64,000 nt of DNA, taken from NCBI RefSeq assembly GCF_001625215.2, contig NC_030384.2, positions 36,862,390-36,926,389 of the forward strand, given 5' to 3'. Of the stretch, positions 1 through 64,000 are shown piece after piece. Source of the DNA: Daucus carota subsp. sativus (Eukaryota > Streptophyta > Magnoliopsida > Apiales > Apiaceae). Both the position numbers and the translations under genes were made by a program. The number at the start of each line of letters is the position of its first letter. Positions within the stretch are counted from its first letter, which is position 1. Under the pieces are notes generated by a model. It searched no databases. It saw only the letters and a program-made list of their open reading frames with translations, and was not told the origin of the DNA.

Positions 1-280
1 CTCAGAAATTTAACAAAAATTTACTTTTATGTTTGGGTATTGGGGATACTACTACTTGTACGAGCTTATGATTTTTTTAGAACTCACATTTTGTAATGAT
101 TCTATTATTCCGCTTTATATCACAAATCCTTGCTTGGTTTTGGAGCATTTTGCAACTAGTATCTGTATTAGCTGAAAAGGCGTATCATAAGCATACTGCA
201 ATTTGTTCTATCTTCTTCATTTATGCACAGCTTTTATTAGAACTAACAATGTCACTGAGTATGTGTGTTGTACATTTCAG

Positions 281-1805
281 CTGGAACTATAAGGTCTCTC
301 TTTGGGCCTTTTGTTGAACTTGTGCAATCTTTGAATCTTCCGGGATGGCTTGTGCACTGGGGCCACCCTGGAAACATGGTATCATGCTTTTGATCCCCCT
401 CCCCACCTTTTCTTTACTCTTGATCATCAATTTGAAATATAAATTATGTAACTACATTGTTTTAGGCTGTTGTGCTTTTTGCTATGGGTGGTTATGGAAC
501 ATATTTGGGCTTTCGCATCCGTTTTTCAGATGACATGGTAAGAAACTTTGTTCATTATTTCTGTTATCAAAGTTCAAAATCATTTCAATTTTATCATTTA
601 ACTAACCATATATTAATTCTCATCTCTTTGATAAATTCAGGATGAGAAGGCAATGGCTAAAGATTTGCATCCAAAGCTTCTTGCAGGAATGTTTTTTTTC
701 TTCGCTTTAGGTGCCACCGGTGGTGTGACAGCACTCTTGACTTCAGATAAACCTATCTTTGAAAGGTATATATCCAATGGACTACTTACAAAAAAATTTA
801 AATTGTTATATCTCAAGGAAAAGACTGTTAATAGTACTATCAACAAAATATACAATTGTAGTTTGTAATACTTGAACTATAACGAATACAGTAAAAATTA
901 AATTTAAATATTAAATGCTTCTTTTTGACCTTAAGAAATTGCATTGTGGCTCTTTCTTGAAAATGAATTGATTATCATATTCCTTTGACCATGGCAAATA
1001 TTTTTTCTGTTTGAAAAAAATTGCTTTTTTAGAGTGCGAAGGGCCAAGGCCATATTGATGAGGAATGATGGATTCAAATTAGAGCTTCTGTATATTTATA
1101 TTATGTATTGTTCATCCAGATAATATACATAATAATTAGGTCCAATTCTTTAGTTTATTCAGAAGAATTCCTACTGTTTATTTACGAAGAGTCCAATTGT
1201 TAATGAGTTTTGTACTTGTTTTTCATTAGACTTGATTACTGGACTAATATTGAATTGAGTCCCCTTTTAAGTTGTGATCCGTGGCTTTTCTTCCTTTTGC
1301 GGTGGGAAATTATGGGATGGTGATTCTTCAGCACTTGAATCACCCAAGTTTTTCATTTTTCTTGTTTTATATCATATGTTCCATTTCTTGAAAACTTGGC
1401 CTGCGTCACATATTTGATGGAAGAGTAGTGGCCTTTTTCTCAATTTGATTCAATATTAGTGGTCTTAGTTTGATGTTGTTCAGCCTCTGATGGATTTTGT
1501 TTTTTGGTTGCAGCCCTCATGCTGTCACAGGGCTCATAGGCCTTTCTCTTTTAACCATTCAGACCATTTTACCATCTTTATTTGAGGTTAGGAAAGCTTC
1601 TGATCCTTAATATCTCTGATTACAGTTTCATACCAAATAACTTCGTTCTTTTGCGCAGATAATTTTGCTGTTCTAATCGCATTAGAGTTTTTTTATACAG
1701 GGAAACCCCAGCTTAAGGAATGTTCATGGTATATTAGGAAGCAGCATTATGACCCTGTTTGTTGTACACGCTGCCCTGGGACTCCAACTAGGCCTCAGTT
1801 TCTAG
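281..1805 (+). CDS. DUF4079 family membrane protein, 3' part
   Basis: Five exons are visible: 281-378, 466-537, 641-765, 1514-1586 and 1701-1805 (TAG). All have GT..AG borders and a continuous frame. The encoded segment is a chain of hydrophobic helices with conserved-looking histidines (HWGHPGN, LHPKLL, SPHAV, NVHG, VVHAALG). This is the pattern of the DUF4079 family of cyanobacteria and plant plastids, which resembles cytochrome b561-type membrane domains. No biochemical role is established that I can name. The first exon shown starts in phase 2 after a good acceptor, so the start codon and any transit peptide lie left of the window. No other exon could be assigned in bases 1-280, which read as intron. 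Family assignment is from memory of the motif pattern. Confidence 0.72.
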
Positions 1806-2447
1806 TTCAATTCCGAGATTTTTTTTAAGAGAAAGTTTAGCAAAATTAATAAAGATAATTAGCTTTGCAAGTGTGCTGAAATATACTCCGAGAGTCCGAG
1901 GTTTTTATCATCTGTAGCAGACTGGCAGGAGCGATTCACAGTATCTGTATGGCTGTATGTACAAATTGTATCTTCACACTTGCATTTGCATGAGTTTTTA
2001 AATCAAATTTGGCACAACTCTCTAATATATGATTGAATGCCAGCGATTTCTGCCATCAGTCTGCTAATAGATACTGCGGCGGATGAATTAGGCTGTGCTT
2101 AGATTTTTCAGGCTGATATTATGCATATCAGTGACATTATTACAATGCCGGAACTGCAGCACAAGTGGAATCCCCAGTGTCGATTTCTTAGACATGAGTA
2201 ATTTTTACTGGAAATAAATTATCCGAATATTAAAGGTTCCGGGGAAGATTCAAAAAAGAAGTCCGTAGAGATGTTTAGAAACGATAATCAATTATCTAAA
2301 AATTATAATATAAAATTAGAGGAAGGAGGGAAAGAGAAGAAAAAATAGATAGAAGCTAAAAATGCGTGGTTTTAGCAACCAACTAGATTGAGTAGCAGAG
2401 CGAGTCACACGGATCGTCCAGTGATTTCTTTTCTGCATGTTTATCAT

Positions 2448-2455
2448 TATAAATA
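2448..2455 (+). promoter_or_regulatory. TATA box of the SAM synthetase gene
   Basis: TATAAATA lies about 70 bases before the splice donor that ends the leader exon. A pyrimidine-rich start region follows near 2475-2490. It is the only good TATA motif between the two neighbouring genes. Confidence 0.6.
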
Positions 2456-2524
2456 CATGCACGCCATATCTTCCCCTTTCTTTCTTACCCTTCCTCTCTT
2501 TTATACATCTCCCATTTTATTAAG

Positions 2525-2878
2525 GTACGTACTTCTCCAACATTTCTTATTGCATCCATTTACATTACTTTACGATTTAATTTTCCCTTGGTTATAGATA
2601 TTTTATAACCCTAGTTTAAAGATTGTTTGATCCCTCTTGTAATTTTCATGCATTTTAAATTATTCTATTTAAGTAATTATGATGTTATATACTTCATTGC
2701 TGAGGAAACATTGTTTACAATTTGCTTTCTTATCATCTTTATGTTGATTTCTGGTAGCTAAATGTTTATTGGTACTCTGATTATGACTTGTGAGAATGAG
2801 CATATTGAGTTTGTTTATAAAACTTGAAGAGAACAATAAGATACATATTTGTTAACATTGAATAATTGATAGATTCAG
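2525..2878 (+). other. 5'UTR intron of SAM synthetase
   Basis: A donor (AAG then GTACGT) at 2525 and an acceptor (GATTCAG) ending at 2878 bound a 354-nt AT-rich intron that ends seven bases before the start codon. An intron in the leader followed by an uninterrupted coding exon is the usual structure of plant SAM synthetase genes. Such leader introns often raise expression, which is inferred here. Confidence 0.7.
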
Positions 2879-2885
2879 CTGAGAC

Positions 2886-4058
2886 ATGGAAACCTTTCTA
2901 TTCACCTCGGAGTCAGTGAACGAAGGGCATCCCGACAAGATTTGTGATCAAGTGTCGGATGCCATCCTTGATGCTTGCCTGCAACAAGATCCCGAGAGCA
3001 AAGTTGCCTGTGAAACATGTACAAAGACTGACATGGTCATGGTTTTTGGGGAAATCACAACAAAGGCGAAAGTAGATTATGAGAAGATAGTTCGCGATAC
3101 TTGTCGAGGCATTGGGTTCACATCAGCTGATGTTGGCCTGGATGCTGATAAGTGCAAGGTCCTTGTCAACATTGAGCAACAGAGCCCTGACATTGCCCAG
3201 GGTGTTCATGGGCATCTGACAAGAAAACCCGAAGAAATTGGAGCTGGAGACCAAGGGCACATGTTTGGCTATGCCACGGATGAAACGCCTGAGCTCATGC
3301 CTTTGACTCATGTTCTTGCAACCAAGCTGGGAGCCAAGCTCACAGAAGTCAGAAAGAACAAAACTTGCAAATGGCTCCGTCCGGATGGCAAGACTCAAGT
3401 GACTGTCGAATATAAGAATGAAAATGGCGCTATGGTTCCCCTTAGAGTCCACACTGTTCTCATCTCAACTCAGCACGACGAGACTGTGACAAATGAGCAG
3501 ATTTCTGCAGACCTGAAAGAGCATGTGATCAAACCTGTTATCCCTGCTCAGTATCTCGATGACAAAACAATTTTCCACCTTAATCCATCAGGTCGATTTG
3601 TCATTGGTGGTCCTCACGGTGATGCTGGACTTACTGGTCGCAAGATTATAATTGACACGTATGGTGGCTGGGGGGCTCATGGTGGAGGGGCTTTCTCAGG
3701 GAAGGACCCGACTAAAGTGGACAGGAGCGGTGCATACATTGTCAGGCAGGCAGCCAAGAGTGTGGTAGCTTCAGGTCTTGCACGCCGCTGTATTGTGCAG
3801 GTTTCTTATGCAATTGGTGTTGCTGAACCACTCTCGGTGTATGTGGACACTTACACGACAGGGAAGATTTCAGACACTGAAATTTTGGGTTTAATTAAGG
3901 AAGCCTTTGACTTCAGGCCTGGAGTGATTGCTGTCAATCTTGACCTCACGAGAGGAGGGAACTTCAGGTACCAGAAAACGGCTGCTTATGGGCATTTTGG
4001 ACGCGATGACCCAGATTTCACTTGGGAGACTGTAAAAATGCTTAAGCCCAAAGCTTAA
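2886..4058 (+). CDS. SAMS: S-adenosylmethionine synthetase (methionine adenosyltransferase)
   Basis: This is a single coding exon of 390 residues, the normal length for the plant enzyme (390-393). It condenses methionine and ATP to S-adenosylmethionine in the cytosol, releasing phosphate and pyrophosphate. The product feeds methylation, ethylene and polyamine synthesis. Visible signatures are the HPDK motif at residues 15-18, the [12 protein letters not shown] loop at 119-130, and the glycine-rich [19 protein letters not shown] segment at about 268-286. Sequence is conserved over the whole length with no break. The start is the first ATG after the leader intron and matches the family start ([10 protein letters not shown]). 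The gene converges on the fibrillarin gene downstream. Which of the several plant paralogues it represents cannot be said. Confidence 0.97.
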
Positions 4059-5363
4059 GATCAGAAGAACAGGTTAGCGAGGCAATATTTCAAAAATTGA
4101 TTCCAGTAGCTGTCCTGAGAGAAGATATTAGACAACTTGGTGATCTCGGATTGGGAAATGGAAATACATACATGTCTATGCTCCTCCTTGTGGAGCCAAG
4201 TACTTGCATTGTTACTCCTTCACCCTGAAGTCATAGTGTTTAGTACCTTTTTCATCTTTCTATTGCATACAGAACTGTGTTACAATCAACTGCTGTTCTA
4301 TATTTCTATTGCTGAGGCCTTTAGGAATTTGTAGTCAATGATCTGTATCAGTTTTGATATTATGAAACATTTGCAAGTATCACGGGGGGTTGAGTTTTTA
4401 GTTTATTTAAATTTGAATGAATTTCATTAGATTTAGCTTCTGATAATGTCCCTTGTTTAGATTGTCCTCCCAGAGTCGCAGTTTTATCTATTCTTTACTA
4501 CTTGGGATGGATATAGGGGCATTTATTCATCTGCATTGTGCCCAACAAAACCAATGCTGTTACCTACTGTAAGTTTAGATCGTCAAGAAAGTTGTGAGGG
4601 TCATGGCATGGCTTGTTGATTTGTATCAGTATCTACACTCTAGCTGTTTCTAGATAATACGAGTATTAATCATCACTCGGGCACGTTATATTCTTATGAT
4701 AATGATAAACACATCAACCAAGGGAGTATTGCCAGCTGATTCTGGATCAGACCAAGCTGACCAAGGGTGAAACCTTTTCTTGATTGTAGGGTGATGAAAA
4801 CCTTTTCTTGATTGTAGGGTGATGAGAATTTTGTGAGCACCTAAGAAATAGATTTACTTTTTGAGGCACTTGCTACACTGAGCTTATGATCACAACTTTA
4901 AATGCCTCCAGCACATCAACTAGTAGAGATTTATCATAAGTAAAGGCTTCAAATGCCTCCATAGTTGCAAACTTGCAATCAATAGACTTTCTACACTCTA
5001 AAATAAACAGGAGAAGGGTTCTGAACCCACTTCACTTCCATTACATGGATAAATTATTTGCCACATATACCTGGAGATTTCATATCATTCTAATGGTCAT
5101 CTGTATGCACTTCATTCTCATTTCCAAACACCCCATAATTCATAATTTGACAGGATTTTGCTTAGAAGTAATGGTAATTTGCAAGACAAATTATGTCAAG
5201 CATAATCTAAAAATAACTTGCCATGTCTAGAAAAAACCATGATTCCATAAAATCATACAACAGTAACAAAGTTTAAAATGACTACCATACAAAATCACTA
5301 AACTGTCTCGAGCTTAACTAGGAATAAAAATACACAATCAGCAAGTGCCTTAAGCACACACTA
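4059..5363. other. Intergenic region between convergent genes
   Basis: It contains the 3' untranslated parts of SAM synthetase (left) and fibrillarin (right). A 28-bp perfect tandem duplication lies at 4770-4797 and 4798-4825. No coding or RNA gene was recognised; short open frames here have no family resemblance. Confidence 0.6.
4770..4825. repeat. Two-copy 28-bp tandem repeat
   Basis: The same 28 bases, starting AAACCTTTTCTTGATTG, occur back to back. It lies in the gap after SAM synthetase and has no visible role. Confidence 0.9.
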
Positions 5364-6313
5364 TCAAGCAGAAGGAGCAGCCTTTTGTTTCTTTGGTGCA
5401 CGGTATGCACCAACAACACAAGCATGGTCCCTCTCAAATGGCTCGAGTGTAACCTGTTCAGAAGGCTTGAATTGATCTGCTTGCAGTTTCTTCACTTCTT
5501 GGGCAAACACTGCCTCTGCTGGAACAGTCGAGTCAATACAGTTTGCCTGTATTTTATTTCAAAAGATGGTAGGGAAACATAAGTGTATATACAAAGTTTT
5601 ACTCGTAAATAATACGAGTGAAGATTCAAGATAATAAAACACCAACTGGGCTTAAGCACCTACAAAAAATCTATAGCAAATTAAGAGTACCTTGATTGAA
5701 ATTACAAAATGACCTCCAGCTTTCAGAAAGTATGATGCATTCAAAGCCAAAATCCTAGCCTGCAAATAGTTTAATAGAGGAGATAATTACACATTGAACA
5801 AGGTCAAACCACGCCAGAAAAAATTGTTCCTAGTAACAAAACTACTACTAGTTTATGGTTCCACCACCCTCATTTGCTCCCACATCAATAGTACAAAAAA
5901 GAAGAGGCAAAAAGTTGATATAAGCTCAGGCCTTACCTTCATACTGCAGGTTTAAATAGTCTACATGCGGTGCCAAGATTATTCTCAATCACTGCTTAAC
6001 AGCATATTACAAAAATCTTTTGAACTCTGAGCAAAATGCTCATGTGAGATTTTAAAATAATTTCTTTCAATTTCATTAAACAAAAAGTATCACCTTTAGC
6101 TACCTTACTAAATGCCTACAGGATTTTTAAAATAATTTTGTCTAGAACTTATAACACTCATAATAATATTTTGCATTTTCATATCTTTCAAAGGACATAA
6201 ATGCATCAGAAACTCGGTTTTGCATCATCCATGCAGTCCTGAAGGGGAATCCGAGTAAATCATCATCAGCTTGCCAAAAGAAATATATAAAGCACAGAAC
6301 ACAGTGGCAATAT

Positions 6314-6369
<56 letters not shown>

Positions 6370-8114
6370 GGACTGTAAAACCATAAAAGCTTCACTATTT
6401 CATAAATAGTAGTCACCACAGAATCTTTACCAGAAATTTCAAAGCAGAGTAAAATATTAAAAGTTCAATGAACAAAAAAAAACTAGGAATGAAGATGGAA
6501 AATTAAAATAAAATGATTACATAAATGCATCAGAAACTCGGTTTTACATCACCCATGAAGTCTTGAAGGGGAATCCGAGTAAGCTCTTCATTTGCCTTTT
6601 GAGAAAAACAATGACTAGAAACATAAAACATAATCACCACCCAAGCAATACTGGGAACCAAAGTTAAGCTTAAAAAACACCACTACAGATAATCAGCTAT
6701 TAATGAACTTTGGTACTTGTATAAACATACTTAAAAGCATTGTAAGGACATCACATATAATCATATAAGTCAATGCAGCCAGACTTTCCAATGTACCAAT
6801 AAGCATTCAAATGTATCATACAACTCATAAAGACAAGAATGCATATCAACGACAGAAGTATACCTGATCAGGCTGAGCAACATCAGAAAATATAACATCA
6901 ACCATTCCAACAAGCATTCTGTACTTGGCTGGATGTCTGGCATCCTCAATAATAGGTATAACATTAGTACGCTTCTTTGCCATGTTAACCAAGTCCCTAC
7001 CACTCCTGTGAGAGAATTCAACTGCATAGACCACTCCAGACTACAAAATAAAGCCAGTAAAAATAAGCATTTGTAAGACAAGTCTATCAAGAACATAATA
7101 GTTTATGTTTGATTATGTTCCCAGAATATATATACTTTCTAGGGGATAAAAAATGTCAGACATCAGTAATAGTAGTGCTTACAGGTCCAACAAGATCGGA
7201 AACATGAGACACAGTTGTTCCTGAAGCAGCTCCAAGATATAACACCTTAGCACCAGGTTTCTTCATCCAAAAAGAAGAAAATTTAGAAAGCATTTTTAAA
7301 TATTTAAACAACAAATACAGAGCATCTCATAAGCTACACACTTACAATCCAAATGTTGTCTACACCACCGAGAATAGCAGCAGCTAACTTTGATCTAAAT
7401 GGATTCCACACCCTGTACTCAACCTTGGTTCCATCTTCATTCTGTTCCGAAAACAACACAAGCATTAATGAGCATAGCAATAACAATTAATATAATCCAC
7501 CACTCCAACAACCACCAATATAAAAGTGCTGACTAACAAACAAGTAAACAAACAAACAAATAACAATTGTGTGACTATTAACAATTACTAACTAATCCAA
7601 ATGATTAGTTTCAGCTATACAAATCACCGGTTCATACAATTCTCATTTTAAATAGATACGAGTTGTCAATCAACTAAAAGCCTTCGTATCGCAAAAAAAA
7701 AGATATACCTGAACAGAGACTCTCTTCTCATTGTAAACAGCCTCCCCGGGAACCATATTCTTAGTACAAAGCGCATCTTCCTTTCCCTTAGCAATAAACA
7801 CACCTTCATGTCTATGTGGCTCCACCACGACTTTGCTCCCTCCTTTCATTCCACCGCCACGTCCTCCTCGGCCGCCACGGCCGCCGCCGCCGCGTCCCCG
7901 GCCTCTATCACTCGCACCTCTTCCACCAAAACCACCGCGCCCCCTACCTCGACCGCCTCCATCGCTCCTGCCGCCGCCACCGCGGAAACCCCCCGAACCA
8001 CCACGTCCTGCAAATTTAAACAATTAAGATGATTTTACACGATAAGATTACTAAGCACTAATGATGAACATAATTATACGTTTGTTGTATCTATATACCT
8101 CTTGGTGGCCTCAT
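5364..8114 (-). CDS. FIB: Fibrillarin, rRNA 2'-O-methyltransferase of box C/D snoRNPs
   Basis: Seven exons on the minus strand: 8114-8099, 8007-7709, 7441-7346, 7260-7183, 7040-6864, 5759-5691 and 5546-5364 (TGA). They give 305 residues, within the plant range. Fibrillarin is the catalytic subunit of nucleolar box C/D snoRNPs, methylating rRNA ribose with SAM. Plant copies have also been found in Mediator (MED36). Residues 1-65 form the glycine/arginine-rich domain (repeated RGGGG, GRGRGG). The Rossmann methyltransferase domain follows, with the SAM-binding segment [18 protein letters not shown], then [13 protein letters not shown] and the conserved C-terminal [14 protein letters not shown]. 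The start is the first ATG, encoding MRPPRGRGG. The fifth intron (5760-6863) is unusually long and carries two snoRNA-like repeats. Telo-boxes and site II-like motifs lie upstream. Confidence 0.97.
6200..6275 (-). ncRNA. Box C/D snoRNA candidate, copy 1 (U60f-like), in fibrillarin intron 5
   Basis: Read on the minus strand, a box C (AUGAUGA, 6266-6260) and a box D (CUGA, 6209-6206) enclose about 50 nt, with a C'-like UGGAUGAUG in the middle (about 6230-6222). GCA and UGC just outside the boxes can form a short terminal stem. The segment before the central box contains 13 nt antisense to AAGGGGAATCCGA (6242-6254), which I recall as part of a conserved 25S rRNA stretch (GACAAGGGGAATCCGACT). Arabidopsis fibrillarin genes are known to carry a box C/D snoRNA, U60f, in their fifth intron, and this is also intron 5. 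The boxes, copy number and position are seen in the sequence. The identity as U60f and the rRNA target are inferred. Confidence 0.75.
6329..6368. repeat. (TA)n microsatellite
   Basis: About 38 bases of alternating TA lie between the two snoRNA-like copies within fibrillarin intron 5. Confidence 0.95.
6524..6598 (-). ncRNA. Box C/D snoRNA candidate, copy 2 (diverged), in fibrillarin intron 5
   Basis: This is a second copy of the same roughly 72-bp sequence, about 324 bases from copy 1 and differing at only about seven positions. Box D (CUGA, 6533-6530) and the 13-nt rRNA-like antisense (complement of 6566-6578) are intact, and the C'-like box reads GGUGAUGU. Box C has become AUGAAGA (6591-6585), one change from the consensus, so processing may be weaker or lost. 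It may be a functional isoform or a decaying duplicate. Confidence 0.6.
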
Positions 8115-8141
8115 AGTGATAGCAGCTAGATAATTTGGGGA

Positions 8142-8326
8142 TTAGGGTTTATGAGAAGAGAAGAGAGCAGCTACTACTACTGCTTCAGCGAGTGATAGCT
8201 TTTATAGAGACGAAGACATAAAATAATTAGGGTTTAGGGTTTTGGTGTTTTTATTTTCTTTTCATTTTTGTCCACGTTTGGTGGGCTTTGAACAAACTAT
8301 TCACTCTCGTCGGGCTTAAAAGCCCA
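8142..8326 (-). promoter_or_regulatory. Fibrillarin promoter: telo-boxes, TATA box, site II-like motifs
   Basis: On the minus strand a TATAAAA box lies at 8206-8200. Telo-boxes (AAACCCTAA) occur at 8150-8142 (leader), 8235-8227 and 8242-8234. Site II-like TGGGCT/AGCCCA motifs lie at 8282-8287 and 8321-8326. Telo-box plus site II is the known arrangement in plant promoters of ribosome-biogenesis and ribosomal protein genes, which are active in dividing cells. The motifs are seen; their use is inferred. Confidence 0.7.
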
Positions 8327-8349
8327 TGTTTCTAATACCTAAAGTTCCT

Positions 8350-9784
8350 TTAAATTTTGTCGTCGAAGGGCAGGAATTCAAGACGCGAAACACCTCCGCC
8401 TCATACCCTATATAGTTTAAAAAAAAAAAAAATATATACGAATTAATTAAATTAAATTACCATAATATCTGGAATGAGGTAGGGAGATTTGTCCCGACTG
8501 GGTTTCAGTATTTTATTAAATTCTTCACTTTTCATCGATGATAATATTATTGATGATGATGATGATATACTATTTCTAAAATATAGGCGATCAATATATA
8601 TTTTTGTTAATATTTTAGAGATATATTTAAGTGTAATTTTTTTAATATATATATATATATATATCACATATAGTATATGCTAATATATTATATCAAAAGT
8701 ATTTTCATATTTTAACTCTTATTTGAATAATAAAAAATTAAGTTATTAAGTTATATTTTCATTAAATTAAAAAAATTCGATAATTTTAAATAAATTTCGT
8801 ACGGTATCCATCAAATTTTAATATTATTTTCAAATTATTATTTTCGGTTTCGGATACGAATTAAGATTTTCGAATTCAAATATAAGCATATTATGTTCAG
8901 GAGCGAGAGAGGGAAGGAAAAAGAGAGGGTTGAGGTTATTTTACAGAAGAAAATTACTTACAAAATTTGCGTATAAACAAAATATTTAAAATAGGGATTT
9001 AATATAAAATTTAGTATGGATCTATTATCAAACATAAAACATGTATATTTTCTATATAATTTTCTTATAAAATTTTCATTTTCAAATGTTGATATTTCGG
9101 GAATGATGTTAGCTCAGGTTATCCATCGAGTAAGGAGATAATTTTCTTGTCAGTCGATTAACATCATTGATATGAATTTTTTGGAATGTATCAGAAATTA
9201 ATATGCGCAGGTAGATTAGATCAAATAGTATGGAGTTATGATATGTTTGTGAACCAACAATTTTATATGTTTAACTAATAATTGTCGTATTTGTATTTTG
9301 AATTTTACCTGTAATATCAACATCTTACTCTCTTTTTTTGACAAAATCAACATCCTATACTCTAATATCTAGCCAAACATTAATATGTAAACATATCAAA
9401 TATTAAAATGTTTAACTAGAGTATACATGACAAACATTAATATGTAAACATATCAAATATTAAAATGTTTAACTAGAGTATACATGACAATGATCTTAAT
9501 CATATTACAGAGAATATCTTGAACAAAAAATTACTTAAAATATAGATTACATGGTCATATCATTGATTACCCGCATGATAAAATTAAATAAACAAAAAAT
9601 AGAATAAAGGAATAAGAAGAGCCTTTTGAGTTGTTCATGTTTTTCTTCATATTCTAAAAATAAAATATACTTATATATTATAATAATATTATAACTTGTT
9701 GTAATACGATCTTATGCAAATATGATTGTAATAGTTTAATAACAACTAAGTTTACATTATTACCAACTAAATATTTTAGTTTAT
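8350..9784. other. AT-rich intergenic region
   Basis: Low-complexity A/T-rich sequence with short TA runs near 8640-8665 and a 57-bp tandem duplication at 9374-9487. No gene was recognised. Confidence 0.6.
9374..9487. repeat. Two-copy 57-bp tandem repeat
   Basis: The 57-bp unit 9374-9430 is repeated at 9431-9487 with essentially no difference, so the duplication is recent. It is AT-rich and non-coding. Confidence 0.92.
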
Positions 9785-10366
9785 TTATTTTTTCTTTTCT
9801 TTCTTCTCTTCTATGACTGGACCAACCGACACGATATCAATCTTTCCCACTTTCTTCAATTTCTTTACGAGTGTCACCAAGTCCATATCTCCGATGACTG
9901 TAATCATCTGTTCCTTTGTGTCCACTGAAATAGAGTCGATTCCTGTAAATTAACATATATCAATATCGTAATTTATATAAATTTTTTGAACTCTTTATTT
10001 TGAGTAAAATTCGGTAAAAATTTTACTTTTATTGTAATCTAATCTTTAAAAAATAATGATGATAACTTTAAACCCCCTTCCAAAACTCTCTTTCCATCAC
10101 TGAAAATGATTTAATCGAACAACAAGTTAACTCATCAGCGATAAATTTAATAATTCTCTGAGATATAAATATACCATAACAGTCTGCAGCAGCTTCCATT
10201 GCCTTCTTTTTCGTCTTCTCATCGGTCATCGTCATAACTTTCAGTATCGCTATCCGCTGCATATAATTAAACAAGAATTGTAATTTTATGTATGACTAGT
10301 GTGTCTATACAGGCATCATATAATGATTGAAAATTATAAAAATAATTAATTTCATACCTGAGCCAT
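9785..10366 (-). CDS. Small HMA-domain protein lacking the metal-binding cysteines
   Basis: Three exons: 10366-10358 (only MAQ), 10256-10175 and 9942-9785 (TAA). They give 82 residues. The protein is one HMA (heavy-metal-associated) ferredoxin-like domain, opening with MAQRIAILKV and followed by a lysine-rich tail (EEKKEKKK). The MxCxxC copper-binding loop of the fold is replaced by MTMTDEK, so no cysteine pair is present for metal binding. Such cysteine-free HMA proteins are a large plant group, and rice members are targets of blast-fungus effectors. Any role in immunity is analogy only. Tiny first exons ending just after the start are typical of the group. The gene ends before the AT-rich gap shared with fibrillarin. 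Confidence 0.85.
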
Positions 10367-10399
10367 TTGAGTAGATTTGTGGTGTAGAATTGGGTAATG

Positions 10400-11640
10400 T
10401 GCAGAAAAGTAAAGAGTTACACAAGGATGAAAAAATATATAAACATATATAATACATCTCTTATATAATAATACGAAAATATATAAATACCGGATATCAA
10501 AACTTTGTCAATTTCCTCTTAATATCCATTGTAGATTGTGGTTTCATATTTTGTAACTGACATCTGGATATAAAAATGACGTGCGAGGGACACGTGTTTT
10601 CGTTCTATTGTAAGCGTGTATAATAAAAATTAAAAAAATTAGACTTTATCTCGTGCTCATTATAATAAAAAAATCTTGAATTAATGTTTGTCTAGTAAAG
10701 TTGACTCATGTGTCACAAGCCAGATACAACTTAATATTTTTATAGAATGTATAGTGAAAAAATAAAAATAAAATAAAAAACATACTTTTATTAATCTCAG
10801 AAAATGATGTGTTGCGTTTATACAGGACACAAGCCATATATCGCTACTAGTTGTCTCACAGGACTACATGCTTCAAACTAATTATCATTTATCAACTTAG
10901 ATATAACACAATAATCGTAAACTAGAATAGTTACTGCACTAACTACCCAATACACTTGACAATTCGTATATTTATGAAAATAATTAGAACATATGCTCTC
11001 TTGATGATGCTTCATTCCTTAATACTCCCCTTAAACTTGGTGAGAGGTTGAGATTGGACTCTAAAATTAAACAAAAACTAAAAATATTGTTTTTTCGAGT
11101 TATTTAAAATTCCATTAAAATGCTATTTCAGTAAGATGCTATTGAATTTTGTATATTTCACTAAGATGCTATCAAAATTTTAAGATTTGAATCCATTCAA
11201 CAACATATTAAAATAAATTATTAATTAAAATACATATAAAAAAATATTAACTATTAAAATACATCCGTCCTGTACTGGAATACTTTATTTGTATTCCATT
11301 CACCTTGTAAGATTCTCTTTTCCCTTATTGGAAAAACATGCTTAATATTGACAAGAAAGCCCAAGTTTAAAACCAAGCACTTAAATCCGATTAATTAGAC
11401 ATAAGAAACTTATGCATGAAAAGCAAAATATGGATCCATAAGCCAGCTGAATACTTGTATCATGCAACAACTCCCCCCTAAACACATGGATCACACTCTG
11501 ACTGCTTGACTCTGAAAATTATTCATTTAGCTCTTTCTCTACACCTTCTGTTTCATTCTTCAGAGTTTGTTCAGTACTAGTTACTGAGGTTTTTCACTTT
11601 GAGCCAAGAGACTGTGCTTAAATTATTTTAAAAAACAAAG
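10400..11640. other. Intergenic region
   Basis: AT-rich sequence containing the divergent upstream regions of the HMA gene (left) and the glucosyltransferase gene (right). No gene, RNA or clear mobile element was recognised. Confidence 0.55.
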
Positions 11641-11689
11641 AAAAATTACAAGGCAAGGAGAGACGAAGACGAACGCGTAGAAGAAGAAG

Positions 11690-11766
11690 ATGAAGAAGCT
11701 TGTGTTTGTTCAACAGTTGAAATGTGGAAACTAGGAAGCAGCGAAAATATCAGAATTTCTTTATAG
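11690..11766 (+). promoter_or_regulatory. Two overlapping upstream ORFs before the glucosyltransferase start
   Basis: ATG at 11690 opens a 14-codon frame ending at 11734. A second ATG at 11722 opens another 14-codon frame ending at 11766, just before the main start at 11782. If this stretch is in the mRNA, both would tend to lower translation of the main frame. The transcription start is unknown. Confidence 0.4.
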
Positions 11767-11781
11767 ACATTTGATATACAA

Positions 11782-13819
11782 ATGTGGTTTTTGCAGCTGG
11801 GGAGGAACCCCATTGTAAAATCTTCCCAAGCCTTTCTTTGTTTTCTTCTCCTCTGTGCTGCCATCTTCGTCTCTATGCGCTTGCTTGAAACTACTAATTT
11901 TGTAAGTCCAAAACAACTAATTGAATAAAAATTTCTTTCTGTGTGATAATTGATATATTTAAGTATTTGATCTAAATGAGCTTTATTTTTGCCTCTAATA
12001 TGAGTAGGTCAACAAGGTAGCGGTGAATCCCATGAATTTGCCATTAAAATGTTCTAGTGGTAACAACACTAGAACCTGCCCTGCAAATTTTTACTTCACC
12101 GGATCCAGGAAAGATGATGATCAAGGCGTCTTAACGCCAAGGTGTCCTAATTATTTCCGCTGGATTCATGAAGACCTACGTCCGTGGAAAGAGACAGGGA
12201 TCACATTAGAAATGGTGGAGAGAGCTAATAGGACAGCTAATTTCAGATTGGTGGTTCTTGATGGGAGGGCGTATATAGAGACATATCAAAAGGGCTTCCA
12301 GACCAGGGACAATTTTACGCAATGGGGAATGTTACAGTTGTTGAGGAGGTACCCTGGTAAAGTTCCTGACCTGGACCTGATGTTTGATTGTGTGGACTGG
12401 CCGGTAATCAGAGCAGCAGAATATGCTGGACCTGATGCTAAAGCACCACCGCCTTTGTTTCGTTATTGTGGCAATAGTGAGACACTAGATATAGTCTTTC
12501 CAGACTGGACATTCTGGGGATGGTAATTGTTTACATAGCTGTTCTCTTTTATGTCTGCACTTATGATTTCAATACTGCATTATCTTATTTTTGATGAATT
12601 GCTAGGCCTGAAACTGATATAGGACCTTGGGAGACTTTGTCAAAGGAAATAATTGAAGGGAACAAGAAGACGAGATGGAAAGACAGGGAGCCTTATGCTT
12701 ACTGGAAAGGTAATCCAAAGGTAGCTGAAAAGAGGAAAGAGCTTGTAAAATGTAATGTTTCTGATCAAGAAGATTGGAATGCTCGCATATACATTAAGGT
12801 ACCATGTTTTTATTATCTTCAGATATTAGATTGTCACTGTAACTTGATGATCCAAAGTAGAATGAGCAGAACATTTAGGTAGCAAGTAATGAAGTAAGTT
12901 ATATACTCAGGACTGGGACAAAGAGCTGGAGCAGGGAATAACACAATCAGGCTTGGCGGATCAGTGCCATCATAGGTAAAATACTATTCCTTCCTGTATC
13001 TTTGTGTATGATATTCAGTTAATTACCCAAATCGAATCATATTCTTGTCATATCACACTGCAGATATAAAATATACATTGAAGGATCTGCTTGGTCTGTA
13101 AGCCAAAAATACATTCTTGCTTGTGATTCTGTTTGCCTAGTAGTTACACCCCAGTACTATGACTTTTACACTAGAGGTTTGCTGCCATTACAACATTACT
13201 GGCCTATACGGGCAGATGACAAGTGCAGATCTATCAAATTTGCTGTTGAGTGGGGCAACATTCATGAGCAGAAGGTACCAAGAATTGTCAGAAATAGCAA
13301 ATTTAAGTACAGAGATACTTGACATAAGTAAACACTCTGGAATATATACTACCATCTTAAAAACCACACATACATAATGCAGACGAAGAAGCATAGTGTA
13401 GATTGGATTTTTTAAGTAATGTTTATGGCATTTTGTAGGCACAGGTCATCGGGGAGACAGCAGTTAAGTTCATTCAAGAAGATTTGCACATGGACTACGT
13501 GTACGATTACATGTTTCACCTGTTTAATGAGTATGCAAAATTGTTAAGGTATAAGCCTACGATACCTGAAAAGGCAGTTGAGGTTTGTGCAGAGACAATG
13601 GCTTGTCCTGAAAAAGGTTTAGCGAAGAAGTATATGACCCAGTCATTGGTGAATGCACCGATGGATAGGAACCCATGTACCATGCTTCCTCCATATGATC
13701 ATCAAGGTCTCCGCTGGTATAATTTGGGGAAAGATAACTCATTCAAAGTAGTTAGAGGTTGGGAAGATAATTACTGGGAAGTTGAGCAAAATAAAAATAA
13801 CGAGGGGCAGCTCCCATGA
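11782..13819 (+). CDS. O-glucosyltransferase, rumi/POGLUT-like (CAP10/DUF821 family)
   Basis: Six exons: 11782-11901, 12008-12522, 12606-12798, 12911-12975, 13064-13274 and 13439-13819 (TGA). They give 494 residues. Residues about 16-35 form a signal-anchor helix, so the protein is probably a type II membrane protein of the ER or Golgi. The CAP10/DUF821 glycosyltransferase domain follows, with CPNYFRWIHEDLRPW, DREPYAYWKGNP, YKIYIEGSAWSVSQKYILACDS and HYWPIRADDKCRSIKFAVEWG. Animal family members add glucose to EGF repeats; plant substrates are largely unknown. Cysteine-rich spacing matches plant relatives. The start is uncertain because TTTTTGCAG just after this ATG resembles an acceptor, so translation could begin in an upstream exon. 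Confidence 0.9.
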
Positions 13820-14159
13820 AGTTCTACTCTTTGTATGCTGCCTTTTTTGGCACAACATACCCCTGTATATAAAAAATTAGATTTAATATTTGAATGTTAT
13901 TTTTAGGAGTTTGTAATTGTGAAGAAATTTAGACCATCTTTTAATTACTCCTATTTTTACCGTTATCTGGCTCCTCTTCTTCAGCAGGTTTATGTCCAGG
14001 AACCTCCTCAATTGTACTGATGCACCAAATTATCTCCTTGCTTCGATTATGACTTCCCTTCACTTTATATCACAGTAATGTTTTCTGGCAGCTTGAGTAG
14101 CTGATACTTTGTTCATCTTCCTCCTCTTCTTCAGCGCGTTTTCCCTGACATGAATTTAA

Positions 14160-14395
14160 CAGGCACCAGCAATAGTTAAGATGGACAAAGTCTATGGTTG
14201 CATGTTTGATCTCGTAAACCAATACTTCAAACTCTCACAATACAATCCTGCCATACCTGCAAAGGCAGGACAGCTTGTTCTGAGACAATGGCTTATACTG
14301 CAGAAGGATTAACGTAGAACTTATTGACAAGATCCTTGATAAAAGGTCCAGAAGACAGAGATCCATGTCACTGCATCCCCCCGATGATCATGCTA
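14160..14395 (+). pseudogene. Broken last-exon copy of a POGLUT-like gene
   Basis: This stretch resembles the last exon of the glucosyltransferase just upstream, including the splice acceptor. MDKVYGCMFDLVNQYF aligns with MDYVYDYMFHLFNEYA, NPAIPAKA with KPTIPEKA, CSETMAYTAEGLT with CAETMACPEKGLA, and DRDPCHCIPP with DRNPCTMLPP. A frameshift near 14270 and a stop after GLT break it. Divergence is high, so it is an old partial tandem copy, possibly of a paralogue. No earlier exons are seen. Confidence 0.75.
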
Positions 14396-14884
14396 CTCCT
14401 AAATTTGTTATTCTGACTAAATGGATCAAGAAAACAAAGCGAGAGATGGGAAAAGAAACTAAATTGGGACAAATATCAAATCAACTAGTATTAGATGTAT
14501 TGTTAACATATAGACAACAAGGAAACATCCACAACATCGAATTAATAGGAGATTTGTAATTTTTGATGAAAACTTTTGCAGCAAAAATATAATTTCCCTG
14601 ATCACTGCAATTGCCTAAAGCAATAAATGGTTCATGACAGTAATTTAGTCAAGCAATTAAAGTATTGTATAATATATATGTGCAAGATCAATGAGACAAT
14701 ACTGAAGTGTCTTGAACATTACAAAAGAAATAATCAAAAGATCGCATTAGTTCTGCTACATGGTTTTGTATAATCAACATAGGCCAAAAGGAAAAAAAAA
14801 TACAAATGTTCCAACCATAATATGCCGCTACAGTTGCATGGCAGCTGAGAATAAAGTAAAAACTCAATAGTTTCGCCCAATTTT

Positions 14885-16091
14885 TTAAATGGCACGTCCT
14901 TTTATGATGTCCAGACTCATCTCACTGGGATCTGTGACCTGCATCTCGACTTGAATTCCATCCAGCTCCCGCTTGAATCTATCCTTAGAGCTTGCATACA
15001 CCATCTTATTTCTCACCCTGGAGGTATCCGGTGACCTAAAACAAGTACAATTCAAATGTACAAGTGAAGAGGAAAGAAGAAGGAATGAGGGTTTCCAACG
15101 CAAGGCTATTTACTTTTCAAACTCTTGATTTCCTAAATTTAATAGCTAGACATCTGATAAACGACGTTTCCACATCTTTATGTGCAGATAATCAAGTTAG
15201 TACTAGTTGAAATCTGACAAACAAGGTTTCTAGTACTATATGTGCAATAATCAAGTGAATTGTCATTACCAAGCAATGAAGAAAATCTTGCTTTTGGGGA
15301 CATTCTCAGTCGAAGTGTAATCATAATCAAAGACAGCATAACGGCACTCATCAGCGGGAAGAGAGCCTTGAAAATCATCGTAGCTGTCGTTGGGGCTCCC
15401 GAGTTTCTCCACCACCACTTCCTGATCCTCAATTTTGAAAATAATGTATCGGTAGCATCTTTTTGCTTTTAAATCCAAAAACTTGAGCTTGCAATCATCT
15501 TCCACTTGCATTCCAGATGAGGCATTCGCCTACCAAACACAACCATCTTATAGCACATAAACCAACTACAGGAACCCCTATCACATAATACAAATTCTGA
15601 TCCTCCCATTGTGATTTTTCATGCATCAATTAAAACAATCTAATTTTCACAATTCAGTATCTTATATTGATTTGAAGATCTGAAAATGACCGTTAACCTT
15701 ACAATAACTCAATTAAATCTGTTCTGTCAAATACATTAAAGTGCATTACATCAACATTATTGCAGCATTCTAATTGTGCATAAATTTTATTAAATTAAGT
15801 ATATTTTTGTGGCGACTATCTTAGAACAGATACTCAAATTGTAAGGCTATAAGCCATATTAGTCGGTAAAAAAAAGGAGTATATTTCTGTCAAATTATAT
15901 GTCGGGCATGCTGACAGCGGGAAAAAAACACTGGACGTCAAAATATAAAATACCGTATATTACATAATATACAATGTGGTTGCATGCAATTGAGTTAATT
16001 AATATAATGTGCAACGATCTAACAGCAACGTTGGTATATAAGAAACAAAAGCATGGAAAGAAGATTAAATGGGAAGGAAGAGATGTACCAT
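14885..16091 (-). CDS. ADF: Actin-depolymerizing factor (ADF/cofilin)
   Basis: Three coding exons: 16091-16089 (the ATG alone), 15529-15270 and 15035-14885 (TAA). They give 137 residues, the usual plant ADF length. ADF binds and severs actin filaments and speeds monomer loss from pointed ends in the cytoplasm. The single ADF-homology domain shows the N-terminal MANASSGM with a serine near residue 6 (the regulatory phosphorylation site in plant ADFs), [11 protein letters not shown], and [31 protein letters not shown] first intron directly after the ATG is the hallmark of plant ADF genes. The leader on the coding strand is pyrimidine-rich. No lesion is visible. Confidence 0.96.
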
Positions 16092-16399
16092 GGTGTGTGT
16101 GAGTGTGTGCAGAGAGAAGCGGAGCAGCTAAAAGGGGTTGTGAAATGATGAAAAGGGAAAGAGGGGGAGAATGTGAGAGAAGAAGAAGTGGAGAAAAGAA
16201 ATGATAAGAGATCCTTGAAAGTTGGGGGGAAGAGGAAGAAGACATGAGAGAGAAGTGGCGGGGGCAGAGGAGACTTTTCTTTAAAAAGAAACGAGAGAGG
16301 AGTGGATTCAGGGATGAATATAGGGTTCACATATCTCTTCTTTTCTCATCCAAACATATATTTTCCTGCCAACTGCACTACCATTTTCTTTTTATTTAA

Positions 16400-18324
16400 T
16401 TATATAACAGTCATAATATAATATAGATGGATGCTAGTTTGGAATAATCAATTATTAATAACATATATTTGACGGAAAAAATATTAGACGACAAATATAT
16501 TAGAATGAATTAATTTTTTATTGGATGATATTATAATTTTCTGCAAATACATTAAAAATCTATGATTATGTGTTGACATTGGATTAAGATGATACTCATT
16601 AAAAGTTTATGATTATGTGTTGACATTTAATTGTCAAACCCTTAATATGCAATTTAATGCATGCTGTTTATGATATAATTTCTTGATCGTCGCAGCTTCG
16701 TTTCAAATTTTTTGTGTTGAATTTTAATCGGTCAAATATGTTATATTTGATTCTCTAGAATCTAGATAAACAAACAAATTTAATTTAATATTTTTATAAA
16801 CTTTAAATATATAAAAAATTACATTTTAACTAGATATTTATATTTTCTAATGATATAATCAATTAAAATTAAGTCAATTTAATTATTTAAAATTCACGAC
16901 TAGACTATTTTGAGTGACCGAGTAATAATACTAAAGTAATGGATGAGTGCATGGGGCTTCCTCATTGTTTGACACAAATCACAATTACATAGTATTGCAT
17001 AATTTTACATTAAAGACTTGTGCTTCTTATGTTGCAAAGAATTTTATCAACTAAGATCGAGTATGGCCAATCTCATTACGATTTCATGTTTAGTGGTAGT
17101 CCATCTAGTCATAAAACGAACAAAACTGAATTCTCTGTTTAAATAAGAACAAGAAAATTAACCAGAAGCTAAACTAGCATCTACAATCTTGTAACGAAAG
17201 CTGAGAGAAAAGGTTTTGAATATCATAAATTGATGTTAAAATATTCTCAATATCACATACTGAAAATATGATCATGAGTATCATGTTAAGACACTACATA
17301 CTGAAAATATGATCATGAGCATCATGTTAAACATCATTTAATTATAAAATTGATCATTGAGAGTTGAGACCATATTTTCCGATCAGAATATTTAAAATAT
17401 TATTGCTTTGAAATTATGTTAAAGGAGCAACACCCAAAAAGCGAAACGCGCTAGACTTGGTAAAAAAATTTCTCACCAAATTCAAAAGGCATCATCACAC
17501 TCAAGGAGCTTACAGCACCAAAACCATCCTTCTCATCGAACACATCTAAGCCAAAATAAATATAAAAAATGTAGCTGCTTATTCGAAGATGGCGTCAAGT
17601 TCTAGGGGGAGACTGCAGCTAATGCATAAAAGCTTTCTTGCAAGGGTACAGCGGAGAAAAACATTTATTAAATTTTGTAACTAAGCTTACAAACAACGAT
17701 TCCAAATATATAAATTTGTTCTATCGACCCAAACATACGGCTATATCAATAATGATAATGAGAATATTACTTCTGCGGTCAATGCTCTACTAGTAATGAG
17801 TTACAGAACCTGTTTCTGTAATTAACATTGATCAGGGAATCAGAGTTGATCACAGCCTATGTCAACTTTAATCTATTTTTTCAAATTTTGGTCCTTGCGA
17901 AAGGCAGTGCTTTATTTCCCATTCTTGTTCATATAAAACCTTTTCTTTCTTTACTTTGATCAATTGTTTTATTATTGGCTAACATAGGCTGTGATCATAA
18001 TAAAAGAAGCTGACATAAACTCACAGCACAGTGGTAAAGAAATTCTTGTTATACAACACAAATTATGTATTCCATTTGTGCAAGTAATTGTGTCTTTTGT
18101 TCGCAATCTGCGGAGGACATCTCGTACATGGACTACCTAAAATTATTAGGTACATTCTACTTGTATATTTACCTCTTTCTTTTCCTATTCTTTTGTACCT
18201 GTACTAGAATCTATGCTGTTATACAAGGGAATAATTACAGCAGATTATGAATGTCATTTCTACAAAATAACTCGAACAAGGAAGACCTGAGTTGTTAGTA
18301 AAAGCTCTGCTAGAGTGTTACTTG
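16400..18324. other. Intergenic region
   Basis: AT-rich gap between the ADF upstream region and the 3' end of ClpX. It contains a 32-35-bp direct repeat at 17255-17286 and 17296-17330 and an inverted repeat at 17847-17997. No gene was recognised. Confidence 0.55.
17847..17997. repeat. 151-bp segment bounded by a 16-bp inverted repeat
   Basis: TGATCACAGCCTATGT at 17847-17862 is repeated in reverse complement at 17982-17997. The interior is not palindromic and no clear target duplication flanks it. It may be a small MITE remnant. Confidence 0.4.
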
Positions 18325-21300
18325 TTACATGTTCATGGCTCTGGATGACACCTCTGACTCACTCTCCTGTTGATCTCCGTCTGTTGTACCATCATTTTCC
18401 TGCTAAAAGACGGAACACAGACTTACATAGGCAACACTAAGATATCTAGGCATCCATTTCCTAGAATTACAGACCAACAATATTGTGGAATAAAGTTTCA
18501 GTATTGCTGTACAGGGAGTCAGAAGATTATTGCCTATATTAGTTCCTTTCTTATCAGGATTCAGGAACATTATATGCTAACAGTCTAAGACCGCAGTTTT
18601 TAAGTAAATTCTTGAGCAAACTAGTTTTTGCACAGACAAAAGTATAATTATCAAGAAAAGAAGTTTCATAAATGAAGATTGATCAGTTGTACCGTTTGTG
18701 GTAAATTGGTCTCTGCAAGGTATTTCTCAAGTGCCCCATCTCCACGAAGTAATTTACCTCCCTGACCAACTGAACTCACAGAACCCACGGACTCCTCATC
18801 AATGACAACAGCATCTACTCTATCATTACCAGTCTTGACATCTGGAATCTACAAACACAATCCCAAATTCAGTCAGCAAGTAGTCTGAATGAGTTACTGA
18901 CTGCGAACAGAAGTGAAGACTGAAGATGATAAGAAGATTATATATTTATTAGTATATAATATGATTTAGGAAGATCTACAACAGAGAAAGTTAAAGAATT
19001 TATATGTTAATATTTTTTATGTGGAGTGTCTAGCTATCTATGATCAACTAGTATATTATTAGGATTAATAAATATAAGCTCAGGTGTTCACAGGCTTAGG
19101 TCCATTAAGTCCATTAGGTTATTTAACTAGTAATTTGAGTAACTAAAACAATTAATAACCTAGGTTGTCTATCGAGTCGGGAGTTGCAATTCATGCAAAT
19201 TAATCTCTCACTAAAAAATTCTTGACATGGTGAATTTCCCATTCTTAGGTATTTTTCTATATCAAATTGGTATCTTAACTCCACCATCATTTTTTGATTG
19301 TTGACAGAATTTGGTTAGCTGGTATTGTATATATAAAAACAACAAATGGCCAAGGGTTACTGTTTTAACACGGCGGTTTTCACCATCGCGGTCATTGTTC
19401 ACAGCTGTAGCCTGTAGTTGACCATTCACCAAGTCTTCAATGGATAAAAGCCAAAGCAGATGAAGATAACAGACCGGGAAAGTAGTGTTAATTAGCAATA
19501 ATACAATAGCTCCTGATCGAAGTTCTTTAAAGCTCATTCACTTTCCAAAGTTCTTCACAAGTAAAGTGGTGAAGAAATCCTTAAATGGTGAATTTTTTGC
19601 AATTAATTCATCCAAGCATACCTATTTAATTGGCTTACTGTCTCATTCTAAAGGCATTTTCCTAAATCAGTTATAGTTGCTACAACAAATTATTGAAGCT
19701 ATATTTTAAGATGAATACTTGGTTTCATACCTCATACATAGCATCAGTTAAAATGCTCTCAAGTAGGGCTCTTAGACCCCTAGCACCTGTATTCTTTGCC
19801 ATTGCTTTTTTTGCAATCAGTCCTAGTGCCTTCTCTGTATAATGTAGCTTTACCTGGCCGTGTACAAAGGGGGGAGGGGGGAGGGGGGAGACTCTCATGA
19901 TGAGCAATGGAACTTTAAGGGAAGAATGTACAGATAAGACCACATACAGATTTAATTTCTTACATTGTTCATGCTGAGTAGCTTTTTGTACTGCTTACCA
20001 AGAGCGTTCTTTGGTTCGGTAAGTACCTGTAGTAAAACATAAAACACAAGTTCTTAAGCGATAATTCATGAGAAAGAGAGTGTAACGAAAAATTAACAGA
20101 GTTTTCAGATTGAATAATATACTGAAACCCTTCTAACATTGACTAGACTCTAGAGAAGCAGAATGAACCAACTCAGATGAACTGATCTAAAAGATCTGAC
20201 TCCGAACTTAAAGCAGGTTTTAGACGAAATATTTGCAGCCGACAGTAACCACTTCCAGCAATATCAATATCAAACAGCCACCAATTTGAACTACTTTCTT
20301 TAAGAGTATCTGGTGAATCTGGTCATTATTAATAAATATACACCTTTTTTTCTATTAAGAATACAGGCCTTTTTTTATGACTCATGAGTCATGATCTTAA
20401 GTATACTATACAAATTTTGTCAATGAATTCTTGTAATCAAGCCAAGCCTGTTCCTCTGTAGGCCTTGGCCAGTGTTGCCAATCAGAGGATCCCATGTGAA
20501 CTAACACCAATTCAAAATTCCAACTGGTTAATGTTGTGCGCACTTTTATATTACTAATTCCAAGATTTAATCCGCTTAAACTACTAATGGATATGAAAAT
20601 AAAAAAACAAATTTATTTCAGATCATAAACCAATAACTGTTTCAAACCCATTATATCAAATCCAGAAAGCAGAGTCTAAGAAAGCCTGTTCACTTAAATA
20701 ATCACATTTTACTTCTTTAACTGAACTAGCTATCCATTCAAGTTGAAGAGCCAAATCAATTGTGGAAATAATAAAAAGAAAACACATATCAGTACTGCAT
20801 GCTAAACCCATCAAAAAGCCAAAGCCAAATAGTCTAAGTATGACTAATTTACTCGGGAGTCTCGTTGTGATGTTTAGAGCACGGTGCAGTCGAAACAAGC
20901 ATTAGATAACTATAGTTTGTTTGAGCATAGGTCTCTGGTAATAGTGCTCTAAAACCTTATTCTCTGTAGGTACTAAGTTGAGATACAATTCACACAAAAC
21001 CCTGTTCCTGGGAACCTCTTCTTTCTCTTGTTAATTTGTTTAAGGCAAATAAAATTTCCTAGAACAGACCGATGCACGTTCATACCGATTCAAGATGCAT
21101 TTACAACAACTTTACCTGAACAAGCTGGTCTTCAGTTAGGGCTGACAAACTAACCAAAATTGGGAAGCGTCCAATAAATTCTGGTATGAGGCCATAAGCA
21201 ATAAGATCACTACTTTCAACCTGTATACAAAAATTTAAAATTAAAACAATAATTATTAAGGTCCTTATAATGCCATCCCTGAGAGCTAAAAAGACTGTAT

Positions 21301-24300
21301 ATATGCTAGTAGGTGGAAAAGAATTCGAAAAATTAATAAAAGCTAACATACATGACTTGGCAAATAAAGTAAATTTGCAAATAAATTTGTTTGGGAGGGC
21401 AGAAGACAAGATATCATAATATTGAATATATCTTGATTTCTACGAATTAGTGAAGGATAATGTATATGTCTCACAGAGATAATAGAACATAATAGCTAGT
21501 TCGAAAGTACTTCCCCGATACAGCTGACATGTATAAATATATGTATTAAAATCAAATATATTTTTTTACTAGGTTAAAATGATGAGAATAACAATGGAGA
21601 ATTAGTAATATATTAGTCAATTACTTTACATATACAAGATGTTGAGAAAGAATTAAATATAGAAAAAGTATAGCAACTATAGTATACTATAAGTTTTTTA
21701 AAGGAGTATGATGATGTGTGTGTGACTAGCGTGGAGATCCTTATTCCTGATTCTTACAGTTTCCAGTAAGGATGACGTGACAGCAGCATTAGCTATCATA
21801 CTTGCTCTCATGTTGGCACGAACAGGAGCTCCAAAACCAATAGATGAATCCTGCCGTCTGGTGAAAATTCCCAAATATTGCAAATTAATATATCTAACTT
21901 TCATTAAAGCCAGAGTATCGAGTAAAACAATGTAATGCTTTGCTGCTAATGAAAGAAAACAGCTCCTCGTGCACCCCAAAAAATATTTAAAAGATCAGAA
22001 GAATGGTATTAGAAATGCAATCTACCTCTCGGAAATAGTTTTCTCTAAGTCAATGAATGCACCCCCACAAATGAAAAGGATATCTTTTGTGTCTATCTGC
22101 AGATGATTTCAGAAAAACAAACCCCTAGTCATTACTTTTGTCTAGGTTTCAGCGGAACTTTATTATTGTTCCCAATGTTAGGCACTGGTATCCATATGCA
22201 ACAAAACCAAGTACAGTGCTTGAGATAATATTAGTATGCTTTTAATACAACGAGCACCAATATATAATATCATGCATGTCATCACAGGGATATAATGCAG
22301 TGTAGCATGTAAAACCATTAGAGTTTTTCCAAGTCTCATACAGGAAATTTTACATTAGTCCTACAGCAAAACTCTACAAATAAATGATATGGAAGAATCC
22401 AAAGCAAGTCAAATTCAGGAAGTGCTAGGATATAGATAGTCCTTCATGGCTCAAGCTAGCAAAATATTAGTTACAATTATTTTTGGCAAGAGAAAGCGTG
22501 GATAGAAGATATATGGTACCATACAAGTAGCACTATGCTCATTATAGTAATCATAGACCGGTTTTTGCCGAGTGAAAGACTTTGGCAAAGTCAAGACAAG
22601 AGTAAGACAGGAGCACAAAAGTACATATATCCGACAACGACGACGATGATGATGATAACAAAAAGTGTATAATGATGATGTTAAAAAGCATAAATACACT
22701 TTTTTAAAAAAAAAAAAAGTAAATACAAAGATAAACTTTTCAAGGGGGTGGGGCATGGGGTATTCAACTCAAGATCTCCTAGCACTAAGAGAACATTTGC
22801 CACCTCTTGAGTCTTGAGCAGTCCTTGATTCTAAAAAAATCTAATTATGTTCTTACAAGCAAATGTATCACAAACCATAACTTTTCATTTATGAAAAGTT
22901 TGTAAAATGAAGTACTACTATTGCCCTATCAGTAGTACCTTGGACTTATGGCACACATTCCGAGATAGGGGTAAAAATAAAGTCTAAGGGGCTTTACTAG
23001 AAGAAATTTTTTCCAGTTTCCTAAAAAAAATTCAAATTTCTTAATATATGTTTCTAAGAAAACTAAAGAAAAATGGGAAAAGATGTTCCAAAAAGTATAC
23101 ACAACTGAATAAAAGAAAAGAAGAATACACAAACTAAATTGATTTTTTTTGGTATGCTTCTCAATTTAAATTTGGATACACAGACGTATTGATTCATTCA
23201 TGAACTGTAATAAATAATATTACTTATGAAATTAAATTATATTGGCAATAGCGTCACTCAGATATCTTTAATATACTTTTAAATTTGAACAGGCAGCTGG
23301 ATGTAAGAGTAAGTATACCAATCATTGCATTCAAACGGATATAAAGTTTTGACATTTATTAATTGTCAAATTCTATAAATTGTAGGGAAAAATATAAAAT
23401 TATCTTTTGACAGATATCATTTGTATTCTCAAACTTTCATGATTATGATATGCACACACATATATATATAGATTTTACTGTTTATTATTCCTATAATATA
23501 GAATAAGTTCAAGTTTTAATTCATAATAACTAGTCCTTTGTCATCAGCAAACTTTGAACAAAATAGAACAAAATTTACATTTTTAATAAAATAAAACAAA
23601 TTTGATCTTATGAAATATAATCATATTGATTAATAATCAAGAAAGAGCAAATTGACATTAATTTAATTTTACCAAATTATAGTACATATATATTTTATAT
23701 GTCTACCAACCGCTTTAATGTTTTTATCCTATTCTTACCCTAAAAGGGGACATAGAGAGTATCATATTTTACAAAATGTGTTTTTCATATATAATATATT
23801 ATAATGTAAATGTACATGATATACATACAAATGTCAAGAGGGGTTATGTGACCCTAATGAACCACCATGGCTCTGCCACTGATGGGAGACTGCAAACAAT
23901 GGCAAAGTGGGATATTATCTATTAAAGAAAAGAGGGAGGGAGGAAATGAACAGAAACAAAAACAAACAACAGGCTTAAAAGAACCTGAAAAAGTTATACT
24001 TGAAGACAAGCATATTTAGAAATTAAAATCTAAGCAAAACTTGTAGCCAAATTTGAAACACCAGATCATCCACTGAAATGTCATATACAGAGATATAAAG
24101 GAAGCTCCAATCACCATGTTGTACTATTAAAATTTAAGTAAAACTTGTAGCAAAATTTAACCCATAGATAAATATGTTCATACCTGAATATTGTCGCCTC
24201 GAGGATGCTTCCGTGCTCCTTTTTCAGGAACATTTATAATCTACAATATTAATGAAAAAGAAATGAAGTAGCTATTAGCCCATAAATAAAAGATAGGTGT

Positions 24301-27300
24301 TTAATGCAACAAAAAAAATTTGAAACCAGTTAGAAATCCAGAATACTGCCCTGAACATGATACTGACCTATGTTAGCTTAAGCCTCCAACACTTTAATAA
24401 AGATGACATGCCCACAACATTGTAGAGTTAACAGTTTCAGATTTCTCACGCAGGTACTCTCGCATCAATTATTATTATTATAGCGGATATTAACATGACG
24501 CATAAAAAATGGGACCGGACAAGCTACAGATGTTCAGTAAGTTAGATATTATAGGGTATTAGGGTCATGGCGACAAAATCACCTAATCTATTATAGATTA
24601 ACATGAATCATGTCCTGAAAGAAATACATAATGAGAAGTATGATAATCATCCTCAACAAAGAAAGTAAATCCTTTTTTCTCTGTCATGCTCCTATCTTCT
24701 CTTTCATTACCATCTTCAAACACCTCAGTGATCTCAACCTTTGTGCATCCTTCTCTTTTCAATTACGATACAATGTTATCACCCTATAATTGGTGGCTAT
24801 ATATGATTCATGTGTAAATTTGGTTGACTACGTGTAATGTCAAAAAATTTAATATACATGCAGTTTTGTATGATAGCTTTGATAAATCACATCAAATCCG
24901 AAGAGATTCTAAATATTATGCTTCTGATTACTATGCTAGTAACTAGCAATTTAGCATCACATTGAATTGGCATATGTTACTATTTTCCACTAGATGCTGT
25001 GCAGAACAGAAAATATTTTTTCTTAAAAGATCAAGTTAAAAAATTAAGCATCAACAACATGCAATAACTAATCAACAAGTAATATATATCACAAACAACT
25101 CACAGTTCCTTCCAACATTTTCAGCAGAGCCTGCTGAACACCCTCGCCTGAAACATCTCTGCTTATGTTTAAACTCTCAGCCTACATACATAGAGATGTT
25201 TTTAGACATAAGATCGCCTAATCAACATGCTTATTATACAGAAACCGAAGGCACCTTTTTTGTTATCTTATCAACTTCATCAATGTAGACCATCCCTTGT
25301 TGAGCAGCTTGTACATTGAACTCGGCTACCTGTATGCCATTTTTTACAACTAGAAAATTAAAGATCATACACGTATAAAGAACAGAACCACCAAAGTTGG
25401 TAACTGAATATAATGCATAAGAATATAGCAAATTATATATACTGAAGAAAATGTAAATCAACATCACAAAACTGTGTGGAAATTGTACTACAGAACGAAT
25501 GCATGCATAAGTAGATAAGTAATCTAATCTACGTGAGAGGAATCATGTTCTCATTCATTTACTCTGATGCTAAATCAAAGCCCAACTTGATCCTAATCAC
25601 TAATCAGATTGATACATAAAAGCACAACTTCCAGGCAGAGATGTATAGGACTACTGATTACTTTTAAATAAACAATTCTGGACGACTGAGTCTAAATTAA
25701 TTAATGGATGCTTCAGTCCATTTCAGTTTTGTTCAGTTAATTATATTATTATATATACCAAGTACCAACCAACCAAATGATCTATATGGTAGGAATTAGA
25801 CTCTTTCAGCTGATACAGTGTTATTCACTGCTTAACAAATGACCACTTAATGTTAATTTTAATGCAACATTGAAGTCCAACTAAGTAATGGATGATAGGC
25901 GGCAGATCAAAAACTCATATACATCCAATCAGTTCTGTTCCAATCATGTGGTTTTAATTAAGAAGCAAAAGGGTCAGGGAGGACTGTGGGCCAAACTAGT
26001 GGATATGTACTTTTCTCCTCGTAGCTGCAGGTCAAAACTTAAAATATAGTACCCACCAGTTCGACTCACTAGAATCAGATTCCCAATCACCATAATACTG
26101 TACATTGGACATAATTTATTCTCAAGAAAAACATTAAACAGTCCTTGGGAGCTCCGCTGAGCTATCTTTCTTCTTGAATATAATAATATCATATTGTTCA
26201 TGTAGCTATTGTTAACCCTTGGCATTACATTCTTTATAAAATTTACCTCAGGAAGGTAATAGATACTTTTTTCAAAAGCTATTTACTACAAAATTCAAAT
26301 TTATATTACTCATTGATAATTTGTTTACAGGAGATATGACCTGCTTCTACACACAATAAGAACTGAGGATTAGGGAACAGAGAAGTGGTAAAGGTGTATT
26401 CACAGTGATAAATAAAACTCGGGTTCAATCCTCATTAAAAAAAAATGTAGCCTACAAGCTATAAGAGTATTATAGTTCTATCATGTACAGCTTTGACTTG
26501 TTTAGGAATAATATAATTTGATCACACCAAATGAGAAGTGGTCAGATTTTAAATTCAAAAATAATCTATTTATAAGGTTATACAGGCACTCACATTCTGC
26601 CAACATGCATCTGTGCATATATTTAATTATTTATGGGATCTTATGGAGATTGTACATGTAGGTCACCAATTCTTTTTTTTCTCCTCTTTGGAAGAGAAGG
26701 TGAATGTACCTATACTAGATTGCTAAGCTAAAATTTACATTAAGCATGTAATTAGTCAAATATTTAAAATTGAAATACAAACATAGAAATACTCAGTTAG
26801 CCAGATATTATATAGTCTAACAAAAAAACCTTTTGTACTTATTCTCTCACATAAAGTCCAACTAGATACTCCACTATTCCTCTCTGTATATAATTTAACT
26901 TCTTCTACTCCTCTTTTTCCCTGGAATCATTTGGCAAAAGTCTAAAGGGGCATGGCACAATTATGTAGCTTTTTTTCCTGTTTCGAACTTAAATTTCTCT
27001 GTAATGAAATAGAATACTTATTTCCCGAATTCAGAGATAATGTGTATATGGTGAACACATTTTGCCACGCCTATATATTTCAAGTTTTTGATATTCTGAA
27101 ATGCAATTGCATCACATCAAATCCAGATTTAAGAAAGAGACCAACTGACTTAAAACTAAAGGGGGTTATATTTATAAGAGACGTTGATGGAGAACTTATA
27201 TCCTGGTATATAGAGTTGGACTTCATTACAAATATTGGGCATACTTTCACAAAGAATAGTGCAATAAAACAAGATCAGAAAGAAATTATGACAAGACAAA

Positions 27301-30136
27301 GAACTATACCATACCGTGAGTAGTTTATACAATATAGATTCAACATCTTCACCAACATAACCAGCCTACAAAAAGAAATGGTTAGGGAGTACACAATATA
27401 AATGAAGCCACTAGACTAGCTACAGAATTATATCATGTATATAATAAGCTTAAGAATGATCCTTGATTGTCTCAACATAGTAAGAAAGATCTTAGATACT
27501 GTTCTTGGCAACTACAGAATGTAACATGTTATTTATTTGTTGCTGAAACATTAAGGTTTTGATACTTGATAACTACATATAGAACTTGAAGCTGACGTAT
27601 TTAGTTCAACTAGAAGCTCAGTCTAGTCCTATATTGTGTTCATACCATTGCCTATGGGTTATTTCTTTTTGCTACTAGTCAACTATCTGTTGTATTCATG
27701 TATGTTGATTAAGATTTAAGTATACAGTTCACTTGGCATAGCAACCATGGCCCCGTTTGGTATTGTTGTTGCAGGCGGCAGTGCAAAGAAGGTAAAAAAT
27801 GTATGGTCAATTCAAAAACCGGATTTCCTGAAAAGTCCTTTTGGTCTTAAAGCTGATTTTGAACAGTTCCCCAATAAATGCTAAAATGTAAGCTTGGATA
27901 TCGTTGATGAACTTTCATACAGTTGAAAACTGAAGGAGTTGTGATATAAGATGCAAAGTAATATTCAGCAGACTATTTATGTAACCATTAGAAACTTAGA
28001 AGCTATATAGCAACAAAAAAAAAAAGAGTTAAAAGCCAGTAAGAAATAAAGATTCTAAATATCCTAAAGCTTGAGTACAAAAGCCTAATCCATCTCTTTA
28101 TCAATTGCCTAACCTGTGTCAAAGTAGTTGCATCTGCAATGACAAAGGGTACATTCACAAAGCGGGCTAAGGTCTTTGCGAGTAATGTCTTCCCTGTTTT
28201 TAAGAAGAAAGAAAAAATCAGACTCAACTTGTCAATTGTCAAGACTACATATACACTCAAGTAACAAATACTTTATGATCATACACTCAAAACATACTTT
28301 GTTAATTGTAAATGCATTCAAAAAATGAAAGGTTTCAAGCATGCTGGGATGGGTGCATACCAGACCCAGTTGGGCCCATCAGAAGTACATTGCTCTTTTC
28401 TAATTCTACATTATCGTCATTATCTCTTGCCTCTGCTACACCTGATTCTGCTCCTGATCTAATGATATCATGCAGAAGTTCAGCTCATAAAAAAAAGGTA
28501 CAAGGACAAAATAGAAATCTATTTGGGCAATAACGGGAGCATTGATAATTGTAATTACAAGGACAGCTACAAATATTTGAAATAGGACAGTTAAAAACTA
28601 ACCCTTTCTTAAGGGAAGCATGATAAATTCTCTTATAGTGATTATACACAGCAACTGATAGCACCTGCAACACAAGTGAGGAGAACAAGGCATATAAGAA
28701 TAAAAGAGAACGAAAGACATAATTTGACACACATCCGTAGATGCCCAGGAAGCATACAAGTATACAACTAACAACTTGGGGAGACAGTGTCGGTGCAAGT
28801 TGTGTAAAGGACTTCAACAGAAAGACAATACGCTTCATAGAGATATCTATAATAAGAACATTTGAGAAAAGTAATAACTATTAACAGCCTTTCAACCCAG
28901 TGAGATGCTCTAGTTAATATCTGACTACATTCAACAAATAAAGCAAAAGTTTAAAATGAAAGGACATAAGTCATCGATTCAAATCAATAAAGGGCTTTAG
29001 CTATGCATGGTGGTCTCATTTATATTGACACATATAAGCTCTCATAGTCACACTCCCAAAGGCACACATAAATCAAATAACTAAAACTAACTTTAAATAG
29101 TATCATCTAACATAAATCTCATACCTCATTGCTACTTTCTAAGTCATTCATATCATGTAAGAATGATAAATTTTAGCAATAAATAAGTGTGGATCAAAGT
29201 TCTCACCTTTTTGGCACCATCTTGCCCAATAACAAACTTATCAAGTCCTTTACATATCTCCTTGGGAGTCGGTAACTTCTTCCCCAGATTAGACCCACCC
29301 CAACCATTCTTTTCCCCATTACCACCGCCACCACCTCCTCCTCCAGCAGCACGGACTACATTGACACCAGGTGCAAAAGGAGGACCCGGTGGCGTATGGA
29401 CTGCCAACCCACTCCCATTGCCATTTCCATTAGGCGGCATTGGACCAGGCGGAGGCCAATTCTCGGGAGGCTCACCACCCCTCAACGTCTGCCAAAACGA
29501 AGCCTTGATCCTATTCCCGTAATCTTCATTACTAGTCATTCTCTTATTAAAATCCTTACCACTCTTATTATTACCATTATCATAATTACTACTATTTGCC
29601 CTACCAATCTCCACAAAACTCCCTTGTAACGGAGCCATCTTATATGGTCGAAAATAATAAGCCGTCTTACAATTAGGGCACACATTCACAGCCTCATATC
29701 GCCCTCCACCCTTCCCTCCCGGTGAAGGAACCGCACCACTACTACTAACATCAACATTTTTACCATTGCTATTACAATTACTATTCGTATTATTAGCATC
29801 CGAAGCCGAAGGAGGATTATTAGCATCCGAAGCCGAAGGAGGAATCAAATGCGACCGATTCGAAAACAAGAGATCAAGCTGCTTGGAACAGCGAGGACAA
29901 TTAGCTTCAGCCCTAATTTTACGAGTGTGATAATAATCATCGGAGTTACTACCGCCGCCGTGGCCCCACTTATAACGCTCCTGAACTCCGATGAGAGACT
30001 CTCTGCGCCGAATACAAGAACCGACGTGCAAACAATTCACGAAGCCACGATTCTGCGTGCGAGAATATAACGACGATGATGAAGCTTTTGATGCTAATGC
30101 TCTGATTCTGTTGAATCTACGGAGAGTAGAAGACAT
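18325..30136 (-). CDS. CLPX: ClpX, AAA+ unfoldase of the mitochondrial Clp protease
   Basis: Fifteen exons on the minus strand: 30136-29207, 28664-28603, 28458-28361, 28193-28114, 27365-27315, 25329-25255, 25181-25104, 24240-24184, 22096-22026, 21857-21758, 21220-21116, 20026-19964, 19853-19731, 18848-18693 and 18399-18325 (TAA). They give 707 residues. ClpX unfolds proteins with ATP and feeds them to ClpP. The first 60 residues are basic and Ser/Arg-rich, like a mitochondrial transit peptide. A Cys4 zinc site is formed by C80/C83 and C153/C156. Walker A GPTGSGKT is at 359-366 and Walker B VYIDE at 421-425. [16 protein letters not shown], the glycine/proline-rich region and the AAA+ small domain ([16 protein letters not shown]) follow. 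The second intron acceptor was placed at ATTAG (28460-28459) because the nearer one puts a stop in frame. Introns are long and repeat-bearing. Confidence 0.95.
22741..22820 (-). repeat. Possible SINE fragment in ClpX intron 8
   Basis: On the minus strand a box-B-like GAGTTGAATACC is followed by CCATGCCCCACCCCC, with GTGCTAGGAG before it. This is a word order I associate with plant tRNA-derived SINEs. It is degenerate and lacks a clear tail. Confidence 0.3.
26364..26445 (+). repeat. tRNA-like SINE head or tRNA relic in ClpX intron 5
   Basis: A box A-like AGTGGTAAAGG (26384-26394) and a box B-like GGGTTCAATCC (26421-26431) lie about 30 nt apart. An A-run follows directly at 26437-26445. The cloverleaf is not intact, so it is not a working tRNA. 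Confidence 0.35.
29792..29845. repeat. In-frame 27-bp duplication in ClpX exon 1
   Basis: Two adjacent copies (29792-29818, 29819-29845) encode the repeated peptide PPSASDANN in the linker between the two zinc-binding cysteine pairs. The copies are nearly identical at DNA level. Confidence 0.92.
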
Positions 30137-30529
30137 TGCGTAATTGATGGATAGATAGATAGAAATGAGATTGGATCTGTGGGATGATGATGATTATTAG
30201 GATTAGATAAAATGATGAGTGGATACTTGTTGTGTACTTATTCTCTGTGTATAAAGTAATGATATATATATACAGAGTGGAGGGAGAGGTTGAATTGAGA
30301 GAGAAAGAGAGAGAGATGGGGTGGGAGAGATGGATAAGTGGGGAGTGTTTTTAGGATGATAGAAAGCGAAGAAGAAGCAGAGAACAAAGAAATTTATTTT
30401 TATTCTCTCAAATTAATGAAATAAGATATTGAAATGAAATACTGGAGTGCTAATACTTTGCTTCACTCACCTGCTCACGTTCTGTTTTGACCGCATCATC
30501 GCGTGTGTGTGATTGTCTAATACGTTATA

Positions 30530-30600
30530 CGCCCTCTCTCTCTCTCTCTCTCGACTCTCGTCCTCCCTCTCTTTCTCTCCGTCTCTCTCTCATTCATCTG
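30530..30600. repeat. (CT)n-rich tract upstream of ClpX
   Basis: A CT-dinucleotide-rich stretch with short interruptions lies about 400 bases upstream of the ClpX start. Confidence 0.9.
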
Positions 30601-30699
30601 ATGTGCGTACTTTTCATTCTACTTTCGCCTATGTAGCTGCCAAGTTAAAGATGGTTTCCGTGCAAGTCTCCAACATCCCCCGTGTGCTCACATGTGTAT

Positions 30700-33570
30700 C
30701 TCACCTTTGATATGGAACTTCACTAAGCTTACTGACAGAAAAAACTTCACTCCGGTATAAATAATAATTAATAAATTGGAAAGGATTAGATTTCAATTAC
30801 ATAATTAAATATTAAAATGGTGTATTAAATTGGGATTTTAAAACATTTTTTTCATTTATGAAATCCGGGGGATTCGATTGGGATTTGAAATCCATTAAAA
30901 CATTGAGATATTTAATTGCGATTTTAAATTGTTCTACAAAATCTGGTGATATTCAATTAGGATTTAAATTATACTTTACAATCCGATGATATTCAATTGA
31001 GATTGTTTAAAATCCATTAAAATCTGATGGTATTCAAATCCTAATAATATTCAAATCCATTATATTATATTATCAATTATTTTTTTCAAATAATATTTGT
31101 GAATGTGTTTATGATCGATTTTGTTTTGTAGTTTTATATAATAAAAAGTGAATCAGGCATTGTGTTAAGAAGTGAGATAAGAATTTAGTGTTAAGAAGTA
31201 AATTAACAAATTCGTGTTAAATATGATAATTAAGAGTTCAATGTTGATTAAATCGACATTTATTTTCTGAAAATTGCTAATCAATTTATAAAAACTAAGC
31301 ATATCGATATCTTTTATTACTCTCTAAACTTGAGTTTTGATGGTTCGTTGTTAGAGAACTTGAATGACTTGATTTGATTCTTTTACGACATATGCTATAC
31401 AATAATGTGATCATAGTGATATCTATTCATAACACTTTTAGATTTCATATATGTGATATTGAAAGTTTGAAACTCATTTTTGACAACAATCTTATATTTG
31501 ATCGTATGTTTGGCTCTATTTACAAACATAAAAAAGAAATTGCTATCTCAAAATGTAAGTATATAGGGGTCGTTTGGTTAAACTTAAAAGAAGTGATTTC
31601 TTACTTAAAATAAAGAAGTGGAATAAAAGTGAGAAGCATAAGTAAAACTTAAGTGTTTGGATATATTTTTCTATTAGTGGATGTGTTAGTGGACAAAGTG
31701 AGAAGCAGAAGAAAAAAACTTGGACTTCTAGCTTATCACTTCCTGCTTCTAAAGCCCAAAAAAAGCTGTTGAGTTTTTTTCCCAAACATCATTGTAACTT
31801 TTTAGTTGTGCTTCTGCTAAAAAAAAGTCAGTGATTCTCCAATCCAAACAGCCCCATAATCCACCTTCAACCTAAAAAAAATGCTTGAGAGAGAAATATT
31901 GTAATTTTAATCTATTCATAATATATTATTTGTCGTTCACCATGATGAAATATTTAACGTCATATTTCATGATTAAGTCCAACGATATGCGCACGCACAT
32001 AAGTTATGTGTGATTTGTCAATGAATTAAATGAAAATCATGAGTATGTGTGATTCGTCGATGAATTAAATGGAAATCATGTGAGGATGTGAGGTTAGGTT
32101 AGTCTTTAATTTTTTTTAAAAGTTTTAGCCTTGACTCATAATAATACGAGAAGCGACTAATATTTAGGAAAAACTGTTTTTTTTTAATCTCAGATGGTGA
32201 ATATTTTGACAATTTGCTCGATCGTTTCAAAAATTATTTGACTAGTGTCGAATTTGATTATATTACTACACTTGTATTTAATAAATATGTCATTTTTAAA
32301 TCATATTGCTAATTTGCATTGCTAGTCTAATATTAAACAAATTTAAGAAAAATGCTAATTGCCTGGTACTAATAAACAAATCAAAGAATCACATCAATTC
32401 TTGCACCATTATTGAACTTTCCTCACTTAATAAGCTCATTTGGCTTTTGCGGTAAAAACGTCACTACCTCTGTCATAATCATTTAACTAAAATAAAAATC
32501 CTAAGTGATTTTGGATATTTTATAACATTTTTCAAAATTGACCGGGTTGTTGGAAAAATTATGTCATCTCTCTTTGCCACGCCTATTCACTCTTTTCAGC
32601 ATATTTTCATAATCTCTCCCAATTTTATTTTTCTTCCTCTCATTTTCAATACAACTGACGACTATAAAACTAATGTTATAAAAGTATACCCCTTTTCTTG
32701 ATATACAATCCAAATAATTATTATTTTATTATATTCATTTAATTGTCATTAATGATCGTATGTTCTAATATAATTTTTATTATTTATATTTATATATTAA
32801 TATTCTATTATATACATGTTAATATGTATCATATTTCGTCACAATCAATTCTGGATATCATCTAAATGAAAAGATATTTCATTATTGTGGGATTAAGAAT
32901 CCAACATATAAAATATAAAAAAAAACCTACTCATATAACATTTTGAGAATAAGATTTTGACAATTTTTCTGCTCGATCGATCATGTAAATTAAGAAAGAT
33001 TATAAATGTGTTATTTATATGTCCACTAGAAAATGTGCTAAAAGAGAAATAAAATTAAAAAAAATTCGTCATTGTTGTAACAATAACCGACAAGAAATAA
33101 TGGATGATTTAGGTGTGACCGAGTTGAGACTAAGATACAATTATTATGAGTGTGTAGTCAAAACAAAATCATACTATTATTTATGCATAACAAATACGTT
33201 TTTGAAATCAGTGTTTAGTATTCAAATAAAAAGTTATATTAAATCAGGGTTTAAATTAAAAATATGTGAGTATCATTATTTTTTTTAAACGATCTGAGTA
33301 TCATTAAGTGTTTTTAAAGCGATACATAATTGTGGTCTGAATTGTTTTATAATATTTTCGAATCGATACATGATTGGACCACTTGACTCTCTATTATCAT
33401 ATCCGGTGCTTTCGAATCGAAACATAATTGCGGCCTAAATTTTTCTCGAGTTACGGTTATTCTTTAGTTCTCCCCAATAAAAATAATAATAACATTTTTA
33501 TAATATTTTTACATAACTAAAAATCTCCTTTTGAGAAGAATATATCAACTAAACACATATTTTATAGTAA
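30700..33570. other. Intergenic region with degenerate repeats and a Tourist-like MITE
   Basis: 30790-31075 holds degenerate tandem units built on ATTCAATTGGGATTT and AAAATCCATTAAAA. 31566-31855 is a MITE (listed separately). The rest is AT-rich and no gene was recognised. Confidence 0.6.
31566..31855. mobile_element. Tourist/PIF-like MITE, 290 bp
   Basis: The ends are inverted: GGGGTCGTTTGG at the left and CCAAACAGCCCC at the right. ATA flanks both sides (31563-31565 and 31856-31858), compatible with a 3-bp target duplication. The interior repeats AGAAG-type words common in these elements and has no coding frame. A hAT origin is the alternative. Confidence 0.65.
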
Positions 33571-33579
33571 ATCAATATA

Positions 33580-33843
33580 GGGTAGCGGTCCACAGCAACC
33601 GCTTAACCAACAGCCTATTTCCTGGCCGTTGGATGCATATCCAGCGGCCAGGATCATATTAAAAGTTTAATGTGTCCAGCGCTTTTTTAGCGCTGGACAG
33701 GGATTCCCACGTCCAGCGCTAAAAAAGCGCTGGACACATTAAACTTTTAATAAGATCCTGGCCGCTGGATATGCATCCAACGGCCAGGAAATGGATTGTT
33801 GTTTAACCAGTCCCTGGCAGCCGTATGCCAGGGACCTGGTCCC
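33580..33843. mobile_element. MULE-type MITE with a near-perfect internal hairpin
   Basis: The 264-bp element is flanked by identical 9-bp duplications ATCAATATA (33571-33579 and 33844-33852), the length made by Mutator-like transposases. Its ends are GGGTAGCGGTCC and, reversed, GGGACCAGGTCC. Inside, 33617-33698 and 33711-33792 are 82-nt arms that pair with one mismatch around a 12-nt loop. Each arm also contains the smaller palindrome GTCCAGCGCT..AGCGCTGGAC. There is no coding frame. It shares subterminal words (TTAACCAACA, CGTTGGAT) with the larger element at 45827. Confidence 0.85.
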
Positions 33844-34597
33844 ATCAATATATATTTCATCAAGAACCATGGAGTACAAATCAAAGATGAACGTTAAGCA
33901 ATGTAAAAATTTCAGATAAAATTTACATGTAAAATCTTTACCAAGCTCAGCTTTTAATATAGTTATTCCATATAGAAAAACACCGTATATCGGGCCTATA
34001 CAACAACGCCGCGCAGAAGATCACCCCTCTTTTTCTTCTCCCTCTCGCTGTTCCGAAGTGCAATATGAATTGAACACTACCAGAATCATACTCCAAATTA
34101 GCCCTAAACCCTGATTTTAACTTTGCCAAAAAGTTGTTAATTACCCCCAATGTAACATATATACAAAAAGACACCTTCGCGAACCCTAGAAGTGAATGTT
34201 CTAATTCCACATTTCAGTGAGTCTTCTCATCGTAAATGTAATTATTCACCCAACAGGCGATAATTTTATTCATGGTTAGTTACTCTATTTCTGTTCTAAA
34301 CTTCACGCCTCTAGGTTAACTGTGTGTATCATTTTTAGTGTTGCATATGTAAAGTTGACCGTTTGTATATTTTTTGCATTGTTTTTAGGATTTTTAGCTG
34401 TTATATTGAAGAGTCTTATTTGCAAAGTGCTTACTTTGTTGCAGTTTATTGAAGCATTTTGTGTTTTGAAATTGGGTGTTGTATGTATGTGGTTAAAGTT
34501 GTTTTCTTTTCCGCTTTTAGTAATGTTTTTCAGAATGATGAATTGGAATTTTTGGAAACAGTATAGGTTGTGGGATCAAATGTAGAATGGTTCATGT

Positions 34598-35821
34598 ATG
34601 GAAGATATGCATTGGAGAAACATGGATATAGGTTTGGGGGGTGGAAGTGTGGGAGATGATGTTGTGGTGGATATTGAAAATACTCTTAATGATGTTGACG
34701 AAGATATGGACAATAGCTCACCTGCGAATGGAACGGGGTTTATTGGTTTATTGGGGGTTGGCGCTGGACAGCTGTTTGTCCCTCTGGGAGACCCGGACCT
34801 TGAGCCTTATGAGGGAATGGAATTTGAATCCGAAGAGGCTGCCAAAGCATTTTATAACTCGTACGCCAGGCGTGTTGGCTTTAGTACGCGGGTTAGTTCT
34901 TCCCGGCGGTCGAGGAAGGATGGGGCAATTATTCAGCGGTCATTTGTTTGTGCCAAAGAAGGGTTCCGTAATTTAAATGAAAAGCGCACCAAGGATAGGG
35001 AGATCAAACGTCCTCGCACTATAACCCGAGTGGGATGCAAAGCAGCACTGTCTGTGAAGATACAAGAAGACTCTGGAAAATGGGTTGTTTCAAGTTTCGT
35101 TAAGGAGCACAATCATGAGTTGGTACCCCCTGACCAAGTTCATTGCTTACGTTCCCATCGGCAAATTTCAGGTCCTGCTAAGACATTGATTGACACCTTG
35201 CAGGCAGCTGGAATGGGTCCTCGCCGTATCATGTCAGCCTTGATTAAAGAATATGGAGGTATAAGCAAAGTTGGGTTCACCGAGGTGGACTGCAGGAATT
35301 ACATGAGAAATAACCGCCAAAAAAGCTCAGAAGGTGACATTCAGCTGCTTTTGGATTATTTGAGACAAATGCATGCAGATAACCCATCCTTCTTCTATGC
35401 GGTGCAGGGCGATGAAGAACAATTTACTGGTAATGTTTTCTGGGCTGATCCAAAGGCAAGGACAAACTACACTTATTTTGGTGATACCGTGACATTTGAT
35501 ACAACTTACAGGTCGAATAGATATCGCCTGCCTTTTGCACCTTTTACCGGGGTGAATCATCATGGACAACCAGTGTTGTTTGGGTGTGCTTTCCTTACAA
35601 CTGAATCAGAATTATCATTTATCTGGCTATTTAGGACATGGCTTACTGCGATGTCCGGACGTCCTCCAGTATCAATTACAACAGACTATGATGCATTGAT
35701 AGGTTCAGCTGTCAAGCAGGTATTTCCGCAGGCCCGTCATCGTTTCTGCAAATGGCACATTTTGAAGAAATGCCAAGAGAAGTTGTCCCATATGTTTCTT
35801 CAACATCCAAATTTTGAAGCA

Positions 35822-35853
<32 letters not shown>

Positions 35854-38800
35854 GGTCGATGAGTTTGAGTCTTTCTGGTTTTCTCTAGTTGATAAGTATG
35901 ATCTCAAGGATCATGAATGGCTTCAAACATTATACTCTGTTCGCCGGCAATGGGTGCTAGTATATATACGTGATAGTTTTTTTGCAGAAATGTCTATAAC
36001 CCAACGCAGTGATAGTATGAACTCTTATTTCGATGGGTATGTGAATGCTTCAACTAGTTTAAATCAATTCTTTAAATTATATGAAAAAGCATTGGAGAGT
36101 CGAAATGAGAAAGAAGTAAAAGCTGATTATGACACGATGAAGGGTTCTCCTGTTTTGAGGACCCCTTCTCCAATGGAGAAACAAGCATCTGAGTTGTACA
36201 CAAGAAAATTATTCACAAGATTTCAGGAGGAGCTAGTTGGGACTCTTACTTATATGGCTTCAAAAGTGGAGGACGATGGAGAAATCACGACTTACCAGGT
36301 CGCAAAATATGGGGAGAATCATAAAGCAAACTATGTTAAATTTAATGTCCTAGGTATGAGAGCTAAATGTAGCTGCAAGATGTTTGAGTTCTCCGGTCTT
36401 CTTTGTAGGCATGTGCTGGCTGTCTTTAGAGTTACAAATGTTCTTACTCTTCCATCTCATTATGTTTTGAAAAGATGGACAATTAACGCGAAAAGCAGTA
36501 TTATTTTGGAAGAGCGTTCCACTAACACATATAGCAGCTATTTGGAGTCTCATATTTTCCGATATAATAATCTACGCCATGAAGCCTTTAAATTTGTGGA
36601 TGAAGGTGCAGAATCAGTTGATACTTACAATGTGGCATTAGATGCTCTACAAGAGGCTTCTAATAGAGTTGCTTTTGCCATTAAGAATGAGGGGAAAATA
36701 GCAACAAAGAGTGGGCGTGACAAGGAAGATTTGTCAAGTCGAGAAACTCATAGCACTTGGAATCACGACGGAGGCATGGGTCAACAACTATCTGAGGTGA
36801 TTTTCTTCATCCTGGTGCTTCTCCTGTATGAAGTTAATTATTTTGCATGTAATATATGGTTGCTATACATGTTAGATCTGATGGAAAATCTTACAACTTC
36901 CGTCCCACTCATTCTGTCTCACAATTAGAAATTCACCTTTTATTCACTCAAATCAAATAAGCTGATAGTCATTAAAAAGATGTATTGTTTTCATATATAA
37001 CATAACTAATAATTATTTTACCATATTTACTAAATGTGGACAATAGTTTTGGGACAAGCAGAATAGGAAATGAGGACAAATGAGTGGGACGGAGGGAGTA
37101 AATTTTTTCTTGCCGTTTCTTGAATTTTGTTCGAAAAATGTAGCAACTAGCAAGTATGAAGTATATAACCTATCTAATGTTAGACACCATTATAACCCGT
37201 AAACAGAGAAAATCAAATCGATAGAAGTCTGTTAGATACCAAAATATAGTCACTGTTGGTGCTGTGCAGGTACAACCTTGAGGCCATAATTAGTGTGAAT
37301 CTTATCATTAATTTCACCATGATAATAATATGAAGAAACACATTTATCTACATTTAGGTCCAAGACTCCAAGAATTAAGGTACTGTTTGACCCATGTTTC
37401 TTTAGGCCTTCTGTGTCGGTCCTGGATCACTTGGATTACGGTTCCTATCTAACATTCTCTGTTCATGACTGACTTCTTGGTCATTAGGTCACCTACTTTG
37501 GAAGAACCCATATAAGACACTCGAGGACTTGTAAGGATTGCTAAAATAATGACTTCTGAGATGAGCAGATTTGGATGCATGTCCCACGTTTATATAGGTG
37601 TCTATACATGTATACATATTACTATACAAACAAATAAATAGAATATAATGTCTATACATGTACACATATAACTATACAAATAAATAATAGAAAGTAAGTT
37701 GGGTGCTAATTTTAATTAAAGGTTATCTTTTGTTGTTTAGCATGAATTATGAATATGCCATGTTTATATGCAATTATATACATTTATAGCATATTTGTGA
37801 TACATATTGATACTATAACATTAATAATATCTAAACTCTATTAACAAAGTTGCAATATAACGACATTAGCCAGCCAAAGTCATATATTCTAAAGTATCTT
37901 TGGTTTAAGTAGAGAAGACACCTAGTCAATAAAGAGAATTTGATACTGATGAGAATCCTTTTCTGTTCTTCATGTTTATTTCTGATTTTTTAGATGTTCT
38001 TCCGCCCTTATCATGGTTATCAAAAGCGTGCATAAAGTGATGCTTTAAGTGAAAAGCGCAGCAAAGCGCACCTATTGGGTTTTGCTTTTCCGAAGCGCAG
38101 AGCAAATACAAAAGCCCCGCTTTATGTGCGCTTAATGCTGAAGCCCAAAGCGCAAAAAAGCTATAAAAAGCGCGCTTTTGTGTAAATGGCTGAACAAAGC
38201 ACCGGTACAAGACTTCTTAAATAGCAACAAATCTTCGATGCACAAGTGGTCAATGCATTTTATCCACTTCTAAACATACTTAAGTACCATGGCACATGGG
38301 CCTAGTTATATCTTTTGAGTTTATAAATAGTAATTAGCTTGTCCAATTATCTTAATATATAAAAATTTATATTAATTAATATAGTGTGCTTTGTTTACAA
38401 AAGCCCGCGCTTCACCCCTTGAGTTCGCTGCGCTTTTGCCTTCATTAACACTGGCCCTTACACAGTTGTTTTCCTTCTTAATTTTATTTAAAAATAATTA
38501 TTAGCGCATACAGGTCTTCTTTGGATAAATGATTACTAATATAAGACGTTAACAAGTTTATACCAAATCTATGTTTAAAATAAGTAATTTGCTCACAGCA
38601 CTTATATTTATATTTACAATCACATCCTAGGATCCTAAGATTTCTCAAATAGGGAGTTGGACGCTCTGATCTTCAGCTTGCATATTATTATCATGTAAAG
38701 TTTCTTTATTTCCATATACTATTTTGTACATTTTGTATGCGAGATCCAAAAGTACCAGGAGCATATTACTTGAATCCAACTTTAGGCCTTCATTAACCCC

Positions 38801-40598
38801 TCAAAGTTAATTAATCAATAGACAATGTTTATTGAGGCCTGAGCGTTCTGCAGCAGAAATTTTATGGTTACTGGTTCTTCCACAGCTTCTCTGGCAAGAT
38901 GATACAGATAGCCCTTCAAATCTTCAAAAATATGGACTATGGCCAATGCTGATCTCCATCTATTAAGTGGACTTGACTTTTTCCAGTGATGTCTCCTGGT
39001 TCTGTCGAGTACACATGGATGAATGCTTACTAGTCTAGATTAACCATATCCAATATTACTATCGCACACTTGCATTTATCTTGGAAAGAAATCAGTGGAA
39101 AAATATGAAAGTTTACTTTTAATGCAGAATGTATTACTGTAAACTTTCTTCGACTTCTATTTCCTCGCAAATCAAAGAACTTGGGTCTTTTGAAGAAAAT
39201 GCCCCCATGAATCCCATGGTCAAATAATAATTCCATTGATCAACATGAACTTATTTGTACCTTGGTGATAGTCACATGGCTCTTTTAACTGTCCATTTAA
39301 TATGTTTGTGGAGATTGATTGTGAGGTTGATGAAGTACAACATTTAATGTGGAAAAAGGAGACTGCATCTGTTGAAACTCGAAAGCAGGCAGAAGTGCCA
39401 GATTGTAGAATGCTCTTTTGTGCTTTATGTTGCTTGCTCTTAGTGATAGAATGGATACTTGTTTTTTTTTTTTTTAATGATAAAATGCATTCTTATGAAT
39501 AAAAAAAAACCGTACTTGTGATGAACATATTCATAATCGGCACTCAATAACTTTTGTGTTTTAGTTCTGTTCAGTATTTAAATGATCATTAATATTCCTA
39601 AGGCAATACAAATGATTACTCTGTAGTGAATATACATATTATGTCTGTATTGATTGTGTTAAATATTGATAACCTGTCTTCAGTAATTTCTGAGTCTGTA
39701 TGATAATACTGATCATGATTGCTATCGATTTCACGAGCTCATTCTAGCAGGATTTTCCACGTTATGTATTTACTTGGATTAATTCATACTCTTCTTTAAA
39801 ATTACAATAACATATTTATAATCGAGAGTTTTGTGTCTTATGTTGTAGGATGACATGGACAGGAAGATTCGAGAACTTACTGAAGAACTGGACAGCGCAA
39901 ATAGGAAGTCTGAATTTTATAGGGTGAACCTGTTTTCAGTGCTTCAGAATATTGAGCAACACAAACAAGAGCTCTCGCTCAAAGTTGAAAACATAAAGCT
40001 TAGCATGAGAAACGGTATGTAATGATATCACATGATTATTTATTGTTCTCCAGCGAGGGAAGTTGTGGCTTACAGTTTTTTGATAAAGGAAATTTCATGC
40101 CTAGTTATGTACTCCATCCACATTCCGAAACTTGAACTAGTTCCCTTTCAAGATGTCTAGGAGTAGTGTGGTTTGGAAGGCTAGATTGGTTGTATCTTTC
40201 AACTGAAGTAGTCTTGCGATATATAAATTTTAAGGGGAAGAAGTAAGTATGTAACTTTCTGATAATTGTAACCCCCCCCCCCCGCCCCCCCCCCCCCCCC
40301 CCCCCCCCCCCAATAGTTAATAGCAAACTATAGTTTGAAATGTTCTGGGAGTGTGATAGCGTCTGTATCAAATATCTGTGCAGAGGCAAATATTTACTAG
40401 AGATCTTCTTTCAACTAGGAAAGAACATATGCATATTGACCAAGCTTAAATTAAGTCAAGCATATTGACTTGCTCATTCCGTTGCACTGTTTTATTGTCA
40501 CTGACCCCAGGTTTATCCACTGGTTTGTCCGAGATGTTAATCTCAAGCCCCCTTTTTTTTTTTTTACAGCTGAGAGCTTTTCTGGTGACATGCTCTGA
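34598..40598 (+). CDS. FRS5: FAR1-related protein, closest to FRS5
   Basis: Three coding exons: 34598-36796, 39849-40014 and 40570-40598 (TGA). They give 797 residues; Arabidopsis FRS5 is of similar size. FRS proteins are nuclear DNA-binding regulators domesticated from Mutator-like transposases. Domains in order are the FAR1/WRKY-GCM1 zinc-finger region (about 70-200, ending in KEHNHELVPP), the MULE transposase-like core (TFDTTYRSNRYRLPFAPFTG near 300, ITTDYDALIGSAVK near 364), the SWIM zinc finger CSCKMFEFSGLLCRHVL near 591, and a C-terminal coiled-coil (MDRKIRELTEELDSANRKSE). The last junction uses AACG|GTATGT and TTTTACAG|CTGAGAGC. Reading through instead would stop two codons into the intron. 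Intron 1 is 3 kb and holds a Stowaway MITE. The start is the first in-frame ATG. Confidence 0.93.
36894..37098. mobile_element. Stowaway-like MITE in FRS5 intron 1
   Basis: The right end is GGACGGAGGGAG followed by TA (37099-37100). The left end is a mutated CAACTTCCGTCCCACTC preceded by TA (36892-36893). The inverted ends continue inward (CCCACTCATT / AATGAGTGGG-like). TA duplication and CTCCCTCCGT-type ends mark the Tc1/Mariner-linked Stowaway family. Confidence 0.85.
37600..37692. repeat. Two-copy repeat of about 50 bp in FRS5 intron 1
   Basis: Two similar adjacent units start GTCTATACATGTA at 37600 and 37650. They differ at a few positions. Confidence 0.75.
38011..38455. repeat. GCGC-rich dispersed repeat in FRS5 intron 1
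   Basis: The stretch is rich in AAAGCGC/GCGCTTT words, with a left edge near TTATCAAAAGCG and a right edge near CGCTTTTGCCTTCATTAACA. The edges are partly inverted, which suggests a MITE-like element of unclear superfamily. It stands out sharply from the AT-rich intron. Confidence 0.55.
40272..40311. repeat. Poly-C tract (C12 G C27) in FRS5 intron 2
   Basis: Forty bases of cytosine with one guanine lie in the intron between the last two FRS5 exons. Nothing else in the window resembles it. Confidence 0.95.
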
Positions 40599-40999
40599 GC
40601 TTTGGGTCATCGAGGAGAGTGATACTTAACCAACAGCGATATCCCGTTATACCTCTATCTTTTCCGACCAAGGATCCCTGTCTCTATTTTTTTTTTTTTT
40701 TTGATTCAGAATAGATGAAAAGGTGCTAGTCAAGATGCTGATTACTGACTTTATGCTTGTACATGAAATAGTACTGTCATTTCTTTTCCTTTTTATTGTG
40801 CATATAATGTCTCAATGAGCAGGGTAGATCCACTGGTATATTTCTTTTATGAGGATATTAATTTGGACAGCGCAAGTAGTTTGGTAATTTGGTAGGAGCC
40901 TTATAGAAAAAGAAGTTATACCTGGGACTGTGCAGTGGAAATACAAAACCAACAGCCTTCTCTGGCGGAGCATCATGGATGCAGTAACTGTGTCTGCAG

Positions 41000-42180
41000 A
41001 GTCTTCATTGTAGTATTACGCGTACTGCATCTACCATCTTCCAACTAACATGTTACTCGTTAAAAAAAGCACTACTTATCTTTAGCAAGTCCCAACCCCT
41101 AAGAAATACAGTTAAACCCCCATATATAAATCTCTCTCTCTCTCTCTCTCTCCCGTCAGGGGTGGCAATATCAGACCTGAACCCAAACCCGCAACCCGAT
41201 TTACTGAGACAAAACTCGAAAGTGATCTGAAAATCACCCGATTGACACAAAATGGACCCGAAATTAGAATTTCATTTCTAATAAATTCAATTTTCAATTT
41301 TATTCAATTTTAAGTGATTTTAGCTTGATCTGAAATCGACCCGATTGCTGACATGAACACGACTTGTTGCCCAAAATTGCCGACCCCCTCCCCCATCTCT
41401 CCCTCCCGCCAACTCTCTCTCTTGCAGATAAAGCAAGATCTACTTCCTTTTTGGCAAAAAAATGCATTAGTTTGTAAAAGATAACGGCCAACAGCTAATC
41501 CAAAACTGGCTTTAATTCTATAGTTGACAACCTGATAAAATATTTGTATTAAAAAATTGCATCAAGAAACGAGAATGTCACTTATTGGATTGTAAAAGAG
41601 TACAGACCGAGTAATAAATTTGGCGCTATCAATTTCTTATGGAAAGATGAGCGACAGTACTGAATACTGAATCACTGATCACCGTTGAAAGCGAGAGAGA
41701 CTTTTACACAGCAAAGTCATGTGTGTACAGTACAGTATATTATTGCGAAAACACCAATTGCACGTAACGCATAGACTGAAGATGAGGTCGAGAGTTGAAA
41801 ATATTGTCCGAATAAAAATCGATGCGTTATAAAAATGAAAATTGAGCAATATTGTAGTTTGATTGTAAATTGAAGGTGGCAAAGATTGATGACAAGATAT
41901 GATGGTGGACTGAATGCATGCCTGAAACCAACATAAATGTACTTGCACTCAGTTGACTCATTCATTTACACAATAAATAAATACAGAAGCAATGAAAGAT
42001 AACCCGCTTCCGCATGTTCCTATTAATTAACCTAGCTTCACTGCAACTTGCTCAATCGGCGGAACGGGAAATATGAAACATTATCAAGTTGTAATCGTTT
42101 ACGGTAGTGCTCAGAGAAAGAATTTCCCAATTTTTACACTATCTTCTTCAAGACTAAGAGTGATTTTTGAGGGCATGAGT
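41000..42180. other. Intergenic region between FRS5 and the GDSL gene
   Basis: It contains a (CT)n run at 41131-41152 and, at about 41156-41380, a diverged repeat fragment rich in ACCCGA/GACCCGAT words of a type dispersed in plant genomes. No gene was recognised. Confidence 0.5.
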
Positions 42181-42221
42181 TTACTTTCTACTAATTTTCA
42201 AGTCCAAGTTGACACTTTTTG

Positions 42222-42437
42222 TTCTAATTGTGTTACGGATTACCCCTACTAGCATTTTTTACTTCCGCCACTGAATATTTATAGAACGACCAGTAAATTC
42301 TGGTTTTGTCACTGAATTTACAAAGACTTTTTCTAATTGTGTTACTGATTAGCCCTATTAACATTTCCTGCTTCCGCCACTAAATATTTATAGAACGACT
42401 TGTAAATTCTGGTTCAGTCGTTGAATTTATAAAGGGG
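42222..42437. repeat. Tandem duplication with about 109-bp period upstream of the GDSL gene
   Basis: Units begin TTCTAATTGTGTTAC at 42222 and 42331 and include TATTTATAGAACGAC and TAAATTCTGGTT. They are about 85 percent alike by eye. They lie 290-500 bases before the start codon, so they may belong to the promoter. Confidence 0.85.
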
Positions 42438-42668
42438 AGCAATATTTTCGAGCAAGCATTGGAAGACACTACACAGAAGAAGAAAGAGGTGGGCAATGCA
42501 TGTGGGAAATAAAGAGGGGTATTTACTGCTAAGGAAATTTACAGGTGAATGCATTTACATTTGTTCCTCAGTCCATCCGTCCTATCCCATGCACTTTATT
42601 TATTGAACCTCACTTCTCTTCTCTCATCACCTTCACTATTCATTGGCTATTGCATAGTAGTAGTGTAT

Positions 42669-42677
42669 TATATATAA
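42669..42677 (+). promoter_or_regulatory. TATA box of the GDSL gene
   Basis: TATATATAA lies 47 bases before the start codon, with a pyrimidine-rich stretch following. Spacing implies a very short leader. Confidence 0.6.
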
Positions 42678-42723
42678 GCTTGTCTTCCACTTACGTACAC
42701 ACACCAATATTCACTCACACACA

Positions 42724-44844
42724 ATGGGCAAGTACCTGAAGTTTTCTTGGTTGCATGTGTTGTTGAGGGCAGTGGTATTCATGTACATTTGCAATGTCAA
42801 TGTGGGGGTTTGGGGGCAAGGGGTGGGAGATGATTATGATGTTGCACCACAAGCTGCAGCAACAAGAGAGATGGTTCCTGCTATGTTCGTCTTTGGAGAT
42901 TCATTGATTGACAATGGGAATAACAATAATCTGGCTTCTTTAGCCAAGGCTAACTATTACCCTTATGGGATTGACTTCAAGGGGGGTCCTACTGGTCGTT
43001 TTTCTAATGGTTACACTATGGTTGATGAAATTGGTACTCTCTCTCTCTCTCTCCCCTCCCTCCCTCTCTCTCTCTCTCACCCTCCCTCCCTCCCTCGCTC
43101 TCTCTCTCTCTCTCTCCCTCTCTCTCTGTCTCTCTCTCTCTCCCCTCTCTCTCTCACCCTCCCTCCCTCCCTCTCTCTCTCTCTCTCTCTCCCTCTCTCT
43201 CTGTCTCTCTCTCTCCCTCTCCCCCCCTCTCCCTCCCATTACTCTACCTCCCTCTCTCTCTTCCCCCTCTCCCTCCCTCCCTCCCTCCCTCCCTCCCTCT
43301 CCTTCTCCCCCTCTCCCCCTCTCCCCCTCCCTTCCTCTCCCTCACTCCCTGAATTTAACTTGCTCGTATTCTCGTATAGCTAGATAAAGATAAGTGAACT
43401 TACACTGAGACCCAAACTGAACCAAAAACTCTGTAATTTTAATAATTTCAACTAATTAAAGTTCTGTAGCACTAATTGAGCCGGCTCATTTCTTGGTGCT
43501 TATTTAGATGCTGCTAGCAATGTGTACTTGACGTTTCCACCAAATCTAATGTAGTAAATAGTAAGAGGACTCATATGATAAGTAAAATGCTCATTTCACA
43601 AACTTGCTTCGGAATTGAAACCATGATTCACCTTATGCTAAACTCACAGATGTGAGGAGAATGATGTGCCCACACTTGTTTATGCCTTCAAATCTAATTA
43701 CAAAATAATTTTCATCATGCAGCTGATCTACTGGGACTACCTCTGGTACCTGCATACTCTGAAGCTTCAACCGATGATATGCTCCATGGTGTTAATTATG
43801 CTTCTGCTGCAGCTGGAATTCTTGATATCACAGGAAGAAACTTTGTGAGCAACAAACAACAACAATGTTACCTACTTATCAACTAATGACAAGCTAACAA
43901 TGAGAATTTCATTAGTATCATTTTCAATGTTTTGTTGTTAGGTTGGTAGGATACCATTCAACAGACAGCTTGAGAACTTTGAGCATTCGCTGACTCAAAT
44001 CAGAGCACGAGTCGGAGCAGAGAATCTAGCACAACAGCTATCAAGGTGCATCTTCTTTGTTGGAATGGGCAGCAATGACTACTTGAACAACTACCTAATG
44101 CCCAACTATCCGACAAAGAATCAATATAATGGTCCACAATTCGCGGATCTCTTGGTTCAGCAGTACACAGCCCAACTCACTGTAAGATCATAAATTTTTT
44201 TATAATACCTCTGTTCTTGTTTAAGAAAAATGGAAAAGGTCTTGATCAAATTTTTTATGGCGTTTTTGCTGCTGCAGAGACTTTACACTCTTGGAGCGCG
44301 GAAGGTTATCATAGCAGGGCTTGGACTAATGGGTTGTATACCGAGCATTCTTTCACAGAGTGCAAACGATCAGTGCTCAGAGGATGTGAACCAATTAGTT
44401 TTACCTTTCAATGCCAACACCAAGACAATGATCAATAATTTGAACACCAATCTTCCCGGTGCAAGAATAACCTTCATCGACATTCACAACATGATCCAAG
44501 ACATCCTCGCCAACCCTGGATCCTATGGTAAATTTCCCTCAGCCTAACACGTTTAAATCTATCAATGTGCTAGCAAGGGTCTTGGAAGACTATGTATAAC
44601 ACCGTTGTTACATGACTATGCAGGATTCACGGTTCTAGACCGCGGGTGCTGTGGTATAGGCAAGAACAATGGACAGATTACATGCCTCCCCATGCAGCAG
44701 CCGTGCTCAAACAGGGATCAATACGTGTTCTGGGATGCATTCCATCCAACAGAAGCGGTGAATGTACTAATGGCAAGGAAGGCTTTCAATGGGAATCAAG
44801 ATGTTGTTTCTCCCATCAACATCCAGCAGCTTGCCGATCTCTGA
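42724..44844 (+). CDS. GDSL esterase/lipase (SGNH hydrolase)
   Basis: Five exons: 42724-43033, 43723-43844, 43942-44181, 44278-44527 and 44624-44844 (TGA). They give 380 residues, typical of plant GDSL lipases. Residues 1-31 form a hydrophobic signal peptide, so the enzyme is probably secreted to the wall or apoplast. Block [14 protein letters not shown] carries the nucleophile S60, block III is [10 protein letters not shown], and block [11 protein letters not shown] carries D345 and H348, completing the catalytic set. It should hydrolyse ester bonds of lipids or cell-wall polymers; the substrate cannot be told. Intron 1 opens directly into a pyrimidine tract of about 300 bp. The five-exon structure is standard for the family. 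Confidence 0.95.
43036..43350. repeat. Long (CT)n/(CCCT)n pyrimidine tract in GDSL intron 1
   Basis: About 315 bases are almost purely C and T on the plus strand, mixing CT, CCCT and CCCTCT units with rare A or G. It begins immediately at the GTAC splice donor. Open frames through it are artefacts of the repeat. Confidence 0.95.
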
Positions 44845-44899
44845 CAGATTTGGAGACACCAGAGAAATCGCGCAATGTGCAGCCTGTGCTGCTATTATA

Positions 44900-45817
44900 A
44901 TTTCAGCTACTAATATTTCCAGAATTTGGAGGTTTTTGTAGACAGATTTCGCATTTGTAGTGTTTTCTATTATGTTAAATGTTGTTTTTGACAAGATTGC
45001 CTGGGTATCATAGGATGGAATGATCCTGACATATATACGAGACAAATATTAATTTTCCTGATATGAGATAATTCTCTATAAGGGGAAGGCATTAAATCTA
45101 CAAGTTCGATCTTAACATGAATCAATTTACAAGGTTGAAACACTATAACTCTTTGTATGTTCTTCAAATATGTGTCAATTTTTCCACATAATATTCACAC
45201 ATTAGATTAATTTCAGCTAAAAAATTTGCAACCCCGGTGGTACTCTTGACATGGTTTATTTATGAACTCAAAATCCAAACTTGTAGATCGAATTTTCAAA
45301 CAGCACGGGGAGCACAAGGTTACTTTCCCGGAGGTTCACAAACACACCAACCTTCCCTTGGTTTCTGTCCCCCTAAGGCCATCTTTTAACATATTCAATG
45401 AAGTACTGGTTTTTGTAGTGTATTCATGGACACCAAAAACCAATTCTTGATGGCGATTTTTCATTGGTCTAATAATATATACAAACAAATCTCTGCAAAT
45501 TAAAATCTATCATCTAAATCAAAAAAAATTACTCGTATGTATCAATATGCACAGACTAAAAGATCCATTAAAAGTTTTTTTTTATGTTACATCGTACTTG
45601 TAATCTCCAATGACTCATTTAATTAATCAAATATAAATATATCTTTTTTCCTGAATCAATTATGTCTTTTTATTTAAAATAATCAATCTATCAGCCATAT
45701 AACCGAAATCCTTAAAAAGCAATGCTAGTTTACCAACTATCAGGTATTAGATCAAGTTGAAGAACTTTCTTAAATTAAACGATAGTTCCCACTATCTTAT
45801 GCTTCCTAGATTTTTAT
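44900..45817. other. Intergenic region after the GDSL gene
   Basis: AT-rich sequence including the GDSL 3' untranslated part. Nothing else was recognised up to the MULE-like element. Confidence 0.5.
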
Positions 45818-46044
45818 CAATAGTAAGGGTCCTTTTCCCTGACACCGTGTGTCAGGGAATATTTAACCAACACATTGCTTCCCAGCTGTTGGATCGTTAA
45901 TTCAATGGTCGAGATAAAAAGAAAATTTTAATTGATCCGTTGGTTTTTTACACGGATTGACTGACCGGACCTGCTTTCCGTGGTTATTATACGCGGTACG
46001 GGTATCTAGATCCGCTGAAAAGAAACACGGACGGACGGATATTA

Positions 46045-46326
46045 TCACTCAGATTCAACCATTGATTTATCATCTTTTCGCTGATTTAAGCGAACCCAGA
46101 TCAAAAAGATTAAAGCTTTGATTACAAACCTGTAAATGAAGATGTCTTTGTTATCACCGAGTGCTTTTCTTTGAGTAATACACATGCCTTGAGATGAATT
46201 GGTTGGGTTGGTTATGGTTGATTTGGGTGGAGATCCAGTAAAATCAGCCTTCATGTCAGCAAGAGAAACAAGACCATCGTCTTCTTCAACGAAACAAGGC
46301 CTTCTTGAGGTTACAGTTAAGTCCAT
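46045..46326 (-). CDS. Gene-like segment inside the MULE element, possible captured exon
   Basis: A 93-codon open frame on the minus strand begins MDLTVTSRRPCFVEEDDGLV and is acidic then Ser/Thr/Pro-rich. A donor-like CAG|GTTTGT lies at 46130-46129, so the captured exon may end there and the remaining codons would be intron. A 27-bp duplicated pyrimidine-rich leader (coding sense) precedes the start. I do not recognise the family with confidence. It could be a host gene fragment carried by the element or a chance frame. Confidence 0.4.
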   Translation of the reverse strand: MDLTVTSRRPCFVEEDDGLVSLADMKADFTGSPPKSTITNPTNSSQGMCITQRKALGDNKDIFIYRFVIKALIFLIWVRLNQRKDDKSMVESE

Positions 46327-46327
46327 T

Positions 46328-46381
46328 CGGCGAGAGAGACCGAGAAAGAGACGCCGGCGAGAGAGACCGAGAAAGAGATGC
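46328..46381. repeat. Two-copy 27-bp tandem repeat inside the MULE element
   Basis: CGGCGAGAGAGACCGAGAAA opens each copy, at 46328 and 46355, with one base difference between units. It lies just upstream of the captured open frame. Confidence 0.9.
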
Positions 46382-47296
46382 CGGCGGGAATGAGGGAAAG
46401 GACAGTTTAGAGAGTGGGGTTTATCAGCACGTCCGCGTTTTTTTTCAGCGGATCAAGAAACCTATACCACGTAAAATAACCACGGAAAGCAAGCCCAACC
46501 CACTCAATCCGCGTAAAAAAACAACCAGATCGATTAAATTTTTTTTTTTTGTCCCAACCGTTGGATTGTTGCCAACCGTTGGATCGTTGATCCAACGACT
46601 GGGAAGCCATGTGTTGGTTAAATGTTCCCTCACAACTGTTTGTCAAGAAACAGGACCCCACTAGTAAATACCATCTCCAATGCAGTCAAGGCAATGATCA
46701 GGCAATATATTTACAACGGATTTTCTAGTGTCACAAAAATCATGACTAGTAAAAATCCTCCATCTCAATAAAAAGTAGTTGTTGGACACACACTAGAAAG
46801 ATCCTATTTATAATCAGGAGGAACTTGCACTTGACTCCCAAAAGGCACATATATGGGGAACATTGTATTAGCAGGAGAGTTATCAATGGCAGCTTGATAT
46901 ATCAATTTCTGGAAAAAAATAATTGGGATCTTTCTTTGGGAACTATGGTATTTCTTATACTAAAATATCAACCCCCCTGCCCTTTTGACTACATTGTTCA
47001 GAAAACAGATGTTTTAGTTGATTTGAAAAATATAAATAGTACTATTTCCTAAAAATACTGAGACGTTAGATGTAGTACTAAGATTACAAGCAGGCCAGCA
47101 AAAGACAACCAGCAGTCCACCACCACCTTGGCCAGAAATAAAGATAGAATTAAATCTCCTTGAGAAGGAACACAATAACATTTGGCAGACACACAAGTAC
47201 AAAGTATTTTAAGCTTAAAACAAAAGTTTTAGAAGACAGTAAAATTTTAGAAGACAGTTCTATTTTAAACAAAAATGATGAAGTTCACATCAAGAA

Positions 47297-50200
47297 TCAC
47301 TTGAAACACTTGGCATCCAATAGAGCCTCACCATAAAAAGGCTCATGATCTTCTATCATCTGGCTAGCACGCTCCTTCTGAGCTTCATCAGTGATATCAA
47401 CCTCTGTCCAGTTGTAAAGCTCCATGTCGTAGCACTCCTCCATTACGAATTTGGGGATCTCTTTCCCGCGGAAAAGCCACAGTCCCTGGACCTTGTACGG
47501 TGGTTCCGAACCAATAACCAACATCTTACCAAATGCATACTTCCGTGCCAGATCCATACGCTGCAGAAATCCACCCACCTTGTTCATAGTCACGAATGAG
47601 ACGGTATTCTCATCATTGTACTTGTAGTCACAAAACCAAAGAGAGTAGCCCTCAGGATCATACATATCCCAGAATCCTGCACATAAGGCAAAATATATGG
47701 ATCAAATTCAAGACATACTCCTATATTATCTCAGTACTAATCATATTACGTAACATCACATTAGATCATACTAATTCAGATAGATTCATAATTGCACATA
47801 AGACTCCTGTCATAAAATTTACATTATAACAAATAAAGCATATACCTCATACATAGTAAAGAGAACCATGACTAGGAATGGTAAAAAGCATAAATATATA
47901 TTTCACAGAAAATAAAGGCAAGTGTTGTGTATATACCACATCAAAAGGCAATATATTATATACAACATGAAACAATATCATTGTCATCTGCAATACTAAA
48001 ATCACAAAATTTTTGGATGGTTCAAATTATTTATAACTATGACATAACACTGTAAAAAAATTGTGAACCTCAAAACGAAGAGTAGAAAGAGGCAAATATG
48101 GGACTGGAAAGACCACACCAACAGAGACACACAACATTCATGGAAAAGATCACATTCATGCAAACAATGCCTTCAGCATTAATCTTTATTGACAAGGGTT
48201 GCCAAAATCTAACATAACCTAATCATAACAAAAATTGCAAGATAGATATACCTTTAACAGCAACCTCGCGGAAGTTGGTCTTAGTGTTAGAATATAGTCT
48301 TTTCCAATCATCTAGTATCATTTTACTAGGAGGAAGCAGATCCAGTGGATTCTTTGCCTTTGGCTTGGGTGCTTCGTCTTCTTCAACCACCTCTTCAGTT
48401 TTAGGCTTCACTGCTTCTTTCTTTACCTCCTTCTTAGGTTCATCCTTGGCCTTGGGCTTTGCAGTTTCCTTCTTTGCTGAGGGAACAGGGGGCACTGAAT
48501 CTGTCTGCTTGATCTCACCCAATATCTTGGAGAAATTTGGTTGATTAACCATGGTCCAAAAATACCTCTCAACATGTGGAAATTCCGATGTGAAACTCTT
48601 GGTCAGTAATCGACTAAATGCAAAAGCCAAGGTGCATGTTATAATAATATCAGCCAAGGTGACACTATGCCCAACAAGGTACGTGTTGGAAGCAAGATGG
48701 GTATTCAAGGCTCCTAGTGCTCTCTTCGATCCAGCAATCGCAGCTTCTTCAACCTTTGGGTTTACATACGTGTCGCAATAAATAAATAAATAAATAACCT
48801 CTGAGCGATACTAAATCAAGGGAAGAAGGATATTTGACTTACAGGAGGAAGGTATACACCATAACCCATTCGTGGATATCCCCATCGAGATAGATTCGTG
48901 TAAAGCTCCAGAGATGCAAAATCAATCCATTGCTCAACACGGGCCTATAAATACAGCATAGGAGATTTAAGAAGCATATGGAAATAATAAATAATAATGA
49001 ACTAAAATTATTTGGGCAAATATAGCATAAAAAGACCACATGATAGGTAACAGAGTGACCTACATAATCAATTGGTGAAGATCCGAAAAGAGCAGTGTCA
49101 GGGTTCAAACGGGCAACTGTACAAAGCAGTAAGAGACTACAATTAGAGCAGGGTAATACACTTAATAATCAATAGAGCAAAGTAGACTCACCATAACGTG
49201 CTATGGCATTACTCTCAAAAACAGCACCATCAGGGGTTTCAAGCACTGGAATCTACAATATATAATTTTCTGTTACAGATGAAAAATCAAATCCTGGGAA
49301 ATGTAATCAGCCATATTATTCAAAAATAGGACACACCTTTCCCATTGGATTCATTTTCAAAAATTCAGGTGTCTTATTTGATACACCCATCTGAAAATCC
49401 TTAGCAAGTTCGACTTTCACACCAGAGTATTCTGCTGCTATGAGTGCTTTCCAAGCATTGTTATTTCCATTTCCAGCATGCAAAATCTGAAAGCAGAACA
49501 CATCATTACAGTTGCAGAAAGTGCTACACACATGTCATACATCACTTATATGTCAATACACAAATCATATGTTATGTTTAAAATTAACACATAATCACCC
49601 TAAAGGATTCCACTAGTTTGACTATTTTTACCCCATATATTCACTCAAAACCTACAAAATTAAGTTGTATGTTTGTGAAACTTGCAAAAACAGAACACAG
49701 GGTACAACAAGTTCAAGTGCTGCATAGAACTTGGGGGAACTACCATTTGTTCAAGCATCACACGGGCATAAAGACTCCAACAATCGCAAATTTCCCATTT
49801 TCAACTTAAAGAAGACTTTGATAAACCATTAAACTACTATTAGCAATTGAACTCGATAAACTGAATCGTATATATTTTTCCAGAAAACTAACATCCCATA
49901 CTGATATTCAATACAAGAACCAAGGATCTGAAAATCGTTACAAACAAATCCCGAAAGTTCAAGCCAGATGAACTAAACTACTAAAGCATTAACCAGATGT
50001 AGTCAACATTCATTTTATAAACAACAAAATATTTACTTATTGGACACCGATTAATTTAAAAATCCCAATAAATCCTAAATCAGTAGTTCAACTGATTAGT
50101 ACTGATTCCCAATTTCTACATCCATAATTGGACACGATAACATTTACTTATATATATCGATCAAAAGTCATGTGCAACTTACTTGACAAAGAATTACATT

Positions 50201-50480
50201 TTTGCTTATTCAAGTTAATCTGTCGACGAAAACCCCGATCAGCTTAAAATATTGATCCATAATAACTATGCAATATGTGATACAGTATCAACTGGTGAAG
50301 CACTTGCTAATTGTGATTTACAGATGCTAACTTATAGAACATACTAAACAAAATATAAAGAAAAAAGTAGAAAAAAGTGAGCATCTTTTAAGCAATGAAA
50401 CAAAGAAAAAGCGAATAAAACCAGAAGAAATGAACAGATAAGAGTAAAAGAGAGATCTGAGGAGAACATACGAGAGCCAT
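47297..50480 (-). CDS. Elongation factor 1-gamma (eEF1B gamma)
   Basis: Seven exons on the minus strand: 50480-50472 (MAL only), 49486-49337, 49252-49192, 49116-49064, 48944-48843, 48753-48252 and 47676-47297 (TGA). They give 418 residues, the usual plant length. It is the structural subunit of the eEF1B exchange complex that recharges eEF1A with GTP in cytosolic translation. A glutathione-S-transferase-like N-domain (LHAGNGNNNAWKALIAAEY, PVLETPDGAVFESNAIARYV) and C-domain (to about 200) are followed by a Lys/Glu/Pro-rich linker (KKETAKPKAKDEPKKEVKKE). The conserved C-terminal EF1G domain (NPLDLLPPSKMILDDWKRLY to the end) completes it. Intron 1 is nearly 1 kb, directly after the third codon. 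A telo-box lies in the leader. Confidence 0.97.
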
Positions 50481-50523
50481 GGCGTTTCAACTCAGCCGCG
50501 TTGTAGCGAGAGATGAAAGGGGT

Positions 50524-50580
50524 TTAGGGTTTGTGTGTGATGCGAGTGTGAGAAAATGTATTTGGATGGGTTAATATATA
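50524..50580 (-). promoter_or_regulatory. EF1-gamma promoter: telo-box and TATA-like box
   Basis: On the minus strand, AAACCCTAA lies at 50532-50524 and TATATATTAA at 50580-50571, about 40 and 90 bases before the start codon. Telo-boxes mark many plant translation genes; fibrillarin in this window has the same motif. Confidence 0.65.
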
Positions 50581-51139
50581 GAAACACAGGCCTTTCGGTC
50601 AAGATCTGGAAGGCCCGATCCACTTTGATACGCTAGATTTCTACCAAGCCCATAATTATACTTCCGTAGGTACAGTATGTTTTAGCCCTTTTAAATAGAA
50701 CGATCGATTTTAAAGTAATTTAATTGTTGAGATATATTAGATGCAATCTTTTTATTATAATTTATATAATAAAAAAATAAAAATTATAGTAATTTGAAAT
50801 AAAAGTTGGAACAAGATCGGTTAAAAATCGAACACCCTCTGAAATACAAAATTATCTATAGTTTTAGTTAACTGTATTCTGTTAAAGAGTTTAAGCAAAA
50901 TTTCGAGAAATAATATATTTATTTATATTAACTTAAAATAATAATATATTCTTTACTTTTAACTTATAACCAACCAAACATACTCAATATATCCCGAATA
51001 GAGCACATCTGGACCATGTCCCTAGGCCGAAGAGTAGGGAGGCTGTTTCCGTGAAGACTCCGGTTTATATATGTAAATAGTACCTTGACCCATGATTCCT
51101 AACACATGGACCTACTGAATACAGCTGACAATAAATGAT

Positions 51140-51195
51140 CTGAGCGATTTCGTTAATATACAACATCCTGAGCGATTTCGTTAATATACAACATC
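51140..51195. repeat. Two-copy 28-bp tandem repeat abutting the CACTA element
   Basis: CTGAGCGATTTCGTTAATAT opens each of two perfect copies (51140-51167, 51168-51195). The second ends exactly where the CACTA terminus begins. Confidence 0.9.
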
Positions 51196-52378
51196 CACTA
51201 GTACAAAATAGGCTTTTAGCGTTGGTCAAATTAGGCCTTTAGCGTCGGCATTCCAGCGTAGTATATGAACGCGACGCTATAGGTAGAGATGTTCAAAAAA
51301 TCCGAAATCTGAAATCCGATCTGATCCGATCTGGAAAAAAATCTGAAAAATCCGATCCGAAAAAAACCCGGTCTGGCCCGGCCCGGCCCGAGGGCCTAAA
51401 ACAGGCCTAATATTTTCAAAAAAACCCGGATAAAATCCGGATTTTTGAAAAATCCGGGCTTTTTATAACTAAACCGGGCCTAGTATTTTTGGAAAAGCCC
51501 GGCCCGGCCCGGCCCGATTTTAAAAAAAGCCCGGCCCGATCTGGTTTGAAAAAAATCCGGATTTTTTTGGCCCGGTCTGGATCTGGCCCGAACAGATCTT
51601 TTGTGCATCTCTAGCTATAGGTAGCAATTATTGCGTCGGCTGTTTAGCCGACGCTTAAAGTCTGATTAATCAACCCCATGGCGACGCAAAAGAAACATTA
51701 GCCGACACTTAAAGTTATTTTTTGTGTCGCATAGTCAAAGTGCCGACGCTAAAGGGTACACTTATTGTGTCGGCTGGTCAAAATGCCGCCGCTTAAAGAT
51801 GATTTATGGCGTCGCATAGCAAAAAAACCGACACTAAAGGATGTGTTTTTAGCGTCGGGTAGCCAAAATGCCGTCGCTTAAAGTTGTAGCTACTGTGTCG
51901 GTTGTTTGAAAAGCCGTCGCTTAAAGTCCTTTTTTTTAAAAAAAAATATTTGTATATATACGCATAATTTGATATATTATATTATATGTATTTTCTTAAC
52001 TTGCTCATCCTTGATTCATGTAAAAGAAATTAAAATAAAAGTACACAAGCAATGTTTATATATGCATAATTTGATATATTATATTATATGTATGTTCTTA
52101 ACCTACTCATTCTTAATTCATGTAAAAGAAATTTAAATAGAAGTACACAAGCAATATTTTACCAACAACTGATAAAGCAATACATGGCTTCATTCAGCTA
52201 ACCGACGCAGAAAATAGTTTATAGGCGTCGGTTATTTATTGGTCCGACACTAAAATGTAAGAAATTTAAGTTTATGCGTCGGTTAATATTAGAACCGACG
52301 CTTGAAAAGTTTTTAGGTGACGGTGATTGGTAGAACCGACACAATAGGGGCGCTGCAAAAAACATTTTTGTACTAGCG
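51196..52378. mobile_element. Non-autonomous CACTA (En/Spm-like) element
   Basis: The left end CACTAGTACAAAATAGG and the right end (reversed) CGCTAGTACAAAAATG form the CACTA terminal repeat, with one changed base at the right tip. Subterminal arrays of GCGTCGG / CCGACGC words in both orientations fill 51230-51930 and 52200-52350, which is typical of transposase-binding sites. There is no transposase frame. A direct repeat of about 100 bp (51955-52053, 52058-52155) lies in the middle. No clean 3-bp target duplication is seen (ATC left, GTT right). A hAT element is nested inside at 51284-51613. Confidence 0.85.
51284..51613. mobile_element. hAT-type MITE nested in the CACTA element
   Basis: The 330-bp insert is flanked by perfect 8-bp duplications GCTATAGG (51276-51283, 51614-51621). 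Its ends are inverted, TAGAGATGTTC and (reversed) TAGAGATGCAC. The interior is strongly biased, with repeated CCCGGCCCGG, AATCCGGATTTT and GATCTGG words. Removing it restores the surrounding CACTA subterminal array. 8-bp duplications define the hAT superfamily. Confidence 0.88.
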
Positions 52379-52379
52379 G

Positions 52380-53458
52380 TTAATATATACATACTATAAT
52401 AGAGCTAATCTCACCGTATATATTATTTATCATATACTTCAGAAAAAGGAAAATAAAATAAAAACATAAAATGTTTGACATTCAATTTATTTCAAATTTT
52501 CACTAATATAATATTTATTTGCTAAAATTTATTATTGTGAAACAAAATATTAATAGCATATTATTTTTAAATTATAACTTATCAATATTATCGAAGCACG
52601 ATGTGTTACAGATTCAGCAAATTTTACATAATATTCGCACATGCTCTAGCAGAGTATTTACGAGGATCCGGAGTAAAATGGTTGACTAAAAAAAGATTGC
52701 GTTAAATTTAACAAACTCAGTAAGATTTTATGTAATATTCACTATATTGTTTAATTATATTTCAAAAAATAGCTTAACAAAAATAATCAACAACAACAGG
52801 TTATGTTAAATATAATGAACTTGTAAGATTTTAAGTATCCATGATATTGCTTAATTATATAATTTTACCAAATTTTCCAAAAAAAAGAAAAAAGAAGATA
52901 ATTTTACAAATATAATCAGAACCGGAACTTGGCTGATTTTCTAGTGAAGAAAAATATCTCATTGAAGTTTGATAATTAATTTTCTATATATTTATAATTA
53001 TTTCTATTTAGAATTTTATATTTTAACTAATAATTTTTATATCATTTGTGATGTTCTTATAAATTTATCATATAATAAATTCTGGTTCAAATGAGTATTT
53101 TGTTTTATTAACACAGGGACATATCCTGAAGACAAAAAAAAAACCATATGTGGATATAAATCGGACAACTTAGTGCATGATACATATATATAGCTCTCTG
53201 TAGAAGTCAAATAAATAAAGAGCATGCATAATGATCGAAAGTACGAGTCATACAAAGGTGCACCGACCCCTTTAATTATAAATTGAAGACATGATAAAAC
53301 ATTAAAACATCTGAATGCAAAGGTTCCAATAATAACTCTGGTCTGTTAAATATAGCACAGCACAGTACCATATTAGAATAGCTACTTTATTGTGTCTTCT
53401 GTTATTGTACCAGTCAAAGATCGCATGCATGCTCTCAAGTTTCTGTCACCAAGTCAAG
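52380..53458. other. AT-rich intergenic region
   Basis: Between the CACTA element and the 3' end of the MADS gene. No gene or clear repeat was recognised. Confidence 0.5.
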
Positions 53459-55841
53459 TCACCTGAAATCAAGAGAAAATCCCTATTTAATTTCATGAAA
53501 ATTTCTAGAGTATTAGTGAACACATATGAGCATTTATGTGAGTTCAAGTAGGCACATACCCAAGATGAAAAGGCTTTCTGGGGGTGATTTGGTAGTCGGT
53601 TTCGACGTGATCGTCTGCAGGGTGAGGAGAGGGATCCATGATGCTGAACTGCAGCTGCACATTACGTGCCAGAAAGGCCTGGTACTCGTTGTATTCGTCT
53701 TGCCCAACTGAACTGCCTGTCACCATGCTCAGCCCTTGGAGCCTCTCATTTTCAGCAGCTATCTGTGAATTCAACAAGAACACACACATATATGGAACTG
53801 AACACATGCACATTCAGTGATGGTTTTATTCAGAATTAATTTTGTCAAGTGTAGGTACCTTTGCTCTTAAGTAAGCATTTTCATGCTCCAGCTCGTTTTC
53901 CTGTAATAACAGCAACGTTTGTATAATTAGTTTAATTGCTCAATTGATTAAGTTTAAAATAGCGGCTAAAGTTTGAAATGTTACCCTTTTCTGCAAGCCT
54001 TCAGCTTCAGCAAGTAGCATCTCATGCTGTATTACATTCAATATCCAAAACTTAACATGGATACAGTAGTATAATTTCATAATAAGAGTATTAATCCTAT
54101 CCATATACTTTGATTATTTGCTCCCTGTACTTTTAATCCAAATTCATACTTTTGTTAATTTGTAAAAGTAATTAGTATGTATAGACCTTTTTGGATCGGA
54201 TCCTTGCAATGCCTCTTTCAAGCCTGTGCTCCAGCTGCTTCAGTTCCTTGGCATTCAGAGAAGCTAATCCCTCACCCATCAGATGCCTATAAACAATAAG
54301 GAGATACATACATAACAAACAAAATTAGTTAACTACGGTACTCAATGCATCCATGGTCATAACGATATGATTACCTGTTAGAATTTTGGATCATCTGAAT
54401 CTGTTGTTGAAGCTTCTTAGACTCTTGCTGGTAGAACTACAGTCATAATGCATCCATGATCAGAAATGGACAAGAAGCAAAAAAAAACATTCATTATATA
54501 CAGACAAGAAACTTTACTATCTGAATTAAGACCATTCCAAACTTATTAAGTTATCTTAAACTACGTAATTGATTCAAATTTCTGTGTAAAAATGTGATGT
54601 TTAGTATTTGTACACAACAAAAAAAGCTTAATTAATTACTTACTTGAGCATTGATCTCCTGAGTTGAGCAAGTAGCAGAAGCATCAGCAGTGGCTTTCTT
54701 GTACCTCTCGATTGTCCCCCTTATGTTGCTGCAAAATATACAAGCTCGGTTATAAAAACACATAATTAATTTCGTTTAGTAATTGGCTCAAATTTTGTGC
54801 TGTATGCAAATAAATAAACTGAGTTCATAACAAAACTTTCACAGGTTTGGAAAGTCCTGTACAGCACAAGAGGTACAAGAAACAACACAAGAAATGGAAT
54901 GAAATGCATGTATCCATATATATAAATGCACCACAGACGACATTACTGCGACATATATGCAGTTGATCATTTCTTGCTGCAGCTAGCATATATATGAAAG
55001 GAGGTCAGACTATAAGAAAAAACTCTTGTCTCCTCCAACAGAGTTCAGAGCTATTACCCATCTGTGAAAATACAGTACTCACCTTACACTCTTTATACAC
55101 TCTCTGTGAAAATATTTACTTCTACATTAAGGTGCATTGGAACTTTACAATATCTTGCATTCTACTTGAGATATCTTTGACCATATCTGAGAAATTTCAG
55201 GCTTTCACAAAAAAGCAAAGCCAATATGCATCAGATATTCAGATTTGGAAAAAATACTTTTCAGTACTGTATCATTCATAGATGTTTAAACAGGATCAGA
55301 GCTGAGACTATTTCATAAGCCAAGCCAAACTAAAATTTACTTTAAGCCCTCACACAGTTTAATTCAGTTTATGAACATGACCTTTCAGGCTTTCACACAG
55401 ATAATATTCATCGCCAATTAATATTTGTTTTTTTAATTGCTAAATATATATATAAACCAATTTAGCAACATCATTGATGAATAATGGACCTATATGTATA
55501 TATGTACTATATGTCAAACTGGGAATTAGCAGAGTTAGTACGAGAAGGAAGTAATGATGACAAGTTTTCGAGATTTGAAAAAAAATCAGATCGAGTCTGA
55601 GTGTCTGACATTAAAAAGAAAGCAGTAGGAGTTAAGTGGGGTGCGCGGGGTACCTGTTATTGTTGTTGGAGAACTCATAAACTCTCCCCCTGCTGGAGAA
55701 AACAATGAGTGCAATTTCAGCTTCACACAGAATGGATAACTCATAAGCCTTCTTCAGAAGTCCGTTTCTGCGCTTGCAGAAGGTTACTTGCCGGTTCGTG
55801 TTGTTTTCTATCCTCTTGATCTCGATCTTTCCTCTTCCCAT
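53459..55841 (-). CDS. AGL11: MIKC MADS-box factor, SEEDSTICK/AGL11-like (D lineage)
   Basis: Eight coding exons on the minus strand: 55841-55654, 54728-54644, 54436-54375, 54286-54187, 54026-53985, 53900-53859, 53762-53560 and 53462-53459 (TGA). They give 241 residues. It is a nuclear transcription factor binding CArG boxes as dimers or tetramers; D-lineage members set ovule and seed identity. The MADS domain spans 1-60 ([20 protein letters not shown]), with the I region after it and the K domain at about 90-170 ([30 protein letters not shown]). The exon sizes 62/100/42/42 are the classic AGAMOUS-clade pattern. The C-terminus ends KPFHLG, like STK. The last exon supplies only one base of Gly and the stop. 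D versus C lineage rests on the GEGL and C-terminal motifs. Confidence 0.93.
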
Positions 55842-57290
55842 CTTTATTATTTCAACGTACTCTTCTGTAATTATCAGGATAATACATAAATTAACATGTA
55901 TAGTCGTCGAATTAGCCACTTAAACGTAAAATGAATTCTTTCTTACAGATCTTCTTCAGAAATTTGTACACTATCATTAATGAGAATTGAAACAAAAAAA
56001 GAATATATGTAGGAGTACAAGCAAAAAGTGATGATTATATTGCATCGGAAATGTGAGAAGGGGATAAAAAACAGTCAAAATTGATTAGGTCATCCTATAT
56101 TTTCTGATGCTGTCTGTACAGGATCTAGACCAGATTAATGATCTCCTCCAACAAGAATTAATTAATATGGTTAAAATAAGAGTATAGATCTAACTTAAAC
56201 ACCTGAGGGTATCAGTGAATCACACTCAAATATAGTACTGCAGTACAATTTAGTCTGGAAATTCAGAAATTAAGCAACATGTAATTGTAACCTAATTATG
56301 ACGGAGAGAGACAGGGAGAGGGAGCAACATGTAATGGCCAGCTGAGAGAGAGAGAGAGAGGGGGGGGAGAGAGAGAGAGGGGGGAGAGAGAGAGAGAGGG
56401 AGGGAGGGAGGGAGGGAGAGAGAGGGAGACAGAGAGAAGCATAACCTAAATGATGAGAGCGAGAGAAGAATAAAGACGTAAACAAATAAAGACCCAGTAA
56501 AACTGTCAACTGGCAGCAAAGAAATTAGGGTTCTGGACTCTAGGCTCATACAGATCTAAGCTTAAACTTGCAATAACAAAAAAAAGAAAAACAAGTTTGT
56601 GATGAGACTCGCAAGCTTATATATCTAGCATGACATCAAACAATCACCCAAGATCGATAGATCATCCACACACACACATAATATTCTGCAGCTGTATCTA
56701 CATATATAAAGAGAGATCTAGGGAGCTAGGGAAAGAGCTATATGAAAACAATGAGATGAACACACAAAGGCAGGAGAATTGATCAGATTAACTACTAGTA
56801 CTATATATATATTGATCAGTAGCAAGCTAGTGATGGTCATCACCACAATCAAACATGATCTAAGCCAATTATACACACACAATAAGTAAGAAAAGAACAG
56901 ACGTGAACTAATAACTATATTTGTTAAAACATTGTAACAAGTCGAGGCACAGAAAATGAAAGCTTGCTTAATTTCTCCACTTATAAAATATGCATAGTAA
57001 ATTCATTCAAACCTGATGAACAAAGAGTTGTTCAAGCTCTTGAGCAAACACAACTACCAATAAATCCACACCTGAGCATGATAATATATACACACAAAGT
57101 TGCTTACACAAAAGAGAAACTAGTGTGAACCAATTATACATCGAGCTGGCCAGGAAAACGACGTAAAGCTGTGATTAAATAGAATAAATTGACATATTTC
57201 CGTTTAGGTTATACAAGACGCTTACCACTTAAATTGAGAGTGGAGCTCTAGGGGTGTCCATTTCAGCCAAACATAGCAAAAGAATTTAAT
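55842..57290 (-). promoter_or_regulatory. Leader region of the MADS gene with probable long 5'UTR intron and GA/CT tract
   Basis: Upstream of the ATG, an acceptor (ATAATTACAG, 55874-55865) starts a short leader exon 55864-55842. A good donor (AAGTG|GTAAGC) at 57225 could end an outer leader exon, giving a 1.36-kb 5'UTR intron like that of Arabidopsis STK. A GA-rich tract on the plus strand (CT on the coding strand) lies inside at 56345-56430. The intron limits are inferred from splice signals only. Confidence 0.55.
56345..56430. repeat. (GA)n / (GGGA)n tract in the MADS leader intron
   Basis: About 85 bases of nearly pure purine on the plus strand mix AG dinucleotides with GGGGG and GGGA units. 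Confidence 0.95.
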
Positions 57291-57299
57291 GGTCCCCCG

Positions 57300-58127
57300 G
57301 CTTATGTATACAAATAACTTAATTATGTAAGTAGTGTGTACATACATGATACATAATATAGACTTCATTAAATCATTTCGTGAATCGTGCAGTGTACACA
57401 AGCATCACACAGCATACCCAAGAGAGAGGGTTCAGTACTTTAATTCATTCAAACAGTTTTAGAATGTATAAAACGAAATCTGGCTAAATTTTGAATTACT
57501 TTTATTTTAAGTGTCATGTACTTAAAAAAAAAATTAAACCTGTATTTTTTTTTTATAAATTTAATCTTCTTATTTTTCGACTTTCAATACAACAAAACTG
57601 ATCATTTCACTTTTTCTATATATAATAGTCGATTACAAGTTAATAAAAACCCGTCGTTGGTTTGAATTGTTTTCATGTAAGATACTCAGAAGTCCGGACG
57701 TATTTCTGGGACTATTGATGGTTGGAAATTTTATAAAATATAATTAATTGAACTGATGAGTTTAAAATGTCCAGCTTTTACGATCAATTATGCATCTAAA
57801 ATCGATTTATTAGACTCTTTAACGACCAATTCATCTGATCAGTTTTTTTTTTCCTTCCAGTTTTCCTATAATGCTGGTCAATTCCGTGTGAAACAATAAC
57901 TTCAACATGCATGATATGTTTAGCAGAATGTATGTAGGTTTCGGTGTTATTTAGTTGGTGTCTGTGCGGGAAATCAAAAGAAACCGTGTTTTTTTTAATA
58001 AAATATGGACTTCTGTTTCTTTTATAAAGAAATAATATTTTTAAGAAGTTGTTTGGAGCTGATAAAGTTACATTTTCATTTACAATTTACTTCTTTTCAA
58101 AGTAAAATTTTACTCTTTTAAATAATT
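57300..58127. other. AT-rich intergenic region
   Basis: Upstream flank of the MADS gene. No gene or structured repeat was recognised. Confidence 0.5.
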
Positions 58128-59925
58128 AAACTAGTTGAGAAGCCGCGCGTTGCGGCGGCCTATAAAAAATTATATTAATGATTTAATATTAATATTTGTT
58201 TTTAATACCGTATAAACAGCATTCACTTATCGTTGAAGAAGAACGGCACCACCGAGTTAGAAATCGAGCAAGAGAACTCTCACCAGAGAGAGCGAAGCGA
58301 TGTGAGAGGCGCCACCTACACGCCCCTCGCTTTTCCTTTAAAAATCGAGTAAGAGAACTATCACCAAAGATATTGAGAGACCCTACAATCTATAGGGGTA
58401 TTTATAGATGTGTGTGCTACTCTTTCCCATAATTAAATAATCTGAAACAAAATCATATTAAAACTTTCAAGTTACTATATTCCATAAATAATCTGTCTTT
58501 CCCATAATCAAATAATCAGAAACAAAATCAGATTAAAACTTTCAAGCTGCTATATTCCATAAATAATTTGAAACAAAATCAGATTCTGAAACTTGCTTCC
58601 AATATATCCGAAACTAAAAAAGGTAGTTCTAATTTTTGATATTTTTCATCTGAAAAATCCAGAAAATTGGAAAAATAGAACGGAGCGATGTGAGAGGCGC
58701 CACCTACACGCCCCTCGCTTCTCCTTTATATAAGTATAGTGAAAAAAGCCGCGCTTCGCGGCGGCGTTATAAATTTTGATATGAATAGTATAAAAATTAT
58801 TTTGAGTCATCTTCCCGTTAAACATATCACTAATAAAAAAATATTATAATTAGTATAAAAATTTGTATAAGTGGTCATCATGTCAAACACAATACTAATA
58901 ATAAAATTAGTTCGAACTTCCCTCCCATCAAAGACAATATTAATCCATAATTATTATTTTTAAGATAAAATTAAATATTATAATTTAGATCAAAATTAGT
59001 TTGAGATGCTCACCTGTCAAACACAATACTAATAACAAAACATTACAATTTAGATATTAGTTTGAGTCGCTTTACTGTCAAACACAATACTAATAAAATT
59101 ATTCTAATTATGATAAAATTAAAGATTATAACTGGATAAAAATTAATTTGAACCGTGGTACCGTTTTAACAGAAAAAATATATTATAACATGGACAAAAA
59201 ATTATTTTAGCCACTTTCCCATCAAACATAATACTAATAGAAAATTTATTATTATTTAGATAAAAATTAGTTTGGGCCGCCTCCCGTTCCCGTCAAACAC
59301 AATACTAATCAAGAATCATTTACATTATTATAATATCAATATATGATTCCTATTTTATATATCCTATTTTATTTTGTAATTATTTTGAACCGCCGTTTCA
59401 ACAAAAAAAAATTATAACATAGATAAAAATTATATTAGCCACTTTCTCGTCAAACATAATACTAATTGGAAAATTATTATTATTTAGATAAAAATTAGTT
59501 TGGGTCGCCTCCCGTGCACGTCAAACACAATACTAATCAAGAATCATTTACATTATTATAAAATCAATATATGATTCTTATTTTATATATCCTATTTTTT
59601 TGTTAATTATTATTATTTTATGATTCCTAGTCATTGGTTAAAACCTGATTTTTTAAATATAATCATATTTCTTTTTGGATTACTAAATAAGAAAAAAATT
59701 GTATTATCTTTAGAATTCAATAAGAAATACTAAATAAAAAGAAAAAGAGTTGTATCATTTTTAGAATTCAATAAGAAAAGAGTTGTATTACTTTTAGAAT
59801 TCTTGAAACTTATTTTTCGAATTATAATTATATTTTCTCTCCGAAATTTAAGAAAAATCAGAAGACTGAATCGAACAATTCTAGAGACGCCCGCATCCTC
59901 CTTTATATATATATATATTGATATT
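58128..59925. repeat. Cluster of dispersed and tandem repeats with GCCGCGC..GCGGCGG signatures
   Basis: GCCGCGCGTTGCGGCGG (58142) and GCCGCGCTTCGCGGCGG (58749) open two related units. The word GCGATGTGAGAGGCGCCACC occurs at 58297 and 58686, and both downstream ends read CTTTATATA-like. From 58780 to 59560 a unit of about 110-130 bp (ATAAAAATTAGTTTG, then GTCAAACACAATACTAAT) repeats about seven times with drift. Another repeat (GAAACAAAATCAGATTAAAA) occurs at 58440-58585. The family is unknown; a non-LTR or Helitron-related origin is possible. Confidence 0.6.
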
Positions 59926-60547
59926 GATAGTTTAAATAAAAATTTTCAAATATTTAAATAACTTTTATCTTTTCATTATAAATAGTAATAATTTCTTTTA
60001 AACTTAGCTTAACTAACTCTTCATGCATGTTTATTGCACATACCCAGCTGGTTCTCAAATTTGTTATTAGGATATTTTTCAGGTTTTCTTAATGTCACTT
60101 TCTCGATAAACGGATTTTTTTTGATTCAAACTCTAATTATTTACTGCCACTCAATTCAATTATGTATTATAAAATCATTGAACAAAGTATACAAGAAATA
60201 TTATACATACGCATCCAATTATAAACCTATCAAAATATTTTTTGCCCTAAATAGTAAATACCGACCTATGTACTGATTTTTTTTTCATATTTTGATATTT
60301 TTTATTTTAACAATAAATAGACTGGATTTAAAAATTAAAAAAATGATACAGAGAACGATCAACCAAAAAAATTAATATTTAATTCAAATATTATATTAAA
60401 AAATTATTAAACTAATTTGTTTATTATATATATAGATTTCAGTTATATCTCTAATTATATTTTTTGTTTTAACTTGTAAGCATTTTCCTAATAATGACGG
60501 CTTTGCAGAATGTTTGAAGACTTGTAACGACGAAATTAAACATGATA

Positions 60548-60784
60548 CTCCCTCCGTTCCCTCTGTCATAGTTGTCACATTGGTCAAATTGACTAAATTT
60601 TGATCAAAGATTATAAGTTAATCACTCATTATTTTAAAACTGAAAATTACATTTTAAAGTAGATTAAAAGTTATTTCCGGTGATATATTTTTTTTTATTT
60701 TATCAATTGATAAAATATTAATAAATTTCAGTCAATATGACCGACACAAAACCAAATGTGACAACTATTTTGAGACATAGGAAG
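60548..60784. mobile_element. Stowaway-like MITE, 237 bp
   Basis: The left end is TA|CTCCCTCCGTTCCCTC. The right end (reversed) is TA|CTTCCTATGTCTC. The interior is AT-rich with no frame. TA on both sides (60546-60547, 60785-60786) fits the Stowaway target duplication. Confidence 0.8.
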
Positions 60785-61300
60785 TACTAACTTACAAGTA
60801 AACTGAAGAATCAAATCAAACAAAACTTAACATACACATGCAAAGGTTACAAAGAAAACATACACATGCAATGATGCGAGGAGTTAAAATTGCATTCACT
60901 ATAAAATATATTGTTAAATATATCAAGACTCCTGACATGATCGATAAAATAACAGGAAGTTCGCTAACATTCCTCATAAGAGCATGTCCGATGTTTCTTC
61001 TAATCGGTTCAGTAGACATTATACACTGCCACAAAAAACAGTTCTAATAATATCAAATATCAACCAAGATGATTTGAATATGTGACAAAACCCTAAGAAG
61101 AACTATCATAACTTACAAAAGTAACCTAACTAGAGAAATCACATGCAAGAGACCAACTATGGTTTCTTTTTCTTCTTCTAGCTGGTGGAATAGCACTAGA
61201 AGAGCCAAATGCATGGAATACAGAGCATTGGCAAATAACAAATCCAACCTTCATGCATATAGATCATCATTTCTCGTTTAGGATATTGAGCTTTATCAAG

Positions 61301-62987
61301 CTACCTGCCTTGGAGAGGGCTTGAGGGCTTCCTCCATAACTGGTCTTCATAACGTGTATCCACTTTTTCATTTGGGCGATCACCATCACACTTACGGCAT
61401 ATCACATTCTTTGCGTAATTTAAAAAATCACATCTACAGATGGAAAACAGCCCAGTTAATTTACAGGCTCGGCCAGTAATTATAACTGTTTAATGTCAGC
61501 TAAAGTATAATAAACACTCACGAGGGGCATTCCCAATCTCCAGGGATAAGCTCCCTCTTCGGACGCACTTCTTGGCAACGCTTGCACTTCTTGTTGCTTG
61601 CAAAATTCATGAACTGACACCTGCAAATTGTACACGAAATAATATTTACTGATTTCAAAAGCTGACCTAACACAATAAATAGCCCATTGGCAGCTTTTGT
61701 AGACCCAAAACCATGGGTATTACAGCAACTTAATATGTTAATAACTTTTGCAAAAGATACAGAATATCAAGCTGATTTAATATCTCTACATATTCTCCAG
61801 AGAAAATTATCTAATTTTAAAATAGCTAAAACTTGAGAGCAGCCGTGCATACAAGCATACAATTATAACATAACTTGTACCTAAACATATAATTTCTGAA
61901 TTCATTTACATAATTATTATCTGTTTGGCCACAATATATTTGATACACATTGGTAATTACAAGATCAGCAAGATTGACAAATTTGACAGGAGCTGCGTCT
62001 TGCATCCTATACAGAATAGTATGGCTGTAATTTTTATTTTGTAAGTGCAGGAAAAGTTTACATAGATAATCCTCAAGGAACTGAACATAATTATCACTGA
62101 AGCATGAAGAGCATTTCATGATGTTGCTGGTGACCAAAACAGTCTTGTTCGTTGCCCTTTTTTGATTTTTGGAAGTTCATTTATTTGATTCTTTGTTGTA
62201 TATGATTATATATAGATAATATTATTTAATACAATCCTTTTAAACACCGCAGATGCAGTGTCATAAAGCCCTTCTCTAATGATGCAGTACAAGTAATGTT
62301 GGCAGAGCAGAAGGCGCTCAGACAATTTAAGGTAACAGCCCAACACAAAGGGCATATGTAGTCCTATAAAAGATTTATAGAACACTAATCCACAGCATAC
62401 TATGCATCACCCTTGCAACCCTCCCCGTTAGTCCAAAAGATTATATAGTAAAAGACATCAACATAAAAACTTATATTGCTTGTATATTTTATAGCATAAA
62501 AAGTGATTTGGTTTATAGTCTTTTAAACGTGCTTTATGTAGTTATATCTTTCATATGCAGCAGCAACTTCGGCATCCTGTACTCTTTTTGGATCTCAAAA
62601 AAGAGAGGAAAAATGACTAGACTGCATTTTGACTAACAAACGCATAAAAAGCACCACTCGGGCCGCTGAATATTAAAAAAAAACCTACTTAGTAGCACAA
62701 ACCATTTGAACCCTATAACAACACAATATGAAGGATGCAAGATTCCTGAGAACGGTAACTGGAATACAGAATATACACACATATATATTAAGGTTTCTTA
62801 GCAGATGTACTCAAATATTATATTGGCAATGCTTCATGCTCAGAAAATGAACAAGTACTATAGAACTCACTGTGGACAGTTCCAATCTCCTTTCTTCATT
62901 TCAATAGCATCAGCACGAACTCTCTTAGGACCCTCCACGTTGCATTTTATGCAGCTTGCATTTCTGGAGAAGTTCATATAACCACAA
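61301..62987 (-). CDS. RanBP2-type zinc-finger protein, 3' part
   Basis: Three exons on the minus strand: 62987-62871, 61620-61522 and 61433-61301 (TAG). Intron phases agree. Each junction falls inside a zinc finger, so successive exons build tandem fingers: CGYMNFSRNASCIKC (second half of one), GDWNCPQCQFMNFASNKKCKRC and GDWECPSCDFLNYAKNVICRKC. This is the RanBP2/NZF fold (W-x-C-x2-C-x10-C-x2-C), which binds single-stranded RNA or ubiquitin. Plant relatives include VAR3-like proteins and small nuclear zinc-finger proteins, and which one this is cannot be said. The first half of the upstream finger and the start codon are not found up to 64000. The final GGCAG|GTAG could also be a donor, so the C-terminus is provisional. 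Confidence 0.82.
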
Positions 62988-62999
62988 CTGCAGCAAATT

Positions 63000-64000
63000 A
63001 AATTCTTTTGATTAGGAAACATGTGACGTCATGTCTGTGGGGCAAAAAAAGACACATCCAAGGGGTAGTTAAATAACATTATAACAAAAAGACGATTTAA
63101 ATCTCAATAAGATTCTGCCAGTTTACAAATATGGACTATGATATATATGCAATATTGCAATCTGAAGAAGTGTCATACAGCAATGGTCTACTTGTTTTCA
63201 TTTCCTAGTACACCCACAGGCTGTTCAATTTTCTACCACATAAATAATTTTACTTTATATAGGTCATACTATAACATGAAACAACACCGCAACCAAGTCC
63301 TCCATTCAAATCAAAGAGGAACTTTAAATTTTGCCGACACTAAAAAATGAAGCGCATACATCATGGGATATAGAGAATAGTGAATACACCAAATATTGCA
63401 AGATTTGGAAACCTGAAACTCTCTATGTTGCTCGAGAAATGATTTATTATGAATATAAAGTTTAAAACTAGATAATAACTTTAACAAAAACTGCTCCTAA
63501 GTAGCGTCAATCCCTAATATATAATCATAAGCAACTCCCAAGTCAAAGTTAAGAAGAATTTTGTAGAAGCTTTCAGAGGTTGACTCATAATCAAATTGTA
63601 TGGATCCCTTTATATAACATTTCCATCCGACTTGGAGTGAATAATTTTTTTTGATGAAGTATCTCACTTCAATTCAAACTCTATCTCAACTTGTGAAATT
63701 ATAACCATTTGAGACTCGCTGTTAGGAGCACACATTCAGAAAAACTTCCAGAGACATTTATTTTTTACTTGATCATTTGGATATAGCCATTGTCTTAATT
63801 CTCTTTATAGCTCTACAGCTTGGTTGATTGCACCACATGGAGACATTCCATTATCTATACGGGATACACTGTTGTACAGCCTTTGCTTGGAATCTCACCT
63901 GGTTCTCAGCTCATCGATCTTTATTTTTTTTACCATGATATTATATAGTTGAGATTCTACCAAGTCACTGTATTGTATTATGAAATAAAAAGAAATGTGA
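63000..64000. other. Non-coding sequence at the right edge
   Basis: Probably intron or upstream region of the zinc-finger gene. No further finger-encoding exon (GDWxCP) was seen on the minus strand here. Confidence 0.45.

Follow-up and report, generated by a model that had tools for sequence, protein, structure and literature searches.

Predicted twin snoR60 guide snoRNAs in intron 5 of a carrot fibrillarin gene, with a matching pair in a paralogue

Intron 5 of a carrot fibrillarin gene holds two near-identical units that look like box C/D snoRNAs, raising the questions of whether they are rRNA methylation guides, how they came to be doubled, and whether they bear on the expression of the gene that hosts them. 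We examined these questions in a window of 64 kb, the whole stretch of DNA that was analysed. The host gene lies on the minus strand, and its seven coding exons, joined at GT-AG borders, yield a single 305-aa frame; a Pfam search of this product matched PF01269 (Fibrillarin) over residues 67-294 (367 bits, 3e-110). Intron 5 is 1104 bp long, compared with 85-267 bp for the other five introns.

5364..8114, minus strand: fibrillarin gene, seven coding exons (GT-AG splicing and PF01269)
8114-8099, 8007-7709, 7441-7346, 7260-7183, 7040-6864, 5759-5691, 5546-5364, minus strand: exons of the fibrillarin gene (GT-AG splicing)
5760..6863, minus strand: intron 5, phase 0, 1104 bp, containing both snoRNA units (splice model)

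The whole window was scanned against 4227 Rfam families. Both units scored as snoR60 (RF00339) on the minus strand, at 91.4 bits for copy A and 79.1 bits for copy B against a gathering cut-off of 40, and no family besides snoR60 reached its gathering score anywhere in the window. The first-pass annotation had described two near-identical units in intron 5 and proposed that they were U60f; the Rfam scores bear out the identity, and the coordinates and the intron number are correct (72 nt for A, 71 nt for B). The copies share 94% identity over an ungapped stretch of 64 nt.

6526..6597, minus strand: snoR60 copy A, upstream in the transcript, 72 nt (RF00339, 91.4 bits, E 3.5e-19)
6585..6591, minus strand: copy A box C, AUGAAGA, one base off the consensus RUGAUGA (sequence)
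6566..6578, minus strand: copy A antisense element UCGGAUUCCCCUU, 13 nt (sequence)
6561..6565, minus strand: copy A D'-like CAAGA, directly after the antisense element (putative D')
6547..6551, minus strand: copy A C'-like UGAUG (putative C')
6530..6533, minus strand: copy A box D, CUGA (sequence)
6202..6272, minus strand: snoR60 copy B, downstream in the transcript, 71 nt (RF00339, 79.1 bits, E 9e-16)
6260..6266, minus strand: copy B box C, AUGAUGA, exact (sequence)
6242..6254, minus strand: copy B antisense element UCGGAUUCCCCUU, 13 nt (sequence)
6237..6241, minus strand: copy B D'-like CAGGA, directly after the antisense element (putative D')
6223..6227, minus strand: copy B C'-like UGAUG (putative C')
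6206..6209, minus strand: copy B box D, CUGA, near the 3' end (sequence)

The 13-nt antisense element noted earlier as common to both units is indeed present in A and B. The claim that each carries box C, C'-like and D motifs holds for the C'-like UGAUG and box D of both copies and for the box C of copy B; the box C of copy A, whose imperfection that annotation did not mention, reads AUGAAGA. Neither copy has a strong box D' (CAAGA in A and CAGGA in B, versus CUGA), and of the four pairs of the terminal stem in the Rfam model, three are standard in A and two in B. Free folding of the four units found in fibrillarin genes (this pair and the paralogous pair described below), taken with their flanks, was not better than that of shuffled sequences (z 0.18, 0.84, 1.02 and -0.59). 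We are highly confident, judging from the sequence, that A and B alike are box C/D guide snoRNAs encoded within an intron and belonging to the snoR60 (U60f) family. Intron 5 would be transcribed with the fibrillarin pre-mRNA, and the snoRNAs would be trimmed from it and bound by 15.5K, NOP56, NOP58 and fibrillarin; the antisense element upstream of D' would then pair with 25S rRNA at GGGGAAUCCGA and direct 2'-O-methylation to the G that corresponds to G2125 of Arabidopsis 25S.

The complement of the guide is AAGGGGAAUCCGA, which we take to be plant 25S rRNA, with agreement at 13 of 13 bases. A search of the assembly for the carrot's own 25S with the pattern AAGGGGAATCCGACTG returned 2 matches, neither of which is an Rfam match or rRNA by eye. 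As a partial stand-in for the carrot 25S we used an IMG/VR contig with eukaryotic LSU rRNA in its first bases: this fragment, beginning TTGGGGAATCCGACTG, is complementary to 11 of the 13 bases of the guide, and from its base 7 onward it aligns to the Rfam LSU model, starting at model position 2131. The contig, 3300007304_000150, is listed as viral, and its positions 1-549 begin with eukaryotic LSU rRNA; in the alignment, 399 of its bases stand against 56 model positions, possibly reflecting an rRNA intron. A longer rRNA pattern had no match among prokaryote genomes. The guide pattern had no exact match among viral contigs or prokaryote genomes, and the region had no match among phage records, as expected for a plant gene. 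The base to be methylated depends on where D' is placed. Under the D+5 rule, taking CAAG/CAGG as D' singles out the third G of GGGG, and shifting D' one base later (AAGA/AGGA) singles out the second; a neighbouring site reported at A2127 (PMC8053127) agrees with the third or fourth G and not the second. That the predicted base is a G, as had been proposed, accords with Arabidopsis, where U60 is the guide listed for 25S G2125 (Wu et al. 2021, PMC8053127). A paper on algal nucleomorphs gives LSU-G2114 rather than G2125 for Arabidopsis U60.1F (PMC6461891), presumably as a matter of different numbering.

How far, then, does this locus depart from what is known? In Arabidopsis, the fibrillarin intron that hosts U60f is, we assume, likewise the fifth. 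U60.1F and U60.2F lie in an intron of FIB1 and FIB2, respectively (Wu et al. 2021, PMC8053127), and their discovery in Fib1 and Fib2 is credited to Barneche et al. 2000 in a review (PMC8351944); the content and host of the carrot intron are thus conserved with Arabidopsis, as the first-pass annotation had suggested. Its further idea, that expression of guide and enzyme might be linked, is already in print for Arabidopsis: in fib1-1, U60.1F is not expressed and methylation of G2125 is lower, and in fib2-1, where the insertion lies downstream of U60.2F, both U60.1F and U60.2F are kept and methylation is unaltered (PMC8053127). Since FIB1/FIB2 and the fib1 mutant data establish these points, the RNA type, the host and the tie to host expression are known, and the duplication is the new part. 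The carrot units share with U60.1F/U60.2F the RNA family (RF00339), the fibrillarin host and the intronic location. They differ in number, as the available Arabidopsis text names one copy per gene whereas here there are two per gene in two genes, and in the AUGAAGA box C of copy A. A snoR60 pair in its usual plant host is largely an ordinary find, and the points worth noting are the duplication, the variant box C and a possible poison exon. Among titles and abstract openings, with subscription papers mostly outside the search, we found neither a duplicated U60 in a fibrillarin intron nor a splice-regulated plant fibrillarin, a weak negative in both cases. The accessible portion of a paper on fibrillarin evolution (PMC7608942) contains no snoRNAs in fibrillarin introns, and that of a paper on snoRNA guide activity (PMC8522698) holds nothing useful on U60. 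Plants are described as having few intronic snoRNAs (PMC5122169), and a snoR60 is named in cotton (PMC11222342).

The history of the pair can be read from a second fibrillarin gene. Searching the assembly (441 Mb, 11 contigs) for snoR60 at E up to 10 gave at least 20 places, at least 13 of them over the cut-off; these counts are lower bounds, 61 of 60585 first-look candidates having been scored. The same search of 14 control genomes gave matches in 11 and none over the cut-off. Four of the places are in fibrillarin genes: two are the units in the window, and the other two lie on another chromosome, C3, at 41.56 Mb, where fibrillarin pieces occur at 70-100% identity and both snoRNAs lie between exons corresponding to exons 5 and 6. 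Between the two genes, A matches A at 91.3% over 69 nt and B matches B at 91.5% over 71 nt; including the flanks brings these figures to 86.2% over 87 and 84.9% over 106. When the four copies and 15-nt flanks were aligned, with gaps counted as letters, eight columns divided the copies two against two: seven unite the two A copies and the two B copies, one unites the copies of each gene and none supports the third arrangement. Because the copies group by position, the duplication within the intron is probably older than the duplication of the fibrillarin gene, and the most likely course is a tandem duplication inside the intron followed by gene duplication, which would have produced the four copies in fibrillarin genes. 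The locus would thereby extend a known plant arrangement, with guide and enzyme in one gene and the guide probably doubled before the gene was.

The rest of the intron has fared differently. Between the genes, the intron 5 sequence preceding copy A and that separating A from B align at background level (134 and 357, respectively, of 500 dinucleotide shuffles scored as well); apart from the snoRNA regions and a 31-nt stretch discussed below, BLAST between the two fifth introns gave no match below E 0.15. Introns 3, 4 and 6 likewise show no similarity above chance (182, 173 and 91 of 300 single-base shuffles did as well), and intron 2 is marginal (8 of 300). That the snoRNAs are about 91% alike while most of the intron sequence is not alignable between the genes argues, at the level of sequence comparison, for selection on the snoRNAs. 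All four fibrillarin copies retain the 13-nt guide and box D.

Outside the fibrillarin genes we found at least 13 diverged snoR60 relatives, all on C3, of which at least nine are over the cut-off and at least four below it (E 3.9e-4 to 0.042); three matches at E 7-10 were taken as chance and left out of the alignment. Eight of these relatives lie at 4.51-4.66 Mb, two at 16.9 Mb and three at 49.57-49.61 Mb, and none of the 13 has an intact 13-nt guide. Such relatives lend some credence to the view that the two intron 5 units are themselves non-expressed remnants and that G2125 is guided from elsewhere. We regard this as extremely improbable, since guide and box D persist in four copies while most of the surrounding intron sequence does not, and since the intronic copies of Arabidopsis are expressed and loss of one lowers methylation (PMC8053127). 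The eight of the 13 C3 relatives whose surroundings were read sit in repeatedly duplicated segments, together with some 50-300 bp of the fibrillarin intron 5 sequence that flanks copy B; these segments have longer matches to the intron of the C3 paralogue than to that of the window gene. In the two segments whose ORFs were listed, pieces of a SNF2/helicase-like gene are recognisable nearby by eye. A third fibrillarin gene as the source of the extra copies was not supported among the eight examined: tblastn at E 1e-3 found no fibrillarin exons in the seven 10-kb stretches that hold them, rows matching solely the glycine-arginine-rich first part of the query having been dropped, and blastn of the exons gave one 30-base match (E 0.008).

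The copies may not contribute equally. In the window gene most of the snoRNA may come from copy B, given the variant box C of copy A. A stronger version holds that the working snoRNAs are copy B and the two paralogue copies, window copy A being a decaying duplicate because AUGAAGA no longer forms a proper kink-turn. Exact AUGAUGA is indeed found in three of the four fibrillarin copies, window copy A being the exception, and diverged snoR60 copies do exist elsewhere in the genome; yet A outscores B in Rfam, retains its guide and box D intact, and is as like its paralogue counterpart as B is (91.3% versus 91.5%). We consider decay of copy A a real but lesser possibility and favour the reading that both units are guides. 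With a variant box C in one of them, the four fibrillarin copies offer a natural comparison for the cost of a box C change.

Downstream of the snoRNAs, intron 5 contains one more stretch that is common to the paralogue's intron.

5933..5963, minus strand: 31-nt stretch downstream of the snoRNAs, common to the paralogue's intron 5 (alignment and BLAST)

Read from 5963 to 5933, it is TAGACTATTTAAACCTGCAG-TATGAAG-GTAA in the window gene, and in the paralogue it is TAAACTACTT-AACATGCAG-TATTAAG-GTAA. Together with the next two bases, the window stretch comprises GCAG (5947-5944), TATGAAG (5943-5937) and GTAAGG (5936-5931), a layout of acceptor-like GCAG, 7 nt and donor-like AAG/GTAA. Its alignment score of 35 was reached by none of 500 shuffles of its region, the best of which scored 34; among the four parts of intron 5 tested, shuffles of two others reached 35 and 38, and the conservation signal is modest. 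BLAST matched the stretch between the genes at E 0.001. AAGGTAA occurs once in intron 5 of each gene, inside this stretch, and the pattern with up to two mismatches occurs once in the 64-kb window, where 0.09 occurrences are expected. Because intron 5 lies between codons, inclusion of the 7 nt would bring a stop at once in both genes (TAT GAA GGC TAG versus TAT TAA). The 7 nt therefore resemble a poison exon, although their use as an exon is speculative.

A precedent for such an arrangement exists in human NOP56, where SNORD86, a snoRNA within a gene for a C/D protein, controls splicing (PMC11028025). By analogy, intron 5 could also act as a sensor, in which C/D assembly on the snoRNAs shifts splicing to the 7-nt poison exon and lowers fibrillarin when it is plentiful. 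The shared acceptor, 7-nt and donor-like layout and the immediate stop in both genes despite differing 7 nt are consistent with this, as is the human case; against it stand the modest signal (best shuffle 34 versus 35), the small base of two genes in which the stretch is known here from DNA, and the Arabidopsis fib mutant data, which need no splicing loop. Pairing of the snoRNAs with the 31-nt stretch was likewise not beyond chance overall: of 300 shuffles, 13 equalled or bettered the pairing of window B, 160 that of window A, 36 that of paralogue B and 124 that of paralogue A. We rejected such cis pairing as evidence; pairing with the whole intron downstream of B fared no better (34, 79, 44 and 91 of 300 shuffles as good). 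We judge a sensor role very unlikely. The likeness to SNORD86 lies in a box C/D snoRNA within the gene for a core protein of the C/D snoRNP, but SNORD86 is an orphan acting in cis on splicing, as far as the available text describes it, whereas snoR60 is a conventional rRNA guide whose cis role is hypothetical (PMC11028025). SNORD2 in human EIF4A2 is similar in being an intronic box C/D snoRNA with a possible effect on host splicing, and is described as interacting with its host intron downstream of itself (PMC11028025); unlike SNORD2, the pairing here is weak and not common to the paralogue.

In its fullest form, intron 5 of both fibrillarin genes would be a self-limiting module of twin snoR60 and a 7-nt poison exon, which we hold to be very unlikely. 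Plentiful C/D proteins would load onto the nascent snoRNAs, and splicing would then include TATGAAG (TATTAAG in the paralogue), leading to an immediate stop and decay of the message. If true, plants would possess a counterpart of the NOP56/SNORD86 loop that is based on the enzyme itself and a genuine rRNA guide; should the 7 nt prove to be an exon, snoRNP assembly in plants could be linked to the level of fibrillarin.

Between copies A and B, a long run of AT dinucleotides (6310-6370) is present in the window gene, with no such run seen in the paralogue's intron. Just upstream of copy B, at 6292-6305 on the minus strand, lies ACTGTGTTCTGTGC, which is nearly identical in the paralogue; this piece scores 25 between the genes, a value reached by none of 500 shuffles, the best of which scored 24.
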